The notes under the pieces were generated by a model. The model worked only from the letters and a program-made list of their open reading frames with translations. It did no database searches and had not been told where the DNA came from. 64,000 nucleotides of DNA from Deltaproteobacteria bacterium (GTDB lineage: Bacteria > Bdellovibrionota > UBA2394). The position numbers and the translations under genes are program-made. The stretch lies in the NCBI GenBank assembly GCA_017302715.1, contig JAFLCD010000001.1, forward strand, positions 310,001-374,000. The letters are read 5' to 3'. Shown piece after piece: positions 1 to 64,000 of this stretch (position 1 is the stretch's first letter; each line of letters opens with the position of its first letter).

Positions 1-176
1 TAAGCTGACATGATCCCGGTGGGCAAAAGAACGATTAGAATAATAGCGACACTTAATCCTAAAATAGATTGTTCAAGTGCGTCGATGCGATCACCAACAA
101 AAAAATGTGCGGCCACAAGTATTAATAATAATCCAAAAGGTATCCATCCCCAGCGGGACTCAAGACGTGAAATCAT
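1..176 (-). CDS. partial inner-membrane protein (N-terminus only)
   Basis: The 5' end of a minus-strand gene that runs off the left edge. It starts at an ATG at 176-174 that overlaps the stop of the upstream HEAT-repeat gene as ATGA, so the two are probably translationally coupled. The visible 58 residues hold a basic-aromatic start (MISRLESRWG), a hydrophobic segment at about 11-25, a short polar stretch (VGDRIDALEQS) and a second hydrophobic segment at about 40-56. It is probably a small polytopic membrane protein. No family can be named from this fragment. Confidence 0.6.
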   Translation of the reverse strand, partial: MISRLESRWGWIPFGLLLILVAAHFFVGDRIDALEQSILGLSVAIILIVLLPTGIMSA

Positions 177-619
177 TGTTTCTTCGTAGCTTTTGTTTTA
201 GGTGCTGCAGGTTTTGCAGGATTGTTTTTCTTAGCTTCTTTTTCTTCCAGTTTCTGCGCGGCAAGCTTTAAATTTTCTTCGACAGATTGAATGCTGCGAC
301 GAACTTCAGATAAGAGATAAGGATCTTTTTCTTCTCCCAACTGATCTTGCAAAACTTTTAAGCTGTCGGCGTTTGGGATTTTAGCAAGCGTTCTAAGCGC
401 TTGAAATCTCACTTCACCAGAAGAGTCGCGAACGACGTCCGAAAGTTTTGCTGGAATATCGGCTTGTCGAAGTTCGCCTAATTTTTGAAGAGCGTTAATT
501 TTAAGATCGACCGAATCAGATCTCAGTTGAGAAATCCAAAAATCTTTGTTTTGAGAGAGTAGCTCTGGCGGGGGAAGAGCATTGAGTAGCAAATGAAAAC
601 AAAGACTTAAAATAATCAC
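173..619 (-). CDS. secreted HEAT-repeat protein
   Basis: 148 residues. A short hydrophobic N-terminus (IILSLCFHLLLNAL) looks like a signal sequence. Residues about 25-110 show three degenerate HEAT/armadillo-like helical pairs (for example DLKINALQKLGELR and EVRFQALRTLAKI), a scaffold usually used for protein binding. The tail from about 115 is Lys/Ala rich (coiled coil, then APKTKATKKQ). It overlaps both neighbours by 4 bases (ATGA at 616-619 and 173-176), giving a three-gene cell-envelope operon. The binding partner is unknown. HEAT assignment is by pattern, not by search. Confidence 0.7.
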   Translation of the reverse strand: MIILSLCFHLLLNALPPPELLSQNKDFWISQLRSDSVDLKINALQKLGELRQADIPAKLSDVVRDSSGEVRFQALRTLAKIPNADSLKVLQDQLGEEKDPYLLSEVRRSIQSVEENLKLAAQKLEEKEAKKNNPAKPAAPKTKATKKQ

Positions 620-1155
620 AGTTTGATCTCCTTTTTAGAAATATAATTTCTGCCCACTTTGAGGCAATTTTCTTGAACTTGAAGTGCTTCTTTTGAAAAA
701 CTTTCTTTGGGTAATTTTGATTTTTCAGCCGTCATCGACAAATACGCAGTCGGTATTCCTTTTCGCTCGTATTTTCCAGGCTCGCCTTTTTTGCTGATCA
801 ATTGGTAATCCACTTTGACGAAGTCTAAATGAACGGCCTCTAAATCTGGAAATTCTTTAAAAACCGCTGCCGCTCCTTGCCCGACTTTCTGACCTCGACC
901 TGAAAGTAGCCATTGATAGCCTAAGCACTCGATTTTTTCGGCCTTAGGCTCGGGAGGAAGATCCCTCCAAACGCTGATAAAAACCTGATTATCTTTGATT
1001 TCGATTTTATCGAAGGGCGATTTCATCTCGGGCTTTAAATAATGTATCGAAAGTATATCTTCAATGCGTTCAATGGGGGTCTTTTGAGACTGCGCTTGCC
1101 CAAAAACAGGGGAGATCACTAGATTAATGAAAGTGAAAAAGAAAAAAGCTCTCAA
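616..1155 (-). CDS. hypothetical secreted protein
   Basis: About 179 residues with a strong signal peptide (AFFFFTFINLVISPVFG, then QAQS). I prefer the TTG at 1155-1153, because GGGAG lies 8 bases upstream of it (1163-1167). A longer reading frame exists from a TTG at 1170, but that start has no ribosome site. The mature part has no recognised domain; two Cys residues (in IECLGYQW and QENCLKVG) could form a disulfide in the periplasm. It is first in the operon with the HEAT-repeat gene. Its 5' end overlaps the divergent adenylosuccinate lyase gene by 29 bases. Confidence 0.65.
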   Translation of the reverse strand: MRAFFFFTFINLVISPVFGQAQSQKTPIERIEDILSIHYLKPEMKSPFDKIEIKDNQVFISVWRDLPPEPKAEKIECLGYQWLLSGRGQKVGQGAAAVFKEFPDLEAVHLDFVKVDYQLISKKGEPGKYERKGIPTAYLSMTAEKSKLPKESFSKEALQVQENCLKVGRNYISKKEIKL

Positions 1156-2560
1156 AACAAAATCTCCCAAATTAACCTCGAGTTCGACGACAAAAGTTTC
1201 GGCCGATCAAACTCATAACCAATACCGTAATATTCTTGGAAGCCGCTACGCAAGTCCAGCAATGTCGGCGGTCTTTTCGGAGCGGCATCGAGCAGAAATT
1301 TGGCGAGACTTGTGGATCATTTTGGCGAGCGAAGAGCAGAAGCTTGGACTTCCGATTAGCTCCGCTCAAGTCGAAGCTTTAAAAAAGGCGAAAAAGGATA
1401 TCGACTTCGATCGAATTCGCGAAATCGAAACCAAATTGAAGCACGATGTGATGAGCCACCTCAAAGCTTATGCCGAAAAAGCCAAAGAGGCTGAGCCGAT
1501 CATGCACTTGGGAGCAACTTCGGCTTTTATTACCGATAATGCCGACGCGCTTTTGTTGAAAGAGGGCGCCGTTTTGATTTTGCAAAAATTGGGAGTGATT
1601 TTAGAAAGCCTAGGTTCTTTGATGCTCACTTACAAAAACTTAGAAACCACGGGCTTCACCCACTTTCAGCCGGCGCAGCCTGTAACGGTGGGCAAGCGTT
1701 TTGCACTTTGGGCTCAGGATTTACTTTGGGATTACGAAGAACTTGAATTTGCGCTTCAGAGATTAGAGCCACTCGGTTGCAAAGGAACGACGGGAACTCA
1801 AGCTTCGTTCGCCGTTTTATTTAAAAATGATTTTAAAAAAGTAAAAGCTTTAGATGATGGAGTTTGCAAGCAAATGGGATTTGATCGTGCAGTAGCTTTG
1901 AGCGGACAAACTCTCTCTCGCAAAGTGGACGTTTGGTTTTTGCAAGCTCTCGCCAATTTAGGCGCGAGCTTCTCCAAAATGAGTTACGATATGCGACTTC
2001 TTCAACATCTTCGCGAAGTCACCGAACCTTTTGCCGAAAAACAAATTGGAAGTTCAGCGATGCCGTACAAACAAAATCCGATGCTCGCCGAACGCATCAC
2101 CGGACTTTCAAGATTTTTGATGGGACTTTCGAGCAATGCTAATTGGACATTCGCCACTCAGTGGCTCGAGCGATCACTCGATGATTCAAGTAATCGACGC
2201 CTGACTTTGCCCGAGGCTTTTTTAACAGCGGATGCACTTTGCGAATCAGCGCATCGATTGCTGAAAGGCGTTCAAGTTCATAAAACTGAAATTAAAAATC
2301 GAATCGATATTTACGCCGCTCAATTTGAAACTGAAGCTCTAATGATGGAAGGAACTCTGAAAGGTGGATCTCGCCAAAAAATTCACGAAGAGATTCGTCA
2401 GCAGATGCTCAAAGGAAAATTAAATAAAAAGGGAATTAAATATTCGCTCTCAGGTTTTGCGAGTGAGCAAGTTCAAGATTTTCATAAAAATATTTTGAGT
2501 CCGTTTTTGAAATCTCGAAAAAAATCGAAAGGCGTTTCGTTTAACGCAGCTGCTATTTAA
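1127..2560 (+). CDS. purB: adenylosuccinate lyase, eukaryote-like type
   Basis: 477 residues. It cleaves SAICAR and adenylosuccinate, releasing fumarate, in cytosolic purine synthesis. The fumarase/aspartase superfamily signature GSSAMPYKQNPM is at about 308-319, and TGFTHFQPAQPVTVGKR and KGTTGTQASF are intact. The start of the fold (SRYASPAMSAVFSE), the HDVMSHL segment and the LDDSSNRR motif resemble animal ADSL more than E. coli or Bacillus PurB as I remember them. A Lys/Ser/Thr-rich 30-residue leader precedes the conserved region. No ATG or TTG occurs inside that leader, so ATG 1127 (or GTG 1133) must be the start. No other purine gene is nearby. It is followed at once by a perfect palindromic repeat. 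Confidence 0.93.
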   Translation: MKVKKKKALKTKSPKLTSSSTTKVSADQTHNQYRNILGSRYASPAMSAVFSERHRAEIWRDLWIILASEEQKLGLPISSAQVEALKKAKKDIDFDRIREIETKLKHDVMSHLKAYAEKAKEAEPIMHLGATSAFITDNADALLLKEGAVLILQKLGVILESLGSLMLTYKNLETTGFTHFQPAQPVTVGKRFALWAQDLLWDYEELEFALQRLEPLGCKGTTGTQASFAVLFKNDFKKVKALDDGVCKQMGFDRAVALSGQTLSRKVDVWFLQALANLGASFSKMSYDMRLLQHLREVTEPFAEKQIGSSAMPYKQNPMLAERITGLSRFLMGLSSNANWTFATQWLERSLDDSSNRRLTLPEAFLTADALCESAHRLLKGVQVHKTEIKNRIDIYAAQFETEALMMEGTLKGGSRQKIHEEIRQQMLKGKLNKKGIKYSLSGFASEQVQDFHKNILSPFLKSRKKSKGVSFNAAAI

Positions 2561-2642
2561 GGGGTCGGGCCCCGAAGGTGCCAGGTCAGCTTAGATAAAT
2601 TAAATTAATTTGCTGACCTGGCACCTTCGGGGCCCGACCCCT
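2560..2642. repeat. palindromic REP-like element, copy 1
   Basis: Two perfectly complementary 31-base arms (2560-2590 and 2612-2642) around a 21-base AT-rich spacer. The arms start AGGGGTCGGGCCCCGAAGG and end at the core GGTGCCAGGTCAGC. The element begins at the last base of the purB stop codon. Relatives lie at 6165-6277 and 35509-35600, so this is a dispersed family rather than a local terminator, although a folded arm could also slow transcription leaving purB. Confidence 0.9.
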
Positions 2643-2645
2643 AAT

Positions 2646-2700
2646 AAAAAAGGCTCTGCCTGGTCCAACTTTCGAATCTCCCGACCAAACAGAGCCTTTT
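2646..2700 (-). terminator. intrinsic terminator, probably bidirectional
   Basis: GGCTCTG (2652-2658) pairs with CAGAGCC (2690-2696), with an inner TGGTC/GACCA pairing. Read on the minus strand the stem is followed by TTTTTT, so it ends the Ig-like lipoprotein operon. On the plus strand it is followed by TTTT and may also stop purB. A further 8-bp hairpin (CCGACTTA/TAAGTCGG, 2729-2752) lies between it and the lipoprotein stop codon. Confidence 0.75.
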
Positions 2701-2780
2701 ATTGCGTACCCCCTAGGATAACTGTAGACCGACTTACTTGCCATCTAAGTCGGGGGTCCAGAAAATCAAATTTAAAAAGC

Positions 2781-3674
2781 TTAGGTTCCTCCCCAGTAAT
2801 TAAATAAAATAAATTTATAATCTTCAAAATGTGAAGTGCTCAAAGTTTCTCCGCTGATTCCTCGGAAAGCTGGATCAGGATTTCCATTGCCGAGCTTGGG
2901 TCTCCAAACTTCGATGAAGGCAAACGAATTATCTTGGTAAGCTTGATAGGGAATAAAAGTCAATCGATTGCAAAATCCTGCATACAAACATGTGAGACAA
3001 ATTTGCCCGGCCATTCCACCGATCGTAAATCGGTTGCCTTGATCTGCGGGATCCACGTTGATGACTTGTAAAACATTTTGCCAAAGAGCCTGTTGCTGAG
3101 CAGATCCGCAGGTTGGCTGATTGGGATAAATAGGCTCAGAAAATTCTACGGTGATTTGTGTGTTTGGAAACATCACAGGAAAAGTTTTGAAAGGCCAATC
3201 GGGATAAGTCGCCATGACTTTGAATTTTCCTGTGCTTGAGGCAAGAGTTTCTTTGGTTCGAAATTCCCAAGACTGTGTTCCTGAAGCTTCAGCAATATAA
3301 GTTTGAACAAAATAAGTGGTGTCTGGATCTAGAGGAGCGTCATAACCTGCGAGAGTTCGATTGAAAGTGATCGTCTGATTATTATTTGAAAAAGTAAAAT
3401 ATCCGGGAACGAGTTGATAATTGTCATCCAAAACTTGAAAGCGAAAAGGATCGTTGAGCAAAGCGCCTGGGTCAATGGGTGCAGACATTGTCATCGAAAT
3501 TTTTGTGCTTGGGTCGACATCACTCTGTAAATCGAGAGGCTTAATGCTCATCGTCCAAGTTCCTACAATTGGATTTACGTTTTCAACCGAGTTTCCGGCA
3601 GCTGGAATTTGCGCGCAGCTTTGCAAGACTCCAGAGGCGAGCAAAATGAAAAATAAGAAATAATTTATTTTCAT
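2781..3674 (-). CDS. Ig-like (Big_5/SbsA-type) lipoprotein
   Basis: 297 residues. The type II signal peptide ends in the lipobox LQSC (about residues 17-20), so the protein should be lipid-anchored in the envelope. Two Ig-like domains of the SbsA/Big_5 style are visible: about 35-140 (typical STKISMTMSAPIDPGAL and FNRTLAGYDAPLDPDTTYFV) and about 150-290 (NTQITVEFSEPI). A Cys pair in GQICLTCLYAGFC may form disulfides. It is the last gene of a three-lipoprotein operon and overlaps the upstream gene by ATGA. Likely a surface or periplasmic structural or adhesive protein; no enzyme motif is seen. Confidence 0.75.
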   Translation of the reverse strand: MKINYFLFFILLASGVLQSCAQIPAAGNSVENVNPIVGTWTMSIKPLDLQSDVDPSTKISMTMSAPIDPGALLNDPFRFQVLDDNYQLVPGYFTFSNNNQTITFNRTLAGYDAPLDPDTTYFVQTYIAEASGTQSWEFRTKETLASSTGKFKVMATYPDWPFKTFPVMFPNTQITVEFSEPIYPNQPTCGSAQQQALWQNVLQVINVDPADQGNRFTIGGMAGQICLTCLYAGFCNRLTFIPYQAYQDNSFAFIEVWRPKLGNGNPDPAFRGISGETLSTSHFEDYKFILFNYWGGT

Positions 3675-4840
3675 TTGCCGGCTCCAAGAATCAAAGTTTT
3701 TACGTCTTGAAATCCTTCGCCAAGATTGACTCCAGAAGAATGAAAAAATCCGCCGGCGATCACCGAGTGAAGTTGAGGAAATCGATTGGCACGTGTAACG
3801 AATCCCTGAAGTAGAACCACAATCGTTTGAGCAGACGTATCTGGATAAGGAACGCTAGGAGTAAAAATCAAAGTTTTTCGATTTTCGCTGCGAATCGTTC
3901 CATCGAGAGTCCTTAAATTATTTTTAATAAATGTTTGCCATCCTGATGGGTTAAGAACGGCATCGGGTACATTCGAGATCAACTCAGTGAGTTGCTTCGC
4001 AGAACTTACAACTCCGATGGCAACGCCAGGAAATTGATAACTTGAGTTGATAGCGATTGGCCCAAAATCTACATTCACATCTCGAGCGGCATCAAAACTG
4101 ATATGTCGAAAGGGTTCAGAAAAAGTAATATAGACGGATGCTTTGGGATTCATCGTCACGGACCTGGCATCGATGATTTCAGCCAAAGATGAATTTGGTT
4201 TTCCGTTGAGTAAAATTCCTGGACCGAAAGAACTCACTTCAAGTCGAGAGCGACTTGTCAAACCCAAAACGCTGTCGCCCGTTTTGAATTTGATCGATTG
4301 ATCCAATAAAGTTGAGCCGTAATAAGAAGCAATTCCTACTGGCGTGTCTGTGGATTTTCCATCGGGTCGAGATCTCATCATTAAGTAATAATTTTTCTTT
4401 GGAATGAAAGAAGTTCCTGAAACTGAATTAGGTTTGATAATCACTTGTTGAACAAAACCTGAGTCTAATTCATCGACTGGATTGCGATAGCAAGCATCGC
4501 CAGATTTTGGAAGAATAGGTGGCTGAGGATCCGTTTGCAAAACTCCTGCAAAGTGACTGCCGTCATCTGTAAATAATTCAAAATTAAATGGGCGAGCAGA
4601 GTAGTAATCTAAAATAGATGCAAAAGTTAATCGGATGCGCGAGTTGATTGGAATCTCACTCGCATCGGTGAGGGGAACAAAGGCAGTGCCATTATAATAC
4701 TCTTTTTTGCAAATTTTTAAGTCAGCGACATTGTAAACAGAAGTCGTATTTGTCGTGGATTCGATTCCGCCGGCGCAAGCTTGAAAGGCGAGACTTGAGG
4801 CGATGATCAGAAATACTTTATGTAATTTCTCTAAGCGCAA
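3671..4840 (-). CDS. Ig-like lipoprotein
   Basis: 389 residues starting at TTG (4840-4838) with GAGGGG about 6 bases upstream. The signal peptide ends in the lipobox FQAC. The body alternates beta-rich stretches with SbsA-like phrases (SVYITFSEPFRHIS and RKTLIFTPSVPYPD), so at least one and probably two Big_5-type Ig domains are present. Two conserved-looking Cys (ICKKEY and GDACYRNP) are in the N-terminal half. It is co-transcribed with its flanking lipoprotein genes. Function unknown; a surface role is inferred from architecture only. Confidence 0.72.
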   Translation of the reverse strand: MRLEKLHKVFLIIASSLAFQACAGGIESTTNTTSVYNVADLKICKKEYYNGTAFVPLTDASEIPINSRIRLTFASILDYYSARPFNFELFTDDGSHFAGVLQTDPQPPILPKSGDACYRNPVDELDSGFVQQVIIKPNSVSGTSFIPKKNYYLMMRSRPDGKSTDTPVGIASYYGSTLLDQSIKFKTGDSVLGLTSRSRLEVSSFGPGILLNGKPNSSLAEIIDARSVTMNPKASVYITFSEPFRHISFDAARDVNVDFGPIAINSSYQFPGVAIGVVSSAKQLTELISNVPDAVLNPSGWQTFIKNNLRTLDGTIRSENRKTLIFTPSVPYPDTSAQTIVVLLQGFVTRANRFPQLHSVIAGGFFHSSGVNLGEGFQDVKTLILGAGK

Positions 4841-4871
4841 ATTTTTCCCCTCGGCATTTTCCTTCTGCCAT

Positions 4872-4929
4872 CAAAGCGGTCGAAATCTTCGGTCGCTTTG
4901 AGAGGGGCTCAAGATATTTTCTTGAGCCC
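4872..4929 (-). other. two stem-loops between lipoprotein genes
   Basis: The 124-base gap holds two good hairpins: GGGCTCAAG/CTTGAGCCC (9 bp, 4905-4929) and CAAAGCG/CGCTTTG (7 bp, 4872-4900). Neither has a T-run on the minus strand, so they are not classical terminators. They may stabilise or process the operon mRNA and set different expression of the first lipoprotein against the two downstream ones. Confidence 0.5.
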
Positions 4930-4964
4930 TCGGAAAATATGAAAACGTTTTCTAAATAACTAAT

Positions 4965-5954
4965 TTAGAATTTCACTCCTGTCGGTTGATAAACCGTCTG
5001 AAACATAGGGACTCCGTTTGCTCCGCGCAGAGATCTACTTATAACCACGAAGCTGAGTGTGCTTGAAGTCCAACCATCTGATTCAGGTGTGACAATGACG
5101 ACTGAATTTTGAGCTTTGTTAGGATCGGAGTTATCAAATCGAACTGAGAAGTTGCGATCTGCGCCAACGACTCCTGCACTCCATCGATAGAGACCAATGC
5201 TGGCTTTAACAGTTCGAAGATCAACAGGTGCTGTAAATGTAATGGTAATATTCTGGTTTTTTTCCATTCCAAAGCCGGCAAGGCTAAATAGAAAGGAGCT
5301 GATCGAACTCCAAACGGCGTTATATAAAGTTGTTTGCATAAGAGATTCGGCGTTCGAAGCAAATACGATATTTCCCGTATTCTCGTCGATCGATCCGTAG
5401 TCAGTTGTTGGAGGAAGTTTATAATGTTCCGTATAGCCCGTTCCATCAATATGCCAAACATCCAAGCTGGATTGACCTTTACATGTGGTCGCATTCGCTT
5501 GAGCTACGGTGAACTCAACTGTGTTTGGTAAAACGCTCAAAGTAGAACCTGTGTTTGCATAAACGCCAAACTTCAAAGTTCTGCCTGGAGGCAATTCTGA
5601 TTTTGGCGAGAAATTGTAAAGACAAGTAGTCGCCGAATCTTTCACTGGATACGAAGAATTCAGAGGATATTTTTGAGTTAAATTTTGATCAAAGACCGCC
5701 ACCATATCTTGAATGGCTGAATTCACTTGGCAGGCCATTTGATTTTTAAAGCGAATTTGAAATTGAGGAATGGTACATAAGCCTGTGTTATTTCCTGCAG
5801 CAGGAGTTACGAAATCATAATCCTGAACCGAAATATCAAATGCTTGTTTGGAGAGAGCTCCGCTTCCTGCTTCTCCGCATCCTACGAACATAAAAGCTGC
5901 AGCGCCCGAGATAAATCCTCCGAATGCTAAAGCTTTGATTAAAGACGTTTTCAT
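4965..5954 (-). CDS. lipoprotein, Ig-like, first gene of operon
   Basis: 329 residues. The signal peptide (KALAFGGFISGAAAFMF) ends in the lipobox FVGC followed by GEAGSG. Cys residues in TGLCTIPQF, QMACQVNS, TTCLYNFS and TTCKGQSS could form two disulfides in the N-terminal half. The C-terminal third (NITITFTAPVDLRTVKA to the end) looks like one SbsA/Big_5 Ig-like domain. It is separated from the next gene by a hairpin-rich 124-base gap and probably has its own promoter in 5955-6160. All three lipoproteins share the same style, suggesting they act together at the cell surface. Confidence 0.7.
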   Translation of the reverse strand: MKTSLIKALAFGGFISGAAAFMFVGCGEAGSGALSKQAFDISVQDYDFVTPAAGNNTGLCTIPQFQIRFKNQMACQVNSAIQDMVAVFDQNLTQKYPLNSSYPVKDSATTCLYNFSPKSELPPGRTLKFGVYANTGSTLSVLPNTVEFTVAQANATTCKGQSSLDVWHIDGTGYTEHYKLPPTTDYGSIDENTGNIVFASNAESLMQTTLYNAVWSSISSFLFSLAGFGMEKNQNITITFTAPVDLRTVKASIGLYRWSAGVVGADRNFSVRFDNSDPNKAQNSVVIVTPESDGWTSSTLSFVVISRSLRGANGVPMFQTVYQPTGVKF

Positions 5955-6164
5955 ATATTATTTCCTTTCTCTATTTACTCTGTGCAAGGGAAGTCGTGAT
6001 GATTTCCCTATCAACCAAGAGAAATGAGCAACTTGTGTGCCAACCCCGTGCCAGAGTGTGGACTGAGATAAGTCTTTGAAATACTTGGTGATTAGTCGTG
6101 TGTGAAACTTTCAAGATTTTAAGGCAATTGGGACCTTGATGTCGCAGTTTGGGACATCTTAGAC

Positions 6165-6277
6165 CGCCCCAAATCTGTCCAGGTCAGCGAATTGTTTTGG
6201 AAAATTTAATAACTAAAAACGCTGACCCGGCACCTCTTGTTAGTGGCGCGCTCCCCGCACGACAACCCGACCCCCCA
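6165..6277 (-). repeat. palindromic REP-like element, copy 2 (degenerate)
   Basis: Read on the minus strand: GGGGTCGGGTT (6266-6276), a 28-base insertion, AGGTGCCGGGTCAGCG (6220-6235), an AT-rich spacer, then CGCTGACCTGG (6179-6189) and TGGGGCGG. It has the same order of blocks as copies 1 and 3 but with mismatches and the insertion. The stop codon and last 11 or so codons of the neighbouring 65-residue ORF lie inside it. The rest of the 285-base gap (5955-6239) shows no gene and presumably holds the lipoprotein operon promoter. Confidence 0.7.
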
Positions 6278-6437
6278 TTTGTTTCATCTTATGCTCCTGG
6301 TGCAGTTTTAATTCCATGATTTCGGCGTGGTGGATGGCGGCGCGGCGGGCGAGGTAGAAGCGGGCCAAGACGACCGAGGTTCCGGTGAGCATCAGCAAGA
6401 AGCAAGTCAGCGGTAAAATTGAGAATCCTTTTTTCAT
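6240..6437 (-). CDS. small single-pass membrane protein
   Basis: 65 residues: a short basic start (MKKG), one transmembrane helix at about 5-25 (FSILPLTCFLLMLTGTSVVLA), then a basic helical tail. It overlaps the upstream gene by ATGA (6434-6437) and is surely co-translated. The last residues (GGRVVVRGARH) are encoded by the palindromic repeat, so the native C-terminus may have been replaced when the element arrived. The N-terminal layout resembles pilin-like or TadE-like minor proteins, but the match is too short to name. Confidence 0.55.
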   Translation of the reverse strand: MKKGFSILPLTCFLLMLTGTSVVLARFYLARRAAIHHAEIMELKLHQEHKMKQMGGRVVVRGARH

Positions 6438-7171
6438 TTTTGTAATCTCCTTACGTTGTAGTTTGAGTCAATTCGACAACTCGAAAGGGAGCGTGAAAAT
6501 CCTCGCTGATTTGTTTGATGTTCAAAGACATCTAGTCCACGCCAATTTTGATAATCTTTCGGAGAGACTCCCGCTAATTGTCGCTTCGGATAAAATTCGA
6601 ATTCAAAATGGTGAACAGAATAAAAATATTTATCTCGCTTAAGTCGCTTCGGCCACGAGGCGCCGTAGATACTTTCCCAAGTTTTTCTTTTTTCAGAAGT
6701 TTCTTCGATTTCAAATCCGTCTTCTAAAAGCGAAATCGAATTGGATATCTCACGCAAAATTCCATTTTGAGATGTGAGTGAATTTTCACCGGCTAATCTT
6801 CTTCGAAACCCTGAAAATTTTGTCAGGTAAATCGCTCGCTGAGTTTGCTGGTAAATCATCAGGGCTTTTCCACTTGCTGACAGGCCTTGCAGTAATGCTA
6901 CGACCGTCGCGCAAAATCCTGGAACAAGTTCACCACCAGCCGCACAAGCCAAAGCGATTTCATCCATTCGATTCTGAATAAAGATGATCTTGGTATTCGT
7001 TCCTTCAATGGTCTCAACAATAAACTTTTGCCGATCATGGCAAAGGGCGAGGGTAAAGGTGTCGAGCCGCACTTGCTCGGTGGCGCGCTTGCTGAGATCC
7101 GTCTGTATATTAAGGAAGGCGCAAATGAAGATCGCGATCGGTAAAATAAGTATCGGCAGTAGAAATCCCAT
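6434..7171 (-). CDS. membrane-anchored protein, TadE/TadG-like N-terminus
   Basis: 245 residues starting at ATG 7171. One N-terminal helix ([17 protein letters not shown], about 3-20) is followed by a soluble region. That layout, with a helical stretch just after the membrane ([25 protein letters not shown]), resembles TadE/TadG-type pseudopilins of Flp pilus systems, but there is no Tad ATPase, prepilin peptidase or RcpA gene in the window. It is translationally coupled to the 65-residue membrane protein. Three Cys at about 44, 75 and 87 could be paired. Assignment is an inference from topology; 'hypothetical membrane protein' is the safe name. Confidence 0.55.
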
Positions 7172-7242
7172 GGCCGCCAGTTAGTGCAATTTTTTGGCCA
7201 CCGCTCGTACGCCGCTTTTGAGGGGTTTCTGCAAATGCCGCG

Positions 7243-7276
7243 ATCCGGATATCCGGATTTCACCGGCCATCCGGAT
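7243..7276. promoter_or_regulatory. clustered ATCCGGAT palindromes upstream of ald
   Basis: Two abutting copies of the self-complementary 8-mer ATCCGGAT (7243-7258, together a perfect 16-base palindrome), and a third copy at 7269-7276. The group sits 52 bases upstream of the ald start and between divergent genes. A TTGACA hexamer follows at 7292-7297. This could be an operator for an Lrp- or TetR-like regulator; no regulator is identified. Confidence 0.4.
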
Positions 7277-7327
7277 TTAAAGGTTCCGGAATTGACAGCA
7301 GAACTGATCCCTAAGATCGTAATCGCT

Positions 7328-8419
7328 ATGATTATTGGCGTACCAAAAGAGATTAAGGACAATGAATATCGGGTCGGTTTAACTCCTGCAGGCGCAGCTG
7401 TGCTCACTCAGGATGGTCATGAAGTTTTCGTGCAAAAAAACGCGGGAATCGGAAGCGGACTCACCGATGAACATTATATTCAAGCGGGTGCGAAGATTTT
7501 AGATTCTGCCGCTGCGGTTTTTGACAAAGCCGAAATGATTATCAAGGTGAAAGAGCCTCAAGCGAACGAAGTCGCGATGATGCGCGAAGGCCAAGTGCTT
7601 TTCACTTATTTACATTTGGCTCCAGCTCCTGAACTCACCAAACAACTTTTGGATCGCAAAGTTTCGGGTATCGCTTACGAAACCATTCAACTCGATGATG
7701 GATCCTTGCCACTTCTTCGACCGATGTCCGAAGTTGCAGGTCGTGTAGCCGTTCAAATTGGCGCCCACTATTTACAAAAAGATAAAGGCGGCAGCGGGAT
7801 TTTGCTCGGCGCTGTTCCTGGTGTGAAGCCTGGTAAAGTGACCATCATCGGAGCCGGTATCGTGGGAATCAATTCGCTCAAGATGGCGATTGGTTTAGGC
7901 GCGCAAGTTTCGATCTTCGATGTGAACCCCGTTCGATTGGCATATCTCGATGATTTGTACGGTGGAAGAATCACCACGATCGTTGCGAATGCAGAAGCAA
8001 TTGCCGAAGAAGTTTCGCAATCTGATTTATTAGTGGGCGCGGTTTTGATCGCGGGCGCGAAAGCTCCTCGATTAGTTACGCGTGCTATGCTTGCAAAAAT
8101 GCGTCCGAACTCAGTCGCAGTAGATGTTTCGGTAGATCAAGGCGGATGCTTTGAGAGCACCAAACCTACAACTCACACGAATCCTACTTATTTTGATTCG
8201 GGAGTTTTGCATTATTGCGTTTCAAATATTCCTGGTGCCGTGGCGCGAACTTCGACTTTCGCTTTGACGAATGTGACTTTGCCTTATGCTCGAAAATTGG
8301 CGAATTTTGGGCTGCGTAAAGCTCTCAAAGAAGACCAAGCTTTGGCTAAAGGTTTGAACGTACATGCTGGCGAAATTACTCAGAAAGCTGTCGCCGAGGC
8401 CTACGAATCTTTCAGATAA
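7328..8419 (+). CDS. ald: alanine dehydrogenase
   Basis: 363 residues from ATG 7328. It interconverts L-alanine and pyruvate plus ammonia with NAD in the cytosol. The N-terminus [20 protein letters not shown] matches the family exactly at this start, so the longer open frame back to 7184 is rejected. Substrate-binding Arg (EYRVGL), Lys (IIKVKEP) and His (TYLHLAPAP) are present. The NAD Rossmann motif [13 protein letters not shown] and the catalytic Asp region ([14 protein letters not shown]) are intact. The length is close to the usual 370. It is a single gene, divergent from the membrane-protein pair and convergent, with an 8-base gap, to the next gene. Confidence 0.95.
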
Positions 8420-8427
8420 GTTAGGAT

Positions 8428-10137
8428 TTATTTTTTACAAGCTTTGATTAATGCCTTCAAGTGGCTGACGGTTTCATCGTCGAGTTCATTTTTAGATTGA
8501 GCCACAGCGCCTTCCATCAGTGGTGCCCATTTATCGCCCAGCGCTTGTTGAGCATCATTAGATTCTAACACCACCGTCATAAGAGCTGGATCCAACAAGA
8601 CTGCTTTTTGAAAAATATTGAAGACGATTTGAGTATTAGATTTCAAAAACTCGGGGCGCCTTGCTTCGGTAGAAAATTTGGATTTTCTTTTTTGTGCATC
8701 TTCTAAAATTTCTGATTCGGCTTGAGCCAAAATCTTTTGTTCAACATCTGAAGAAAAATAAAATTTTACTTCTGGAATTTGAAGAGCTTGAAGAACAATA
8801 TAAGGTTGATTTCGTACGATTCTAGAAATTTCACTTTTTAAGCCAGGATGTTTAGCGAGAGCTTGCGCTTTAATCCAAGCCAAATATTCTTTGGGCGAAT
8901 TTAGAATGAGCTCATCGATTTGATCATGCATTCCGATTTCTAACAAAAGCTGGGAAGGCTTGGACTGCGATTGAGAAACTTCTTTTTTACTGAATTCATG
9001 AGCCAATTTTACTAGCAGAGGATATTTCTTTAGTTCCTCAGGCAGTACTCCTCTCTTTGAAAAATCTTCAGATACATCTCTTATATGATCGTAATGCGTT
9101 GCTATACGTACAAACTCTTTACGTAAATCTGAGTTTATATGTTCAAGCAAACTTAAGATGCTATCCCAATTATTTCGAGTTCTCGCGATTTGTTTAAAAT
9201 TATCTGCAAAAAGAGGAACGAATTTTTCATCCAAATGAACCAGCCTCGCTAAAATATAAATTCTCAGTTCTTGCAGATCTTTTAATGCTGCATTTATTTT
9301 GCTCGAGTTATTTTCCCAGTCGGTCATTCTTATAATATCGTCCACTTGCGATTGAAGTTTTTGATCATGTTCATCGTCCCTAAAATGACTGACAGAAGGC
9401 TCTAAAGAAGTTGTCTCTAAGCTTAGCCACATAATGTCTGTGAATTCTTGGATAGATAATTTTTTTGCTCTCTTTTCTTTTAAGATTGCTGTCGCCAATT
9501 TTCTTGGATCATCGAGCGTGGATAACGCCATTCTTTTTGATAGATCATAAATAGGAAAACCAGCTTGATCGTATAAATTTTCTTGAATTAATTTTTGAAT
9601 AATTTTTCCAAATACCAATAGTCTATTTCGCAGGCTCAAATGCTTTTCTAAATCTTCTGTCGGGGCAACTTTGTGTGATGGTGCATCTTCATCGTTAGGA
9701 TTAGAAATTTTATTTGCTTCTCTCAAGATCATATGTGGATCCCAAAGAGAAAGGTGCGAACTGCTTAAGACAATGCTGTCAAAGGCGGCAACGGCGACAT
9801 CCCACTTTTCCAATTGAATGGCAGATTCAATGATCTGCTGAACTTTTGTAGAATCACCTTTGGTATACTTCCAAATAGCAAATCTTTGTTCTGCTTGAAA
9901 TGCTGGCTGATGAATAAAGCCCATTGTCTTAAGGCCTTTCATTAAAGATTTTTCCCAAGGGTGGTCATTCGAAGTGAAGTGTTCAAAGAATCCATCTGTG
10001 TCTGCGATGGATTTAACAAATTCATCGGTCTCTAAGGTTTGAGCTGCAAGATGATGAATATTTAATAAAAGTCCAAGAGCGCAAATGATGAGCTGAGAAA
10101 TAAAAAGTTTCGAGTTGAAAATGATATGCTGCCGCAT
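8428..10137 (-). CDS. large secreted alpha-helical protein, unknown function
   Basis: 569 residues with a signal peptide (LFISQLIICALGLLLNIHHLAAQ, about 10-33). The mature protein is almost all predicted helix, with repeated short helix pairs rich in Leu, Lys and Asp (for example EKWDVAVAAFDSIVL and ILSLLEHINSDLRKEFV). This suggests a TPR/HEAT-like solenoid, but no repeat matches a named family well enough. No catalytic motif is seen. It stands alone, divergent from the receiver-like gene at 10241. The protein is probably periplasmic or exported and may act as a protein-interaction scaffold. Confidence 0.7.
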   Translation of the reverse strand: MRQHIIFNSKLFISQLIICALGLLLNIHHLAAQTLETDEFVKSIADTDGFFEHFTSNDHPWEKSLMKGLKTMGFIHQPAFQAEQRFAIWKYTKGDSTKVQQIIESAIQLEKWDVAVAAFDSIVLSSSHLSLWDPHMILREANKISNPNDEDAPSHKVAPTEDLEKHLSLRNRLLVFGKIIQKLIQENLYDQAGFPIYDLSKRMALSTLDDPRKLATAILKEKRAKKLSIQEFTDIMWLSLETTSLEPSVSHFRDDEHDQKLQSQVDDIIRMTDWENNSSKINAALKDLQELRIYILARLVHLDEKFVPLFADNFKQIARTRNNWDSILSLLEHINSDLRKEFVRIATHYDHIRDVSEDFSKRGVLPEELKKYPLLVKLAHEFSKKEVSQSQSKPSQLLLEIGMHDQIDELILNSPKEYLAWIKAQALAKHPGLKSEISRIVRNQPYIVLQALQIPEVKFYFSSDVEQKILAQAESEILEDAQKRKSKFSTEARRPEFLKSNTQIVFNIFQKAVLLDPALMTVVLESNDAQQALGDKWAPLMEGAVAQSKNELDDETVSHLKALIKACKK

Positions 10138-10240
10138 GTTCTGCCTTCTTTGCCTGATTTAGAATAAGTGCAATTCTTATGCCACTTTCGCCATCTTTAG
10201 AGGGTTCTGAGGGTCCTAAATATGGGCTACAATAAGGTTT

Positions 10241-11014
10241 GTGACTTATCAATTTCGAGTTCTTTTTTGCGATTATGACGGTGAGTTTGAGTACGCCGAT
10301 ACGCTCTCTAAAATAGGGTATATCGTCGATCAAATTCGGCCCGATGCGCTTCGCCAAATCTCGGTGGGCGAACATCAAGTTTATATTTTTATGTTTCAGG
10401 CTGAAGAGCATATGAAAAAAGCCATGCGCACTTGCGAAAAATTAAAGGCCGCAGAACTGACGACTCCGATTTTTCTTTTGAATCGCGCTCCAGCTACTCC
10501 TACATTTTTAAATCATAAAACGGCAACGGGTGCTGCCGATGCTTATGTTGCCAACCCGAGTTCTGAAAATGTAGTGCTCGATGCGCTTGAAACTTTAGTG
10601 GGTTGTCCGGTTCCGATTTCCCTTAAAGGAAATATCCAACTTTTGCAGGAAGAAAAGGATCGGCTTGAAGAAATCGAAGAATATCGAAAGCGAATGACAG
10701 AGCTTGAAAAGAAAATCGAAGATCTTCAAGGCGATCGATCCAAAACTGAGGAAGCATTAGAAGCCCAGCGAAATTTTTATAAGCCTAAGTTGAAGGCGCT
10801 TTTGGAAGAGCAAAAAATCCAAGTTCAGAGTGAAACAGAACAATTGAAATTCGAACTCTCCGAAGTCGAGGCCAAACTTTTAGATCGCGAAATGAAAATC
10901 AAAAAACTGGAAGAAGCGATTAAGAGCCAAGAGAAAGCGCAGAATACTTTGAGAGAATTTTATCAGAGCAAACTTAAATCTCTAGAATCCGAAAAAAAAT
11001 CGAAGGCCAGTTGA
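10241..11014 (+). CDS. receiver-like domain with long coiled coil
   Basis: 257 residues from GTG 10241. Residues 1-125 have the beta-alpha order of a response-regulator receiver (RVLFCDYDGEFEYADTL at the start, TPIFLLNRAP and AADAYVANPSSENVVLDAL towards the end). The phosphoacceptor region reads VYIFMFQAEE and lacks the Asp, so it is probably a phosphorylation-independent pseudo-receiver. Residues about 133-257 form a continuous, highly charged coiled coil. A TACAAT hexamer only 7 bases before the start and a weak AAGG raise the possibility of a leaderless transcript. It is likely a cytoplasmic scaffold or polarity protein; the function is inferred only. Confidence 0.7.
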   Translation: MTYQFRVLFCDYDGEFEYADTLSKIGYIVDQIRPDALRQISVGEHQVYIFMFQAEEHMKKAMRTCEKLKAAELTTPIFLLNRAPATPTFLNHKTATGAADAYVANPSSENVVLDALETLVGCPVPISLKGNIQLLQEEKDRLEEIEEYRKRMTELEKKIEDLQGDRSKTEEALEAQRNFYKPKLKALLEEQKIQVQSETEQLKFELSEVEAKLLDREMKIKKLEEAIKSQEKAQNTLREFYQSKLKSLESEKKSKAS

Positions 11015-11032
11015 GTTTTGGCCAGTGAAGTA

Positions 11033-11067
11033 AAAAAAGGCCCTCAGATATTTCACTGAAGGCCTTT
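11033..11067. terminator. bidirectional intrinsic terminator
   Basis: AAAGGCC-c-TCAG (11036-11047) pairs with CTGA-a-GGCCTTT (11056-11067). On the minus strand the stem runs into TTTTTTT, making a strong terminator for the hexapeptide-repeat gene. On the plus strand only TTT follows, so it is weaker for the receiver-like gene. It sits between the two convergent genes. Confidence 0.85.
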
Positions 11068-11099
11068 GGTCCTCGTCCTCCGATATAAACTAGAAGTGC

Positions 11100-12368
11100 T
11101 TAGTTTTCTTCTCTGCTAACAGTGCCACCTAAATTTAAAATTCTATTGTTCATGGCTTCAAGAATATCAATTTCTTGCCATGTGGCTTCGCCAAATTCAT
11201 TGCTTGGAACAAAAGCGATAGTTTGGTTTGGATCCACGAGATCAATGAATCCTTTAAAGGCAAAAGTGATTCCAGAGTTTTCAACATAACCTTCTACGAC
11301 AACTGCTCTGTCTTGCAGAATCTGTCTGTTGTTGATGACCACATCTCCTTCTTGCAAGATCACGCTTCGGCCTGCTCGGTCGGCAAGTTTTTGCGCCACT
11401 TGATCGGTAAGTCTTCCCATTCCATCTTGAAATCGAATTTGAGTATCAAGAGAGAAATCGCTGACGGCCACCACGACATCTCTAAACTGTGGAGTTGGGT
11501 GATACACTCGAGTGTATCGAGAGATCGTCATATTTAGACCACGGTTGTAGTAACCTTGCTCAAACCAAGCTCGCGAACATTCTGCATCGACGCTGTTGAG
11601 ATAGAAGGCTTGCCAAAGTGGAATCGAAAGTAAAACTCCCACATCCGCAATCACACGAGTTTCAAAATAGTAACCGCCATGAAATCCATATCGTCTAAAA
11701 GGTCGATAGTGGTTGGAATAATTGACGTAATAATTTTGATAAACGTTTTGGCGAACAATGATCGGATTAAAATAGTTGATCTTAAAAAAATCTCGCTGCC
11801 GATCGATTCTCACTTTTAAATTATAGTTATCTTCAAAACGATTCATTCGCTGACGAGTGCTGTCGATGCGTTGGCGAGTCCAATTATCTCGAGGAGTACT
11901 TTGGTGACCTCTCCAGTTTGAGGAGCGTGGGTCATAGCGATCAGGTGCTCGTGTCGGGTGAGTGCCGCCTTGAGGGCGAGTGTTCTGAGTATGTGTCGTG
12001 TTTTGTGGACGCGCGTTTCCGCCCCAACGAGTGGATGGATTATTGAAATTGGGTTGCGAGTGAACAGGTGGTTGAACTCGAACCGAAGGTTGTGTTCGTA
12101 CTGGCGGCTGAGATCGCACATTTGGCTGCGAACGAACAGGCGGTTGCGACCTAACGGGAGGTTGCGAACGAGTAGGTGGTTGAGAACGCGTAGGATTTTG
12201 TCCACGCACGGGTGGCTGCGAGCGCGTAGGCGGCTGCGACTTAACAGTTGGTTGAGTTTTTCTTGTCGGAGCAGCTACTGCTATTTGTAAAAATCCTGTG
12301 CTCACCAGAAACACAGAACTTACAGAAACTATTTTGTTAAACTTTTTTCCCTGATTGAAAATATTCAT
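11100..12368 (-). CDS. secreted protein with SQPPVR hexapeptide repeats
   Basis: 422 residues. A signal peptide ends near VSTGFLQIAVAA (about 33). Residues 37-108 are about twelve hexapeptide repeats of the form SQPPVR/SQPPTR, a basic proline-rich arm typical of wall- or polysaccharide-spanning linkers. Residues 110-190 are rich in Asn, Gly and Arg. Residues about 200-250 are very rich in Tyr and Phe (YQNYYVNYSNHYRPF). The C-terminal 170 residues look folded, with one beta-rich domain (VVVEGYVENSGITFAFKGF). Proline-rich arm, aromatic patch and a compact domain together suggest an envelope or outer-membrane-associated protein. No enzymatic family is recognised. Confidence 0.75.
   Translation of the reverse strand: MNIFNQGKKFNKIVSVSSVFLVSTGFLQIAVAAPTRKTQPTVKSQPPTRSQPPVRGQNPTRSQPPTRSQPPVRSQPPVRSQPNVRSQPPVRTQPSVRVQPPVHSQPNFNNPSTRWGGNARPQNTTHTQNTRPQGGTHPTRAPDRYDPRSSNWRGHQSTPRDNWTRQRIDSTRQRMNRFEDNYNLKVRIDRQRDFFKINYFNPIIVRQNVYQNYYVNYSNHYRPFRRYGFHGGYYFETRVIADVGVLLSIPLWQAFYLNSVDAECSRAWFEQGYYNRGLNMTISRYTRVYHPTPQFRDVVVAVSDFSLDTQIRFQDGMGRLTDQVAQKLADRAGRSVILQEGDVVINNRQILQDRAVVVEGYVENSGITFAFKGFIDLVDPNQTIAFVPSNEFGEATWQEIDILEAMNNRILNLGGTVSREEN
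12045..12260 (-). repeat. 18-base tandem repeats encoding SQPPVR
   Basis: About twelve 18-base units inside the gene above, encoding the hexapeptide series. Units differ mostly at synonymous or Val/Thr positions, so the array looks old but could still change length by slippage. It is coding sequence, not a CRISPR: there are no unique spacers. Confidence 0.85.
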
Positions 12369-12450
12369 TCAAACCCCCATGCATTCTGTTATAGAGCAAG
12401 GTTTAATAAAACCCAATCAAAAGTTGGTCTCGAACAAAAATATATGACTT

Positions 12451-12476
12451 GGCTAATATATAGCCTAGCTATATAT
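12451..12476. promoter_or_regulatory. inverted repeat upstream of marR, likely autoregulatory operator
   Basis: Two interlocking inverted repeats: GGCTA-atata-TAGCC (12451-12465) and ATATATAG-cctag-CTATATAT (12456-12476). They end 9 bases before the MarR start codon, in the gap to the divergent hexapeptide-repeat gene. MarR proteins commonly bind such AT-rich palindromes over their own promoters, so control of one or both genes is likely. Confidence 0.6.
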
Positions 12477-12484
12477 ATTTTCAA

Positions 12485-12958
12485 ATGAATAAAAGCCCGT
12501 CGAATTCACCACTTAGCTTAAGTAAAAAACTTTTAGAGATCCTTCCGCCGATTGTGCACAAGCTGCGCACAATTGCGAGAACGTCAGTAAAGGGCAAAGT
12601 CACCTTGGCGCAGTTTCGAATTTTGGCTCAAATCAATAGCGGGGTTAAAACCGTAGGCGAAATGGCCGAACTTCAAGCCGTCGCTCAGCCGACGATGTCA
12701 AAAATGGTAGATGGGTTAGTAAGGCGGGGATTAGTGAAACGCAATTTTGCTGTTCAGGATCGCAGGCAAATTCATTTGGTACTGACAAAAAAAGGTTTAT
12801 CTACTTATCAGCACGGTCGAGGCGCAGTTGAAGTCTATTTAAGTCAGGAGATGCGCACTTTAAGTGAAAAAGAACGCGCTTCATTGGCTGAGGCCTTGAT
12901 TCAGATCGAAAATGTTTTGGTTAAAAGAGAAGTTCCTCTTCTTAAAATCGCGACTTAG
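12485..12958 (+). CDS. MarR-family transcriptional regulator
   Basis: 157 residues with the full winged-helix MarR core. The order is N-terminal dimer helix (LLEILPPIVHKLRTIARTS), then LAQFRILAQINSG, recognition helix (VAQPTMSKMVDGLVRRGLV), wing with the conserved Asp-Arg (AVQDRRQIHLVLTKKG) and C-terminal dimer helix. It binds DNA as a dimer and usually represses, with release by a small ligand. The inverted repeat just upstream points to autoregulation. The next gene, an M20 peptidase 63 bases downstream on the same strand, may be co-transcribed. The ligand is unknown. Confidence 0.9.
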   Translation: MNKSPSNSPLSLSKKLLEILPPIVHKLRTIARTSVKGKVTLAQFRILAQINSGVKTVGEMAELQAVAQPTMSKMVDGLVRRGLVKRNFAVQDRRQIHLVLTKKGLSTYQHGRGAVEVYLSQEMRTLSEKERASLAEALIQIENVLVKREVPLLKIAT

Positions 12959-13021
12959 ATCTTAGACGATTGCAAAACGCTGACCGGATTGCGAAGATTG
13001 TTTTGTGCGAGGTAGAGCGGC

Positions 13022-14485
13022 GTGATTCAGTCTTTGGTATTTGTTTTAGCTTTAGTGGCGGCTCCCGAAGATTATGCGAGCAAATTACTTTCTGAATATA
13101 TCAAGATTCGAACCGATCATCCTGAGCATGGAACGGATGAGGCCGCGGCCATGTGGATGCGCGAGGCCAAGACCGCCGGCATCGAGGCGACGACATGGTC
13201 TCTCGATCCCTCGGGAAAATGCGTAAACTTTATCGCTTATTTACCGGCAACTTTAGTTTCGCCAGGCGATCCGGTTTTACTTTTGCATCACGGAGATACG
13301 GTTCCTGCGGTTGAAAGTGAATGGGCTTACCCTCCTTATGATGGAAAGTGGATTCAGGCCAAGCAGGATTGGGAACTTTATGGTCGAGGCGCCATCGATG
13401 ATAAAGGGCATGGAGTTGCACATTGGATGGCGATGCTTCGACTTAAAGAAGTGACTCGCAGCCGCGATCTTTTTTTTGTGATGAATTGCGGAGAGGAAGT
13501 TTCGGATCCTCTGGGTGCTCAGGCTTTTGTACATTTTTTAGTGAGACCTATTCCTGAATCGACTTATTTTTTGCAGTCGGCGGTTCATGATTTAACGAGC
13601 CTCGATAAAATGGAAATTTCTAAAGTGCTTCAAAAATTTCCGCGCTTACCTAAAATCGCTTTCGTTTGGAATGAAGGAAGTTTTGGCGGCACCACTCCGC
13701 TTGCACCTTATACTTTAGCTCCGATTGCCACTGCGCAAAAGGGAGTGTGGCTTGGCGGAGTTACAATCGAAGGCGCTGGAGGGCATGGAGCTTTGGCTTC
13801 GTCAGCGACTCCACTTGAAGTTTTGATCGCAGGTTTGAATGATCTTTATAAGCAAAATCATTCGATGAAATCAAAGTTTCGAGCGCTTCATTCGGAATTG
13901 GCCGAAATGGTTTCGTCAATCGCAAGCATTCGCCCGATCTGGGAGCGAATCATTTTGATGATTTGGCCTCGAGCTTTTTTTGAAATTCAAGGGATGCAGT
14001 CGATGGCGACGAGTTGGTGGAATCCTTCGATTCCTCAGACCAATTCTAAATTACCCAATGTCGTCGCTTCTTCGGCAAGTGCACGAATCGAATATAGATT
14101 TTTAGGAGAAAAGACCCCGAAAGAAATTGAAGGCGATCTTAGAAAAATTTTTTCACCATTTTTAAAAAAGCCACTTGAACTTCGAGTAGAGACAACCGCT
14201 TATGTTCCCTTTCGTAGAGATTTCTTTGAAGGGCGAGATGCCGATGTTTTTAAAGCAGAGATTTCAAAATATCCTAAAGTTTTGGTAACGCCTTTTATAA
14301 CACCCGGAATTACGGATTCAAGATATTTTCGAATGACGGGGATTCGCGCATTTGATTTTGCACCGTTCTTTTTAACGAGCTCAGAAATAGCGGGCATGCA
14401 TGGAAAAAACGAGAGAATGCCTCATCAAGAGCTCATTCGCGGCATTGACATCGAGTTTTCGATACTTCAAAAACTCATTCAGTGA
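13022..14485 (+). CDS. M20-family metallopeptidase, secreted
   Basis: 487 residues from GTG 13022 with GAGGT about 9 bases upstream. A short hydrophobic leader (SLVFVLALVAAPE) suggests export. The M20 zinc-site motifs are in order: LLLHHGDTVPA (metal His and catalytic Asp), YGRGAIDDKGHG (bridging Asp), CGEEVSD (catalytic and metal Glu) and IEGAGGHGALAS of the dimerisation domain. The C-terminal metal His is probably in AGMHGKNERM. Members hydrolyse amino-acid, peptide or acylated amide bonds; the closest style is the ArgE/DapE/carboxypeptidase G2 group, but the substrate cannot be told. It overlaps the next gene by GTGA. Confidence 0.88.
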   Translation: MIQSLVFVLALVAAPEDYASKLLSEYIKIRTDHPEHGTDEAAAMWMREAKTAGIEATTWSLDPSGKCVNFIAYLPATLVSPGDPVLLLHHGDTVPAVESEWAYPPYDGKWIQAKQDWELYGRGAIDDKGHGVAHWMAMLRLKEVTRSRDLFFVMNCGEEVSDPLGAQAFVHFLVRPIPESTYFLQSAVHDLTSLDKMEISKVLQKFPRLPKIAFVWNEGSFGGTTPLAPYTLAPIATAQKGVWLGGVTIEGAGGHGALASSATPLEVLIAGLNDLYKQNHSMKSKFRALHSELAEMVSSIASIRPIWERIILMIWPRAFFEIQGMQSMATSWWNPSIPQTNSKLPNVVASSASARIEYRFLGEKTPKEIEGDLRKIFSPFLKKPLELRVETTAYVPFRRDFFEGRDADVFKAEISKYPKVLVTPFITPGITDSRYFRMTGIRAFDFAPFFLTSSEIAGMHGKNERMPHQELIRGIDIEFSILQKLIQ

Positions 14486-15159
14486 GAGCTTTATTAAAAG
14501 ATTTTTATCCACCTTGTCAAAATTGCCGAGAGTCTAGCTTTGAGATCTTCTGTTCGCCTTGTTTTGAAAAATTAAAATTTAAATCTTTTTGTAGTGATTG
14601 CGGAAGAGGTCCTTTGACGGCAGCACTTTCTAAGTGCATACCTTGTCAAAAAATTTCAAAGCCTTGGAATGAGTCCTATATTTCGTTTCTTTATTTGGAT
14701 GGAGTTAGAGATTGGATTCAGGATATCAAATCCAATTTAAGGCCGGAGCGTTATGGCGAATTAAAAAGATCTCATCTGCCAGAGTTCAATAAAAAATATG
14801 ATGGGTTGGTTCCGGTAAGTTCTGATCCTCGCTCATCTGCAAAGAAACTTTTTTGTTCGGCAGAAGTTTTGGCGCAGAGAGTTTCAAAAATTTTAAAAAT
14901 TCCTATTTTTAAAAATGCTTTTTCGAGAAGAGAATTTTTATCCTCTCAGCACGATTTGAATCGAGTGCAGAGGCTTCTATTTTTAAATCAGGCCGTCACT
15001 TTGAACTTACAAATTTCGGAGAGCTTGCCTCAAAAAATTCTCTTGATTGACGATGTGATGACCACCGGCGCTAGCCTTGAAATCCACGCAAAGCTGATTA
15101 AAACTCGAAATTGCGAGGTGGATGTCTTTTGTCTGGCCCGCACTCCTAAATTTATTTAG
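14482..15159 (+). CDS. comF: ComF-family phosphoribosyltransferase-like protein
   Basis: 225 residues. A GTG start overlaps the previous stop (GTGA at 14482-14485). The N-terminus has the ComF zinc-finger pattern with two CxxC pairs (CQNC, CSPC, CSDC and CIPC at about 13-55). The C-terminal half is a type I phosphoribosyltransferase fold with the PRPP loop ILLIDDVMTTGAS at about 187-199. ComF proteins act in DNA uptake for transformation, or more generally in DNA processing, in the cytosol. No other competence gene is adjacent. Size matches the family (about 230). Confidence 0.9.
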   Translation: MRALLKDFYPPCQNCRESSFEIFCSPCFEKLKFKSFCSDCGRGPLTAALSKCIPCQKISKPWNESYISFLYLDGVRDWIQDIKSNLRPERYGELKRSHLPEFNKKYDGLVPVSSDPRSSAKKLFCSAEVLAQRVSKILKIPIFKNAFSRREFLSSQHDLNRVQRLLFLNQAVTLNLQISESLPQKILLIDDVMTTGASLEIHAKLIKTRNCEVDVFCLARTPKFI

Positions 15160-15190
15160 GCTCTTGAAAGAGGAAGATGGAGGTTGAATC

Positions 15191-15571
15191 ATGAATACAT
15201 TAATTGCAGGTTTGTTTTTAATGCTCGGAGGCTCGAACGCCGATGAAGCAAAAGAAGGTACATTTGAAGTCATTTTTACGGGCGTAAAGCAGTGTATTAT
15301 AGACCCATGCCCTCAGTATCAGATCATTTCTGTGGATGGTAAAAGTGCCGAGAATTCTTCGGCTGATATTTATATCGGCGATAAGAAATTAGACTTCGCG
15401 CGATCTGCGATGAAAAACTTTAAGAGTTTTCTTGTGACCGGGACTTATACTCAGCAGGATAATTATTATCAAATTTCGAATCCTAAGATGCATGCCAAGA
15501 TAAAGGGCAGAATGTATATCTCTGAGATGCCAAATTTGGCTCCTTCGAAGAAGGCTAAACCTTCTAAATAA
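15191..15571 (+). CDS. small secreted hypothetical protein
   Basis: 126 residues with a good ribosome site (GGAGG 8 bases before ATG). A short signal peptide (TLIAGLFLMLGGSNA) precedes a beta-rich domain. The motif VKQCIIDPCPQYQIISVDG holds a Cys pair likely to be disulfide-bonded in the periplasm. The C-terminus is Lys-rich. The Cys-x4-Cys-Pro motif resembles small DUF-type envelope proteins, but I cannot name the family. It sits between comF and glmU, with a hairpin after its stop. Confidence 0.7.
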   Translation: MNTLIAGLFLMLGGSNADEAKEGTFEVIFTGVKQCIIDPCPQYQIISVDGKSAENSSADIYIGDKKLDFARSAMKNFKSFLVTGTYTQQDNYYQISNPKMHAKIKGRMYISEMPNLAPSKKAKPSK

Positions 15572-15590
15572 GACCTGACATCTTTTAAAA

Positions 15591-15612
15591 ACCCGACTTT
15601 AATCAGTCGGGT
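15591..15612 (+). promoter_or_regulatory. glmU: stem-loop abutting the glmU start codon
   Basis: ACCCGACT (15591-15598) pairs perfectly with AGTCGGGT (15605-15612) around a 6-base loop, and the next base is the A of the glmU ATG. No Shine-Dalgarno sequence exists in front of glmU, because the hairpin fills that space. There is no T-run, so it is not a clean terminator. It may limit translation or mark an RNA-processing site. Confidence 0.55.
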
Positions 15613-17028
15613 ATGCCCATACAAACTCTGTCGGTGGTGCTTGCGGCTGGCGCAAGCTCACGGATGAAATCTCCCACGTCGAAACTTTTGCATTCGGTCC
15701 TAGGTAGGTCATTGATTCATCTCGCTCTCGACCAAGCTTCGGCGATTACAAATTCAGTTATTTTTGTAGTGGGACATCAGCGTGAAGCTGTTGAAGCCGC
15801 TGTAGAAAAACTAGCGGCGCCTTCGCTAAAAATTCAATTTGCTCTTCAAGAAAAACTTATCGGAACGGCCGATGCAGTTAAGGCCGCGCTCAAAGCACTC
15901 GAAGGTGTAGATGATCAGGCAGATATTTTTATTATGGGAGCCGATAGTGGGCTTCTTTTAAGAGAAAGTTTGATTCAATTTAAAAAAAATCATGAAGCGA
16001 GTGGAGCCGTGCTTTCGGTGATGACGACCGTTGCGTCCCACCCCAATTCTTACGGAAGAATTTTGCGAAATTCTCAGGGCGCCATGGAGGCCATCATCGA
16101 AGCGAAAGATGCAACCGATGCGGAGCTTGCGATTAGCGAAGTGAATACGGGTTTTTATTTGGTAAAACTGTTTGCACTCAAAGAAGCGCTTTCAAAAATC
16201 TCCAATCAAAATCGTTCTAAAGAATTTTATCTGACCGATATGGTTTCTTACGCTCGTCAAAGAGGTTGGCTGATTTATTCTCAGCAGATTGCTCTCGAAG
16301 AAGCGGCGGGTGTAAACACCCAGGCCGATCTCGTCGCCTTTGGTGAAATTTTGCAAAATAGAATTAATCATAAGTGGATGAAAGAAGGCGTCCGATTTTT
16401 AGATCCACGTTCTACTTTCATCGACTTTGATGTGAAAATTCAAGCGGGCGTTGTACTTGAGAGTGGAGTTCATCTGCGGGGAGAAACTTCTCTGGGTGAG
16501 AATGTGCATGTGAGCGCGTATTCCATTCTTTCAAATGTAGATGTGGGAACGAATACAAGAATCGAAAGTTTTTCACACTTAAAGGATTGCAGGATTGGTA
16601 AGGATTCAAGCGTTGGGCCTTTTGCTCGCATTCGTGGAAATGCAGTTTTAGAAAATGATGTTCACGTCGGAAATTTTGTAGAGATAAAAAAATCTCATCT
16701 GCATTCGGGGACGAAGTCCGGGCATCTGGCATATTTAGGCGACGCAGAGATTGGAAGAAATTCTAATATCGGCGCAGGCACGATCACTTGCAATTACGAT
16801 GGCTTTAAAAAGAGCCAAACGACGATCGGCGAAAATGTTTTTATTGGTTCTAATTCTTCTTTAGTGGCTCCTGTAAAAATCGGAGATAATGCAATCGTCG
16901 GCGCGGGATCCGTGATTACAAAAGACGTTGAGGCCGAAAGTTTAGCAGTTGAAAGATCTGATCAGCGCGAAATTAAAGAGGGCGCGAAAAAATTTCGTAG
17001 CCGCAGAGAAAATTCAAATAAAAAGTAA
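15613..17028 (+). CDS. glmU: bifunctional UDP-GlcNAc pyrophosphorylase / GlcN-1-P acetyltransferase
   Basis: 471 residues. It makes UDP-GlcNAc, the precursor of peptidoglycan and LPS, in the cytosol. The uridylyltransferase domain is at about 1-235 (VVLAAGASSRMKS nucleotide loop, LLHSVLGRS, EVNTGFYLV). The left-handed beta-helix acetyltransferase domain is at about 255-455, with hexad repeats and the motifs GHLAYLGDAEIG, NIGAGTITCNYDG and FIGSNSSLVAPV. The catalytic His of this family is probably the one in SGHLAYLG. The ATG at 15613 is required because the nucleotide loop starts at residue 7. glmS follows after 17 bases, so one operon supplies two consecutive steps. Confidence 0.96.
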   Translation: MPIQTLSVVLAAGASSRMKSPTSKLLHSVLGRSLIHLALDQASAITNSVIFVVGHQREAVEAAVEKLAAPSLKIQFALQEKLIGTADAVKAALKALEGVDDQADIFIMGADSGLLLRESLIQFKKNHEASGAVLSVMTTVASHPNSYGRILRNSQGAMEAIIEAKDATDAELAISEVNTGFYLVKLFALKEALSKISNQNRSKEFYLTDMVSYARQRGWLIYSQQIALEEAAGVNTQADLVAFGEILQNRINHKWMKEGVRFLDPRSTFIDFDVKIQAGVVLESGVHLRGETSLGENVHVSAYSILSNVDVGTNTRIESFSHLKDCRIGKDSSVGPFARIRGNAVLENDVHVGNFVEIKKSHLHSGTKSGHLAYLGDAEIGRNSNIGAGTITCNYDGFKKSQTTIGENVFIGSNSSLVAPVKIGDNAIVGAGSVITKDVEAESLAVERSDQREIKEGAKKFRSRRENSNKK

Positions 17029-17045
17029 GTGAGTTAAAAATTTTT

Positions 17046-18887
17046 ATGTGTGGAATCGTCGGTTATGTTGGTGAAAGGCAAGCTCTCCCCATTGTTTTGT
17101 CGGGGCTGAAGCGACTCGAATATCGCGGATACGATTCGGCGGGTGTTGCGGCCTTCGATCAATCCAATGGCACAGTTCATTTAAAAATTAAACGAGCCGA
17201 AGGTCGTTTGGATAATTTACTTAAAGTTTTAAAAGAAGATCCAATTAAAGGCACAAGCTCGATTGGCCATACGCGCTGGGCTACACACGGTCGGCCTTCA
17301 GAAAAAAATGCGCATCCCCATCGCTATAAAGATGTGGTGATTGTGCACAACGGTATCATCGAAAATTATATTTCTCTTCGTGAAGAGCTCGTAAAGCACG
17401 GGCACACTTTTCTCTCCGAGACGGATACCGAAATTGTGGCGCATTTGCTTCAGAGAGCGATCGATCAAGAAAAAGATTTTGAAAAAGCCTGTCAGAAAGT
17501 GGTGAACAAATTAAAGGGCGCCTTCGCTCTGGCCGTTCTTTGGGCTAAAGCTCCCAACAAGCTTTTTGTAGCCAAACAACATTGTCCGATGGTGCTTGGA
17601 CTTGGAAAAGATGAGCAGTTTATTGCTTCGGATATTCCAGCACTTTTGGATTACACCAAAGATTTTATTTTCTTAGAAGATGGCGAAATGGCTTTTGTGG
17701 AACCCACTAAAGTCGTAGTCAAAAAATTCGACGGTGAAATTGTTCGTAGAAAATCTCATCGAGTAGACTGGTCTTTAGCCGCGGCAGAAAAGGAAGGCTT
17801 CGATCATTTTATGCTCAAAGAAATCTATGAGCAGCCCAGAGTTTTGCGAGACACTTTTCGCGGACGTATTCAGTCAAAGTTTGATGGAGTTCAGTTTGAG
17901 ACATTTAAAATGTCGGATGCTGAGGCAAAAAAATTAAAATCTCTTTTTCTTTTGGGATGTGGAACAGCTTGGCATGCAAGTCTTGTTGGGAAATATTGGA
18001 TTGAGAGTTTTGCAAAGCTTCATGTCGATGTGGATTTAGCCTCTGAGTTTAGGTATCGAGATCCTGTTGTTTTTAAGAACTCTTTAGCTGTAGCGATTTC
18101 TCAATCAGGAGAAACGGCAGATACTTTGGCAGCGATCTCCGAAGCCATGAAATTAAAATTAAAGCCATTGGCAATTACCAATGCGGTTGAAAGTTCGATC
18201 GCTCGAAAAACGAAGTCGGTGATTTATACTCACGCAGGGCCTGAAATTTCAGTCGCATCCACAAAATGTTTTATGGCGCAGCTTGGAGTGCTGGCACTCT
18301 TTTCAGTTTATTTAGCTTCGAAGCGAGGAACTCAAAATAAAAAATGGGTGTCCAAAATTTTAACAGATTTAGCTGAAGTCCCTGAAAAAATTTCAGAAGT
18401 TTTAAAATTGAACGATCACATCCGAAATATTGCAAAAAAATATAAAGATTATCGCCAATATTTTTATTTAGGACGTGGACTTTCGTTTCCGATGGCCCTT
18501 GAAGGCGCGCTGAAATTAAAAGAAATTGCCTACATTAATACTCAAGCTTATCCCGCCGGCGAAATGAAACACGGGCCTATCGCTCTTATTTCTGAGGATT
18601 GGCCGATTGTTTGCGTGGCTCCTCAGGATAAAATTTACGGCAAAGCCATTTCTAATTTTGAAGAAGTAAAAGCCCGCGGCGGAAAACTGATTTCGATCGG
18701 CACTGAAGGTGATACCGAACTTCGCAACCGATCCGATGAATGGATTGGGCTTCCCAAAATTCGAGAAGAGTTCTCTCCGTTTTTAACGGCCGTAGCTTTA
18801 CAGCTTTTTTCTTATCATATGAGTGTGCTGAATGGCTGTGATGTAGATAAGCCAAAAAATTTGGCGAAGTCGGTTACCGTAGAATAA
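17046..18887 (+). CDS. glmS: glutamine-fructose-6-phosphate aminotransferase (isomerising)
   Basis: 613 residues, the usual length. It converts fructose-6-P and glutamine to glucosamine-6-P. The N-terminal nucleophile Cys2 is in MCGIVGYVG. The glutaminase domain runs to about 240 (GHTRWATHG, HNGIIENY, SETDTEIVAHL). Two SIS sugar-isomerase domains follow (LGCGTAWHASLVGK, ISQSGETADT, SVASTKCFMAQ, ALKLKEIAYI). The C-terminal DKPKNLAKSVTVE is the classic end. Its product feeds, after GlmM, into the upstream GlmU. No glmS ribozyme signature was seen in the 17-base gap, and none fits there. Confidence 0.97.
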   Translation: MCGIVGYVGERQALPIVLSGLKRLEYRGYDSAGVAAFDQSNGTVHLKIKRAEGRLDNLLKVLKEDPIKGTSSIGHTRWATHGRPSEKNAHPHRYKDVVIVHNGIIENYISLREELVKHGHTFLSETDTEIVAHLLQRAIDQEKDFEKACQKVVNKLKGAFALAVLWAKAPNKLFVAKQHCPMVLGLGKDEQFIASDIPALLDYTKDFIFLEDGEMAFVEPTKVVVKKFDGEIVRRKSHRVDWSLAAAEKEGFDHFMLKEIYEQPRVLRDTFRGRIQSKFDGVQFETFKMSDAEAKKLKSLFLLGCGTAWHASLVGKYWIESFAKLHVDVDLASEFRYRDPVVFKNSLAVAISQSGETADTLAAISEAMKLKLKPLAITNAVESSIARKTKSVIYTHAGPEISVASTKCFMAQLGVLALFSVYLASKRGTQNKKWVSKILTDLAEVPEKISEVLKLNDHIRNIAKKYKDYRQYFYLGRGLSFPMALEGALKLKEIAYINTQAYPAGEMKHGPIALISEDWPIVCVAPQDKIYGKAISNFEEVKARGGKLISIGTEGDTELRNRSDEWIGLPKIREEFSPFLTAVALQLFSYHMSVLNGCDVDKPKNLAKSVTVE

Positions 18888-18888
18888 T

Positions 18889-19857
18889 TTAATCTACGAC
18901 TTCGATATCAAAATACTTACCGTTGTAAGTTTCAAACTGATGAGCCGCACCAAAAATCAGTTCGATTTCGCGTCTTGGATTTTGCGTATGAAAAATCGCC
19001 ACATTTTTAAAAACTTCGAGTTCTCTATCTGTGTAAACAATTTTTCTGATTTCTGGGATGTTCCAGTGAGATTCCGGCGGTAAATTCAAAAGATTTCGAT
19101 CTTTTAGAAGTTGAAGAGCTTTTTTTGATAAGACTTCATCTTCAGTTTTAATTTTATCTGTAACTCCTAACCAAAAAAGCAAAGTTGAAGCTCCATCAAA
19201 ATATAATCTTTCTCTTTGTTCGGCAGTAAGTTTTGCATATTTTTCAGGCAGCCCATTTGGAAAAATTTTCTGAATTCGCTTTTCTATTTCTTTAGGCGAT
19301 AGTTCAACTCCTTCCGGATGAGCTAAGGTTTTCCACAATGATTTACTATTTAAGCGTTCATCCGGTAATTGCGAAAAAAATGGGATATCTCTAAATGTTC
19401 CTTCGTCAAAATATGCTTTCTTAGGATTTTTTTTAATATTTTGTGCGATGGCAAACTGAGCTCTTGCCGTGTATTCGCTGATAACTTCTGTTTTAACATC
19501 TTCATGAATCTGCGGTCGAAATTTTATTTTAATTCGCGTTTTCGGAAGCGGAATATTTTGAGCTTTGAACGCTTCTTCAATTTCATGGTCGCGAGCTCCG
19601 ACTTGAACATCTTTCACTCGGTACTGTGTGTAATGCGGATAAGCTGTATATTCAGCATCGGCTCTTAAGGGCTGAGTGAACTTTCCTATTGCACTGCCGA
19701 GGCCAACCACGCCGAAAATAGATCCAAGCGTGACGACACAAACTTTTTTCGTCGCCCAAGAAGATTCCGCGCGCGTCTGCGCTCCAGAAAAAATTCCAAA
19801 AATAAAAATGATGAGGAAAAAATACTTAAACGATTTTCTTAGGATTATCCGATCCAA
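18889..19857 (-). CDS. hypothetical exported or membrane-anchored protein
   Basis: About 322 residues. I chose the TTG at 19857, which leaves a 32-base overlap with the upstream PilZ gene. The longest frame starts at 19962 but would overlap PilZ by 137 bases. The N-terminus has a strong hydrophobic segment (YFFLIIFIFGIFSGAQTRA) that fits a cleavable signal, and a second one (VCVVTLGSIFGVVGLGSAIG). The remainder is soluble, basic and helical, with no recognised motif. It is coupled to the PilZ gene and could be an envelope partner of it, which is inference from position only. Confidence 0.65.
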   Translation of the reverse strand: MDRIILRKSFKYFFLIIFIFGIFSGAQTRAESSWATKKVCVVTLGSIFGVVGLGSAIGKFTQPLRADAEYTAYPHYTQYRVKDVQVGARDHEIEEAFKAQNIPLPKTRIKIKFRPQIHEDVKTEVISEYTARAQFAIAQNIKKNPKKAYFDEGTFRDIPFFSQLPDERLNSKSLWKTLAHPEGVELSPKEIEKRIQKIFPNGLPEKYAKLTAEQRERLYFDGASTLLFWLGVTDKIKTEDEVLSKKALQLLKDRNLLNLPPESHWNIPEIRKIVYTDRELEVFKNVAIFHTQNPRREIELIFGAAHQFETYNGKYFDIEVVD

Positions 19858-20254
19858 AGAATTCTTCGATAATTCGTTTGGAGACCGTAATAATTTGTTT
19901 GTTTCGTAAATAAACCACATAAGCATCGATGATTTTCTTGATATTAGGTTGAACGTCTTCAAATCGAACGCCCATTCCCAATGTTTCTTTGCTCTTTTTT
20001 CGGTTCTGCGTCCAATTGATTCGCATGACTTTTGAGTTCACCTGCAAAGATCCAAGATCACCAGGCAAATGAAGTTGAAGAGAAATATCTGTTCGTGGGG
20101 TTAAAAGCTCACTTGTCTTTAAAAATAAACCATCAGCCGTGATATCCGTAATGTCGGCAGTTTTTTCGACGCCGTTTACAAAATAGCTGACTCGTTCCGA
20201 AAGCAAAGGAATTCGGATTCCGGTTCGTTTATCTTTTGACTTGAGTGGTTCCAT
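19826..20254 (-). CDS. PilZ-domain protein (c-di-GMP receptor type)
   Basis: 142 residues. The PilZ beta-barrel spans about 8-115. The c-di-GMP binding signatures are visible: RxxxR as RTGIR at 10-14, and the second motif as DITADGLF (a Thr in place of the usual Ser in D-x-S-x-x-G). A C-terminal helix follows. PilZ proteins bind cyclic di-GMP and switch motility, secretion or surface traits. The upstream 295-base gap (20255-20549) separates it from a divergent response-regulator gene and shows no other coding sequence. It probably shares a transcript with the following exported protein. Confidence 0.88.
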   Translation of the reverse strand: MEPLKSKDKRTGIRIPLLSERVSYFVNGVEKTADITDITADGLFLKTSELLTPRTDISLQLHLPGDLGSLQVNSKVMRINWTQNRKKSKETLGMGVRFEDVQPNIKKIIDAYVVYLRNKQIITVSKRIIEEFFGSDNPKKIV

Positions 20255-20487
20255 CGTATGTTTCCCCTTAAGATTTCTTACTCCCCGAACTTATAACTAA
20301 ATTCGGTTTTTGTTAAATTCTTTGCATCGGATCTAAAAATGCCAACGCTTTAGATACTAAGTATGCAATTGTCATACCAGCCTATAGATTCATTTAAAGC
20401 CATTTAAAAGCCTATTTAAAAATATTGCTGCGACACAGAAAGGACAAATCAGGACTTGGTCTTCCGCACTTATTACAAGACAAAATT

Positions 20488-20515
20488 TTGACGGTTTTTT
20501 TGCGAAATTTATTAG
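20488..20515 (+). promoter_or_regulatory. candidate sigma70 promoter for the receiver-PopZ-like gene
   Basis: TTGACG (20488-20493), a 16-base T-rich spacer and TATTAG (20510-20515), about 35 bases before the strong ribosome site AGGAGGAGAG at the start codon. The -10 match is only 4 of 6, so this is tentative. Confidence 0.35.
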
Positions 20516-20549
20516 GTATGTTTAATAATAGATAAACATAGGAGGAGAG

Positions 20550-21269
20550 ATGGCAAAGCGTTCAGAAAATCAGAATAGAAAACGAAAGGTTCTCGTTGCA
20601 GATGAATCTGTCACTATTCAAAAGCTTGTCCATTTAACTTTTGCAGGCACCTCTTATGAAATCGTAATCGCAAGTGACGGTCACGATGCTTTAGCGAAAG
20701 CAAAAGGTTTAAAACCAGATTTTATTTTGGCGGATTGTCAGCTTGCGCAGCTCGATGGATTTCAACTCTGTAGTTCTGTTCGAAAAGAATTAGGACTTTC
20801 TGCCACCAAAGTTATTTTACTTAAGGCCGCAAATGATAAAGACGCGAACTCAAAAGCTATCGAAGCTCGAGCTGATGAATTGATGTCTAAACCTTTCGAC
20901 GCCAAAACTTTAATGCAGGCGATTGAGCGTTTAAATTCCGAGGAAGAAAATTCCACCGTTGTAAAAGCTGCGCCCGCTGCGGATGAAGAAGTTACTCAAC
21001 GAGCTCCCGCCGCTGTTTCGATCGAAGATGAAGTAACGAGAACTGAAAAAATTTCAAATACAGCCGCGCGTAGAATTATGGATCCCGCAGTAAATCATTT
21101 TATTTCAGATACTCAGACGAGTTCGCCTTTTCGTGGGGCTTCACCTGAGGCAAATCTTGATCCTTTAGCGCAGGCACAAATTAAAGAATGGATCGATGCC
21201 AATCTTCCTTCGCTCGCTGAAAAAATGATTAAAGATGAAATCGCGCGGCTGGTCGCTAGCCGGAATTAA
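20550..21269 (+). CDS. response-regulator receiver with PopZ/DUF2497-like C-terminal domain
   Basis: 239 residues with an excellent ribosome site (AGGAGGAGAG). Receiver domain about 12-130: acidic pair ADE at 17-19, phosphoacceptor Asp62 (ILADCQLAQLDG), conserved Lys114-Pro115 (MSKPFD). The usual switch Thr/Ser position reads Lys92 (VILLKAAN), which is odd and may alter signalling. A Glu/Ala/Thr-rich linker (about 130-200) leads to a C-terminal helix pair (QIKEWIDANLPSLAEKMI) very like the C-terminus of PopZ/DUF2497 polar-organising proteins. This suggests a phosphorylatable polar-localisation factor. birA follows after 2 bases, so the gene may head the birA-coaX operon. Confidence 0.82.
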   Translation: MAKRSENQNRKRKVLVADESVTIQKLVHLTFAGTSYEIVIASDGHDALAKAKGLKPDFILADCQLAQLDGFQLCSSVRKELGLSATKVILLKAANDKDANSKAIEARADELMSKPFDAKTLMQAIERLNSEEENSTVVKAAPAADEEVTQRAPAAVSIEDEVTRTEKISNTAARRIMDPAVNHFISDTQTSSPFRGASPEANLDPLAQAQIKEWIDANLPSLAEKMIKDEIARLVASRN

Positions 21270-21271
21270 TT

Positions 21272-21940
21272 TTGATTCGTCATTTTCATTTTGAAACTTT
21301 GTCATCCACTCAAGATGAAATTTTTCGTCTCTTTGAAAAAAAAGAAGTCAGCCCATTTTTAGTAACAACCGATGAGCAAACTTCAGGCCGCGGCCGAATG
21401 GGACGCATTTGGAATTCTGAAAAAGGAAGATCTCTCACCATGAGCCTTGGCGTCAAATTACCTGCGGCAAAAATTTTGGGTTTATCTTTGGCGGTGGGAT
21501 TAGGAGTAAGAGAAGCTCTTTCAGAAGAATCTCTTCAGCTCAAATGGCCGAATGATTTGATGATGAACAATGAAAAGGTTGGCGGCATTCTAATTGAATC
21601 TAAATCTCACGGAGATTTGGCTGAAATCGCTATCGGTGTTGGCGTAAATTTATTTGATCAGCAGTCCGTTTCATTTAAAGGAATTAAAAAGCAAATTTCT
21701 TCGGAGTTTGTGGCTGAAAAAATTTTAAATCGATTAGAGCCTTTTTCTCAAAAGGGATTCATTTATTTTAAAAGTGAATATGAAAAATATATGTGGAATC
21801 GAGGCAAGGAGATTCGCCTAAAAATCCAAGACGAAGAAAAATTAGTTTTAGCTGTTGGTGTTTCCGAGAAAGGCTATCTTATTACTCGAGATGGCGAAGA
21901 GCTCGCTATGACCGATCAAGGTGAAATCTTGTGGAGCTAA
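21272..21940 (+). CDS. birA: biotin-[acetyl-CoA carboxylase] ligase
   Basis: 222 residues from TTG 21272. It activates biotin with ATP and attaches it to the biotin carboxyl carrier protein in the cytosol. The ligase core is complete: STQDE, then the biotinyl-AMP loop GRGRMGRIWNS, LKWPNDLM, KVGGILIES and IGVGVNLF. The small C-terminal domain follows. There is no N-terminal DNA-binding domain, so it is a monofunctional enzyme and not a biotin repressor. coaX overlaps its end by 10 bases, an association seen in many bacteria. Confidence 0.95.
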   Translation: MIRHFHFETLSSTQDEIFRLFEKKEVSPFLVTTDEQTSGRGRMGRIWNSEKGRSLTMSLGVKLPAAKILGLSLAVGLGVREALSEESLQLKWPNDLMMNNEKVGGILIESKSHGDLAEIAIGVGVNLFDQQSVSFKGIKKQISSEFVAEKILNRLEPFSQKGFIYFKSEYEKYMWNRGKEIRLKIQDEEKLVLAVGVSEKGYLITRDGEELAMTDQGEILWS

Positions 21941-22674
21941 AAACTTGGTTTGTGAAAATTGGAAACTCTGAAGTAGTGGCATGGAACGGAGGTGTCAAAT
22001 TTCTCAGATTTTCGAGTTCAAAATTTTCTGTTGAAGGGTTTTTTAAAAAATTAGGTAAGACACAACGTCTTTGGGTGGTGGGTGTGGTGCCAAGTCTTCA
22101 AAGTAAGATCTCCCAAGTCGCCAGGAAAAAAGGAATCATAGTAAAACAATTGAAACTCTCTGATATTCCCGTTCGTCCTGCTTATCGAAAAAATTTAGGA
22201 ATCGATAGATTGCTGAATGTTTATGCAGCTTCTTTGATTTTAAAAAAAAGGGGTGGAGTCGTCATTGATTTAGGAACCGCTATCACAGTGGATTTTTTTA
22301 AGAAGAAGAAAAATTTAGTTTCGCATCTAGGCGGATGGATTTTACCAGGTCCGCGTTTGATGGCTGAAAGTTTAGCAGCGCAAACGGCGAAGATCCCCTT
22401 GGTTGGCAGAGAAGATTTGGAGAAGGTGAGGCTGGATACTTGGCCAAAGCGAACCTCTGAAACTTTAGTTTTGGGGCAGCTTCATTTGATTTATGCTCTA
22501 TTTATGGAAGCAGAGAGGTTTGCTGAGAAAAATTTGAAAGTGCCTCATCAGCTTTTAGTGACAGGTGGACATGCAGCTGCGTTTTATTTTATTCGCACAT
22601 CAAAAAAATATTCTTTTGTTCCTTATTTGGGATTGAAAGCTCTTAAAGTTCTAGAAAGAAAATCTTCCAGATGA
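21931..22674 (+). CDS. coaX: type III pantothenate kinase family protein (first Asp replaced)
   Basis: 247 residues from GTG 21931. The family phosphorylates pantothenate at the start of CoA synthesis. ASKHA-fold motifs present: GIDRLLNVYAA (substrate), VVIDLGTAITVDF (phosphate loop and Asp), GGWILPGPRLM and SLAAQTAKIP. However, the first phosphate loop, normally D-x-G-N-T, reads VKIGNSE: the conserved Asp is Lys (codon AAA at about residue 9). In studied members this Asp is one of three conserved acidic residues considered important for activity. So the enzyme may be altered, weak or regulatory. No second pantothenate kinase is in the window. Overlaps birA by 10 bases and the next gene by ATGA. 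Confidence 0.85.
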   Translation: MELKTWFVKIGNSEVVAWNGGVKFLRFSSSKFSVEGFFKKLGKTQRLWVVGVVPSLQSKISQVARKKGIIVKQLKLSDIPVRPAYRKNLGIDRLLNVYAASLILKKRGGVVIDLGTAITVDFFKKKKNLVSHLGGWILPGPRLMAESLAAQTAKIPLVGREDLEKVRLDTWPKRTSETLVLGQLHLIYALFMEAERFAEKNLKVPHQLLVTGGHAAAFYFIRTSKKYSFVPYLGLKALKVLERKSSR

Positions 22675-23753
22675 ATTACCCAAATTACGATGAGCTGCCT
22701 CCACAGTTAAAGCAAATTTTAGATCCATCGAAGCCAAAAAATATTGCGATGGTCGCCAGAGGGGTCGCTCCTTTGCCTCCCGCAACTTTGATCTCTGCTT
22801 GGTGTTATTTAGAAAGATCCGGAGAGCCAGAGATGTTAGCGGCGGCTAAAAAATCTTTAGATGAATATCCAGATAAAATGATGTTGCCGGTTTTGCAGAC
22901 CGAGCTTCCTTCGTGGGTTCTCTATCATTTAGGACTGCGATTTCTGATCAAAGATGAGTTTCTTGAATTTATTTTGCTTAATGATTTTAGTCCGGACGAA
23001 ATTTTCTTAGAAGCTGCAGCCGTTTGTTCAGAGAAAATGACAATTCTCATCTCTAACAATCAAGAAAGAATTATTCAAAGCCCAGAGCTTGTTAAGATTC
23101 TTGAAAAAAATCCTCAAAATTTAAAAAGTAATACCGATCGCTTAAAGCATTTTTTACATTTGGCGGGGATTCAAATTCCGGGCGAGCAAATGGCTGTTGG
23201 CGATGCACCCACCCCAGCGATGAAGGCAGCCATAGAAACTGCAACCTCTGAAAACGAAGCGGAATCTGAATCCACAGAAGACGCAGATGCCGCTGATTTG
23301 AAAAAGATTTCCGAAATTGGCACGGCCTTGAACGAAGAACAAAAACAAAGTTTGCTTCAATTTATATCGAAGTTGAATATTGGCGGTCGGATGAAGATCG
23401 CGATGAAGGGCAACAAAGAAGTTCGACAAATTTTAATTCGAGATTCGAATAAAATTGTTTCTATGGCTGTTCTTAAATCTCCTAGAATTACTGACAATGA
23501 AATCTGCCATTATTCAGCCCTTCGAAATGTTTCAGACGATGTAATTCGCGCGATTGGTGGAAATCCAACTTGGTCTAAGGTCTATCAAGTTAAATACAAT
23601 CTGTGTTTTCATCCTAAAACTCCGCTTCAACAATCCATGGTTTTTTTGAAATTTTTGAATATGCGAGACCTGGGGAAATTGGCAAAAGAGCGAAATATTC
23701 CTGGGCCTCTGCGTAAGGCCGCTAAAGAGCTTTTAGCCGTCAAACGTAAGTAG
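22671..23753 (+). CDS. conserved hypothetical protein, HEAT-like, deltaproteobacterial type
   Basis: 360 residues, cytoplasmic. The N-terminal 160 residues are helical. A Glu/Asp/Ala-rich acidic linker (about 190-215) leads to a C-terminal helical domain. That domain holds GGRMKIAMKGNKEVRQILIR, SPRITDNEICHY and NVSDDVIRAIGGN, phrases that I recall from conserved hypotheticals of myxobacteria and relatives. The pattern is of short repeated helices that may bind protein or RNA. The start overlaps the coaX stop by ATGA, so it belongs to that operon. The molecular function is unknown. Confidence 0.75.
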   Translation: MNYPNYDELPPQLKQILDPSKPKNIAMVARGVAPLPPATLISAWCYLERSGEPEMLAAAKKSLDEYPDKMMLPVLQTELPSWVLYHLGLRFLIKDEFLEFILLNDFSPDEIFLEAAAVCSEKMTILISNNQERIIQSPELVKILEKNPQNLKSNTDRLKHFLHLAGIQIPGEQMAVGDAPTPAMKAAIETATSENEAESESTEDADAADLKKISEIGTALNEEQKQSLLQFISKLNIGGRMKIAMKGNKEVRQILIRDSNKIVSMAVLKSPRITDNEICHYSALRNVSDDVIRAIGGNPTWSKVYQVKYNLCFHPKTPLQQSMVFLKFLNMRDLGKLAKERNIPGPLRKAAKELLAVKRK

Positions 23754-23789
23754 CCAAGTCGCTTTATTCTCGGCTAAGATTTTCATTCG

Positions 23790-25226
23790 ATGAAAATCAT
23801 TATTCAAAGAAATATTTTACCCTTACTCGGAATTCTCTTTTTAGTTTTTGTTAGCGGTACGGACTCTTCTGAAGTTCCGATGATTGTGGGTGCTTTGATC
23901 GCAGGTCAAATTTTAGAAATCATTTTAAATTTTGTTTTTGAAAAACAGGTTTTAAAAATCGGCGGCGAAAAAGTGAAAAATTTATTTTCTCAAACTTCAA
24001 AGACAGAAAAATTTTGGTGGAAGTGGAGCTTTCTAACGGGATGGCTCATCTTAGGAGCGGCATTTGCTATTTTTAGATTCACCGATTTAAAAACAACCGC
24101 CGCTATTCTTTTGGTGGCGGCTCCTTTTTCTCTCTCCCTCGCTGTGAACTTAGGTTTGAAGGTAGGAATTTCTCATCTTTTAGCTTTGGGTCTTTTACCT
24201 CGCTCAAAAGATAGCTTTGAAAAGGCGGGTGAAGTGAATGTGATCACTTTTGATAAGAGAGGAAGTCTTTCGACAGCTCAGACTCAAGTTCAAAAAATGA
24301 AAACCATCGATAATTTTTCTCATCGCGATTTACTTCAGTACGCAGTTTCGATTGAACAGGGTTCTCAGCATCCGTTTGCGAATGCTATTCGTGCTAAAGC
24401 AGATGAAGAAAAAATTACTCCACTTAAAGTTTCAGACGTTCAAATTGTTGCAGGCAAAGGAGTGTCGGGATCAATTGAGATCGAGGGCAAACTTCAGAAA
24501 GTTTGTGTTGGAAATTTATTTTGGTTATTTGAAAATGATTATGATTCGACAAAGCTTCCGTCAGATTTGCAGTGGGAAGCGGATGGTTCTCATGATGCAG
24601 TTCTTTGGGTGGGTAGTGATCAAAAGTTTTTGGGAGTTTTAAGTATTTCGGATCCTCTTCGAGCCGAAGCCTTTGCAACGATTGAATCATTGGCTCATAA
24701 TGGTTACGAGATTGGTGTCATTACGGGCGATGCCGAGAATCCCACGAAAAAATTAGCTAAAGAATTAAAATTAAAATTTTTTCACTTCGGAGTTGTGGGA
24801 GATGAAAAGGCAACATTGGTAAAACGATTGGGACTTCCTAAGAAAAAAGGTCTCGATATGGTTACGGATCGAGTTGCTTTTGTAGGAAGTGCGGACCAAG
24901 AACAGAAAGCTTTAGAAGCGGCCTATTTTGGAATTGCTTTAGGTAATTCAGCTGAAGCCGATCTCGAGGTCCCTTCTCAAGATATTCGACAGATTGCCAA
25001 AGCCTTTGAGGTTTTTCAAAAGACGAACGGACTGATTTTTCAAAATCTTTTAATTTCTCTTCTCTATTTATTAGTGACCCTGCCTTTGGTGGGTGGAGCT
25101 TTAAATATACGTTTTGGTGTTTCTATCCCATTGAGTCTTTGTGCGTGCTTGGTGTCTATTCCACAGGTTTTGATTTTTCTTAACTCTATTCGTGCTTTGC
25201 GATCTAAAGTTGACGTCTCAAATTAA
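23790..25226 (+). CDS. P-type ATPase-like protein with degenerate catalytic motifs
   Basis: 478 residues. Membrane helices are at about 8-26, 80-96, 101-130, 415-437 and 445-466, around a cytoplasmic P/N-domain like that of P1B metal ATPases. The phosphorylation motif DKTGT reads DKRGS (Asp155 kept, Thr lost). The P1B His-Pro pair is present (Q-H194-P195). TGDN reads TGDA (312-315), and GDGxND reads GSADQE (366-371). The actuator domain with TGE is absent, and the metal-site CPC position reads APFSLS. It is therefore most likely a non-transporting pseudo-ATPase. The two genes that follow, for a CcmH-like protein and a CNB-cytochrome b protein, are close and co-directional. Confidence 0.85.
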   Translation: MKIIIQRNILPLLGILFLVFVSGTDSSEVPMIVGALIAGQILEIILNFVFEKQVLKIGGEKVKNLFSQTSKTEKFWWKWSFLTGWLILGAAFAIFRFTDLKTTAAILLVAAPFSLSLAVNLGLKVGISHLLALGLLPRSKDSFEKAGEVNVITFDKRGSLSTAQTQVQKMKTIDNFSHRDLLQYAVSIEQGSQHPFANAIRAKADEEKITPLKVSDVQIVAGKGVSGSIEIEGKLQKVCVGNLFWLFENDYDSTKLPSDLQWEADGSHDAVLWVGSDQKFLGVLSISDPLRAEAFATIESLAHNGYEIGVITGDAENPTKKLAKELKLKFFHFGVVGDEKATLVKRLGLPKKKGLDMVTDRVAFVGSADQEQKALEAAYFGIALGNSAEADLEVPSQDIRQIAKAFEVFQKTNGLIFQNLLISLLYLLVTLPLVGGALNIRFGVSIPLSLCACLVSIPQVLIFLNSIRALRSKVDVSN

Positions 25227-25244
25227 AACCCCGATTCTATCTGC

Positions 25245-25667
25245 ATGAATAATTCTCTGCTCACGAATACACTTTTGGTGATCATTGCTACGTTGCTTTT
25301 AGTTTTAGTCATTCAGAATTCAATGCGAGGACCTGGAGGGTTCGATCGACCTGTAATTTCTCATTCAGATGCACCCGCACCTACTCCTCATCCTGGTATG
25401 GGTGGTGGCAATTCCGCTCTGCAAAATATGGGAACCAGTATGGTGTTTCAGGCGCTTAAAGCTTTTCCTGCAGGATGCGAAGGTAAACAAGTTTTGGCAG
25501 ATTGCTCCTCGCCAGCAGCTGAAGCTGTGAAAGCACAGATTTTAAAGCTTGAGGAAGCTGGTCAGGGCCCACGGCAAATTTTTGATTTTGTAGTCAATAC
25601 TTGGGGAGAAAAAGTTTTAACGGATCAAGCGCTTCAAATTCGAAGAATGAGAGTTAAAGCTAAATAA
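25245..25667 (+). CDS. membrane-anchored CcmH/NrfF-like protein without CxxC
   Basis: 140 residues: one N-terminal helix (TLLVIIATLLLVLVI), a Pro/Gly-rich linker, then a three-helix domain at about 72-133. The stretch VLADCSSPAAEAVKAQILKL, followed by GPRQIFDFVVNTWGEKVL, matches the order and character of CcmH/CcmL-type cytochrome c maturation proteins (LADS-x-APLA, G-x-S-D-x-E-I-x-D-F-x-V-x-x-Y-G). The catalytic RCxxC is not preserved: one Cys (GC at about 79) roughly aligns with the second Cys, and the first is gone. It lies between the pseudo-ATPase and the cytochrome b gene. A heme- or apocytochrome-related role is inferred. Confidence 0.6.
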   Translation: MNNSLLTNTLLVIIATLLLVLVIQNSMRGPGGFDRPVISHSDAPAPTPHPGMGGGNSALQNMGTSMVFQALKAFPAGCEGKQVLADCSSPAAEAVKAQILKLEEAGQGPRQIFDFVVNTWGEKVLTDQALQIRRMRVKAK

Positions 25668-25673
25668 AATTTC

Positions 25674-27026
25674 GTGAACGCCGACCTTCATAAAATTCGA
25701 AAGTCGCGCCTTTTTAAAAATCTTCCAGAGAGAGTATTTGCTCGCATCGTTTCTCAGATGAAAGTGCGCGCGTATACCGAGGGAGAGATGGCGCTTACAC
25801 TAAAGCAGGGCGGAGAATTTTCTCGTTATATTGGTTACGTGATTTCAGGAAGAATTTTATTTTTAAACGCAGAGCAAAAGCCGCTCGGAATTGCGATTAA
25901 AGATGAGTTCGTTTTAGGTCGGCCTTTTTCAATTCAAGATTCAAATGTAACTCATCTGTTATCAGGGCAAGAGGGTACCTTTATTGTTTTTATTCCTAAA
26001 GAGACTTTGGCCATTTTATCTGGAGCCTCAAGTCAGTTCGCCGAGATGTTTGAAGAAATTTACGAAAGTATTTTTGAAAGAGCTCGCATTATTGCGAGTG
26101 ATGCGGCTTCTTATCAAAAAATTCAAGATTGGATTAAGCATACAACCGAATCAGATAAAACACTTTCGCCTTGGCTTTTGGCGATTGAGAAAAAGCGTCT
26201 AGAGTCAGCAGAGCGACGCATACGCAATGAAGAGAATAGAAAAATTATTCAGTTTTCTTGGTTCGTAGGAATAGCCGCAATTATTTTTGTCGCTTTTTAC
26301 GCTTATATGCACCGTGGAGATTTTAAGGCTGGAAATTCTTTTAACGTAAATATTGGAATCATCGGATTTATTTTAATTTTGCTGACCAATCTTCACACTA
26401 TTTTGGTTCGCGGAATGCGAAATCATAAATGGAAAATAAATTATCAAGTTTCTCAGAACTACCATATTTTCTTTGGAGTTTGCGGCGCCGTGATGATTCT
26501 CTTTCACTCGGCTTTTCAACTGAAGGGTATGAATGTCGCTCACTTTGCGATCTACGCCATGGGCTTAGGATTATTATCCGGATTCATTGGCCAATTTATT
26601 TCAAATCAAATTCCAAAAACCATTCGCGGCGAGAAAATGAAATTGGATTCGCTGAAAGGTGAGCAGAAAAAATTACAAGCGAAGGCTGAGATGTTGATGG
26701 AAAACGAAGGAATGTATAAAACTTCGGTCGCTCTTATTTCTCAAGGTATTCCTACTTCGTTTTGGGGAAATTTTTTTGCGGCTCCTCAACTTTGGTATCG
26801 TCGCTTCAAGTTGAAGCAAACTTTAAAGGAGCTCGGTCTCTCTAAAAACAGCGCAGACCTAGCTGCAGATCTTGTAAAAAAAGAATTTCAAATGCGGCAA
26901 AAAGTTCGGATGCTCGAGATGTCGGATGTTTTTTTTAGAAAGTGGATGCTTATTCATAAGCCACTTGGATATTTAGTTTATGTACTAGCGATCATCCATA
27001 TCATCTGGGTGAGTGTAGTTATCTAA
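25674..27026 (+). CDS. CNB-domain protein fused to a diheme cytochrome b-like membrane domain
   Basis: 450 residues from GTG 25674. Residues about 10-125 form a cyclic-nucleotide-binding-type beta-barrel (YVISGRILFLN), but the phosphate-binding cassette reads FVLGRPFSIQD and lacks the usual Glu and Arg, so the ligand may differ. A charged helix (150-190) leads to membrane helices at about 193-212, 226-246, 263-281, 288-310 and 428-449. Two of them carry His pairs exactly 14 apart: H264/H278 and H428/H442. That is the classic arrangement for two b hemes held by four His. A 110-residue cytoplasmic loop (about 315-425) separates them. Likely a membrane electron-transfer protein with a regulatory sensor domain. 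Confidence 0.75.
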   Translation: MNADLHKIRKSRLFKNLPERVFARIVSQMKVRAYTEGEMALTLKQGGEFSRYIGYVISGRILFLNAEQKPLGIAIKDEFVLGRPFSIQDSNVTHLLSGQEGTFIVFIPKETLAILSGASSQFAEMFEEIYESIFERARIIASDAASYQKIQDWIKHTTESDKTLSPWLLAIEKKRLESAERRIRNEENRKIIQFSWFVGIAAIIFVAFYAYMHRGDFKAGNSFNVNIGIIGFILILLTNLHTILVRGMRNHKWKINYQVSQNYHIFFGVCGAVMILFHSAFQLKGMNVAHFAIYAMGLGLLSGFIGQFISNQIPKTIRGEKMKLDSLKGEQKKLQAKAEMLMENEGMYKTSVALISQGIPTSFWGNFFAAPQLWYRRFKLKQTLKELGLSKNSADLAADLVKKEFQMRQKVRMLEMSDVFFRKWMLIHKPLGYLVYVLAIIHIIWVSVVI

Positions 27027-28171
27027 GCCGCTTTTGAATGCGTATGATAAATGCGCCCTTTCCATTTAGAGCGTTGTCCTCTCCAAAAACGAATCGCCGA
27101 AGTCCAGGTCATCATTAAATAGAGAACGCCGATAAACGGCATCAAGAAAGCCCAAAGCGGAGCGCGTTTATAATAAAGAAGCGTAGGTTTATACGTAAAA
27201 ATCATCGCGACAAATCCAAAGAGATTTATACTTCGAATCCAAGGCGTTTCAGCCAAAAAACTTCCAAACAAAGGGCCTAAAAACATCGCCGTCATAATGA
27301 AGGTGCAGCCAAGTAAAAGTAAATTTGAATACTGAAGTTGAGTGAATGCTGATCGCGCCACCATATCCCAAATACTTTTAAGATTTGGGTAATCGCGATG
27401 ACTCACCACAGAGTGAGTAAGTCCGAGCCAAGTTTTAAATCCTTTTTCTTTTACTTTTTTTGCAAGACCACAGTCATCGATTAAGGCATTTCGTAAAACA
27501 TTAAATCCGCCAATTTTTTCTAAAACTTCTGCGCGAAGAAAAATGCAGCCGCCTGCTGCTGCCGCCATTTTAGAACGAGGAGAATTCGCGAGCGAAAACG
27601 GATAAAGTAATTTGAAAAAATAAATAAACGAAGGAACCAAAAGTTTTTCCCAAAAAGTTTGCATTCGAAGATGCGCCATCAACGAGACAAAATCTAAATT
27701 TTCAGATTCTAGTTTTTGTTTAAGAGTAGAAATAATTCGAGGTTTCAGCAAAATATCAGCGTCTAATAAAAGAATGTATTTCGTTTTAACTTGAGTTCGA
27801 CCTTGCTCGAGAGCCCAAAGTTTTCCAGCCCAACCTTCGGGCAAAGTTTCACCGCGCACAACTTTGAGATCTCCCTGAAAACTTTTCTGTGCAATTTCTC
27901 CAGTTCCATCGCTTGATTGGTCATCCACTAAAACCCACTGAAGATTTTTACCCTGATGGTTGAGGGCTTCAGCTGTATGCGCGATCACTTCGGCCTCATC
28001 TCGAGCGGGAGTGAGTACCGTCACATCCGAAAGATCGAAAGCTGAATCGATATCTAAAGAATCAAGAGCTTCGCGAGTGCTCCAAGGTTTCCAGGGAAGA
28101 AAAAAAATAGCGATCCAAGCGAGAGGGCCGATCAACCAAAGGCTTTCGAGAATGAAAAACATGATCAGCAC
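27023..28171 (-). CDS. hpnB: HpnB-type family 2 glycosyltransferase
   Basis: 382 residues from GTG 28171 (ATG 28162 also possible). It matches the hopene-associated HpnB type throughout: VTVLTPARDEAEVIAHTAEA, WVLVDDQSSDGTGE, GWAGKLWALEQG, LLLDADI (metal Asp-x-Asp), FFKLLYPFSLAN, AAAAGGCIFLRAEVLEKIGG, NALIDDCGLAKKVK, and membrane helices near residues 8-24 and 285-365. It should transfer a sugar to a membrane lipid. No hopanoid pathway gene occurs in the window, so the acceptor is uncertain. It is convergent with the CNB-cytochrome gene, and their stop codons overlap. Confidence 0.85.
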   Translation of the reverse strand: MLIMFFILESLWLIGPLAWIAIFFLPWKPWSTREALDSLDIDSAFDLSDVTVLTPARDEAEVIAHTAEALNHQGKNLQWVLVDDQSSDGTGEIAQKSFQGDLKVVRGETLPEGWAGKLWALEQGRTQVKTKYILLLDADILLKPRIISTLKQKLESENLDFVSLMAHLRMQTFWEKLLVPSFIYFFKLLYPFSLANSPRSKMAAAAGGCIFLRAEVLEKIGGFNVLRNALIDDCGLAKKVKEKGFKTWLGLTHSVVSHRDYPNLKSIWDMVARSAFTQLQYSNLLLLGCTFIMTAMFLGPLFGSFLAETPWIRSINLFGFVAMIFTYKPTLLYYKRAPLWAFLMPFIGVLYLMMTWTSAIRFWRGQRSKWKGRIYHTHSKAA

Positions 28172-28228
28172 TCATATACGCTTAGTCGCGATAACGGCAA
28201 CTAGGCAGATGAGCTTTTTACGGCTCTC

Positions 28229-29806
28229 TTATTTAGACAGCGTATAGCTGCGTATGATGGTTTTACCGCGTTGAAAATCAATTCGTTCGTTGAGCGATTT
28301 ATATCCGTTCGCTTTGATTTCCATTCGATAAGCACCTTCTTTAAGTTTCACTTGAACTTGTCCGTTTCCATCCGCCACGGCCACCGTTGATTGATTGGAT
28401 TGCACATCGGTTAAAGTAACCGTCGCCGCGATTCCAGAACCAGTCGCGTTTGTAATCGTGGCAATAAAATCCGCCAAAACTTCATTCGTGGATTTCTTAA
28501 GTTCGATATCAGTGGTGACCTTCTCACCAGGTTTAAGAGATAAAAATTTAGAAGAACTTTCATAGCCTTCTTTAGAGAAAACAACTCGCGCTCCGCCTAA
28601 ATTTCTGAAGTAGCGAATGAATTTTCCATTCGCATCTGTCTTCGAAGCTTTAAGATCATGAGCATCTGGAAAACTAATGCTGACATTTTCCATTGGCTTT
28701 TTGGTGCTCGCGTCGACAACACTTCCTTGAATGGTATTAAATTCTAAATCTTTTTGAAGAGCTGCCATCGTTCTTTCGCGATCCTCGAGTCTGGCTTTTG
28801 TTTGTTCGAACTCCAATTGATCCACGCCGATTTCTCCAGCGCGTTTTCCAAACTGTGCAACTCCAAATCCAAGCACGATATTCCAAAGCGGAACGGGGCC
28901 CACTTCAGGTTTAGGAGGGGGAATAGGAGTTCCTTTGAAACTGGTTAAGCCCACATCGATCGCAGCAAATAATTCCACATTTTTTTGCGGGAAGGGTTTG
29001 CCCTTGGCTCCGATGGTCATCCATTTTGGAGCACGACCAAAACTTGCATCCATCACTTTTTGCATATGCATTTCGAGTGAAGGATTAATGAGCGGCATCG
29101 GAAATTCTACGCCAACCGCAGTTGTAAACGCGGGGGAGTTAATGGTGTCTGTTGCATAGCGGCTAAAATCTGTAACTTGAGAATCGCTGTTAAAATATCG
29201 GCCGCCATTGGCAGGTCTAAATCCCAAATTGAAATGAGTGCGAAAAGGGAAGGCTTGATTATCCGTAAAATCTGCAGAGGCAATCAAAGTAGGTTGAATA
29301 TCCAAGGCTTTAAAAAATCGAGTGATCTTGGATAAATTCGTCCAAAGAGAAAATCCTGCGGTAAAGCGATTTTGAGGCAGGCTAAAAAATTTTCCAACGT
29401 CGTATGTTCCTGTGGCTGCAAATCCATAGCGCACTAAATCGATTTGTTCAGAACCTTGCGCGGCTCCAGGTGATCCTGCTTGAGGGCGTCGGGTGTCGAT
29501 GACGTAACCGATATATCCACTCAATAAAACTTCGGGCAAAATAGAATATCCAAAAGCGACTCCACCTTTTTTGGATTGAACGTTTGAGTTGCTCGTATCT
29601 TTGATGAGTTCATCTTGCTGAGAAAATTCGATCGAGGTGCGAAAGTGATATGCCGCCGCTTCATTGATATCGGCAGACATCAAACGAAAGAGTCCTTTTT
29701 CGCCTCTCAAGGTTTCAGAACTGCGAATATTTGCTGACGCAGTTTGAATTGTAAAAAAAGTTAAGAAGATAGTGAAAACTAAAAGGTACAGCTTCATACA
29801 ACGCAT
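28229..29806 (-). CDS. outer-membrane protein with C-terminal carboxypeptidase-regulatory-like domains
   Basis: 525 residues with a signal peptide (YLLVFTIFLTFFTIQTASA). Residues about 35-330 alternate short amphipathic strands ending in aromatic residues (GGVAFGYSILPEVLLSGYIG and RFTAGFSLWTNLS), as in a beta-barrel. A short coiled linker (about 340-370) leads to two Ig-like CarboxypepD_reg domains: about 372-450 (QGSVVDASTKKPMENVSIS) and about 455-525 (VQVKLKEGAYRMEIKANG). Such tails bind or space envelope components. It is divergent from the Ser/Thr kinase gene with a 62-base gap. Function is inferred from architecture only. Confidence 0.75.
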   Translation of the reverse strand: MRCMKLYLLVFTIFLTFFTIQTASANIRSSETLRGEKGLFRLMSADINEAAAYHFRTSIEFSQQDELIKDTSNSNVQSKKGGVAFGYSILPEVLLSGYIGYVIDTRRPQAGSPGAAQGSEQIDLVRYGFAATGTYDVGKFFSLPQNRFTAGFSLWTNLSKITRFFKALDIQPTLIASADFTDNQAFPFRTHFNLGFRPANGGRYFNSDSQVTDFSRYATDTINSPAFTTAVGVEFPMPLINPSLEMHMQKVMDASFGRAPKWMTIGAKGKPFPQKNVELFAAIDVGLTSFKGTPIPPPKPEVGPVPLWNIVLGFGVAQFGKRAGEIGVDQLEFEQTKARLEDRERTMAALQKDLEFNTIQGSVVDASTKKPMENVSISFPDAHDLKASKTDANGKFIRYFRNLGGARVVFSKEGYESSSKFLSLKPGEKVTTDIELKKSTNEVLADFIATITNATGSGIAATVTLTDVQSNQSTVAVADGNGQVQVKLKEGAYRMEIKANGYKSLNERIDFQRGKTIIRSYTLSK

Positions 29807-29868
29807 GCAGGTAGTGTAAATTGATAGGTAGTGAAGGCAAAGACTTTTTCTAACATTCGAGGTCGCCT

Positions 29869-31914
29869 ATGACAGTAGACGATTCACTTCTCGAGCCAAC
29901 GATTGCTGAACCGATGGACGCATTGCTCGGTATGCAAATCGGGCGTTATTCCATTCTTGAAAAAGTTGCGAAAGGTGGAACTGCGACTGTTTACCGTGCA
30001 CTTGATACGGTGCTCAAACGTGAAGTTGCTGTAAAAATTTTGCATGAGCATCTCGAAGGCAAGCAAGAAGTCGTTGAGCGTTTTCGAAATGAAGCTCAAG
30101 TGATCGCTCAACTTCGAGATCAAAACATCGTAAACGTATTTGATTTTTTAGAGCACAAAGGTCGCGCTATTTTAGTCGTTGAGTATATGCCGGGGGTTAC
30201 GCTTTCGGCACTCATTAAAAATTCGAAACGAGTTCCTGAAGATTATGTTTTGATGATTGGTTACGAAATTTTGCAGGGATTAAAAGCGGCTCATCATAAA
30301 GGTGTGACTCATCGAGATATTAAGCCTGCTAATATTTTAATTAATCCTGATCTTGGAATAAAAATTTCTGATTTTGGTTTGGCAAAAATTATCAACTCGG
30401 ATGACGGACTTACAAAAGATGGTATTTTTGTTGGTACTCCAAGTTTTTCTTCACCTGAGCAAATCGAAGGAAAGCCCATCGATCATCGAACGGATATTTT
30501 TAGCTTGGGGTTGACTTTGTATGTGCTTGCCACTCGTTCGCACGCTTTTAAAAATCAGGGGGATTCGACAACGACGGTTTGGTTTAAAATCGTCAAAGGT
30601 AGATTTGAATCCGCACGAGTAAAAAATCCTGATTTAAGTCCTGATTTAGAAAAAATTCTCAATCGATCTCTCGAGGTAGCTCCGGAGAAGCGATATCAGT
30701 CAGCCGAAGAAATGGCCGAAGCCATCGCCACTTTGCTTAAGTCTCGCGGCCTTTTTCCATTTCAGAGTCAGCTCAAAAGATTTTTAAATTCTCCCGATCG
30801 AATCACTCATATTAGTCGAAAGAAAAAAGATTCAAAACTTTCAGTTTGGCTCTCGGTGGTGGGAGTCGTCGGATTTATTCTGGCACTTTGGTTCTATGGA
30901 TTTTTATTTCAGGCTCGTCATCCTGTAGGACGCGCGCGCGAAGTGCCGGTGATCGAAGGTCCAGATTCTCAGACTTTGCCTTCTACTTTACCCGCGCCCG
31001 ATGCAACGGAGCATCTTGAAGTAAAGCCACCTGAGCAAAAACCTACGGCGAGTTCGATTAAGACAGCTGTGCCTGTCACAGCTTCTGGCACTTTTGTTTT
31101 TCATCCAGAAGATAAAGGCCCAGGTTATCGATTAAAATGGTCGGGCTCTCCGAGTTATGCGATTTCAAAAGATAGAAACTTTTCAGATATTTTTTCAGAA
31201 GGTGAAAGTAGTTCTCGAAAATTGGATTTATTAAATTTGCCTACTGGAAATTATTTTTGGCGAACGGGTCGAAGCTTTCAGGGACAGTTAAACTTTGAAA
31301 CTTTTGCTTCGTATCGCGACCAACGAAAAGCTCAAAAGAATCCACTGACGGTTTCTTCAAATTTTGGAGATGTGGATCTTGAAATCAATCCTTGGATTCA
31401 AGATCTAAAACTCGTTTGGCAAGCGGGACCCGAAGCTGCCTCTTATCATTTAGAACTTTCAAATGATCCACAATTTAGAACGCTTTTATTTTCTGGATCT
31501 GTAGTTTCAAAATCTTCGATCATCGAAAGATTTTGGGATCGAAATCAGACCATCTTTTGGAGAGTTTCTTATTTAGATGAAGGTCGAAATGTTTTCTTGG
31601 TCGAACCCACGAGAAAAATTAATTTAAAAATTAAGGGAAGCGCTTCGGCCTTTGATGTTTTGCAGCCTCAAGCTTTTGATGTGATTAAATCTAAAAATTT
31701 AGAATTAAGAGCGATCGGTCCTGATAAAAGTCGAATGGAATGTGCGATAGTGAATCGCAATCAAGAATTTTCAAAGTGGACGACTATTTCAAAATCCGGA
31801 TCTTTTTATACGGCAAAGTTGCCGATTCAAGCAGAAAGCGCCTGGCTTGTTTGCGAAACCAGGCGCTCTGATCAAATTATTTATTTCACGATTCCTTTTC
31901 AGGCCTCGCGCTGA
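29869..31914 (+). CDS. transmembrane serine/threonine protein kinase
   Basis: 681 residues. The Hanks-type kinase domain is at about 25-290, with a Gly loop (VAKGGTATVYRA), Lys56 (VAVKIL), the catalytic motif HRDIKPAN at 148-155, DFG at 168-170 and the activation-segment end GTPSFSSPEQIEG. All catalytic residues are intact, so it should be active. A transmembrane helix is at about 323-345 (LSVVGVVGFILALWFYGF). The extracytoplasmic 330 residues carry a Pro-rich stalk and repeated beta modules (GYRLKWSGSPSYAISK and DLKLVWQAGPEAASYHLELS) that look like ligand-binding or fibronectin-like domains. It is convergent with, and overlaps by 16 bases, the large Ig-like surface protein gene. A signal-sensing role is likely. 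Confidence 0.93.
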   Translation: MTVDDSLLEPTIAEPMDALLGMQIGRYSILEKVAKGGTATVYRALDTVLKREVAVKILHEHLEGKQEVVERFRNEAQVIAQLRDQNIVNVFDFLEHKGRAILVVEYMPGVTLSALIKNSKRVPEDYVLMIGYEILQGLKAAHHKGVTHRDIKPANILINPDLGIKISDFGLAKIINSDDGLTKDGIFVGTPSFSSPEQIEGKPIDHRTDIFSLGLTLYVLATRSHAFKNQGDSTTTVWFKIVKGRFESARVKNPDLSPDLEKILNRSLEVAPEKRYQSAEEMAEAIATLLKSRGLFPFQSQLKRFLNSPDRITHISRKKKDSKLSVWLSVVGVVGFILALWFYGFLFQARHPVGRAREVPVIEGPDSQTLPSTLPAPDATEHLEVKPPEQKPTASSIKTAVPVTASGTFVFHPEDKGPGYRLKWSGSPSYAISKDRNFSDIFSEGESSSRKLDLLNLPTGNYFWRTGRSFQGQLNFETFASYRDQRKAQKNPLTVSSNFGDVDLEINPWIQDLKLVWQAGPEAASYHLELSNDPQFRTLLFSGSVVSKSSIIERFWDRNQTIFWRVSYLDEGRNVFLVEPTRKINLKIKGSASAFDVLQPQAFDVIKSKNLELRAIGPDKSRMECAIVNRNQEFSKWTTISKSGSFYTAKLPIQAESAWLVCETRRSDQIIYFTIPFQASR

Positions 31915-34900
31915 CGTCTAGATCTTCTCAGCGCCAAGATCGCGATACTTGCAGAAATTAAAAGGAGAATGAGAGGGGATGCATCTGCATCCATAGTCGC
32001 GACGCATCCGCCAGCCACACCTTGTACAGCGTTTCCTCCCATCTCCGTGCTCTGAAAGTTTACCGTCGATGCTTGTGAGTAAGCATATTCACGAGTGATA
32101 TTGTCGATTTCATCCACAGCTTTAATTCTCACTTGAAGATCCTTTTGGCCGTTGAAGAAAGGTAAGTGATCAAAAGTAATTTTATTCATCGAGGCAGAAT
32201 TCAAAGAATTTCCGACAAGCAGAGAATTTAAATTTTGTCCGGTTAAGTATTTTGGATTTACGTTGATCCAGTTTTTTCCGCCGTCGATAGAAAAATCAAA
32301 GGTGTAAAGCTTTGCAAATGTTCCCTTGTTTCCCGCTTGAGGATCGATGACTTGAAATTCAATCAAGGATTTATAGGATTCTGAAGTCGGGGAAGCTCCG
32401 ATTGTTAGATTGTAAATGCTAGGTCCGTTAAAAAATGTTTCAACGCTCACCACACGATTAGCAGGAGTGTTGATGTGTTTGTTCGCGTCGATTACCGAAC
32501 CTTGAAACGCATATTTTTTTCCGGATTCAAGTCCGCCAATAATCACTGAGCAGTTTCCTTTTGAATCGCAGACTCCAGCTTCAGCAGGATTTACAGTTGT
32601 AATATTATTCGTTGAATCAAAGATAGGACTGCCATCAGTCGCGAAATTTTTTGTACTTTGAATGAGGTTGGTAATGATTTCGTTTTTACCTCTCACGGCC
32701 GCTGACCAAGTAACAGCAACTTCGGTTCCAGAAGGTAAAGCCATTGCTGAAACAAGACCGTCGAAATCGGGGGCTTCATTTGAAGGCAAAGTTTGACCAC
32801 TTGTATAACAATTGCTGGTCGTGTTTGCAGGGTTTCCAGATGGATCCGCTAAGCACGTTTGAACGCAAAGATGAGCACCCGGATTAATTCCATCAATTCC
32901 AAAAGCCAAATTACAATTTAAATTATTATTTTGTAAGTAGCCCGCTGTGACGAGGGCATCAAAGTTGAATGTTCCCATATTGGCATCTAAGTTTGAGTAA
33001 TCATAAGTGTCACAATTTGTGCCGACTTCTGTCTCAGCATAACTGATATTGGCGATAAGATCGGGTGAGTTGTCACCACCGAAGAAGAGTCCTGTCGCAT
33101 CAATATTACAAATGAGACCTAACTCTTTTCTTTCTGAAGCGAGAGGAAGTAAAACGAGTGAAGTTGTTCCTAAGCCTGGAGCTGTAGTGTCTCCAAAATT
33201 AATAGAATTCGAACGTCTGCTGGTATCTCCTCGATCATTTCGAGCGACTGCGAAATAAGAAATTCCTTCAATAGGATAATTTAAATTATTTGCGTCCGTA
33301 AAAGTCACATACGTTTTTCCGTTGATGACTTCGGTAGAAGATGCAAGCACATTCATAATTTTTGTGAATGGCTTAATATTGAGATAGCAATCCGTGGTGC
33401 ATTTTTCTAAACCAACTCGTCGATAGATATCGTACGAATTTGTTTTTGCATCTGTATCTATTTCAATTTTCATTTGGGGATGTGCTGGCTTAAAAGTTTT
33501 ATCCAAGGGACTGTGATTATTTCGCTCGCTGAGAACAGGAGCTTTTAAGCTCAATTTAGAATCATAAAAATAATTGATGGTGCTGGAAGGCTGACTTTGA
33601 AAGGGATGACTAGGATCTGCGCTATTGGCTCTTTCAACAACTACATAATATTTTCTCTCTCCCGAAACTGGATCGAGAGCGGTTACATCGACCGTCGTTC
33701 TAAAATTGGAAGCGTCGTTAATAACAACAGTAGCGATCGGATTTTCAATTCCGATTTGATAAAATTTGGCATTGGCGCCGACTTCGCCGTTATTTCCAAG
33801 AAGTTGAATGACTTGAGTTCCACTTGCTGTAGCAGAAGTTGTCGCAAGTGGATCTGTCGTCAAAGTAGGTTGAGCGACGGCCGAATCAAGACGTGTGTGA
33901 AACTTCGCGGTGGTCCATCCGCTTGAGCTAACAGAGTTAGTAGCTTGAACGCACCAGTAATAATCGGTGTCTTCGTTACGAAGTCCAATTTCAGAGGGAA
34001 GATCGTAAATGGTATTGGCGCCTTGATAAAAAGTATTTCCGTTGGCGCAATTTGAGCTCAAAGAAATTTTCATTTGATAAGTGGCAGCGCAACCTGAGGT
34101 GCTTACGCTTGACCATTCAAAGCGGGGATCTAAACGAATTCCTGTAGAGCCATCTGCAGGAAAAATTAAATTAGGCTTAGCGGGAGCCACACAAACGGGA
34201 ATCGAGGGATTAACGGTTAAAACGGCGGCGTTACTTGAAACACTTCCGCAAGCATTTATGGCGGCGACATTATAGTTTGCAGCATCGGCCGTAACTGTCG
34301 AAGCGATTGAATAAGAGCTAGAAATTGCGCCTGAGATATTCGAGGAATTTTTCTTCCACTGATACGAAGTCGCATTCGAGGCGATGACAGAAAAAACAGC
34401 TGGCGCACCGGCAGTCACAGTGAGAGCAACCGGTTGCTGAGTAATTACTGGCGCAGAATTTAAAGTAACGCTGACAGAATTAGAATTAGTGGATCCGGCT
34501 GCATTTGTTACAACCAAAACATAGGGACCAGGATATTGCGAAGCTTGAGCAGCAGTAACCGTATATGGATTTGTCGTAGCACTTGGAATATTTATTCCGT
34601 TACCTTTCCATTGATAGGTAAATGGTGCGGATCCGCCAGTGATGGTTCCAGTGAGAGTAAAAGAATTTCCTGAAGTATCACAGATCGAACTTTGATTTGA
34701 AGAAGCGCTTACACTTGTCGCTTTTGAAATCACGGTAAGCGTTGCGTTTGAGCTCGTCACACTTCCGCAAGAATTTGAAACGGCTACGTTATAAGTTGCG
34801 GCATCGGTAGAAGATGTTGAAGCAATATTATATGAACTTGCATTTGCTCCAGAAATATTCGAAGAATTTTTCTTCCATTGATATGAAGTCGCATTCGAAG

Positions 34901-35387
34901 CAGTTACAGAAAAATTCGCAGCACTTGGTGCGTTCACCGTTGCACTTACTGGTTGTTGGGTAATCGTTGGAAGCGGAAGAGAAGTGACGACGATCGGAGC
35001 ACTGGTAATTGTTCCAGAGCTGTTCGTCGCAGTAACCGTATAAGTTCCTGCCGAAGTTACAACGAGAGTCGAATTTGTTGCGCCTGAAATGGCCACTCCA
35101 TTTTTATTCCACTGAAGTGCTGGAGCGGGGGATCCAGTAAAACTTGCGGTTAGAGTGGTGGAGCCAGATTCGCAGAAATTAGGAGTTCCATTTACACTAG
35201 CCGTTGGAGAAGTAGTTCCACCATTTGGAATGCAAGGCTGAGCAAGGCCTGCAATACCGCCGCCTGGGCCAGGAAGATTTCCTCCGTTGCAATCGTTTGC
35301 AAATATGGATGTGGAATTTAGGTAAAGTGCTCCCAAGAGAAGAGCAGCTGTTAAAGAACCTTTATATATAAGACGTGTTGTTTTCAC
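31899..35387 (-). CDS. large Ig-like surface protein with C-terminal sorting tag
   Basis: 1162 codons from GTG 35387, with AAGGAG 7 bases upstream. A signal peptide precedes about four Ig-like domains (residues about 60-390), each with the phrase SYQWKKNSSNISGA or similar and a closing NATLTV or AVLTV. A fibronectin-like domain (about 395-500, FPADGSTGIRLDPRFEWSS) and further beta modules follow. The last 37 residues read GGCVATMDADASPL, a hydrophobic helix (LILLLISASIAILAL), then RRSRRQREA. Cys, helix and Arg cluster form the arrangement of a MYXO-CTERM-like sorting tag. It is probably exposed on the cell surface as an adhesin. Its 3' end overlaps the kinase gene. Confidence 0.8.
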   Translation of the reverse strand: MKTTRLIYKGSLTAALLLGALYLNSTSIFANDCNGGNLPGPGGGIAGLAQPCIPNGGTTSPTASVNGTPNFCESGSTTLTASFTGSPAPALQWNKNGVAISGATNSTLVVTSAGTYTVTATNSSGTITSAPIVVTSLPLPTITQQPVSATVNAPSAANFSVTASNATSYQWKKNSSNISGANASSYNIASTSSTDAATYNVAVSNSCGSVTSSNATLTVISKATSVSASSNQSSICDTSGNSFTLTGTITGGSAPFTYQWKGNGINIPSATTNPYTVTAAQASQYPGPYVLVVTNAAGSTNSNSVSVTLNSAPVITQQPVALTVTAGAPAVFSVIASNATSYQWKKNSSNISGAISSSYSIASTVTADAANYNVAAINACGSVSSNAAVLTVNPSIPVCVAPAKPNLIFPADGSTGIRLDPRFEWSSVSTSGCAATYQMKISLSSNCANGNTFYQGANTIYDLPSEIGLRNEDTDYYWCVQATNSVSSSGWTTAKFHTRLDSAVAQPTLTTDPLATTSATASGTQVIQLLGNNGEVGANAKFYQIGIENPIATVVINDASNFRTTVDVTALDPVSGERKYYVVVERANSADPSHPFQSQPSSTINYFYDSKLSLKAPVLSERNNHSPLDKTFKPAHPQMKIEIDTDAKTNSYDIYRRVGLEKCTTDCYLNIKPFTKIMNVLASSTEVINGKTYVTFTDANNLNYPIEGISYFAVARNDRGDTSRRSNSINFGDTTAPGLGTTSLVLLPLASERKELGLICNIDATGLFFGGDNSPDLIANISYAETEVGTNCDTYDYSNLDANMGTFNFDALVTAGYLQNNNLNCNLAFGIDGINPGAHLCVQTCLADPSGNPANTTSNCYTSGQTLPSNEAPDFDGLVSAMALPSGTEVAVTWSAAVRGKNEIITNLIQSTKNFATDGSPIFDSTNNITTVNPAEAGVCDSKGNCSVIIGGLESGKKYAFQGSVIDANKHINTPANRVVSVETFFNGPSIYNLTIGASPTSESYKSLIEFQVIDPQAGNKGTFAKLYTFDFSIDGGKNWINVNPKYLTGQNLNSLLVGNSLNSASMNKITFDHLPFFNGQKDLQVRIKAVDEIDNITREYAYSQASTVNFQSTEMGGNAVQGVAGGCVATMDADASPLILLLISASIAILALRRSRRQREA
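34331..34902 (-). repeat. DNA-level repeat within Ig-domain coding sequence
   Basis: The 52-base stretch at 34331-34382 recurs almost unchanged at 34848-34902 (same codons for the Trp-Lys-Lys-Asn Ig strand). The spacing is about 519 bases, the length of two domains. It reflects recent duplication or gene conversion between Ig modules of the surface protein. Confidence 0.65.
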
Positions 35388-35508
35388 CTCTTAACTCCTT
35401 TAGCTCTATAAACCTTCAAGATTCGTACCTACCCAAAATCGAGCTAAGCCATTGAAATCACATAAAAAAAGAGCGACAAAACGCGTCCCTACGCAAACTT
35501 TTCGTAAA

Positions 35509-35600
35509 AGGGGTCGGGTTAAAAAGGTGCCAGGTCAGTAAAAAAGATCATCGCAAAAGCTGATCTGGCACCTTCTCCGGCATCTCTTTCGGCCGCCCCT
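35509..35600 (+). repeat. palindromic REP-like element, copy 3
   Basis: The plus strand reads AGGGGTCGGGTT, AAAA, AGGTGCCAGGTCAG (to 35538), an AT-rich spacer, then GCTGATCTGGCACCTT (35559-35574) and a G/C-rich arm ending GGCCGCCCCT (35591-35600). The core arms match copy 1 with two changes. It ends 6 bases before the Fur box of the iron permease gene and may have carried part of this regulatory region. The remaining sequence of the 282-base gap before 35509 shows no gene. Confidence 0.75.
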
Positions 35601-35606
35601 CTTATT

Positions 35607-35623
35607 GATAATGATTCTCATTA
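35607..35623. promoter_or_regulatory. Fur box upstream of the FTR1 gene
   Basis: GATAATGATTCTCATTA differs from the Fur consensus (GATAATGATAATCATTATC, 19 bases) at only two of the 17 aligned positions. It lies 47 bases before the start codon of the iron permease. This predicts repression by Fur-Fe(II) and induction under iron limitation. Confidence 0.85.
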
Positions 35624-35669
35624 AATATTTTGATTTCTAGGATTAGACGGAATATTCAAAAGGCTATTC

Positions 35670-37574
35670 ATGAAACAAATTTCGCTGCTCTTTATTTTAT
35701 CCCTTAGTTTTTTCATTTCTATTCAAACTCCCGCCGCTGAGATTGAAAAATCTCCAAGAGCGCTTGTTCATCTTTTAGATTATTTATCGGCGGATTACGC
35801 AGGTGCCGTAAAAGATGGAAAAGTTATTTCAGATCCTGAATACGCAGAACAAGTCGAATTCATCGGAATGGCTTATCAAATGTCAGAGATGCTTTCGCAA
35901 TCTCCTGAATATGCCGGCGTGAAAAAAAATGTCGCAGAACTTAAAAAACTTATTTTAGCCAAAGCATCCGATAAAAAAGTTTCGCCGCTTGCGATTCAAA
36001 TTAAAAATGATGTTTTAAAAATTTCTAAAATTCAAATGTCGCCAACTCAATGGCCTAGCTTCAAAAATGGAAGCAAACTTTTTCAATCTCAATGCGCTTC
36101 TTGTCACGGCGTAACGGGTCACGGAGATGGACCTGCTGGAAAAGGCCTCGATCCCGAACCCAGAAATTTTCAAGATGGTGAATATATGAAAGCGATTTCG
36201 CCCTTTCATTCTTACAATGTGATTCGACTTGGAATTCCAGGAACAGGAATGCTTCCATTTCCTGCTCTCACCGACAAAGAAATTTGGGATTTATCTTTTT
36301 ACGTAACAGGAATGAGATTTGAATCTCAAAAAGAAAATTTTAAAGACGCTTCCTTTCAAGGAGATAAACAAAGTCTTCTTCACGATGTGGCGACACTTTC
36401 TGATGATGAGTTGCGCTCGAAACTTCAAGGCAGCGATGAAGAAAAATCGGCGGCCATTACTATTCTTCGATTGAATGAAGAAAAAGAAAATACAAGTACG
36501 TTTCCAGTCGCACGCGCAAAATTAAATGAAGCTTCTGATTTTTATAAATCTGGAAAAAAATCTGAAGCTAGACAGTCAGCATTGATGGCTTACCTTCAAG
36601 GTATCGAGCCAATGGAGCCGAAGCTTAAAAGTTTGAGTTCTAATATTGTTACCGATCTCGAACTTGCGATGGGAAAAGTTCGTGCTGCGATCGAAAATTC
36701 TAAATCTCAAGAAGAATTGGATGACTCGATCATTCAGGCAAATCTTCAGATCGATAAATCCGAAGCTGCGATTCAAGATCAGGAATTTTCTCCCTGGGTT
36801 GCTTTTTCGTTGGCTTTTGGAATTGTTTTTCGTGAAGGCTTTGAAGCAGTTCTGATTTTGATCGCCATTCTTGGCGTCATTCGCGCAACAGGTGCAAAGA
36901 AAGCTTCGAAGTTTGTGCATGCAGGATGGATCATGGCTTTAGGCCTTGGCGTTCTCGCTTGGTTTTTATCAGGTCTACTTATTCAGATGAGTGGAGCTCA
37001 GCGCGAAATGACTGAAGCCATCACTTCGATGATCGCTGTGGTTGTTCTCCTTTATATGGGACTTTGGCTGCACTCTAAAACAGAGATCAAAAAGTGGACT
37101 TCCTTTATCGATGGAAAAGTGAAAGCGGCACTCGAAGGAAATTCCCGCTGGGGGTTATTCGGCTTGGCATTTTTGGCCGTATTTCGAGAGGCCTTTGAAA
37201 CTGTTCTTTTTATGCGCGCCATTTGGACTGAGGGTGGGGGAGATTCTAGATCCGCTCTTATGGGCGGCATGGCCTCCGCTTTCGCGCTTATTTTTATTCT
37301 CGCGTGGGCGTTCTTAAAATATTCCGTGAGATTACCCATGCGCCAACTCTTTGCGGTTTGCTCATGGATCATGGTGGGTCTTACCGTCATTTTGATGGGT
37401 AAGGGCATTCATTCATTTCAAGAGGCGGGGCATATTTCGGTTACTGCACTTAACTTTATAAATTTGCCGGTCCTTGGAATCTACCCAACCGTTCAAACGG
37501 TAGTGGCGCAAGCCGTTATGCTGCTGATTTGTCTGGTGCTGTGGCAGATCTCGAAAAAATCATTTCGAACTTGA
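35670..37574 (+). CDS. FTR1-family iron permease with N-terminal cytochrome c domain
   Basis: 634 residues. A signal peptide (LLFILSLSFFISIQTPAA) leads into a periplasmic part with a heme-c motif CASCH at 142-146 and a downstream Met region (GIPGTGMLPFP) that can supply the axial ligand. A helical region (250-375) links to an FTR1 permease with about seven helices and both REXXE iron motifs: REGFE at 388-392 and REAFE at 506-510. The protein should take up ferric or ferrous iron across the inner membrane, with the cytochrome handling the electron step. A Fur box just upstream supports iron regulation. No FetA/EfeO-type partner is next to it. Confidence 0.92.
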   Translation: MKQISLLFILSLSFFISIQTPAAEIEKSPRALVHLLDYLSADYAGAVKDGKVISDPEYAEQVEFIGMAYQMSEMLSQSPEYAGVKKNVAELKKLILAKASDKKVSPLAIQIKNDVLKISKIQMSPTQWPSFKNGSKLFQSQCASCHGVTGHGDGPAGKGLDPEPRNFQDGEYMKAISPFHSYNVIRLGIPGTGMLPFPALTDKEIWDLSFYVTGMRFESQKENFKDASFQGDKQSLLHDVATLSDDELRSKLQGSDEEKSAAITILRLNEEKENTSTFPVARAKLNEASDFYKSGKKSEARQSALMAYLQGIEPMEPKLKSLSSNIVTDLELAMGKVRAAIENSKSQEELDDSIIQANLQIDKSEAAIQDQEFSPWVAFSLAFGIVFREGFEAVLILIAILGVIRATGAKKASKFVHAGWIMALGLGVLAWFLSGLLIQMSGAQREMTEAITSMIAVVVLLYMGLWLHSKTEIKKWTSFIDGKVKAALEGNSRWGLFGLAFLAVFREAFETVLFMRAIWTEGGGDSRSALMGGMASAFALIFILAWAFLKYSVRLPMRQLFAVCSWIMVGLTVILMGKGIHSFQEAGHISVTALNFINLPVLGIYPTVQTVVAQAVMLLICLVLWQISKKSFRT

Positions 37575-37607
37575 GGACGGCCATCAAGAACCTATAGTCT
37601 CGGGGGC

Positions 37608-38375
37608 ATGATGAGCAGCTCTTCTTTGAAAATTTTTTCGATTCTTTTTATTTCAACCTTAGGTTTGTCGGCTTGTGCGACTCACGATTTTCCTCAGATG
37701 GAACCCGCTAAGACCGCTGTGACTGAATACGTATTATCAGGCGAGTGGAACAAGGACATCTCCTCTACCATTGATAAATACAAATCTGACATCGAAAATA
37801 TTATTGCATCTGCAAAGCCCGGCTCACAGTTTGTAGCTTTCTTTGATATCGATGAAACTTCTCTCTCTAATTTTAAATATTGGTTTCGTCTTCAGTCAGG
37901 ATTCAACCAAGATCTTTGGGACACTTGGACTAAAGAAGGAGATGCCGAAGTTATTCCAGCCACTTTAGAATTTTATAAATGGTTAAAAGAAAAAGGCGTG
38001 AAAGTTTATTTTTATACCGGCCGTTATCAATTTGGAAACACCTTGCAAGAAGACGCCACTGTCAAAAATTTAAAACGCGAAGGCTATTTGAATCCTGCTG
38101 GCGTAATTTTTAGACCTCAAACAAAAGCTTCCAAGTCAGATCATGGCGCAAAAAAACATGTCGATTTCAAAAGTGCATTTCGTTGTGGTTTGTCTGAAAA
38201 GGGCAGCACACTTTTGCTCACTTTGGGCGATCAGTGGAGCGATCATGCGGGAGATTGTCCGGCGATGTTTCAAATTAAATTGCCAGACTCTATGTACACT
38301 CTTCCAAAGCCTATGATGGAAATTCAGAAGAAGTATAATTACGACGCTGGAAAATTAAAATTTCCTAAGAATTAG
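37608..38375 (+). CDS. HAD acid phosphatase lipoprotein (class B/C, e(P4)-like)
   Basis: 255 residues. A lipobox signal peptide ends LSAC (about 19-22). The HAD motif I is FFDIDETSLSN (nucleophile and acid Asp), motif II is FYTGR, and motif IV is LGDQWSDHAGD. The DxDET form and the spacing are those of bacterial acid phosphatases that dephosphorylate nucleotides at the outer membrane, as in Haemophilus lipoprotein e(P4). It should release phosphate or nucleosides from nucleotides outside the inner membrane. Start: ATG 37608, 34 bases after the permease stop, so it may be co-transcribed with FTR1. It is convergent with the next gene, with a 4-base overlap. Confidence 0.88.
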   Translation: MMSSSSLKIFSILFISTLGLSACATHDFPQMEPAKTAVTEYVLSGEWNKDISSTIDKYKSDIENIIASAKPGSQFVAFFDIDETSLSNFKYWFRLQSGFNQDLWDTWTKEGDAEVIPATLEFYKWLKEKGVKVYFYTGRYQFGNTLQEDATVKNLKREGYLNPAGVIFRPQTKASKSDHGAKKHVDFKSAFRCGLSEKGSTLLLTLGDQWSDHAGDCPAMFQIKLPDSMYTLPKPMMEIQKKYNYDAGKLKFPKN

Positions 38376-39082
38376 TACGAAGGAACGCACTGATACATTG
38401 TCCAGTCCACACCTGAGGTTCCAAAGACTTTAGTGGCCTTCGTGTTAGTTGGACAAATGGGCGTAGTGGTTACGGGATTGTTATACCAAAGCGTAGTGCC
38501 GTCTAAAGAGTAGGATCCAAAAGCTCCTGAAAAACTTTGATAAAATTCTAATGCGGGAGAACTTTTCTGTGAGCAAAAGTGTAAATCCCAATCTACATTG
38601 TTCACTCCTAAAATTTTTGTATCCGTAAAGTTTTCTGGGCATCCTTCTATATTTCCTGAAAAAGCATTTAGGAATGTAACTTTTTTTCCATCTTGATAGC
38701 CCGATCCCCACATTCCTCCGTAAATCAGAAGTGGCGCATCACCGGATGCTGCTTCTTTTGTGCAAAGAAAAACCGAATGATCAAAGACTTCCTGTTTTTG
38801 TTCTGCATTTAATTTGAGCGCACCAAAAATTTGGGTGGCTGTGTATCCTACAGGGCAACTGCTCGAATCTGTTGCGGGATTGATCGTAAGTTTTGCTACT
38901 TTATTTTCGTCTTCAGCGTATCCATACATTCCGCCAAATAGAATTTTGACGGAGGTAACAGTTATTGGAGGAGTAAGCTTACGTGTAGATTCAGGATTCG
39001 TTCCGCATCCGATATTCATAACTAAGCCAAAACCGACAAAATATTTTAATGCAGAAAACTTTAGACGCACATGCACCTCCAC
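38372..39082 (-). CDS. lipoprotein with three tandem Cys-containing repeats
   Basis: About 236 residues. A GTG start is followed by a GGAGGTG-rich region, so the true start may be a GTG a few codons later (39070). The signal peptide ends NIGCGT, a plausible lipobox. Three repeats of about 60 residues follow (about 44-105, 110-172 and 175-236), each with GGM/GA then Y/W/F-G, a Cys-Pro (SSCPVGYTATQIFGA, GCPENFTDTKILGV and ICPTNTKATKVFGT) and a closing Cys (VFLC, HFC and YQC). The conserved Cys pairs are probably disulfides. A surface or periplasmic role is inferred; no family name can be given. Confidence 0.7.
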   Translation of the reverse strand: MEVHVRLKFSALKYFVGFGLVMNIGCGTNPESTRKLTPPITVTSVKILFGGMYGYAEDENKVAKLTINPATDSSSCPVGYTATQIFGALKLNAEQKQEVFDHSVFLCTKEAASGDAPLLIYGGMWGSGYQDGKKVTFLNAFSGNIEGCPENFTDTKILGVNNVDWDLHFCSQKSSPALEFYQSFSGAFGSYSLDGTTLWYNNPVTTTPICPTNTKATKVFGTSGVDWTMYQCVPSY

Positions 39083-39229
39083 CAGTGGGATTCAATCCGT
39101 TACAGGCTCGCTCTAAAAAGTGCAATTTGCGTACCGTTTTTAAAGCAGGCCTAAAGGCTTAAAGGCCGCTTTTATAGAGAGCTATGCAAAAAATACGGGG
39201 GTTTAAAAAGCAGCCCTTAAGCCTCCATA

Positions 39230-39257
39230 TTGACTACCGTATAGTATATGGTAAATT
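39230..39257 (+). promoter_or_regulatory. toxin-antitoxin promoter with palindromic operator
   Basis: TTGACT (39230-39235), a 16-base spacer and TAAATT (39252-39257). The 17-base stretch between, ACCGTATAGTATATGGT (39236-39252), is a near-perfect palindrome lying inside the spacer. It is 7 bases upstream of the antitoxin ATG. This fits autorepression by an antitoxin-toxin complex. Confidence 0.6.
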
Positions 39258-39263
39258 AGATTC

Positions 39264-39479
39264 ATGCGATCACAGATAGAAATAAGAAAAAAGACAACTG
39301 TAGAAATTCCTGAATCTCTCTTAAGAGAGGCGCTGCGTATTTCCGGCAAATCAATCAACGAGACAGTGAGTTTGGGGCTAAGATTGGTAGCCGCTCGAGA
39401 AGCTTCTGAAGATTTACTTTCGATGTTTGGTACTTACAAATCCACTTTTAATTTCAAAAAGCTTCGAGACGATAAGTAA
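39264..39479 (+). CDS. VapB-like antitoxin
   Basis: 71 residues. It has a short N-terminal strand (KKTTVEIPESLL) followed by helices (REALRISGKSINETVSLGLRLVAAR), as in ribbon-helix-helix type VapB proteins. The C-terminal tail (LLSMFGTYKSTFNFKKLRDD) would bind and block the toxin. The stop and the next start overlap by one base (TAATG at 39476-39480), the usual arrangement of such pairs. A palindrome lies over the promoter. Antitoxin identity is inferred from size, motifs and the PIN-domain partner. Confidence 0.8.
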   Translation: MRSQIEIRKKTTVEIPESLLREALRISGKSINETVSLGLRLVAAREASEDLLSMFGTYKSTFNFKKLRDDK

Positions 39480-39856
39480 TGATCGCCGTTGATACTTCAA
39501 CTCTAGTGGATTTTTTTGCAGGAAAAAAGGGTGATGATATAGACCAACTCAGAGAAGGATTTCGTTTGGGGATCATTATTTTACCCCCCATCGTTTTATC
39601 AGAAATTTTAAGTGACCCTCAGCTGCCGGCCGAAATTGAAGATCGAATTCTAAAGCTGCCTTCTTTAGAAATTAAACCAGGCTTTTGGGAACGAGTCGGA
39701 AAATTGCGACGCATTTTATTTAAGAAAAAATTGAAGCCTAAACTTGCCGATACCTTAATCGCTCAATTTTGCTTGGATCATTCTTTGCCGTTACTTACTC
39801 GCGATAAAGATTTCCAAAATTTTCAACGTTTTGGTTCTCTAGTGATCAAAATTTAG
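39479..39856 (+). CDS. PIN-domain toxin, VapC-like ribonuclease
   Basis: 125 residues, the usual size for VapC. The acidic active-site residues are in order: Asp4 (IAVDTST), Glu at about 43 (VLSEIL), Asp at about 91 (KLADTLIA) and the closing pair in LLTRDKDFQNF. VapC proteins cut tRNA or rRNA and are held inactive by VapB. It is adjacent to the antitoxin with a one-base overlap. It is probably an addiction or stress module; the RNA target cannot be predicted. Confidence 0.85.
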   Translation: MIAVDTSTLVDFFAGKKGDDIDQLREGFRLGIIILPPIVLSEILSDPQLPAEIEDRILKLPSLEIKPGFWERVGKLRRILFKKKLKPKLADTLIAQFCLDHSLPLLTRDKDFQNFQRFGSLVIKI

Positions 39857-39942
39857 CCAAACTATCGAGCACTGCGTTCCATTCATTTAGCAAGTCTGTA
39901 GGCACATGAAGACTTGTTGGATCGAGAACGAGTTTCAGTGGA

Positions 39943-40136
39943 GTGACAAAACTTTTGAAATCGGCAATTGAATCAGGAGCGATTTTATTGGATGCGGTGG
40001 AACAGGCACTGGTAACTCGACTGTCTCGAATTTTGAGGAACAATGTAATGCGGATGAAAGGGTTTGTCCGGATAATTCTCGGGTTACTCGAGATCCACTT
40101 AACCACTGTGAATTTAGAAAATGTCCTGGGGAATAA
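39943..40136 (+). pseudogene. frameshifted small Cys-rich lipoprotein gene
   Basis: From GTG 39943 the frame gives MTKLLKSAIESGAILL. The lipobox FIGC (39984-39995) and the tail GGTGTGNSTVSN, EEQCNADERVCPDNSRV and RDPLNHCEFRKCPGE run to TAA 40134-40136 in a different frame. One extra base near 39982-39989 (in the T-run of GATTTTATT) would join them into a normal lipoprotein of about 64 residues. The CxxDxRVCPD...CEFxxCP pattern is typical of small Cys-rich envelope proteins. It may be a recent pseudogene or a sequencing error in the T-run. It sits between vapC and the convergent ligA. Confidence 0.6.
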
Positions 40137-42158
<2,022 letters not shown>

Positions 42159-42175
42159 TTAAAAGAGATAAAAAC

Positions 42176-42204
42176 TTGACACTCTAGGCGTTCAAACCTA
42201 ATTC
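42176..42204 (+). promoter_or_regulatory. rho: predicted sigma70 promoter for rho
   Basis: TTGACA (42176-42181, a perfect -35), a 17-base spacer and TAATTC (42199-42204). About 95 bases of leader precede the rho ATG and contain a small GTTGA/TCAAC hairpin. Autoregulated rho leaders are common, so this leader may matter for control. Confidence 0.65.
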
Positions 42205-42299
42205 ATAGTAAACTAATTTAGGGTTGAGTTCTGGTTCAACACCGGCTCAAAACAAATCAAACAACAGAATAATCCTTCGAGAAAGAATCCACTTTAAAT

Positions 42300-43943
42300 A
42301 TGAAATCGAATTCTGATTCAGGGTCTCCTGATTCTTCGAACAAAACCGTAGAGGTGCAAGTGCAAAATACAGGAAGAGGTCGCCGTCCAAGTGGTGGTGG
42401 CCGAGGACGTGGTCGCGGCAGCAATGATCGTAATGATAGAGGAGGCGGTGGCTATGGTGGTCGCGGTGGTCGAATCCGCGGTGATGAACAACCCCGAGAT
42501 GATCGCTATGGAATGCGCGGACCTCAACCATTAGATATGGTCGATCCTGCGATTGGGTCAGAAGATGAGACGATAGAACAAGAAGGTTTAGGACCAGAAC
42601 TCGTTGCAGGAAATACTGATGCAACTGGAGCCCCAGCAAATGCAAATGGAGATGGCTCGGCTACTCCAAATGTCGAAGGTGGTCCTCAAGTTACGATTCA
42701 CTTAAAAGAACTCAAAGCAAAATCGGCCGCCGAAATGGTGACGATTGCTGAATCTTATGGAGTTCAAAATGCAAGTTCGCTTCGCAAACAAGATTTAATT
42801 TTTGCGATCTTAAAAAATTCGGCAAAACAAAATGTAGCAGTTTATTCCGAAGGCGTTTTAGAAGTTCTTCCAGATGGTTTCGGATTTTTACGTTCACCGG
42901 ACTTCAATTATTTGCCGGGTCCGGATGACGTTTATATTTCTCCTTCGCAAGTTCGACGATTTAATTTGCGAACTGGAGATACCGTCAGCGGTGAAATTCG
43001 CCATCCCAAAGAAGGAGAGCGCTATTTCGCGATGCTTAAAGTGGAGTCGATTAATTTCGATAAACCCGAAAGCGCACTTCATAAAATTTTATTTGATAAC
43101 TTAACACCGCTTTATCCAACCAAGCAGGTGAAGCTTGAAACCGATTCCGAAAATATGACGGGACGGATTATGGATTTACTTTGCCCGATCGGAAAAGGTC
43201 AGCGCGGTTTGATCGTCGCTTCACCTCGAACGGGTAAGACGATGATCTTGCAGGGAATCGCCAATTCGATTTCGACCAATCATCCCGAAGTAAAAATGAT
43301 TGTGCTTTTGATCGACGAGCGACCTGAAGAAGTGACCGATATGTCTCGAAACGTAAAAGCCGAAGTGGTTTCGTCCACTTTCGATGAGCCTGCGCAACGT
43401 CACGTTCAAGTGGCTGAGATGGTCATTGAAAAAGCAAAACGTTTGGTTGAGCACGGCCACGATGTGGTGATTTTGCTCGATTCGATTACTCGTTTGGCTC
43501 GCGCCTACAATACGGTCGTTCCTCCGTCCGGAAAAATTCTCTCCGGAGGTGTGGACGCAAACGCCCTTCACCGACCTAAGCGATTCTTTGGATCCGCTCG
43601 GAATGTCGAAGAAGGTGGCTCTTTGACCATCATTGCAACTGCGTTGATCGAAACTGGTAGCCGCATGGACGAAGTTATTTTCGAAGAGTTCAAGGGTACT
43701 GGTAATATGGAAGTCGTTTTGGACCGTAAATTAGCCGATAAACGAACTTATCCGGCCATCGACATCAACAAATCAGGAACTCGAAAAGAAGAATTGCTCC
43801 TCGTACCCAATGTGCTACATCGTGTGTGGGTCTTGCGTAAGCTGCTAGCGCCGCTTTCGCCCATCGATAGTATGGAGTTCATTTTGGATAAGATCCAAAA
43901 GACCAAGACGAACAAAGAGTTTTTGGAGAGTATGAATCAATGA
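42300..43943 (+). CDS. rho: transcription termination factor Rho with RGG-rich N-terminal extension
   Basis: 547 residues, longer than E. coli Rho (419). Residues about 25-75 are an Arg/Gly-rich tract ([18 protein letters not shown]) and about 80-125 an acidic stretch. The RNA-binding helices and cold-shock-like domain follow ([20 protein letters not shown]). The ATPase has Walker [10 protein letters not shown], Walker [17 protein letters not shown], the Q-loop region [12 protein letters not shown] and the R-loop region. It should be an active ring helicase ending transcription. rpmE overlaps its end by ATGA. Confidence 0.96.
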
Positions 43944-44149
43944 AAGCCGGAATCCATCCTAATTACGTCGCCTGTAAAGTTGCTTGCAACTGCGGCAATG
44001 AATTTGTAACTCGTTCAACGAAAGCGCATATTCATGTTGAAATTTGCAGTCTCTGCCATCCGTTTTATACGGGTGCCGTTCGTGTGTTAGACACCGAAGG
44101 ACGTATCGAGAAATTCAAGAAAAAATACGCAAAGACTGCTTCGAAATAG
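43940..44149 (+). CDS. rpmE: 50S ribosomal protein L31
   Basis: 69 residues. The characteristic [10 protein letters not shown] start, the Cys motif at about 12-18 (CKVACNC), SLCHPFYTG and a Lys-rich end are all seen. Four Cys residues (VACNCGN and EICSLC) suggest the zinc-binding type of L31. The ATG overlaps the rho stop (ATGA), so translation is coupled. Confidence 0.96.
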
Positions 44150-44169
44150 CTGGTTAGGCTCGGTGACGT

Positions 44170-45240
44170 ATGAAGGACCGTTTGAAAACGGTGCTCGATC
44201 GTTATGAGCATCTCACTTCAGAACTTTCGAATCCAGACGTCATTAAAGACGCCAATCAGTTTCGTAAACTTTCTCAAGAGCGCGCGGGTTTAGATAAACT
44301 CGTCGCGTTCGCGCAAGAATATCTTTCGCTCAGTGAACGCAAAATCGAATCCGAAGAACTTCTGAAAGCGGGCGGTGAGATGGCCGAACTCGCTCACGAA
44401 GATCTTGCCGAGATTAATCAGAGATTTCCTGAGCTCGAGAAAAAAATTCTCTTTGAACTTCTGCCTAAAGATCCGCACGAAGGAAAAGATATTTTTATTG
44501 AAATTCGCGCGGGCGCGGGCGGAGATGAAGCCTCGCTTTTTGCAGCCGATCTTTTTCGAATGTATTCCAAATTTGCTCTTAAGAAAAAATGGCGAATGGA
44601 AATCATGTCCGAAAGTTTTTCTGAAAAAGGCGGATACAAAGAAGTGGTAGGAACTATCTCAGGAGCCGACGCTTACAATACTTTAAAATATGAATCGGGA
44701 GTTCATCGCGTGCAAAGAGTTCCCACTACCGAAGCGATGGGTCGAGTGCATACGTCGACCGTGACGGTAGCGATCATGCCCGAAGCTGAAGAAAATGATT
44801 TAGTGATTAACGAAAAAGATTTGCGCATCGACGTTTTTCGCGCCGGTGGTAAGGGCGGTCAGGGAGTTAACACAACCGACTCCGCCGTTCGCGTGGTTCA
44901 CTTACCTACGAATACCGTGGTGGTTTGCCAAGACGAGCGCTCGCAAATTAAAAATAAAGCGAAGGCGATGAAAGTTTTACGCGCGAGAATTTTGGACGCG
45001 CAGGCTTTAGCGCAATCGACGGAGCGTGCAGCTTCTCGAAAAGCTCAAGTGGGAACAGGCGATAGATCTGAACGCATTCGCACTTATAATTTTCCTCAAG
45101 AGCGGGTGACTGATCATCGCATCGGGCTTACTTTGCACAGGTTATCTTCGGTGATCGAAGGGGATTTAGACGAGATTGTGGAAGCCCTTCAACAGGAAGA
45201 ATACACCAGACTGCTGGCGGAAGAGTCAAAAGCCGGGTGA
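44170..45240 (+). CDS. prfA: peptide chain release factor 1
   Basis: 356 residues, the normal length. It recognises UAA and UAG in the ribosomal A site and triggers peptide release. The GGQ motif is in RAGGKGGQGVNTTDSAVR. The stop-codon reading region is RVPTTEAMGRVHTSTVTVA, with a Pro-Thr-Thr that corresponds to the RF1 tripeptide (PxT class, not the SPF of RF2). prmC, two genes downstream, methylates the GGQ Gln. The layout rho-rpmE-prfA-prmC is conserved in many bacteria. Confidence 0.96.
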   Translation: MKDRLKTVLDRYEHLTSELSNPDVIKDANQFRKLSQERAGLDKLVAFAQEYLSLSERKIESEELLKAGGEMAELAHEDLAEINQRFPELEKKILFELLPKDPHEGKDIFIEIRAGAGGDEASLFAADLFRMYSKFALKKKWRMEIMSESFSEKGGYKEVVGTISGADAYNTLKYESGVHRVQRVPTTEAMGRVHTSTVTVAIMPEAEENDLVINEKDLRIDVFRAGGKGGQGVNTTDSAVRVVHLPTNTVVVCQDERSQIKNKAKAMKVLRARILDAQALAQSTERAASRKAQVGTGDRSERIRTYNFPQERVTDHRIGLTLHRLSSVIEGDLDEIVEALQQEEYTRLLAEESKAG

Positions 45241-45307
45241 GACGTAGCTCGGAGTCCGTTGTACGAGAACTCTATTCAAATTGAATGGCTTATGGCAGTT
45301 TCACCTT

Positions 45308-45868
45308 ATGAAAAACTTTTTAAGTCTTTTGATCCTTAGCGCAAGTTTATCGGCTTGCTCTCAAAAAGCTGAAATCAAAACTGAACTTAAACCTGTGACA
45401 GGTGAAAAAATTCTTTCGACTAAAGTTTTCAATTTAGGCGGGCGAGATGGATATAATTCTATGAATGGTCGACGCGATCGTTCGGATGGGCCTTTGGATA
45501 TTTCGTTTGTAAGAATTGATCGGCCCAATCTTCCGTCTGTTTATGAAGTTCAAATATTTTCAAATGGAGCTTCGCCACGTTTAAAAATTAAAAATGAAAA
45601 ATCTTTAAGCTTTATTTTGCCTAATCAGATTATTGTGCTTTCGCCCACTTCTCAAAGTTCAAATGACGAAGAAAAAATGACAGAATATTTTCCTAGATTC
45701 AGAAAAGAATCGGCGACGTATTCTAATCTTACTTTGGATCAGCTAAGCCCTTTGCTAGTAAAAACAGAAGCTCCGATAGTAAAAGTTGAAGGCGAAAAGC
45801 GCTCTGAGGCAATTGCTCTTAACGCCGATGCCACAGCCGCACTTGAAGCGCTTATTGCTCAACCTTAA
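45308..45868 (+). CDS. hypothetical lipoprotein
   Basis: 186 residues from ATG 45308, which starts a clean lipoprotein signal (MKNFLSLLILSASLSAC). The longer TTG frame from 45281 adds a polar stretch that would spoil the signal, so it is rejected. The mature part has a short Gly/Asp/Arg-rich region (GGRDGYNSMNGRRDRSDGPL) and a beta-rich domain. No family is recognised. It is inserted between prfA and prmC, and its stop lies 3 bases before the prmC ATG, so it is co-transcribed with them. Confidence 0.72.
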   Translation: MKNFLSLLILSASLSACSQKAEIKTELKPVTGEKILSTKVFNLGGRDGYNSMNGRRDRSDGPLDISFVRIDRPNLPSVYEVQIFSNGASPRLKIKNEKSLSFILPNQIIVLSPTSQSSNDEEKMTEYFPRFRKESATYSNLTLDQLSPLLVKTEAPIVKVEGEKRSEAIALNADATAALEALIAQP

Positions 45869-45871
45869 TTC

Positions 45872-46693
45872 ATGACAATTGCCGAACTTATTCGCGAGGC
45901 GAGCGAAGAGCTAAAAAAAATAAATATTGATCGCGCAACTTTTGAGGCGCGTCTTTTGCTCGCTCATGTGATGAGCGCTACTCCTGAAGAAATGATTCAA
46001 CGGGATCATGAAAGAGTTTCTTCAGAGATCAAATCTCAATTTAAAAATTTAATTCAACGTCGCACTCAATTTGAACCTGTCGCTTATTTACTTGGATATA
46101 AAGAATTTTTTGGCCGTAAGTTTGATGTAAATTCAAATGTTTTAATTCCACGTCCTGAGACTGAAAGTTTAGTGCATGGAATTTTGGGATGGATTCAGCA
46201 AAATGAAATTCACTCTGCAAAAATTTTAGAACTTGGAACGGGTAGCGGGTGCATTGCCGTTTCACTCGCTGCGGAACTTGGTGAATCTTTTGAAGTCACA
46301 GCCGTAGATATTTCTGAAGAGGCGCTAAAAATCGCGAATCAAAATGCAAAACAAAACGATGTGAACGTTCATTTTTTAAAAGCTGATATGCTTGCGCCAA
46401 GTTTTGGAAATTGGAATGTGATTGTTTCAAATCCTCCTTATATTCCAGCAAAAGAAATCCCGACACTTCAGCTCGATATTTTAAATTTTGAACCTCATTT
46501 AGCTCTAGAAGGGGGCGATGACGGATTAAAATTTTTGAAAGTTATTTTGAATTTCTGGTCTAAGCATCTAACAAAGCCCGGACTCATCGCACTTGAAACT
46601 CATGGGCCCGAGCAAATTTCTCTTTTAAGTGAAGCGACTCAAAACTTCAAAACTTGGCAAAACGGCCCCCATCTTTTTGCTGAGCTCATTTAG
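45872..46693 (+). CDS. prmC: release-factor glutamine methyltransferase
   Basis: 273 residues. It methylates the Gln of the GGQ motif in RF1 and RF2 using S-adenosylmethionine. The SAM site is ILELGTGSGCIAVSLA at about 116-131, and the substrate motif NPPY is in VIVSNPPYIPAKE at about 184-196. The N-terminal helical domain has the usual form (ELIREASEELKKINID). Downstream of prfA in the same operon, fitting its role. Confidence 0.96.
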   Translation: MTIAELIREASEELKKINIDRATFEARLLLAHVMSATPEEMIQRDHERVSSEIKSQFKNLIQRRTQFEPVAYLLGYKEFFGRKFDVNSNVLIPRPETESLVHGILGWIQQNEIHSAKILELGTGSGCIAVSLAAELGESFEVTAVDISEEALKIANQNAKQNDVNVHFLKADMLAPSFGNWNVIVSNPPYIPAKEIPTLQLDILNFEPHLALEGGDDGLKFLKVILNFWSKHLTKPGLIALETHGPEQISLLSEATQNFKTWQNGPHLFAELI

Positions 46694-46799
46694 TAGAACA
46701 CGGCATATCGGTCCGCGCACTCTCGTTTTTCCTTAGTTTAAAATATTGAAAACTATTCATTTTATTTTAGTCCCAGATATCGACTAAGCTCGTGAACTT

Positions 46800-48044
46800 A
46801 TGGATTCGCTCGTTGTCGAAGGTGGCCAAATATTAAAAGGAAAAGTTGAAGTTCCTCCCGCAAAAAATGCAGCGCTTCCGCTTTTGTGTTTATCACTGCT
46901 TACAGCTGAAAAAGTTTCTTTCGAAAGTTTGCCTGATGTTGCTGACATTCAAAGTATGCAAAAGATGCTTGAGCATCTTGGAGTTGAGAAACTCGATAAG
47001 AATTTATTCCAATGCAAAACCATAAAATCTGTTCAAGCGCCTTATGAATGGGTGCGCAAAATGCGAGCTTCGATTTTGGTTTTAGGTCCGCTACTTGCTC
47101 GCGCAGGTCGCGCTGAAGTTTCAATGCCAGGTGGGTGTGCGATTGGTGAGCGACCGGTGGGAATTCATCTCGATGGACTTCGGGCGATGGGAGCCACCAT
47201 TAATCTCGAAAATGGTTATATTCAGGCGGAGTGTAAAAAACTTCGTGGAACAAAATTTGTTCTCGATTTTCCAACGGTGACGGGGACCATCAATTTAGTC
47301 ACAGCGGCCGCACTTGCTGAAGGCGAAAGTCTTTTAGAAAATGTAGCGTGCGAACCCGAGGTGGTTGAAATTGTTCAAGCGCTCAGACAAATGGGCGCAA
47401 AAATTTCTGGTGAAGGGACTTCTCAAATAAAAATTACAGGAGTTCCAAAATTAAATGGTCTCAAATGGCAGATTCAGCCCGATCGAATTCAATTACTTAC
47501 CTACCTCGCCGCAGGTGCTTTGACCGGTGGAGAAGTAGAGTGCACACCTTATCGACAGGGTACTCTCAACGCTGTCGTTCAAAAATTTAGAGAGCTCGGA
47601 TGTGAGATGATTGAAACATCTGAAAGTTTAAGACTCAAAGCTCCGCAGAGATTGAAGTCGATTCATTTAGAGACTGCACCCTTTCCTGGATTTCCAACCG
47701 ATGGCCAAGCGCAATTTATGGCGTGTACAACTTTGGCGGCGGGTTCAAGCACGATCCGCGAACTTGTTTTTGAAAATCGTTTTCAACATGTTGCTGAACT
47801 TCGGCGCATGGGAGCAAAAATTGAAGTCGACGGAAATACGGCCGTGATTTCAGGAGTAGATCATTTAAGTGGGGCGAGCGTGATGGCTTCGGATTTGCGA
47901 GCATCTGCTTCGCTTGTATTAGCCGGCTTAAGTGCGCATGGAAAAACGAAAGTATTACGCGTCTATCACCTCGATCGAGGTTATGAAATGCTCGAAGCAA
48001 AGCTCCGAAAATTAGGTGCAAAAATTACTCGAGAGAAAGAATGA
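46800..48044 (+). CDS. murA: UDP-N-acetylglucosamine 1-carboxyvinyltransferase
   Basis: 414 residues. First committed step of peptidoglycan synthesis, adding PEP to UDP-GlcNAc in the cytosol. Lys-Asn of the substrate site (PPAKNAALPLL) is at about 22-23. The loop Cys that binds fosfomycin and PEP is in SMPGGCAIGERP at about 114-118. The acid Asp is in PGFPTDGQAQFMA at about 297-309. The C-terminal RGYEMLEAKLRKLGAKI is standard. It is preceded by a 106-base gap with no gene, in which no clear promoter was recognised. It functions with the upstream GlmU product. Confidence 0.96.
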   Translation: MDSLVVEGGQILKGKVEVPPAKNAALPLLCLSLLTAEKVSFESLPDVADIQSMQKMLEHLGVEKLDKNLFQCKTIKSVQAPYEWVRKMRASILVLGPLLARAGRAEVSMPGGCAIGERPVGIHLDGLRAMGATINLENGYIQAECKKLRGTKFVLDFPTVTGTINLVTAAALAEGESLLENVACEPEVVEIVQALRQMGAKISGEGTSQIKITGVPKLNGLKWQIQPDRIQLLTYLAAGALTGGEVECTPYRQGTLNAVVQKFRELGCEMIETSESLRLKAPQRLKSIHLETAPFPGFPTDGQAQFMACTTLAAGSSTIRELVFENRFQHVAELRRMGAKIEVDGNTAVISGVDHLSGASVMASDLRASASLVLAGLSAHGKTKVLRVYHLDRGYEMLEAKLRKLGAKITREKE

Positions 48045-48045
48045 A

Positions 48046-49386
48046 ATGAAAGTTTTAAAATCAGGCACCAGAGAATTTTCTGAAGGCATTGAACAACTTC
48101 TTTCTCGAAGGCATCAATTGATGGATGCGCTTTCATCGACGGCTGACGATTTAATTTTGCGTTATCGAAAACGTGGCGAAGAACTTCTCTACGAAAATGC
48201 GAGAGAAATGGACGGAGTTCATCTCAGTGAAAATCAGCTTTGGGTAGATCCTTCGTTCATTAAATCTTCCTATAAAAAACTTTCGCCTGAAGTTCGCGAA
48301 GCTCTCGAAGCTACCAAGGAAAGAGTATTAAGATTTCAGGAGGAGTTAAAACTCTCTTCATTTCAGCGCGAAGAAGAATCCGGAGTCCTTATTGGCACCG
48401 AAATTCGTCCACTCGATCGAGTAGGAATTTACGTGCCCGGCGGAAGAGCCAATTATTTTATGTCGCTGATGTTTTGTGCAGCGCCCGCAAGAATCGCAGG
48501 AGTTGGAGAAATCATTGTAGCCACTCCACCTAAGAAAAATTTAGAAGAGCCTTTTGTAGATCCAGCGATTTTATATACCGCAAAACTTTTTGATATTTCA
48601 AAAATTTTAGTCTCTGGCGGACCTGCCGCTTTAGCCGCCCTAGCTTTTGGAACAAAAAAATCCCTGCCGGTTGAACGACTTTTTGGTTCTGGCGGAAAAC
48701 TTTCTGCAGTCGCAAAGCAAAGACTGAGCGGCTACATTGGCATTGGCGGTTTTGCGGGGCCGTCAGAAACAGCTTACATCTGCGATCAAACGTCTTCGGT
48801 AAGTATTTTAGCTTCGGATATTTTGGCGCGAGCGGATTCTGATTTGAACGCTGAGATTTTTGTATTCCATACTAAAGAAAATTTCATGGAAGCCTTACTC
48901 GAAGGATTGGCAGAAGGCATACGCGCTATTCGGGATCAACGTTCGCGAAGCGGCATTGAAGCTTGCCTTGAAAAAAATACGCGTTTTTTCATCGTTAAAA
49001 ATATCGACGAGAGTTTTGCGATCTGTAATCGAATTGCTCCCGGCACTCTTTGCTTAAGTCTTAAAGATGCTTCGGACTATGTGGACAAAGTAAAAGCCTG
49101 CGGAAGTTTACTTTTAGGTGAATACACCCCTTCTTTTGAGGCAGATTTGACGGGCGTGCCTTCAGGCTTAGTTCCCTCCATGGGTTCAGCGGCTTTTACC
49201 GTTTCGCTTTCACCGGCCTATTTTGTAAGGCGCTTTGGAATCACCGAAATCAGCCGCCAAGCCCTTGAGCGCTATTCTGAAAGCTCTATCGCATTGGCTA
49301 AAGAAGTGGGTTATACGACCCACGAATATTCTTATCGAAAACGCCTCGAAGCCGGGGATACTTCGCATGGCCAAAAGAAGACTTAA
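48046..49386 (+). CDS. hisD: histidinol dehydrogenase family protein, probable pseudoenzyme
   Basis: 446 residues from ATG 48046, two bases after the murA stop; the frame to 48016 is inside murA and rejected. The fold is clearly HisD: VGIYVPGGRANYFMSLMF, PARIAGVGEIIVATPP, KILVSGGPAALAAL, GPSETAYICD. But the catalytic Glu-His pair (E. coli 326-327) reads Gly333-Thr334 (NRIAPGTLCL), the zinc ligands Gln and His of the QAEH motif read Arg262 and Ser265 (LARADS), and the His of NHVLP reads Gly (SGLVPS). Zinc-site Asp (EADLTG) and C-terminal His426 remain. It is therefore probably unable to oxidise histidinol; no other his gene is nearby. Confidence 0.87.
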   Translation: MKVLKSGTREFSEGIEQLLSRRHQLMDALSSTADDLILRYRKRGEELLYENAREMDGVHLSENQLWVDPSFIKSSYKKLSPEVREALEATKERVLRFQEELKLSSFQREEESGVLIGTEIRPLDRVGIYVPGGRANYFMSLMFCAAPARIAGVGEIIVATPPKKNLEEPFVDPAILYTAKLFDISKILVSGGPAALAALAFGTKKSLPVERLFGSGGKLSAVAKQRLSGYIGIGGFAGPSETAYICDQTSSVSILASDILARADSDLNAEIFVFHTKENFMEALLEGLAEGIRAIRDQRSRSGIEACLEKNTRFFIVKNIDESFAICNRIAPGTLCLSLKDASDYVDKVKACGSLLLGEYTPSFEADLTGVPSGLVPSMGSAAFTVSLSPAYFVRRFGITEISRQALERYSESSIALAKEVGYTTHEYSYRKRLEAGDTSHGQKKT

Positions 49387-49428
49387 AGATTTGACTGAGA
49401 CGCCTAGGTACTCTTAGAGTTTCGGGGC

Positions 49429-49626
49429 ATGACTCAAATACGCATTAGAGACGGCGAATCCTTCGAGGGCGCCTTAAAACGTTTTAAAAAAATGATCGAA
49501 AAATCCGGTGTTTTGACCGAGCTTCGCAAGCGCGAATTCTATGAAAAACCTTCGGTAAAGCGAAAGCGAAAAGCTATTGCTGCCGTAAAGCGAAATCAAA
49601 GAACCGCAAGATCTCCGAAATTTTAA
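49429..49626 (+). CDS. rpsU: 30S ribosomal protein S21
   Basis: 65 residues. Matches S21 across its length ([32 protein letters not shown], then the basic tail [16 protein letters not shown]). It starts the conserved macromolecular-synthesis cluster rpsU-yqeY-dnaG-rpoD, 42 bases after the HisD-like gene. Confidence 0.96.
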
Positions 49627-49630
49627 TTTT

Positions 49631-50080
49631 ATGATCGCTTTCGAGCAAAGACTTTCCGACGAGTTGAAAGACGCTCTTCGCTCTAAAGACCAGGTCAAAC
49701 TGGATTGTCTTCGTGCGATGAAGTCGGCGCTCAAGTACAAACACGCGGAAAAAAATCAGGCTGACGTCTCTGAAGAAGAAGCCATTCAGATTTTTCAAAC
49801 GATGATTAAGCAGCGCAAAGATTCGATCGAGCAATTCGAAAAATTTGGCCGAGCTGAAGATGCTGCAAAAGAAAAACGTGAGATTGACGTAATCACAACT
49901 TATTTGCCGCAACAACTTTCGGAATCTGAAATCAAAACGATGATTGGTTCGGCAATTTCTAGTTCAGGTGCAAAGACAGCTGCTGATCTCGGCAAAGTGA
50001 TGAAAGAATTGAAGCCAAAAATTGTAGGTCGTGCGGATGCAAAAGTTGTAACCGACCTGATTCGCGCAGCTTTGTCTTAA
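49631..50080 (+). CDS. yqeY: GatB/YqeY-domain protein
   Basis: 149 residues, the full YqeY domain: MIAFEQRLSDELKDALRSKD, LRAMKSALKYKHAEKN, YLPQQLSESEIKTMI and KVMKELKPKIVGRADAKVV. It resembles the C-terminal tRNA-binding part of GatB, but its own role is not established. Five bases after rpsU, in the classic rpsU-yqeY-dnaG-rpoD order. Confidence 0.95.
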   Translation: MIAFEQRLSDELKDALRSKDQVKLDCLRAMKSALKYKHAEKNQADVSEEEAIQIFQTMIKQRKDSIEQFEKFGRAEDAAKEKREIDVITTYLPQQLSESEIKTMIGSAISSSGAKTAADLGKVMKELKPKIVGRADAKVVTDLIRAALS

Positions 50081-50116
50081 TTGAAGTTAATTTAATTTTT
50101 TAAAACCGAGGGGCCT

Positions 50117-51940
50117 TTGAAGAATCAGCAGATTGTAGATTCCGTACGACAGTCTTTGGATATCGTCCAAATCATTGGCGAAGTCGTGCCTCTCAAAAAA
50201 AGTGGTAATAATTTTTTTGGCTGCTGTCCGTTTCATAACGAAAAGACCCCTTCATTTTCTGTCAGCTCAACAAAGCAACTCTTTCATTGTTTTGGCTGCA
50301 AAGTAGGCGGAGATGTTTTTAAATTCGTTCAACTTTATTTTAAATGGGATTTTCCTCAAGCACTTGAAGAGCTGGCCAAGCGTGCTGGTATTCAAATTGA
50401 AAAAATAAAAACAGATCCTACGTGGGAAGAGGGTTTTCGCATTCTTGAAATTGCGATGATGACGTTTGAAGATGCTTTAGATTCAAAAGAGGGAGAAGAT
50501 TTTCGAAGTTATTTGAAGGCTAGAAAAATTCCTGAAAAACTTTGGAAAGATTTTAGACTTGGCGCTCATACGGGTGGCTTTCAGCTTCTTTCGGATAAAC
50601 TTCATGAAAAAAATCTTTCGCGTGAAATCGCTGTAAAATTGGGACTTTTAGGTCGCAGCGAACGAGGAGAATACTTCGATCGCTTTCAAGGCCGCGTGAT
50701 ATTTCCCATTCTCGATGAAAAAGGTCGCCCGCGCGGTTTTGGGGCACGTAGCCTAGGAAACGATCATCCTAAATATTTGAATTCTCCTAAGTCCGCCCAT
50801 TTTGATAAAGGCCGACTTTTCTATGGCATGCATCTTGCTTGTTCTGGAAGTGGGAAAGGGACGATTTCGAGAAAGGGTTACTCCGTTCTCGTCGAGGGGT
50901 ATTTAGATGTGATTGCATTACACGAATACGGCATTTCAAATGCCTTAGGTTCGATGGGAACCGCTTTAACTTCTGATCAGATTCGGCTTTTGAAGCGCTG
51001 GAGTCCGCGCGTGATTTCGCTTTACGATGCCGATCGTGCTGGTCTTCAAGCCACCGAAAAAAATCTTGGAAATTTTTTGAAGGAGGGTCTCGAATCTAAA
51101 GTCGTTGTTCTTCCAAACTCTAAAGATCCCGATGCACTTTTGCATGACGAGACAAAGTCCCCCGAAGATCGAAAATTACTTTTGAAAAAAGCATTCGATG
51201 AATCGATTTTGGCAGTGGATTACTTGGTTCAAAACACAGTCTTAGTTGAAAAAAATGCCATGAACCGAGGCAAAAAACTCAGAAGTCTTGTCGATATTTT
51301 AGATCAAGTTCCAGATGAGATTGAACGTGCCGTGCTAAAAAAAGATTTAGCTGCTCGTTTTGAGCTGCCCGAGAATCTGCTCTTCCCCAAAGCCGCTCCA
51401 GAAGCTCAAAGGCCGCCACCCATGGGTGCCAGAAAAGCTGTTGATTTAGACAAGGATTTAGGGCGCTGGGAGAGGGAAATTTTGCGTTTTCTAGTGCTTT
51501 CGGGCGAAAAGGCCGAGTTTAGCTTGACCGAGCTCGTGCCGTACCTCTTTTCGACCTCAAAATGGGGTAGTCTGCTTTTGCGTTTAATAGAACTTCAGCT
51601 AAAGTCTCAAACGATTGCGGAACTCCATTGGTTGAATGAAGTGGAGTCCGAAAATCAATCGACGATTCGAGAGTGGGCTTTGGAGATGAAGCCCGAGTTA
51701 AATTCGAATGAGGCAGTCGCTTTATGGGCTGATTTGGTTCGAGGCGTGAAGCGTTCTTATTTTCAAAGAGAAAGTGAGCGCATTCAAAAAAATTTGATCG
51801 CGGCAGAGGAAGCCAGAGATAGCGATTTAGTTCGAAGACTTTTGACCGAGAAGCAAGATTTGATGAAATTTTTTAAAGGCCAAGAAAAATTGAGCCTTAC
51901 AAAACAGCCAGTAGGAGTTTATGAAAATGAAAAAAGCTAG
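50117..51940 (+). CDS. dnaG: DNA primase
   Basis: 607 residues from TTG 50117, with GAGGGG 3 bases upstream. It makes RNA primers for replication. The N-terminal zinc ribbon is [13 protein letters not shown] and [11 protein letters not shown]. The RNA-polymerase core and TOPRIM domain follow ([27 protein letters not shown]). The C-terminal domain that binds helicase starts at about 430. It overlaps rpoD by 20 bases. Confidence 0.96.
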
Positions 51941-53939
51941 CAAACCTAATGCTAAAAAAGTTGCACCAAAACAAAAAGCCGTCGCACCAAAAGGTAAGGC
52001 CGCTGCTCCTAAAAAAGCTGTTGTAGCGAAGGCTGCAGAAGTTTCTAAAAAAGGTAAGAGCGCAGAAGCAGAAGAAGTAGCTGCTTCGACAAAAGGAACT
52101 GCACCCGCAAAAGGTGAAGGCAAAGCGAAAGGCCGAAAAAGCCAACGCGAAATGAAAGAAGTTAAGCAGCTTATCCACCTTGGAAAAGAAAAAGGTTATC
52201 TCACATTTGAAGAAGTAAACGATGTGCTTCCAACAGATGTTACATCTGAAGAAGAAATTGATGATGTGATGTTGATGCTCGACGAAATGGAAATCGAAGT
52301 CGTCGACGAAGCTGAAGATTTTAAACCTAAGACAACTAAAGCCGCTGCGGCTGCATCCGAAGAACACACTTTCGACGATGAAGAAGATGACGATGCTTTA
52401 AGTCGAAGCAATGACCCCATCCGAATGTATTTGCGAAAAATGGGTCAAGTTTCGCTGCTCACTCGTGATGGCGAAGTTGAAATTGCTAAGCGAATTGAAG
52501 AAGGCGAAAGCGAAGTTTTAAGTGTCGTTTTAAGATCTGATTTCGGTATCAAAGAAATTTTGAATTTAGAAGATCGTCTAAAACGAAAAACGATCCGCGT
52601 TAGCGATGTCATTCGTGGTTACGACGATTCTGAGCAGGCTCAATTCAACGAAGCTAATCAGTGTGATCGAGTTTTAAAACTTATTGCTAAAGTTCGACGT
52701 AAATACGGCGAACTTGCTGAAATTTGGGATTCAATTAAGGCCGGTTCTAAAAAAACCATCGAAGAAGGTAAGAAGCGAATGGAAAAAATTCGCGATGATA
52801 TCTTCGAAATTTTGAAAGAGATCGATCTCAATCGTAAATTCATCAATAAAATTTCTGCTAAACTTAAAAACCTCGTCAGCCGTGTTGAAAAAAGTCAGCA
52901 ATCGGTTACTGCCGTTGAGAAAAGTTTAGGTCTTGATGAAAATGAAATTAAAGAACTCGTTGTTACTTTAGATAAAGGAAAAGAAGATCCTAAAAAAGTT
53001 GCGACAAAATTAAAAGTCGACGCGGAACAACTCGCTGAATCGATCGAAAATTACAAAGCTGCAGCAAAACGTATCCAAATGATCGAAGACGAAGTGCATT
53101 TGGAAGCGACTGAAATCAAACGTATTCATAAGCTTGTAAAAAACGGTGAGCTTAAAGCTGAGCGAGCAAAAAACGAACTCGTCGAAGCGAATTTGCGTCT
53201 TGTTGTTAGTATCGCCAAAAAATATACGAATCGCGGACTTCAGTTCCTCGATTTGATTCAAGAAGGAAATATCGGCTTAATGAAAGCCGTTGATAAATTT
53301 GAATACCGAAGAGGTTACAAATTTTCGACTTACGCCACTTGGTGGATTCGCCAAGCGATCACTCGCGCGATCGCCGATCAAGCGCGAACGATTCGTATTC
53401 CAGTGCATATGATCGAGACGATCAATAAGCTGATTCGCACCTCAAGACACTTGGTTCAGGAATTAGGTCGCGAGCCTACTCCAGAAGAAATTGCAGAGAA
53501 AATGGAAATGCCTCTCGCCAAAGTACGCAAAGTTTTGAAAATCGCTAAAGAGCCTATCTCTCTCGATACTCCGATCGGAGAAGAGGAAGATTCGCATCTT
53601 GGAGATTTCATCGAAGATGGCAATGCTGTTTCGCCAACAGAAGCGGTCGTGAACTACAATCTTTCGGCTCAGACTCGAAAAGTTTTAGCGACCTTAGCTC
53701 CTCGAGAAGAAAAAGTTCTTCGTATGCGTTTTGGAATCGGTGAAAAATCAGATCATACTTTGGAAGAAGTGGGTCAAGATTTCGAAGTTACTCGTGAACG
53801 TATTCGACAAATCGAAGCGAAAGCTTTGCGAAAACTTCGTCATCCATCACGCGCTAAGAAACTTAAAACCTTCATTGATAATGTTAATGGGGGTAACGGC
53901 GGCGGCCACACCAACGGTAACAGCGGCAGCGCCAGTTAG
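51921..53939 (+). CDS. rpoD: RNA polymerase primary sigma factor (sigma70)
   Basis: 672 residues. AGGAG (51913-51917) is 3 bases before ATG 51921 and 9 before ATG 51927, so the second may be the true start. A Lys/Ala-rich leader (about 1-75) precedes region 1.1 ([20 protein letters not shown]). Then come region 1.2 ([21 protein letters not shown]), a non-conserved region, region 2 ([34 protein letters not shown]), region 3 and region 4 with the -35 helix ([20 protein letters not shown]). All promoter-contact regions are intact, so it is the housekeeping sigma factor. Confidence 0.97.
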
Positions 53940-54021
53940 ACGAGAAGCGCAGTGGCCGAATAGGCCCTTGATGGGCCATGAGCGCCCGAGCATTGAAGTT
54001 TGACGAAGTGAATGGAAAGAA

Positions 54022-54095
54022 TGGGCCCACCTGGACTTGAACCAGGGACCTACCGGTTATGAGCCGGCTGCTCTAACCAACTGAGCTATGAGCCC
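54022..54095 (-). tRNA. tRNA with CAU anticodon (elongator Met or Ile2)
   Basis: 74 bases on the minus strand. It has acceptor GGGCTCA pairing with TGGGCCC (one G-T wobble), D arm GCTCAGTTGGTTAGAGC, anticodon stem GCCGG/CCGGT with loop CTCATAA (anticodon CAT), and a T arm with GGTTCAAGTCC. The 3' CCA is not encoded. CAU could be elongator Met, or Ile2 with lysidine at C34. I could not decide by eye; it is not the initiator, because the first acceptor pair is a G-C match. Confidence 0.9.
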
Positions 54096-54144
54096 TCAAA
54101 CTTGTCACTTTAACCGACGAGCCTATCACAGCATATAGCTTTTA

Positions 54145-55197
54145 TCAGTCGCCAGTGTTCCACGAGTAAGCTTCAAGGTCAGAATTAAGTCTGTCGTCTG
54201 CCTCTTTTTTTAATCTTGTCATTAATCTTTGGCATTTCACTCGCGGTGCAAAGCTGTTTTCTAATAAATCGCGAACGTAATGCTCCTCATAAATTCGTCC
54301 TAAAATATCATGAGGGTTTATAGCTGGATTTGCAGGATTTGAGCTTAACAGATGAACGTTTACTTTCACAGCCGGTTTCAATCTTTGAATATATTTATCA
54401 AGTTCTCTTCGATTCGGATTAGGATCGTCTACTGCAAGGACAATGTCTGTTTCGATATCTTGTGCGGCTCTTATCTTTAAAGGATCTCTTTTAATAGCGG
54501 CAAACGCTGAATTAAAGGCGTAGAGCTCCGCGCGAGTTCCCATAATAACTGGTGTCAGGCGACTTCGTTTTAAATTTCCAATTTTAAGTCGAATTCCAAT
54601 GGGATCTGTTGGGTTTCGTCCTCGAGAGCAAGAGCGATCAATACAATGATAAACAGACAGCATCGGATTAAAATGTAAAATCTTGTGAACAATAATGGGA
54701 TCTATAGATGCAGGTTGATGACCTTTGAGACTTAAAAAATCATTGTTCTGTAAAAATCTCTCTCCAATTCCAAAACCAATCGAATGATCTAAAATCACGA
54801 AACCTTCATTTGGATAAAATCGATTTAACATTTGAAGAGCGATTTCAAATTGAGTGGCCAACAGTTCCCCTTGAGGCGAATGAAAATCTTTGTGTTCACT
54901 GGGAGAAAGAAAAACGGCTGCGTTAGCGCCCATTGATTGTAAAAAATGAATGAGGTTTGAATAATTTTCGGGCCGGTCGCGAAATCCACCAATAATGACA
55001 AAAACTTGGGTAGATGCCGGAACTGGAAAAACTCTTAATTGAAAGTAGGAGGGGGTATTGGTGTGATTAAAAATGCGATGAGACCAAGGTAAAGGGCGCT
55101 GGCCATTTCTGTGTGATTCTTGAGCAAATGAGGTGCTGCCGATCTCTAAGAAGAGAACACAAAAGGCTATAAAATGAGAAAGAAGGCGGTTTTTCAT
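54145..55197 (-). CDS. secreted alpha/beta-hydrolase-like protein
   Basis: 350 residues. A signal peptide (HFIAFCVLFLEIGSTSFA) precedes a fold in which VFVIIGGFRDRPENYSNL (oxyanion side) and VILDHSIGFGIGERF look like the strand and nucleophile elbow of an alpha/beta hydrolase. The usual GHSxG first Gly is replaced by Asp (DHSIG). A possible acid Asp (IVLAVDDPNPN) and a His (NPHDILG) lie in the right order for a Ser-Asp-His triad. It may be an esterase, lipase or peptidase in the periplasm, but the assignment is by motif only and the elbow change is odd. Confidence 0.6.
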   Translation of the reverse strand: MKNRLLSHFIAFCVLFLEIGSTSFAQESHRNGQRPLPWSHRIFNHTNTPSYFQLRVFPVPASTQVFVIIGGFRDRPENYSNLIHFLQSMGANAAVFLSPSEHKDFHSPQGELLATQFEIALQMLNRFYPNEGFVILDHSIGFGIGERFLQNNDFLSLKGHQPASIDPIIVHKILHFNPMLSVYHCIDRSCSRGRNPTDPIGIRLKIGNLKRSRLTPVIMGTRAELYAFNSAFAAIKRDPLKIRAAQDIETDIVLAVDDPNPNRRELDKYIQRLKPAVKVNVHLLSSNPANPAINPHDILGRIYEEHYVRDLLENSFAPRVKCQRLMTRLKKEADDRLNSDLEAYSWNTGD

Positions 55198-55349
55198 CGT
55201 AAATAAAGCCCCTACTGGAATAGGACATTACCATGAGAAGTCAACCTATCTCTAATCTAGAGGCGCCCAATAACTTCCATTTACCGCTTGTGGTTTTTAT
55301 CAATTCTTACGATAAAAAGCCTAAAGAACGTCACATTTAAGGAGAACTT

Positions 55350-56123
55350 TTGGAAGCCACCCCTGAAATTTTAAGGCAGTCAATTCAAGCTTTGCTAAAC
55401 CTTCAAGAGATTGATGCCAAACTTTTTCAAATTAAAGCGGAGGAAAGCGTCACCTCGCCCGAAATTTTGCAGGTTCAAAGTGCTCTCGCTGCGGCTCAAA
55501 AAGATTTTAAAAATATTGATCGTATTTTTAAAGAAATCGATCGCGAGAGAAGAAGCCATGAGCTGCGATCTCTCACTCTTCAAGAGGACGTAAAACGAGC
55601 GGAATCGAAACGTAGAGATGTGAGAAACACCAAAGAAGAGTTTTCTGCAAATAAAGAATTCGAATCTTTTCAAAAGAGAGTTGCTGAAACAAAAAAGCTT
55701 TTATCAGAGCGAACTGAACAGGCTACCCAAAAAACGGTTGAAAGAGATGAGAAACAAAAAATTGTTAGCGATTTAGAACAAAAGCTAAAGAGCTTAGAAG
55801 AAGAGCGCTCACAAAGATTGCAAGGCTTAAAGCAAGAGCGAGAAAAATTTTTAGAACAAAGAAATGAATTTATTTCAAAGGTCGATGAAGAAATTTTTTC
55901 ACTCTATGAACGAGTGCAGCGTATTCGAAAAGGAAATGGTATCGCCCTTGTCAAGGGTTTAGTCTGCGGCGGCTGTTTTGTTTCTTTGCCCCCTCACACT
56001 GTTCATCAACTTCAAAAGCTTTCTGAAATTATTACGTGTCCGAGCTGTTCAAGGATTTTATATCCAGCAGATGAGCTTGAAAGCCATTCTACAGAAGATT
56101 TAAAAATGACTTCTCAGGCTTAG
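55350..56123 (+). CDS. coiled-coil protein with C4-type zinc ribbon
   Basis: 257 residues from TTG 55350 with AAGGAG 6 bases upstream. A long charged coiled coil (about 30-190) ends in a zinc ribbon: CGGC (about 210-213) and CPSC (about 233-236). This matches the C4-type zinc ribbon family (zf-RING_7 class), whose function is not well known. The protein is cytoplasmic. It is upstream of rnpB, separated by its own terminator. Confidence 0.85.
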   Translation: MEATPEILRQSIQALLNLQEIDAKLFQIKAEESVTSPEILQVQSALAAAQKDFKNIDRIFKEIDRERRSHELRSLTLQEDVKRAESKRRDVRNTKEEFSANKEFESFQKRVAETKKLLSERTEQATQKTVERDEKQKIVSDLEQKLKSLEEERSQRLQGLKQEREKFLEQRNEFISKVDEEIFSLYERVQRIRKGNGIALVKGLVCGGCFVSLPPHTVHQLQKLSEIITCPSCSRILYPADELESHSTEDLKMTSQA

Positions 56124-56130
56124 TTAATTT

Positions 56131-56170
56131 TCGATTAAGAAATTTAAAATCTTTCTTGATCGAGTTTTTT
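56131..56170 (+). terminator. intrinsic terminator of the zinc-ribbon gene
   Basis: TCGATTAAGAAA (56131-56142) pairs with TTTCTTGATCGA (56152-56163) at 11 of 12 positions, with a 9-base loop and then G and TTTTTT. It ends the zinc-ribbon transcript. The 3' arm overlaps the -35 box of rnpB. Confidence 0.85.
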
Positions 56171-56184
56171 CAAATTAGTAATTA
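56156..56184 (+). promoter_or_regulatory. rnpB: sigma70 promoter of rnpB
   Basis: TTGATC (56156-56161), a 17-base spacer and TAATTA (56179-56184), ending about 9 bases before the predicted RNA 5' end at 56194. The -35 box lies within the upstream terminator stem. Spacing and matches are good. Confidence 0.7.
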
Positions 56185-56193
56185 TTTATTTAC

Positions 56194-56697
56194 AAGAGAT
56201 AAGGGCGGATGATCGCTGTAGAAATATTTTCTTAAACCGAGAAATTTTTTATAGAGGAAAGTCCGGGCACCGATTCTAAAATGTTTGTGCAACAGAAAGA
56301 GCATTTTGGAGTTGAGCTACCATACAGGTTAACGACCTGGGTTTTTTGAGAGATGTAAAAATTTTTCAAGAAATACGGAAAGTGGCACAGAAAATAAACC
56401 GCCGAAAGAAATTTCGGTAAGGATGAAAACGTGAGGTAAGAGCTCACGGCTTTTACGGGTGACCGTAATCGCGCTAAACCCTATGGGGTGCAAGACCAAA
56501 CATCGGCTTTACGGGTGTTGCCCGTCAGTGAGACTGCTCCTCGCTGGATCGATTCCGCGGTTGGCAAGTGAATCGATTGAAGTAGAAGGTAGGTCGCTTG
56601 AGGGGATTGGTAACAATCCTCCCAGATTGATGATTATCGCTTAGAAGACTCGGCCAGTTTTCTAAGTACAGAACCCGGCTTATAGCCCTTTATCTTT
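56194..56697 (+). ncRNA. rnpB: RNase P RNA (type A-like)
   Basis: The catalytic RNA of RNase P, which trims tRNA 5' ends. The universal motifs are all present: GAGGAAAGTCCGGGC (P4 5' side, about 56253-56267), ACAGAAAATAAACCGCC, GTAAGGATGAAAACG, TGAGGTAAGAGCTCACGG, GGGGTGCAAGACCAAAC and the closing AGAACCCGGCTTATAG near 56670. P1 is formed by AGATAAGGGC at the 5' end with GCCCTTTATCT at the 3' end. About 504 bases is longer than the usual 350-450, mostly from extra loops. No coding frame explains the region. Confidence 0.93.
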
Positions 56698-56710
56698 TGG
56701 CCGTTTTTTT
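56651..56710 (+). terminator. rnpB: intrinsic terminator of rnpB
   Basis: CGGCCA (56651-56656) can pair with TGGCCG (56698-56703), followed by TTTTTTT (56704-56710). The 5' arm is inside the RNA, so the structure competes with or caps the P1 stem. It lies just beyond the RNA 3' end and before the convergent GNAT gene. Confidence 0.65.
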
Positions 56711-56726
56711 AATTCTGTTTTTATTT

Positions 56727-57221
56727 TTACTTTAAATTTTTAGTCATCAGACAGACAGTTTTTGTGTCTGCTTCGGTTTTTTGTTGTCCCACTTCTTTAA
56801 AGCCAAAACCAAAATGAAATTTTAACGAGCCTGGATTAGGCGGCTCTAAATTAACTTCGGTAGTAATCAGTTTAGACGAAGACGAACTTAGTTTTTCAAC
56901 GTCCTGATAGAGTTTTAGCCCCACTCCTTGGCGTCTAAAATGACGATCCACAACAACGCGATCAATATAGAAAAATTTAGGATATTGATTCTTGAACCAA
57001 AGAAAGTTTGGGCTTTGATAAGAGGCTGTTTCATTAAAGCCCATTAAAAAGCCGGCAATATGTTTGTCTATAAGAGCGACTTTGGCATAGGGAGCTTTTT
57101 TTGAAAGAATCAGAAAATCTTCTAAGCTTAAACTATTTACATGGGGCACTTCGGATTGATTCATCGAATGTAAAATCGCCCATTCATTTTCTTTAGGCTC
57201 TCTTAGAATGATTTCTGACAT
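56727..57221 (-). CDS. GNAT-family acetyltransferase
   Basis: 164 residues. The acetyl-CoA loop RRQGVGLKL follows the strand FFYIDRVVVDRHF, as in GNAT proteins (R-x-x-G-x-G/A). The C-terminal strand-helix (SLKFHFGFGFKEVG) completes the fold. It transfers an acetyl group from acetyl-CoA to an amine; the substrate is unknown. It is 13 bases from, and probably co-transcribed with, the MFS transporter upstream. Confidence 0.88.
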   Translation of the reverse strand: MSEIILREPKENEWAILHSMNQSEVPHVNSLSLEDFLILSKKAPYAKVALIDKHIAGFLMGFNETASYQSPNFLWFKNQYPKFFYIDRVVVDRHFRRQGVGLKLYQDVEKLSSSSSKLITTEVNLEPPNPGSLKFHFGFGFKEVGQQKTEADTKTVCLMTKNLK

Positions 57222-57234
57222 AGAGACTTAAAGC

Positions 57235-58479
57235 CTACTCAATTCTTCCAAGTTTTTTGAGATTCAGTTTTCGCATTTGCGGCGAAAGAATGATCGTGGC
57301 GATCACAACGCAAAGCGTCATGCATCCGCCGAAGATAACCGAAGGAATAGTACCCATCCATTTCGCGGCGACTCCTGATTCGAAGGCTCCGAGTTCATTG
57401 GATGAGCTGATGAAAATACTATTCACTGCTGAAACTCTTCCGCGCATTTCATCGGGCGTAAGAAGTTGAAGAATGGCAGAACGAGTTACTACACTTATTG
57501 AGTCGAATGCGCCGTTGATAGCGAGAAAGAAAAGCGAGAGATAAAGATTTTTAGAAATCGCAAAGCAGATGATGCTCAATCCAAAGCCTGCAACAGCAGC
57601 TAGTAAAAAAGATCCGGCATATTTGGTTGGAGGATTTCGAGTGATAAAGATTAAGGCGATCATCGCACCAACCGAAGGTGCGGCTCGCATCAATCCTAAA
57701 CCTTCAGGTCCAACTTGAAGAATGTCCGCAAAGAGCGGAAGAAGGGCGATAGCTCCGCCAAATAAAACGGCAAACAAATCTAAAGAGAGTGCAGAGAGTA
57801 CGATTTTATTTTGAAAAACAAATTTAATTCCAACGGTGAGACTTTGAGTGAAAGGTTCTTGAATGGCTTTTGCGATCACACCTCTTTTAGGAATTTGTGA
57901 CATCGCACCGACAGAAATGATCAGAAATAGACAAATCAATAAGTAGGCATAACTTACTCCAAAGTATCCGTAAATCAGGCCGCCGGTAGCGGGACCTAAG
58001 CTTGATGCCGTTTGCCAAAATGTAGAATTCCATGCCGAGGCGCGAACGAGTTTTTCTTTGGGAATAATCTGTCCAAAGAAGGCGAAGAGAGAAGACGCCA
58101 TAAAAGCACGGGCGATTCCGCTTAAAAAAATGCAAAAATAAATCGTATAAATTTTAAGTTGAAGATTATCCTGAAAAAAATTTTCTACGCTTAAGATCCA
58201 AAGTGAAAGAGATGCGACGAGGGTTAGCAACTGTGCAAGTAAAACAATCGTTTTTCTCTCGGAGCGATCGACAATATGCCCAGCAATCAATGCAAAGCTG
58301 ATGGCAGGGATAACTTCGGCTAAACCAATAAGCCCCAGCGAAAGAGGATCTTTGGTGATGCTAAAAACTTGCCAAGCGACAACGACCGATTGCATCTGAA
58401 GAGCGAAAGTCATTAAAAACCTTGAACTTAAATAACGGCGAAAATCGGGAATGCGAAGAACGTCGAGCGAAGCGTGCAT
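57235..58479 (-). CDS. MFS transporter, EntS-like exporter type
   Basis: 414 residues with about 12 membrane helices. The N-terminus (IPDFRRYLSSRFLMTFALQMQS) and the loop GHIVDRSERKTIV (helix 2-3 motif with Asp-Arg) resemble the enterobactin exporter (EntS) and related MFS group. A second loop LTPDEMRGRVSAVNSIF is present. It could export a small molecule across the inner membrane. It lies in the same transcription unit as a peptide ABC importer. The substrate is unknown. Confidence 0.85.
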   Translation of the reverse strand: MHASLDVLRIPDFRRYLSSRFLMTFALQMQSVVVAWQVFSITKDPLSLGLIGLAEVIPAISFALIAGHIVDRSERKTIVLLAQLLTLVASLSLWILSVENFFQDNLQLKIYTIYFCIFLSGIARAFMASSLFAFFGQIIPKEKLVRASAWNSTFWQTASSLGPATGGLIYGYFGVSYAYLLICLFLIISVGAMSQIPKRGVIAKAIQEPFTQSLTVGIKFVFQNKIVLSALSLDLFAVLFGGAIALLPLFADILQVGPEGLGLMRAAPSVGAMIALIFITRNPPTKYAGSFLLAAVAGFGLSIICFAISKNLYLSLFFLAINGAFDSISVVTRSAILQLLTPDEMRGRVSAVNSIFISSSNELGAFESGVAAKWMGTIPSVIFGGCMTLCVVIATIILSPQMRKLNLKKLGRIE

Positions 58480-58491
58480 GTCGGATTGAGA

Positions 58492-59373
58492 TTAGTTATT
58501 CACTTGGCGGGGGTCGAGTAAATCTCTCAAAGCCGAACCAAAAAGAGCAAGTGAGAGAGTGAGTAGAAATAAAAATCCTCCAGGAAATACGGCAAGCCAC
58601 CAGGCTTCTCGAAAATGTTCTTTGGCTTGTTTTAAAAGTTCTCCGACGCTGGCTACATTGACGGGTTCGCCGAATCCTAAGAATGAAAGAGCTCCGAGAA
58701 CAATAATGGTCGAAGATAAATCAAAGGGAACAAAAATAAAAAGCGGAGTGAGAGAGTTAGGTAGTAAATGTTTAAAGAAAATTCGAAGTTTGGAACTTCC
58801 TAAGGCTGCTGCAGCTTGAACGAACTCTTGGTTTCGAAGTCTGAAAAATTCGGCCCGAACAAATCGGCAGTACGGAATCCATCCCGCAAGTGTCATGACA
58901 AAAAGTAAAACGCCATAACCTTGGTCTAAGAACGCGAGCAAAGTGAGTTGAAGAAGGAAAATCGGGAAATTTCCGATGATTTCCATGATGCGAGAAAAGA
59001 AAAGATCGATCTTGCCACCAAAAAATCCCATTGCTCCGCCAAGTAAAGTTCCAATGATCATACAGACCGCAACGACGCCGAATGCAAAGAAGATCGAGTT
59101 TTTAAGCCCGTGGACAAGCCTTGCAAAAACATCCCGGCCTACATAGTCAGTTCCAAAAATATGTTCGGCCGTGGGCGCAGCTAAAAATTCAGATTTAAAA
59201 ATATCGACGGATTCTGGACCAAACTTAACGAGCGGAAAGATCCCACTGCTTTTAGATTCGTTTGCGAGCCAAGGAGCAAAAAGAGCGATGAAAATAAAAA
59301 TCAAAACGAGTCCGCCCGAAATCCAGGTTAGTGTTGGCAAGCGTTTTAAAAATTTTATTCCATTTGAAAACAT
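58492..59373 (-). CDS. dppC: peptide ABC transporter permease (DppC/OppC type)
   Basis: 293 residues with six membrane helices. The permease EAA loop is RNQEFVQAAAALGSSKLRIF (about 178-197). The N-terminal periplasmic region contains HIFGTDYVGRDVFARLVHG, typical of DppC/OppC. It forms the channel together with DppB, whose stop codon it directly follows. It receives substrate from the upstream lipid-anchored binding protein. No ATPase gene is adjacent. Confidence 0.93.
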   Translation of the reverse strand: MFSNGIKFLKRLPTLTWISGGLVLIFIFIALFAPWLANESKSSGIFPLVKFGPESVDIFKSEFLAAPTAEHIFGTDYVGRDVFARLVHGLKNSIFFAFGVVAVCMIIGTLLGGAMGFFGGKIDLFFSRIMEIIGNFPIFLLQLTLLAFLDQGYGVLLFVMTLAGWIPYCRFVRAEFFRLRNQEFVQAAAALGSSKLRIFFKHLLPNSLTPLFIFVPFDLSSTIIVLGALSFLGFGEPVNVASVGELLKQAKEHFREAWWLAVFPGGFLFLLTLSLALFGSALRDLLDPRQVNN

Positions 59374-60381
59374 TTAACGCCCTTCAAAATCAATCCGTGG
59401 ATCGACAATCATATAGAGTAAATCAGAAACAAAAATTCCTAAGAGCGAAAGAAACGCGGAGATTGTAAAATTAGCCATGATGGTAGGGTAATCGCGCTGA
59501 AGGAGTGATTCCCAAGCGAGCAGACCTAGGCCTGGAATGGAAAACATAGTTTCAATGATCACTGCTCCGCCTAAAATGCTTGGAATGAGTGCGCCGATAA
59601 TGGTGATAATCGGAATAAGAGAGTTTCGAAAAGCATGTTTAATGAAAACCGAAAGTTCAGGAAGCCCTTTGGCGCGAGCCGTTCGAATATAATCTTGGTG
59701 AAGGGCTTCAAGAATACTGGCGCGTTGTTGTTGAGTGATAAATGCCAAACTGCCGATCGAATAACAGATGCATGGCAAAATAAAGTGATGAACTCGATCT
59801 AAAATTTTTCCCATCATACTGAGATTGGCGTAGTCATCGGATTGAATTCCATAAATGGGAAACCAATTAAAAAAGTCTCCGCCACCAAAAAAAGTAAGAA
59901 GCAAGATCCCGATGACGTAAACCGGCATCGAATACATGGCGACAACAGCGATAGCGGTGAAGCGATCGATAAATGAATTCTGAAAAGCCCCGCTCAAAAG
60001 ACCGAGAGGAAGACCAATCAAAAGTGAAACGACGATAGAAGTTAATCCAAAAATTAAAGAAACCGGCAAGCGTTCATAAATTTTTTCAATCACAGGGCGG
60101 TGATCTGCAAAGCTTTCGCCAAAATCAAGCCGAGCGATATCTTTGAGCCAAAGTACATAGCGAACGAGAATAGGTTTATCGAGATGATATTGAGCTTCTA
60201 AGAGCGCTCGAGTTTCGGGAGTGAGAGCGGATTTGTCTCCAAGGCCTCCGTTTTTATCTTGCATCAACTTCATCTCAAGCGGAGATCCGGGAGTGAGCTG
60301 AAGCATCACAAAAGAAACGAAGGTGATTCCCCAGAGAGTCACTAACATCAGCAAAATGCGTTTAAGTATATAGGTTTGCAT
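59374..60381 (-). CDS. dppB: peptide ABC transporter permease (DppB/OppB type)
   Basis: 335 residues with about six helices. The N-terminus ILKRILLMLVTLWGITFVSF is standard for DppB/OppB. The EAA loop is YIRTARAKGLPELSVFIKHA (about 226-245), and the C-terminus has LLYMIVDPRID. It pairs with DppC in the inner membrane to import oligopeptides or related compounds. It abuts dppC with no gap and follows the binding-protein gene by 8 bases. Confidence 0.94.
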   Translation of the reverse strand: MQTYILKRILLMLVTLWGITFVSFVMLQLTPGSPLEMKLMQDKNGGLGDKSALTPETRALLEAQYHLDKPILVRYVLWLKDIARLDFGESFADHRPVIEKIYERLPVSLIFGLTSIVVSLLIGLPLGLLSGAFQNSFIDRFTAIAVVAMYSMPVYVIGILLLTFFGGGDFFNWFPIYGIQSDDYANLSMMGKILDRVHHFILPCICYSIGSLAFITQQQRASILEALHQDYIRTARAKGLPELSVFIKHAFRNSLIPIITIIGALIPSILGGAVIIETMFSIPGLGLLAWESLLQRDYPTIMANFTISAFLSLLGIFVSDLLYMIVDPRIDFEGR

Positions 60382-60389
60382 TTTTTATT

Positions 60390-62072
60390 TTACTGCTCTT
60401 TGTATTTTTCCATTCCTTTGGGCGTAAACCAAGCAGCAGAATCAAGTCCCATCAGCGGAACGGGAAGAATTCCTTGAAATCTTTTTGAGCCTACAAAAAG
60501 TGAAGGCACTTCAAATAAAAATAAATAAGGAGCTTCTTCAGCTAAAATTTTAGAAAACTGATGATAAAGTTTATTTCGCTTATTTGGATCAAGAGTGACT
60601 CGAGCTTGCTCCATCAATTTATCTGCTTCAGGATTTTTAAATCCGATGAAGTTACTGCCTTCTCCATTGGCCTGAGAGCTGTGCCATATCTGATAAGGAT
60701 CCATATCCAATGCGCCTCCCCATCCCATCATGAGCGCATCAAATTTGAATGCCTGCATTTGTTTGACGAAAACCGTCCACTCCAAAGTGCGGATATTCAT
60801 CTCAATGCCGATTTGTTTAAGAGCTTGTTGATAAATGAGCGCTACTCTCTCGCTATCGGAGTTTCCGGCGCCAAATAAAAGTTCAAACGAGAATTTTTTG
60901 CCGTCTTTTTCAAAAATACCTGTTGCTGGATTTATTTTCCAACCTGCTTTTTCTAAAAGCGCTTTGGCTTTAGCAGAATCGTAAGGAATAGGTTGAAGAG
61001 AGGGCTCTGATTTCGGACTGACTTTAGGAAATGTTCCAACAGCTAAAGTGCGCGAATTAAAATAAATCTTTTTATTAATTTCTTCGCGAGGCATTGCATA
61101 CGCTAAAGCTTGGCGAACTTCTTTGGATTGAAAAAGCGGCAATCTTAAATTCCATCCGATAAAACCATGCCCATTTCCGTCGGCCGTATCGTATCTAAAT
61201 CTGTAGAATTTTTTCTCAACTTCAGGAGTCGCGAGCTCAGAGTAATATTGTCTGGTGGTCGGCTCCATCGCATCGATATCGCCTTTTTTTAAAGCCATCA
61301 GCGCCACAGAAGGCTCAGTGATAATGCGAAAAACGAGACGTTCAAAATTGTAGAGGTTCTTTAATTTTTCTACCTGGTTGCCAAAATAATTTTTATTTCG
61401 GACGAGTTCAACGGATTGACCATTGTCCCAAGACTTAAACACATAGGGACCAGATCCAATGGGTTTTCGGTTAGCGGCATTTTTATTAAAATCTCCCACA
61501 CCATAAATATGTTTAGGCATGATATCGACGAGCCCGAGCATAATTAAATTTCTGTAATATATTTCTTTTAAGTGGAATCGCACTTTGAGCGGACTCAAAA
61601 CTTCAACCGATTTAAGTGAAGCAAAATAATTTTGAAGATGAGCCGCATCAACTTTAGGATTTTTGATGGTATCAAAAGTAAATTTCACATCTTCGGTTGT
61701 AAGTGGATGTCCGTCGTGAAAAGTAATTCCGGGTCTCAAAGTAAAATCATAGGTGAGTCCGTCTTTCGAAACTTCCCAAGATTCGGCGAGCCGTCCTTCG
61801 GGCTGTGCTGTTTTTGGATCAAATCGAATGAGAGAATCAAAGAGCCAATCAACTACAGCACTTGCATAGGCATCTGTTTTAAGAATCGGATTCAAAGTTG
61901 TAGGATTGGCGGCTAGCCAAGAAACCATCCAATCATTTTTTACCGGCTGCAGATTGGTTGCTGACATTTCAGAAGTCGCATCGGAAGTAGAGTTGTTTGA
62001 GCGATTGCAAGAAATGAAACTAAGAGAGCTAATAGAAATCAAAATAAAGAAAGAGCGATAAAAATTTCTCAT
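60390..62072 (-). CDS. extracellular solute-binding lipoprotein (SBP family 5)
   Basis: 560 residues. A lipobox signal peptide (SSLSFISC) tethers it to the membrane. The family 5 substrate-binding fold is clear: VSWLAANPTTLNPIL, then LAESWEVSKDGLTYDFTLRP, FHDGHPLTTEDVKFTFDTIK, GSGPYVFKSWD and FIGWNLRLPLFQSKEVRQALAYA. It captures peptides (or another solute such as nickel or a glycoside) and hands them to DppBC. It heads the dppB-dppC-MFS unit. The ATPases needed for import are not in the window. Confidence 0.93.
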   Translation of the reverse strand: MRNFYRSFFILISISSLSFISCNRSNNSTSDATSEMSATNLQPVKNDWMVSWLAANPTTLNPILKTDAYASAVVDWLFDSLIRFDPKTAQPEGRLAESWEVSKDGLTYDFTLRPGITFHDGHPLTTEDVKFTFDTIKNPKVDAAHLQNYFASLKSVEVLSPLKVRFHLKEIYYRNLIMLGLVDIMPKHIYGVGDFNKNAANRKPIGSGPYVFKSWDNGQSVELVRNKNYFGNQVEKLKNLYNFERLVFRIITEPSVALMALKKGDIDAMEPTTRQYYSELATPEVEKKFYRFRYDTADGNGHGFIGWNLRLPLFQSKEVRQALAYAMPREEINKKIYFNSRTLAVGTFPKVSPKSEPSLQPIPYDSAKAKALLEKAGWKINPATGIFEKDGKKFSFELLFGAGNSDSERVALIYQQALKQIGIEMNIRTLEWTVFVKQMQAFKFDALMMGWGGALDMDPYQIWHSSQANGEGSNFIGFKNPEADKLMEQARVTLDPNKRNKLYHQFSKILAEEAPYLFLFEVPSLFVGSKRFQGILPVPLMGLDSAAWFTPKGMEKYKEQ

Positions 62073-62081
62073 ACCTTAAGT

Positions 62082-63338
62082 TTAAGGTGAGGGTTTTCGA
62101 GGGGCAATCCATTTGACGAAATCCCAGAGGAAAACAGGTGCTATGGCAGAGAGTAAAAGAAAAACGATAAGATGCGATACAGCTAAGATCGCAAAAATTT
62201 GGGGAATACTGATTTTAAATTCGAGCAAAAGAATAAGAATAATTGACGCAGCGACCATAAACAATGCGTTCAAAATATTATTGGCAGCGATCGTCTGAGA
62301 TCTTGTTTCGGCGGCCGACTTATTTTGCATCAACGTATAAAGTGGAACGATAAAAAATCCACTAAAAGTCGAAAGTAAAAGTAAATCGGCATAAATTCGA
62401 TTGTCCATTTCGCCACCTGCAAGCCAAAGATCAAAAGTAAAAATCGAAATTCCAATGGCGCCTAGTCCAACGAGTCCTAAGTTGAGTTTATCTTTTGAAA
62501 TCTTAGAACAAAGAACCGAGCCGATAGCAATTCCAACCGAAAAGAGGGCTAGAAAAGTTGTCACTGTCTGGGGGCCTTGATGCAAAACATCGCGAACGTA
62601 ATTTGGAAAAAGAGAAAGCATGGCGGCTCCAAATAACCAAAACCAAGAAATTCCAAAAATACTTACGGTGATCATTCGATTGGCGAAGGCGAGTTTTAAA
62701 ATCTTCATGGTTGGCGCAAATGGATTTCGCGAAATTTCCAAATGAGGCGAGGCGGGAGGTGCCGACGGAATAAATAGGCAGGCGATCCATCCAATGATGG
62801 CTGTCAGAATAAGACCAACGCTTGCGATGAGAGGATGAATATCCACAAGTAATCCACCGGTAATGGTGCCAAGCAAGATGGCAAAAAAAGTAGAGCCCTC
62901 GATCAAAGCGTTACCTGCAATGAGCTCGCCTTCCGTTTTTAAAAGCTGAGGTAGAATGCTGTATTTGATGGGGCCAAAAAAAGAGGAGTGAACGCCCATC
63001 AAAAAAAGTACAATCAACAAAAATTCAAACTGATGAAAATAAAATCCAACAGCGGCAAGCAACATAAAAATTATTTCTGCGAGTTTAATCCATCGAATGA
63101 TAAAAGTTTTTTCAAATTTATCGGCGAGTTGTCCCGCCGTCGCAGAAAATAAAAAAAACGGCAGGATAAAAATTCCCCCTGCGAATACGACCATCTGCGA
63201 CGAAGGCATTCCAAAAACCGATGCCGATTGAAACGCGATCAAAATCACCATGGCGCTTTTTAAAAAATTATCGTTGAAAGCGCCTAAAAACTGAGTGCAA
63301 AAATACGGAAAAAACTTTCGTTCAAAGAGAAGGCGCAC
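62082..63338 (-). CDS. lplT: LplT-like lysophospholipid transporter (MFS)
   Basis: 418 residues from GTG 63338 with about 12 helices. LplT hallmarks are present: CTQFLGAFNDNFLKSA near the N-terminus, FFGPIKYSILPQLL at about 120-133 and LIAGNALIEGSTFFAILLGT at about 139-158. LplT flips lysophospholipids across the inner membrane for re-acylation by Aas. No aas acyltransferase gene is next to it here; the acyltransferase may be elsewhere. It is 9 bases upstream of the binding-protein gene and may lead that transcript. Confidence 0.85.
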   Translation of the reverse strand: MRLLFERKFFPYFCTQFLGAFNDNFLKSAMVILIAFQSASVFGMPSSQMVVFAGGIFILPFFLFSATAGQLADKFEKTFIIRWIKLAEIIFMLLAAVGFYFHQFEFLLIVLFLMGVHSSFFGPIKYSILPQLLKTEGELIAGNALIEGSTFFAILLGTITGGLLVDIHPLIASVGLILTAIIGWIACLFIPSAPPASPHLEISRNPFAPTMKILKLAFANRMITVSIFGISWFWLFGAAMLSLFPNYVRDVLHQGPQTVTTFLALFSVGIAIGSVLCSKISKDKLNLGLVGLGAIGISIFTFDLWLAGGEMDNRIYADLLLLSTFSGFFIVPLYTLMQNKSAAETRSQTIAANNILNALFMVAASIILILLLEFKISIPQIFAILAVSHLIVFLLLSAIAPVFLWDFVKWIAPRKPSP

Positions 63339-63398
63339 AAGACATGCTAGCTAAATCGAATGGAACATCCAATTTTGATTTTAAGCAGAACGAGAGTT

Positions 63399-64000
63399 TC
63401 AGCGTCGCTTTAGAAATTCGTATCTTTCAAGGTTGGCTTTAGATCGATCTGCCCAGTCGGCGTACACATCATCCTCAAGTTTGCTTCTCGCTTCATCGAT
63501 GAGTTTATGAGCCGTAGCCCATACTCTCCCTCGATAGATCGCCTCTAGATTTGGAATGAGATAAAAAAGACTTTGTCCAACTTCTGGAGCATAGGAAAAG
63601 CTAATATCAGGTTTTTGGGGTCGATCATCCATGGGAGTGTGTAAATCTAAATGGTTTAGCGATTCAAATGAAACTGCTTCGATGGCTGTAAAATAGAGTC
63701 GTGCATCAGCTTCTGAAAGCAAATCTTTTTCTTTAGCTTTTCCACTTAATAGATTTTGAAGTTTTCTAAGCTGTGTATCGTTTAAAACTTTCCATTTATG
63801 TAAAGTGTCTAAGTCTTCTTTAAGACGCCAAATTTCATGATCGAGCGCTCGAGTACTATCTCGAAAAGTTTCGAGCATATCTAAAGTTGTTTTCCAGGTG
63901 CTAACATTTTCTTGATAATGCTTGCTACCTGCTCGATGTCTTATTCTTTCAATGAGGTCACACAAAAAATCTGGAGCCGTTGCTTTTCCTGCAGCTTTAT
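63399..64000 (-). CDS. hypothetical protein, 5' end beyond the window
   Basis: The frame stays open to the right edge (residues KAAGKATAPDFLCDLIERIR precede the first TTG at 63965), so the start is probably outside the window. The visible 200 residues are helical and charged, with a coiled-coil-like stretch (STRALDHEIWRLKEDLDTLH). A folded C-terminal part (YAPEVGQSLFYLIPNLEAIY) follows. No family is recognised. It ends 60 bases before the LplT start region, on the same strand. Confidence 0.6.
   Translation of the reverse strand, partial: KAAGKATAPDFLCDLIERIRHRAGSKHYQENVSTWKTTLDMLETFRDSTRALDHEIWRLKEDLDTLHKWKVLNDTQLRKLQNLLSGKAKEKDLLSEADARLYFTAIEAVSFESLNHLDLHTPMDDRPQKPDISFSYAPEVGQSLFYLIPNLEAIYRGRVWATAHKLIDEARSKLEDDVYADWADRSKANLERYEFLKRR

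Follow-up and report, generated by a model that had tools for sequence, protein, structure and literature searches.

An apparently transport-dead copper pump encoded with a CcmH-like protein and a CNB-fused dihaem cytochrome b in one family of Bdellovibrionota: a possible nucleotide-sensing redox complex

P-type ATPases are regarded as pumps, and their cytosolic domains are there to drive transport. The locus described here raises the question of what such a protein may do once its transport motifs are gone. In the window, a 64,000-nucleotide stretch of a Bdellovibrionota genome (G000), three genes follow one another with intergenic gaps of 18 bases (gene 1/gene 2) and 6 bases (gene 2/gene 3), and a fourth gene faces them. 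The locus was compared with those of the other genomes of the family (G001, G002, G003, and G004).

23790..25226, forward strand: gene 1, open reading frame present, 478 amino acids
25245..25667, forward strand: gene 2, open reading frame present, 140 amino acids
25674..27026, forward strand: gene 3, open reading frame present, 450 amino acids
27023..28171, reverse strand: glycosyltransferase family 2 gene, convergent with the trio and its neighbour in all five family genomes

The glycosyltransferase gene is a synteny marker and lies outside the proposed system. A promoter scan gave a site count no higher than in shuffles, and 7 terminator-like sites were counted against 3.8 expected. CcoG polyferredoxin and cbb3 oxidase genes were not found at the trio locus (oxidase and CcoI-like genes lie elsewhere), and no multihaem cytochrome c or porin gene adjoins the trio in the five family genomes.

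The original prediction required the three genes to be conserved together in relatives, and they are indeed kept together in all five genomes of the family. The gaps are at most about 31 bases, except in G002, where two genes sit between trio members, ahead of gene 2. Outside the family, the trio was not found together among 369 genomes of the phylum, and gene 2 was found in five of the 369, so co-occurrence across Bdellovibrionota is a property of one family and not of the phylum. The joint retention of the trio, together with four histidines of gene 3 that are invariant in 44 homologues, is not a matter of chance. Profile scans detected no relatives of gene 1 or gene 2 in viral contigs. A scan of genome contigs with the single gene 3 protein gave no match, the exact peptide patterns used being insensitive, and a profile combining near and remote homologues of gene 3 was without any stretch conserved enough for scanning.

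Gene 1 matches TIGR01525 with an E-value of 2.3e-57, at profile positions 185-559 only, and also PF00702. Its protein was aligned with three intact orthologues and one other degenerate orthologue, which located the following features:

24120..24128, forward strand: site of the lost CPC motif; by alignment, residues 111-113 are A-P-F (local AAPFS)
24252..24272, forward strand: phosphorylation motif, DKRGSLS versus DKTGTLT in intact orthologues, with Asp155 and Lys156 kept
24291..24590, forward strand: N domain (nucleotide-binding), residues 168-267 by alignment
24840..24860, forward strand: P-domain insertion KKKGLDM, found in all five orthologues
24885..24902, forward strand: GSADQE, replacing the Mg-binding GDGxND by alignment

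The window protein is devoid of the His-rich N-terminus, MA-MB, and the actuator domain with TGE, the last being present in G001, G002, and G004, and its last two helices read Y-L for YN and V..P-Q for MxxSS. The orthologues of these three genomes keep a complete pump (TGES, CPC, DKTGT, GDGxND, YN, and MxxSS) and score 453, 435, and 438 bits with TIGR01511, against a Cu-ATPase cut-off of 397. The actuator domain and all copper sites are missing from both the window protein and that of G003. Judged from its sequence, gene 1 is thus derived from a CPC-type Cu(I) P1B-ATPase and dead as a transporter. The prediction of a pseudo P-type ATPase was correct for the window gene, whose motifs are lost, but only two of the five orthologues are degenerate and three are intact; degeneracy is not a trait of the family as a whole: its copper pump died in certain lineages, with the N domain kept. 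Sequencing error as the source of the dead motifs was dropped in view of several independent changes, the clean frame, and the second genome. Single-sequence structure prediction of gene 1 yielded no usable model (mean pLDDT 40).

A species tree built from five other genes (2,206 columns) has the topology ((G000,G002),(G003,G004),G001), and with these genes all topologies uniting the two dead pumps were rejected (AU test p <=3.3e-4). Because the genomes with dead pumps are not sisters, transport was probably lost in two lineages independently. The ATPase tree of gene 1 weakly groups both dead pumps; the whole protein did not reject the species topology (AU p 0.31), but the membrane part alone did (AU p 0.01). 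The grouping is probably the result of long-branch attraction.

The two halves of the dead pumps have had different fates. On the species tree, the membrane-part branch lengths of dead pump versus intact sister are 1.44 versus 0.19 and 2.34 versus 0.47, an evolution 5-8 times faster, whereas those of the N domain are 0.42 versus 0.42 and 0.71 versus 0.53, a rate equal to or slightly above that of the intact sister. Residues invariant in intact pumps are retained at 34 and 31 of 40 positions in the N domains of the two dead pumps, compared with 22 and 17 of 60 in M3-M6 (Fisher p ~2e-6 for each). With the ATP contacts of human ATP7B as reference (PMC3203118), E189, H194-P195, G222, G224, G241, and N242 are kept in the window protein, and all tested ATP-contact residues are kept in both dead pumps. 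The P-domain insertion, absent from 27 of the 28 other P1B-ATPases of the phylum readable at that position, is likewise retained in both. Codon positions in the N domain vary as expected of a gene under constraint, and the reading frame of gene 1 is clean at saturating divergence. Taken together, this suggests that the pump head has a second, non-transport job.

Gene 2 was predicted to carry a CcmH-type helical domain lacking RCxxC. It matches the helical part of PF03918 just below the cut-off (2e-5, profile positions 44-90, 24.3 bits versus 25), with C-x8-C in place of RCxxC. Among solved structures, its profile matched CcmH only (2kw0 and 2hl7, E-values 0.005 and 0.04). The protein consists of an N-terminal membrane anchor, a linker, and the CcmH-like domain, in which Cys78-x8-Cys87 is invariant in five orthologues; by homology it is read as a CcmH-derived domain with a C-x8-C pair. 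Compared with CcmH, the C-terminal helix has been lost and the N-terminal anchor gained; the charge pattern fixes no one topology for this anchor. The window genome encodes a canonical CcmH on a different contig (G000:C2), close to CcmF; the family has system I with CcmF and its own CcmH, an uncommon set that 6 of the 59 genomes sampled in the phylum have.

In gene 3, the following parts were distinguished:

25674..26153, forward strand: CNB-like domain, about residues 1-160, without a recognisable phosphate-binding cassette
26463..26507, forward strand: putative haem ligands H264-x13-H278 on TM3, invariant in 44 sequences
26577..26591, forward strand: SGxxG motif (S302, G303, G306) on TM4, invariant in 44 sequences
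26943..26999, forward strand: putative haem ligands W424-x3-H428-x13-H442 on TM5, invariant in 44 sequences

The N-terminus matches PF00027 in one of the five orthologues (4.7e-5) and gives profile matches to CNB domains of cGMP kinases (best PDB E-value 0.0048); inspection of the alignment by eye revealed no recognisable phosphate-binding cassette with its conserved Glu and Arg. Hydropathy predicts five TM helices in the four full-length orthologues, and the positive loops place the CNB-like domain, by prediction, in the cytosol. The two HX13H helices noted originally were confirmed by the invariance of the four histidines, which makes a failure to bind haem unlikely. Gene 3 is accordingly read as a CNB-like domain fused to a five-helix dihaem cytochrome b. 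Both parts had been proposed. The cytochrome part is not new: with the SGxxG motif described in PMC5566968, it belongs to the known PCC3/PCC4-type porin-cytochrome inner-membrane proteins. The structure predicted for gene 3 was good across its membrane part alone, and no PDB fold matched it significantly. In G001, gene 3 is without the cytochrome part and the trio is otherwise kept, hence the trio does not involve electron transfer in all genomes. The family thus offers three states, namely intact pump with cytochrome, intact pump without cytochrome, and dead pump with cytochrome, and its five genomes form a natural comparison of pump and cytochrome states.

The reading we favour, though tentatively, is that the trio forms a membrane redox complex in which the former pump head is an ATP/ADP-binding regulatory subunit. 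Such a family-specific inner-membrane complex would have arisen around a copper pump. Gene 3 would carry electrons across the membrane through two b-type haems, probably linking the quinone pool and an acceptor in the periplasm, under regulation by its cytosolic CNB-like domain, and gene 2 would present its CcmH-derived cysteine pair beside it. Gene 1, originally a Cu(I) exporter and presumably still one in three relatives, would bind ATP/ADP with its cytosolic head (the N domain and much of P) and dock a partner, probably gene 3, via the family-specific insertion. The window genome and a second one would each have lost transport, apparently in separate events, and kept the head as a membrane-tethered nucleotide-sensing regulatory subunit. 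Possible but doubtful is a bolder version, an undescribed signalling and redox complex of the membrane whose pump headpiece twice independently became a dedicated ATP/ADP sensor, gating both the CNB-regulated dihaem cytochrome b and the thiol protein derived from CcmH. Of the single complex originally thought to sense a ligand and move heme, metal or electrons, ligand sensing would rest on the CNB-like fold; complex formation and such movement are what we infer, along with ATP binding, the direction of electron flow, the role of gene 2, and the physiological target. Thiol reduction as the sole function is weakened by the presence of DsbD in all five genomes, as reduction by gene 3 is then not obviously needed.

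The alternative that survives best, which we nevertheless consider unlikely, is a copper-handling module for oxidase assembly, like CcoG-CcoH-CcoI with a Sco-type chaperone. Here gene 3 would reduce Cu(II), gene 1 export Cu(I), and the cysteine pair of gene 2 receive it; in two lineages other pumps would have taken over export and gene 1 stayed as an assembly hub. The intact orthologues are Cu(I) pumps and the family has an aa3-type oxidase; besides gene 1, the window genome encodes an intact CopA-type pump and one resembling CcoI. CcoI itself cooperates with a cupric reductase and with SenC, a periplasmic chaperone (PMC8475189). However, G003 keeps the aa3 oxidase although no further P1B pump was detected there at 90% completeness, Sco/SenC is already encoded, as are separate CcoI-like proteins, and copper handling alone leaves the CNB-like domain and the retention of the N domain after transport loss unexplained. 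Moreover, no CcmH domain is known to act as a copper chaperone.

Quite unlikely is an auxiliary cytochrome c maturation module, with gene 2 as a CcmH paralogue for apocytochrome thiols that is reduced by electrons passing through gene 3. The similarity to CcmH, the invariant cysteine pair, and the otherwise rare system I of the family fit this proposal, but canonical CcmH and DsbD are both already present, the exchange of the C-terminal helix for an N-terminal anchor speaks against it, and the copper pump with its retained ATP-binding head would have no explanation. We rate lower again the idea that the trio oxidises quinol at the inner membrane for a periplasmic or extracellular electron-transfer chain, the role put forward for PCC3/PCC4 inner-membrane proteins; the CNB-like domain and the dead pump would tune this step, and multihaem cytochromes encoded elsewhere would serve it. 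It draws on the relationship of the cytochrome part and on the multihaem cytochrome c genes that lie within 5 kb in 66 of 71 homologue loci with a recognised cytochrome gene (from 80 kept loci) and elsewhere in four of the five family genomes; against it are the lack of a multihaem or porin gene at the locus and the survival of the trio in G001 without the cytochrome part. Finally, that gene 1 is a slowly decaying in-frame pseudogene among mere neighbours would agree with the large deletions, the loss of every transport motif, and the fast membrane domain, but is very improbable given the clean frame at saturating divergence, the intact-like N-domain rate, the insertion retained in two lineages, and the conserved gene order.

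Under the favoured reading of a redox complex with a regulatory pump head, evolution appears to have removed transport twice while keeping the ATP-binding head under about normal selection. If the headpiece has indeed become a dedicated sensor, gene 1 would be a natural P-type ATPase pseudoenzyme whose only remaining tasks are to sense nucleotides and dock partners. Confirmation would establish a transport-independent function of a P-type ATPase head, with a concrete system for testing it, and a new example of a PCC-type cytochrome b under cytosolic regulation.

As originally supposed, the literature yielded no description of a system composed of these genes, nor anything relevant on degenerate or pseudo P-type ATPases; the closest known systems are compared below. 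With CNB-domain proteins of the CRP/PKG type (PF00027), the N-terminus of gene 3 shares weak sequence and profile similarity, but it lacks a recognisable phosphate-binding cassette, and neither a DNA-binding nor a kinase partner domain accompanies it. Gene 2 probably shares with CcmH/CycL/NrfF (PF03918) a helical domain, here too with a cysteine pair, and a non-canonical pair (C-x7-C) is also seen in the CcmH of the family itself; gene 2 differs in having C-x8-C instead of LRCxxC and an N-terminal anchor instead of a signal peptide and C-terminal helix, and in not being encoded alongside CcmF or CcmF/CcmG. The trio resembles CcoGHIS/FixGHIS in joining a P1B-ATPase with a membrane redox protein and a small anchored protein, but the redox protein is a dihaem cytochrome b rather than the polyferredoxin CcoG and the small protein is CcmH-like rather than CcoH. 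Gene 3 agrees with the PCC3/PCC4 inner-membrane proteins (PMC5566968) and the ferric reductase superfamily (PF01794, PMC3591440) in its five helices, HX13H on TM3, SGxxG on TM4, and WX3HX13H on TM5; it differs in its N-terminal fusion to a CNB-like domain, in lacking (in the family) the first W on TM3, and in having neither a multihaem cytochrome nor a porin gene next to it. Among P1B-1 Cu(I) ATPases (CopA, CcoI; TIGR01511), the intact orthologues have every tested motif, pass the cut-off, and carry a His-rich N-terminus. Window gene 1 retains the N domain together with part of P, but has no His-rich N-terminus, actuator domain, CPC, YN, MxxSS, or GDGxND, and differs further in carrying the family-specific P-domain insertion.

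The three reading frames lie where the original prediction had placed them, on the plus strand with intergenic gaps of 18 and 6 bases:

23790-25226, plus strand: gene 1, reading frame of a Cu(I) P1B-ATPase derivative
25245-25667, plus strand: gene 2, reading frame of a CcmH-like protein
25674-27026, plus strand: gene 3, reading frame of a CNB-like domain joined to a probable dihaem cytochrome b

Of 59 relatives searched by protein, each of the other four family genomes (G001-G004; the window genome is G000) has a gene 3 orthologue, and three genomes from outside the family have distant matches, to the membrane part only. When the surrounding DNA was read, the gene order 1-2-3 followed by a convergent glycosyltransferase gene was identical in every family genome; genes 1 and 2 are separated by two unrelated genes in G002, and gene 3 of G001 stops after its N-terminal domain, without the membrane part. 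In 369 genomes of the phylum searched with profiles, gene 2 was confined to the five family genomes; strong matches of the gene 3 N-terminal domain were likewise limited to these, with four weak ones elsewhere. The three genes are thus conserved together within the family but not generally in Bdellovibrionota, where gene 2 was absent from the other genomes searched. The shared order and the profile searches indicate that the trio is real, restricted to this family among the genomes examined, and old enough for divergence to about 45% identity.

Directly upstream of the trio, on the same strand, is an ORF of 360 aa (22671-23753) with no Pfam match; the relatives read show no counterpart of it ahead of the pump gene. 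The interrupting genes of G002 (L009:3409-4484), one of them helix-turn-helix (XRE-like), are both on the opposite strand and may be a toxin-antitoxin or nucleotidyltransferase pair that entered the operon by insertion. The shortened gene 3 of G001 (L012:7341-7967) directly abuts the convergent glycosyltransferase gene.

Gene 1 of the window shows similarity to heavy-metal P-type ATPase models in their second half alone (TIGR01525 positions 185-559, 2.3e-57). Its orthologues in G001, G002 and G004 are complete pumps of 677-693 aa, with a His-rich N-terminus, TGES, CPC, DKTGTLT, GDGxND and the Cu(I)-pump residues YN and MxxSS, and score 453, 435 and 438 bits against the curated cut-off of 397 for copper-translocating P-type ATPases. 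The window and G003 proteins have no actuator domain, CPC, YN, MxxSS or GDGxND; the degeneration noticed originally in the window protein is thus confined to two of the five orthologues. The two sets of deletions differ: the window protein has also lost the first two helices, which are present in G003, and the N-terminal region.

A species tree was built from the glycosyltransferase, CcmF, DHH phosphoesterase, HemA and oxidase subunit 1 (2,206 columns; some proteins partial, oxidase subunit 1 from four genomes). It reads ((G000,G002),(G003,G004),G001); the branch uniting G003 and G004 is fully supported and the other has 99.4/100. All three topologies uniting G000 and G003 were rejected with the five proteins (AU p <= 3.3e-4), so that each dead pump is sister to an intact one. 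As regain of a lost domain is implausible, transport was very probably lost independently, at least twice; a less likely alternative is that a dead allele passed between the lineages by transfer. The tree of the ATPase itself weakly unites the two dead pumps, which we attribute to the fast-evolving membrane part: the species topology was rejected by this part alone (p 0.01), was not rejected by the whole protein (AU p 0.31), and was the best tree for the N domain alone, with which other topologies were also compatible.

The two presumably independent losses spared the N domain. With the species tree fixed, its branch lengths were 0.42 for the window protein versus 0.42 for the intact sister in G002, and 0.71 for G003 versus 0.53 for G004; for the membrane part M3-M6 they were 1.44 versus 0.19 and 2.34 versus 0.47. 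Of the positions that do not vary among the three intact pumps, the window and G003 proteins kept 34 and 31 of 40 in the N domain, against 22 and 17 of 60 in M3-M6 (Fisher p about 2e-6 for each). N-domain differences by codon position between G000 and G002 (0.32, 0.26, 0.56) resemble those among intact pumps. The window protein keeps the equivalents (G222, G224, G241, N242) of the human ATP7B ATP contacts G1099, G1101, G1149 and N1150 (PMC3203118), together with the HP motif H194-P195 and the N-domain glutamate E189. Catalytic Asp155 is also kept, but GDGxND is gone and no turnover is therefore expected. All five orthologues share a P-domain insertion, K..KGLDM, missing in 27 of the 28 other P1B-ATPases of the phylum readable there; the last of the 28 carries an insertion unrelated to it. 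Twenty-four residues are common to the five yet rare in other P1B pumps of the phylum, and all lie in the head (the cytosolic N domain and much of the P domain), a location partly expected because little else is left of the dead pumps. Gene 1 of the window is almost certainly a dead pump with a retained N domain, and its head is predicted, with good probability, to bind ATP/ADP. The conservation suggests that the head serves a function beyond driving transport, older than the losses.

As predicted, gene 2 resembles CcmH in a helical stretch (PF03918, 2e-5, just below the family cut-off) and has no RCxxC. Its conserved core is FPxGC-x8-C followed by CcmH-like helices. Cysteines C78 and C87 are invariant across the five orthologues, and its profile matched no solved structures other than those of CcmH (2kw0, 2hl7). 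The family also encodes a complete-looking system I (CcmF, CcmC and its own CcmH), and is among the few in the phylum sample to do so, as PF03918 CcmH occurred in only 6 of 59 genomes. This canonical CcmH (L073-L077, five genomes) has C-x7-C, CKGNSLLEC, instead of RCxxC. Since gene 2 aligns with it across both cysteines, we read gene 2 as a derived CcmH paralogue with an N-terminal anchor. By analogy with CcmH its domain is assumed to be periplasmic; the charge distribution does not settle the membrane side.

Gene 3 gave no match above the cut-off of family models. Its N-terminal 160 residues are CNB-like (PF00027 at 4.7e-5 in one orthologue), with profile matches mostly to cGMP-kinase and CRP-type domains. 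No phosphate-binding cassette was recognised by eye, which makes a cyclic nucleotide doubtful as ligand. The C-terminal part has five helices and the charge pattern expected with a cytosolic CNB-like domain. Relatives of this part occur widely: 404 loci were found in a scan of 84,980 species genomes, and the 80 retained belong to Bdellovibrionota, Calditrichota, Zixibacteria, Ignavibacteria, Bacteroidota, Nitrospirae, Acidobacteria and others. The two HX13H helices noticed originally were confirmed, as H264, H278, H428 and H442 are invariant in 44 aligned sequences, together with W424 and S302-G303-G306. The cytochrome gene was recognised at 71 of the 80 retained loci; motif counts placed genes for multihaem cytochromes c no more than 5 kb away at 66 of these, 33 of which also have an FAD/iron-sulphur oxidoreductase. 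The same signature (five helices, SGxxG and WX3HX13H twice) was described for the PCC3/PCC4 inner-membrane proteins of iron oxidisers, proposed as quinone-active dihaem cytochromes b (PMC5566968), and the C-terminal part of gene 3 is in all likelihood a dihaem cytochrome b. In a MAG of Bdellovibrionales (L083), a relative adjoins a 1243-aa ORF with 27 CxxCH motifs. The family has multihaem cytochromes c of 746-771 aa away from the trio (L214 and L219; 27 CxxCH counted in that of G004), which are possible partners of the cytochrome b.

The nucleotide-binding head, the CcmH-like domain and the CNB-like domain are common to all five genomes, while transport is dispensable in two and the cytochrome in one. 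Such a distribution suggests a core with a regulatory or assembly role, carrying an optional pump and cytochrome. We somewhat favour a single membrane complex of the three proteins, in which the head would sense ATP/ADP and, jointly with the CNB-like domain, control electron flow through the cytochrome; more tentatively, electrons might pass to a periplasmic acceptor at or near gene 2. The window genome encodes a further intact pump of the CopA type and a CcoI-like one, which may have relieved gene 1 of transport. No other P1B pump was detected in G003 (genome 90% complete), so such relief is no general rule.

The component parts are of known kinds. In line with the original view that no such system is described, the searchable literature (most subscription journals lie outside it) gave no account of their combination in a trio, of the fusion of a CNB-like domain with a cytochrome b, or of the repeated conversion of the pump. 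A P1B-ATPase as a hub has a precedent in CcoI, a partner of the chaperone SenC and of a cupric reductase during assembly of the cbb3 oxidase (PMC8475189); unlike in the dead pumps of gene 1, transport is essential there.

Follow-up and report, generated by a model that had tools for sequence, protein, structure and literature searches.

Can a gene of amino-acid biosynthesis outlast both its catalytic residues and its pathway, and what would it then be kept for? This question is raised by a stretch of 64,000 nucleotides (hereafter the window) from an uncultured, UBA2394-type relative of Bdellovibrio within the Bdellovibrionota; in the naming of PMC8265224, UBA2394 is a class of this phylum, to which the genomes compared here would belong by their shared family and by the record name of one of them. 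An earlier note, made from the sequence alone, had described a paralogue of histidinol dehydrogenase (HisD) that has lost its active site and has been retained in a new role. Here the hisD-derived gene is called hisD' and its product HisD'.

Results

An intact HisD fold in a conserved gene cluster

The hisD' gene is an intact frame of 446 codons from ATG to stop, and both the complete frame and the HisD fold read by eye in the earlier note are confirmed by our data. PF00815 (Histidinol_dh) covers residues 21-434 with profile positions 3-411 of 411 (Pfam, E 5.7e-87), and the HisD chains of the PDB align with HisD' over nearly its whole length (HMMER). An AlphaFold model was computed from the window protein, three orthologues and four canonical HisD proteins (mean pLDDT 83, pTM 0.78). 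The closest solved structures to this model are the HisD enzymes of Pseudomonas aeruginosa, Medicago and Brucella (Z about 40, 413-422 residues aligned), with P. aeruginosa HisD (8xsq) as the top PDB match (VIA-align, Z 40.7, 413 residues). Residues 365-387 are the sole long low-confidence stretch within the fold; otherwise confidence is lowest in the C-terminal tail. By profile coverage and structure match HisD' thus has the full-length fold of HisD (EC 1.1.1.23).

The gene lies between murA and rpsU, as had been noted before (Table 1). The cluster prfA-prmC-murA-hisD'-rpsU-yqeY-dnaG is found in all four loci that carry hisD', followed by rpoD wherever the contig or locus extends far enough. 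At the murA/hisD' junction the murA stop and the hisD' start are one nucleotide apart in the window, overlap by 4 nt in two other loci (G004, G003) and by 1 nt in the remaining one (G001), junctions that, as far as sequence can tell, resemble those of translationally coupled genes.

Table 1. Positions in the window of the conserved cluster, of hisD' and of its former functional sites.
Feature	Position	Strand	Basis or remark
prfA, first gene of the conserved cluster	44170..45240	+	conserved in orthologous loci
prmC	45872..46693	+	orthologous-locus comparison
murA	46800..48044	+	stop TGA 48042-48044, one base before the hisD' start; 60-69% identical in three orthologous loci
hisD' (putative hisD-derived pseudoenzyme gene), 446 aa	48046..49386	+	PF00815, AF2 model vs HisD structures, residue mapping
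former zinc-ligand region, codons 256-265 (Gln259 to Arg262, His262 to Ser265)	48811..48840	+	alignment to E. coli HisD
former catalytic Glu-His pair, now Gly333-Thr334	49042..49047	+	alignment; Gly/Gly/Gly/Ala and Thr/Val/Leu/Gln in four orthologues
former substrate loop GDYxSGxNHVLPT, residues 365-387, Gly374 for the NHVLP His	49138..49206	+	alignment, AF2 model
rpsU, next gene downstream of hisD'	49429..49626	+	PF01165, E 6e-23
yqeY	49631..50080	+	PF09424
dnaG	50117..51940	+	orthologous-locus comparison
rpoD	51921..53939	+	orthologous-locus comparison

Several local peculiarities were seen around the cluster. In the window a 195-aa lipoprotein-like ORF without Pfam match (45281-45868) separates prfA from prmC, an insertion private to this genome among those compared; the three orthologous loci have these two genes side by side. 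The UBA2394 genome carries an insertion of about 4.5 kb between hisD' and rpsU (L020, 7373-11873), which includes a small CopG/BrnA-type DNA-binding-like ORF and a very long ORF (7692-11873). Further upstream in the window, 42300-43943 reads by eye as a Rho-like transcription termination factor whose N-terminus is extended by about 100 low-complexity residues rich in Gly, Arg and Asn.

Of the order's five genomes, four, all from different genera, carry an orthologue of hisD', always between murA and rpsU, and the four proteins are 43-53% identical to each other. Besides the window's genome, the records are Bacteriovoracaceae bacterium UBA2394, Deltaproteobacteria bacterium CG11_big_fil_rev_8_21_14_0_20_45_16 and Bradymonadales bacterium DLM2.Bin98; these three are metagenome assemblies, and all four assemblies are mutually consistent. 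A true loss of the gene from the fifth genome (G002, 76% complete) was considered and rejected: since murA has no match there either, the locus is probably absent from the assembly.

The active site is lost in every orthologue

In HisD a Glu and a His act as bases (PMC5585171, PMC11382572), and zinc is ligated by His, Asp, His* and Gln (Medicago numbering, PMC5585171). For residue mapping, HisD' was aligned with E. coli HisD (NC_000913 hisD) and with ten canonical HisD proteins from other Bdellovibrionota. The catalytic pair Glu326-His327 of E. coli corresponds to Gly333-Thr334 of the window protein. Two zinc ligands have changed (Gln259 to Arg262, His262 to Ser265) and two are kept (Asp360 as Asp367, His419 as His426), and the His of the NHVLP motif, His367, is Gly374. 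The losses and the two kept ligands had been described in the earlier note and hold in our alignment. When HisD' was aligned separately to PDB HisD chains with HMMER, the Glu-His, QAEH and NHVLP motifs fell in the identical register. Further losses are Gln188 to Ala194, Asn211 to Gly217, Asn366 to Ser373 and Glu414 to Val421. Gln188 and Asn211 (E. coli numbering) are what we take to be NAD contacts.

The same positions have been lost throughout the clade. In the four orthologues Glu326 is replaced by Gly, Gly, Gly and Ala, His327 by Thr, Val, Leu and Gln, Gln259 by Arg, Arg, Leu and Val, and His367 by Gly in every case. Gln188 is absent from all four, and Asn211 is lost or varied. His419 is retained in all, the Asp360 position holds Asp, Glu, Asp and Asp, and the His262 position Ser, Arg, His and His. 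The NAD loop PGGRANY is three residues shorter in two orthologues, the same two that keep His262. Most simply, catalysis would have been lost once, before the four genera diverged, and the zinc and NAD sites would then have eroded differently; with Asp367 and His426 kept, and His262 in half of the proteins, some members of the clade may still bind metal.

Could HisD' nevertheless still work as a histidinol dehydrogenase, or as a HisD-like dehydrogenase whose catalytic residues have moved elsewhere? All four proteins do score 275-322 bits against the NCBIfam hisD equivalog TIGR00069, above its cut-off of 243.8, but they all lack Glu326, His327, Gln259 and His367, and the genomes hold no hisG, hisB or hisI to supply histidinol. 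In HpsN, a dehydrogenase of the same superfamily, the replacements E318A and H319A lower kcat/KM 580-fold and 240-fold (PMC11382572). A working enzyme of this kind is therefore extremely improbable, and we consider it very probable that HisD' is not a histidinol dehydrogenase.

A lone hisD-derived gene in genomes without the histidine pathway

In the window's genome, which spans 2.39 Mb and is 96% complete, no second PF00815 gene, canonical or otherwise, was found, so that "paralogue", as used in the earlier note, has to be dropped. The note's remark that no other his genes are nearby holds. Searches for hisG, hisB (imidazoleglycerol-phosphate dehydratase, IGPD) and hisI came back empty for all five genomes of the order, whereas the same models were positive in 13 of 14 control genomes. 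Histidine synthesis is therefore gone from the order, and its members are likely histidine auxotrophs. Wide amino-acid auxotrophy has been stated in general terms for the Bdellovibrionota (PMC11988736).

The sole strong HisA/HisF-family match of the window's genome (G000:C1:190155) was rejected as evidence of the pathway, its neighbours being a HisH-like amidotransferase and, upstream, neuB. The region (L046, 2147-5917; G000:C1, about 187146-190916) runs from neuB through an uncharacterised ORF and the gene of a HisH-like glutamine amidotransferase to that of a HisF-like protein, an arrangement that suggests a glycan cluster of the N-acetyl-sugar amidotransferase (WbuX/Y/Z-like) type.

Constraint instead of decay

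Pairwise pS among the four hisD' genes is 0.77-0.83 and saturated, and pN is 0.34-0.41; because dS is saturated, these values are given in place of dN/dS. Differences affect 0.25-0.32 of sites at codon position 2, against 0.65-0.72 at position 3. The gene changes faster than murA and prfA, at a rate close to that of prmC and yqeY in the same cluster. In the tree the HisD' clade has full support. Its stem measures 2.17 changes per site, and its end branches, at 0.39-0.76, are much like those of canonical HisD. These branch lengths point to a burst of change after which constraint returned, not to decay, and the substitution pattern indicates purifying selection. The 11 canonical HisD proteins share 75 invariant columns; all four HisD' proteins preserve 25 of them, mostly Gly, Pro and Ala with a few charged core residues. 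Conversely, about 36 columns are constant in HisD' and differ from every canonical row, for example Cys307, Cys352, Trp66, Gln98, Glu100, Glu110 and Asp264.

The possibility that hisD' is a functionless, slowly decaying relic, kept in place by an essential operon in which frameshifts could have polar effects on rpsU, yqeY and dnaG, draws on the loss of the pathway, on the essential genes at both flanks and on a murA-hisG-hisD order that is likely ancestral. Against it stand the conserved amino-acid sequence (pN about half of pS at saturation, position 2 far below position 3), the kept Gly/Pro/Lys/Asp core residues, and relatives in which murA runs directly into rpsU, so that the slot can be emptied. 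We judge this reading improbable; with an intact frame in the same slot in four genera, saturated pS and restrained pN, the earlier claim that the gene is retained holds.

Origin behind murA

Profile searches found HisD absent from most of 290-368 Bdellovibrionota genomes. Outside the order, 11 genomes of the phylum have a canonical HisD, in the order hisG-hisD-hisC-hisB wherever the locus is readable, and in the stretches read these hisGDCB operons are not adjacent to murA. In four other families of the phylum the series prfA-prmC-murA-rpsU-dnaG has an empty slot, with murA running straight into rpsU. Weak profile matches in three genomes (G259, G289, G248; E 3e-4 to 8e-3 over 368 genomes) were taken as chance, and a scan of viral contigs with the HisD' clade's own profile gave no match.

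The place behind murA is not odd in itself, because a murA-hisG-hisD order is known outside the phylum, here on the basis of the locus tags of P. aeruginosa (murA, hisG and hisD are PA4450, PA4449 and PA4448; PMC3327687) and of one IMG/VR contig (L043) with murA 450 bases upstream of a canonical hisD. A horizontal origin from the phylum's own hisGDCB operons is not favoured, as the HisD' clade branches apart from them, nearer to the Brucella/Pseudomonas kind, though on a long stem, and as those operons are not murA neighbours where read. The long branch makes some horizontal transfer possible. The simplest account, and the most likely one, would be an ancestral murA-(hisG)-hisD block of which the order kept only hisD, in altered form.

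Discussion

Our analysis argues for a murA-linked hisD that was inherited vertically in UBA2394-type Bdellovibrionota and survives as a pseudoenzyme after loss of histidine synthesis, acting as a non-catalytic binding partner or regulator. We give this reading a probability of roughly 0.55.

Three comparisons define what HisD' is. With the murA-linked HisD of the P. aeruginosa kind (EC 1.1.1.23; PF00815, TIGR00069) it shares the full-length fold, about 27% identity and the place behind murA; unlike that enzyme it lacks the catalytic Glu-His pair, Gln259 and the NHVLP His, and its genome lacks the histidine pathway. With HpsN, the DHPS 3-dehydrogenase of the HisD superfamily, it shares the fold (Z 37.9 to 9cp7) and the divergence from HisD, but HpsN keeps Glu318/His319, the zinc and a G-R-Y-A/S-H motif (PMC11382572), whereas in HisD' the pair is lost and the motif is G-R-A-N-Y or deleted. 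With pseudoenzymes in general it shares descent from an enzyme, the loss of catalytic residues in every orthologue and a sequence conserved under purifying selection; a corresponding role would be our inference here. A literature search found no described HisD pseudoenzyme.

Having lost the Glu-His pair together with the Gln ligand and the NHVLP His, HisD' is not expected to carry out the known two-step oxidation, and loss of the NAD loop in half of the clade disfavours any other NAD-linked reaction. From these losses together we prefer a non-catalytic dimer and place a new enzyme second; on balance, the role is rather non-catalytic than catalytic. A new enzyme would be a HisD scaffold rebuilt for another substrate, using the newly fixed residues of the clade together with the retained Lys224, Glu241, Asp258 and His426. 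In its favour, conservation is strong (43-53% identity), the approximately 36 clade-specific invariant residues, Cys307, Cys352, Asp264 and Glu110 among them, could also mark a new active site, and the family has switched substrate before, in HpsN (PMC11382572). Yet HpsN retained its Glu-His pair in doing so (PMC11382572), while in HisD' glycine or varying residues occupy the former pair and the NHVLP region. Two of the four proteins have a deletion of the NAD-binding loop, and Gln188 and Asn211 are lost or varied. We therefore regard a rebuilt enzyme as unlikely, though worth keeping in view.

The preferred non-catalytic protein would still form the domain-swapped HisD dimer, would be made together with MurA, and would act without chemistry, by binding or regulating MurA or a neighbouring translation or envelope function; any particular partner is a guess, as is the ligand of the remnant cleft that HisD' perhaps uses. 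A more specific version is doubtful: HisD' would serve MurA (the UDP-GlcNAc enolpyruvyl transferase) in these bacteria as its own subunit or regulator, produced in step with it by translational coupling. The link to MurA rests on gene order, and as this gene order is probably ancestral a functional tie need not follow.

Conclusions

Since TIGR00069 scores all four proteins above its cut-off, automatic annotation names each of them histidinol dehydrogenase, and a pathway step would thereby be ascribed in error to bacteria that are likely histidine auxotrophs. The intact gene, despite its lost catalytic residues, suggests a new role for the protein. The link to MurA, if true, would mean that peptidoglycan synthesis is controlled at a new point, in the first step of building the cell wall. 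With one gene in one fixed locus across four genera, and relatives with an empty slot for comparison, HisD' would offer a clear example from nature of how an enzyme of amino-acid synthesis can survive its own pathway by becoming something else.
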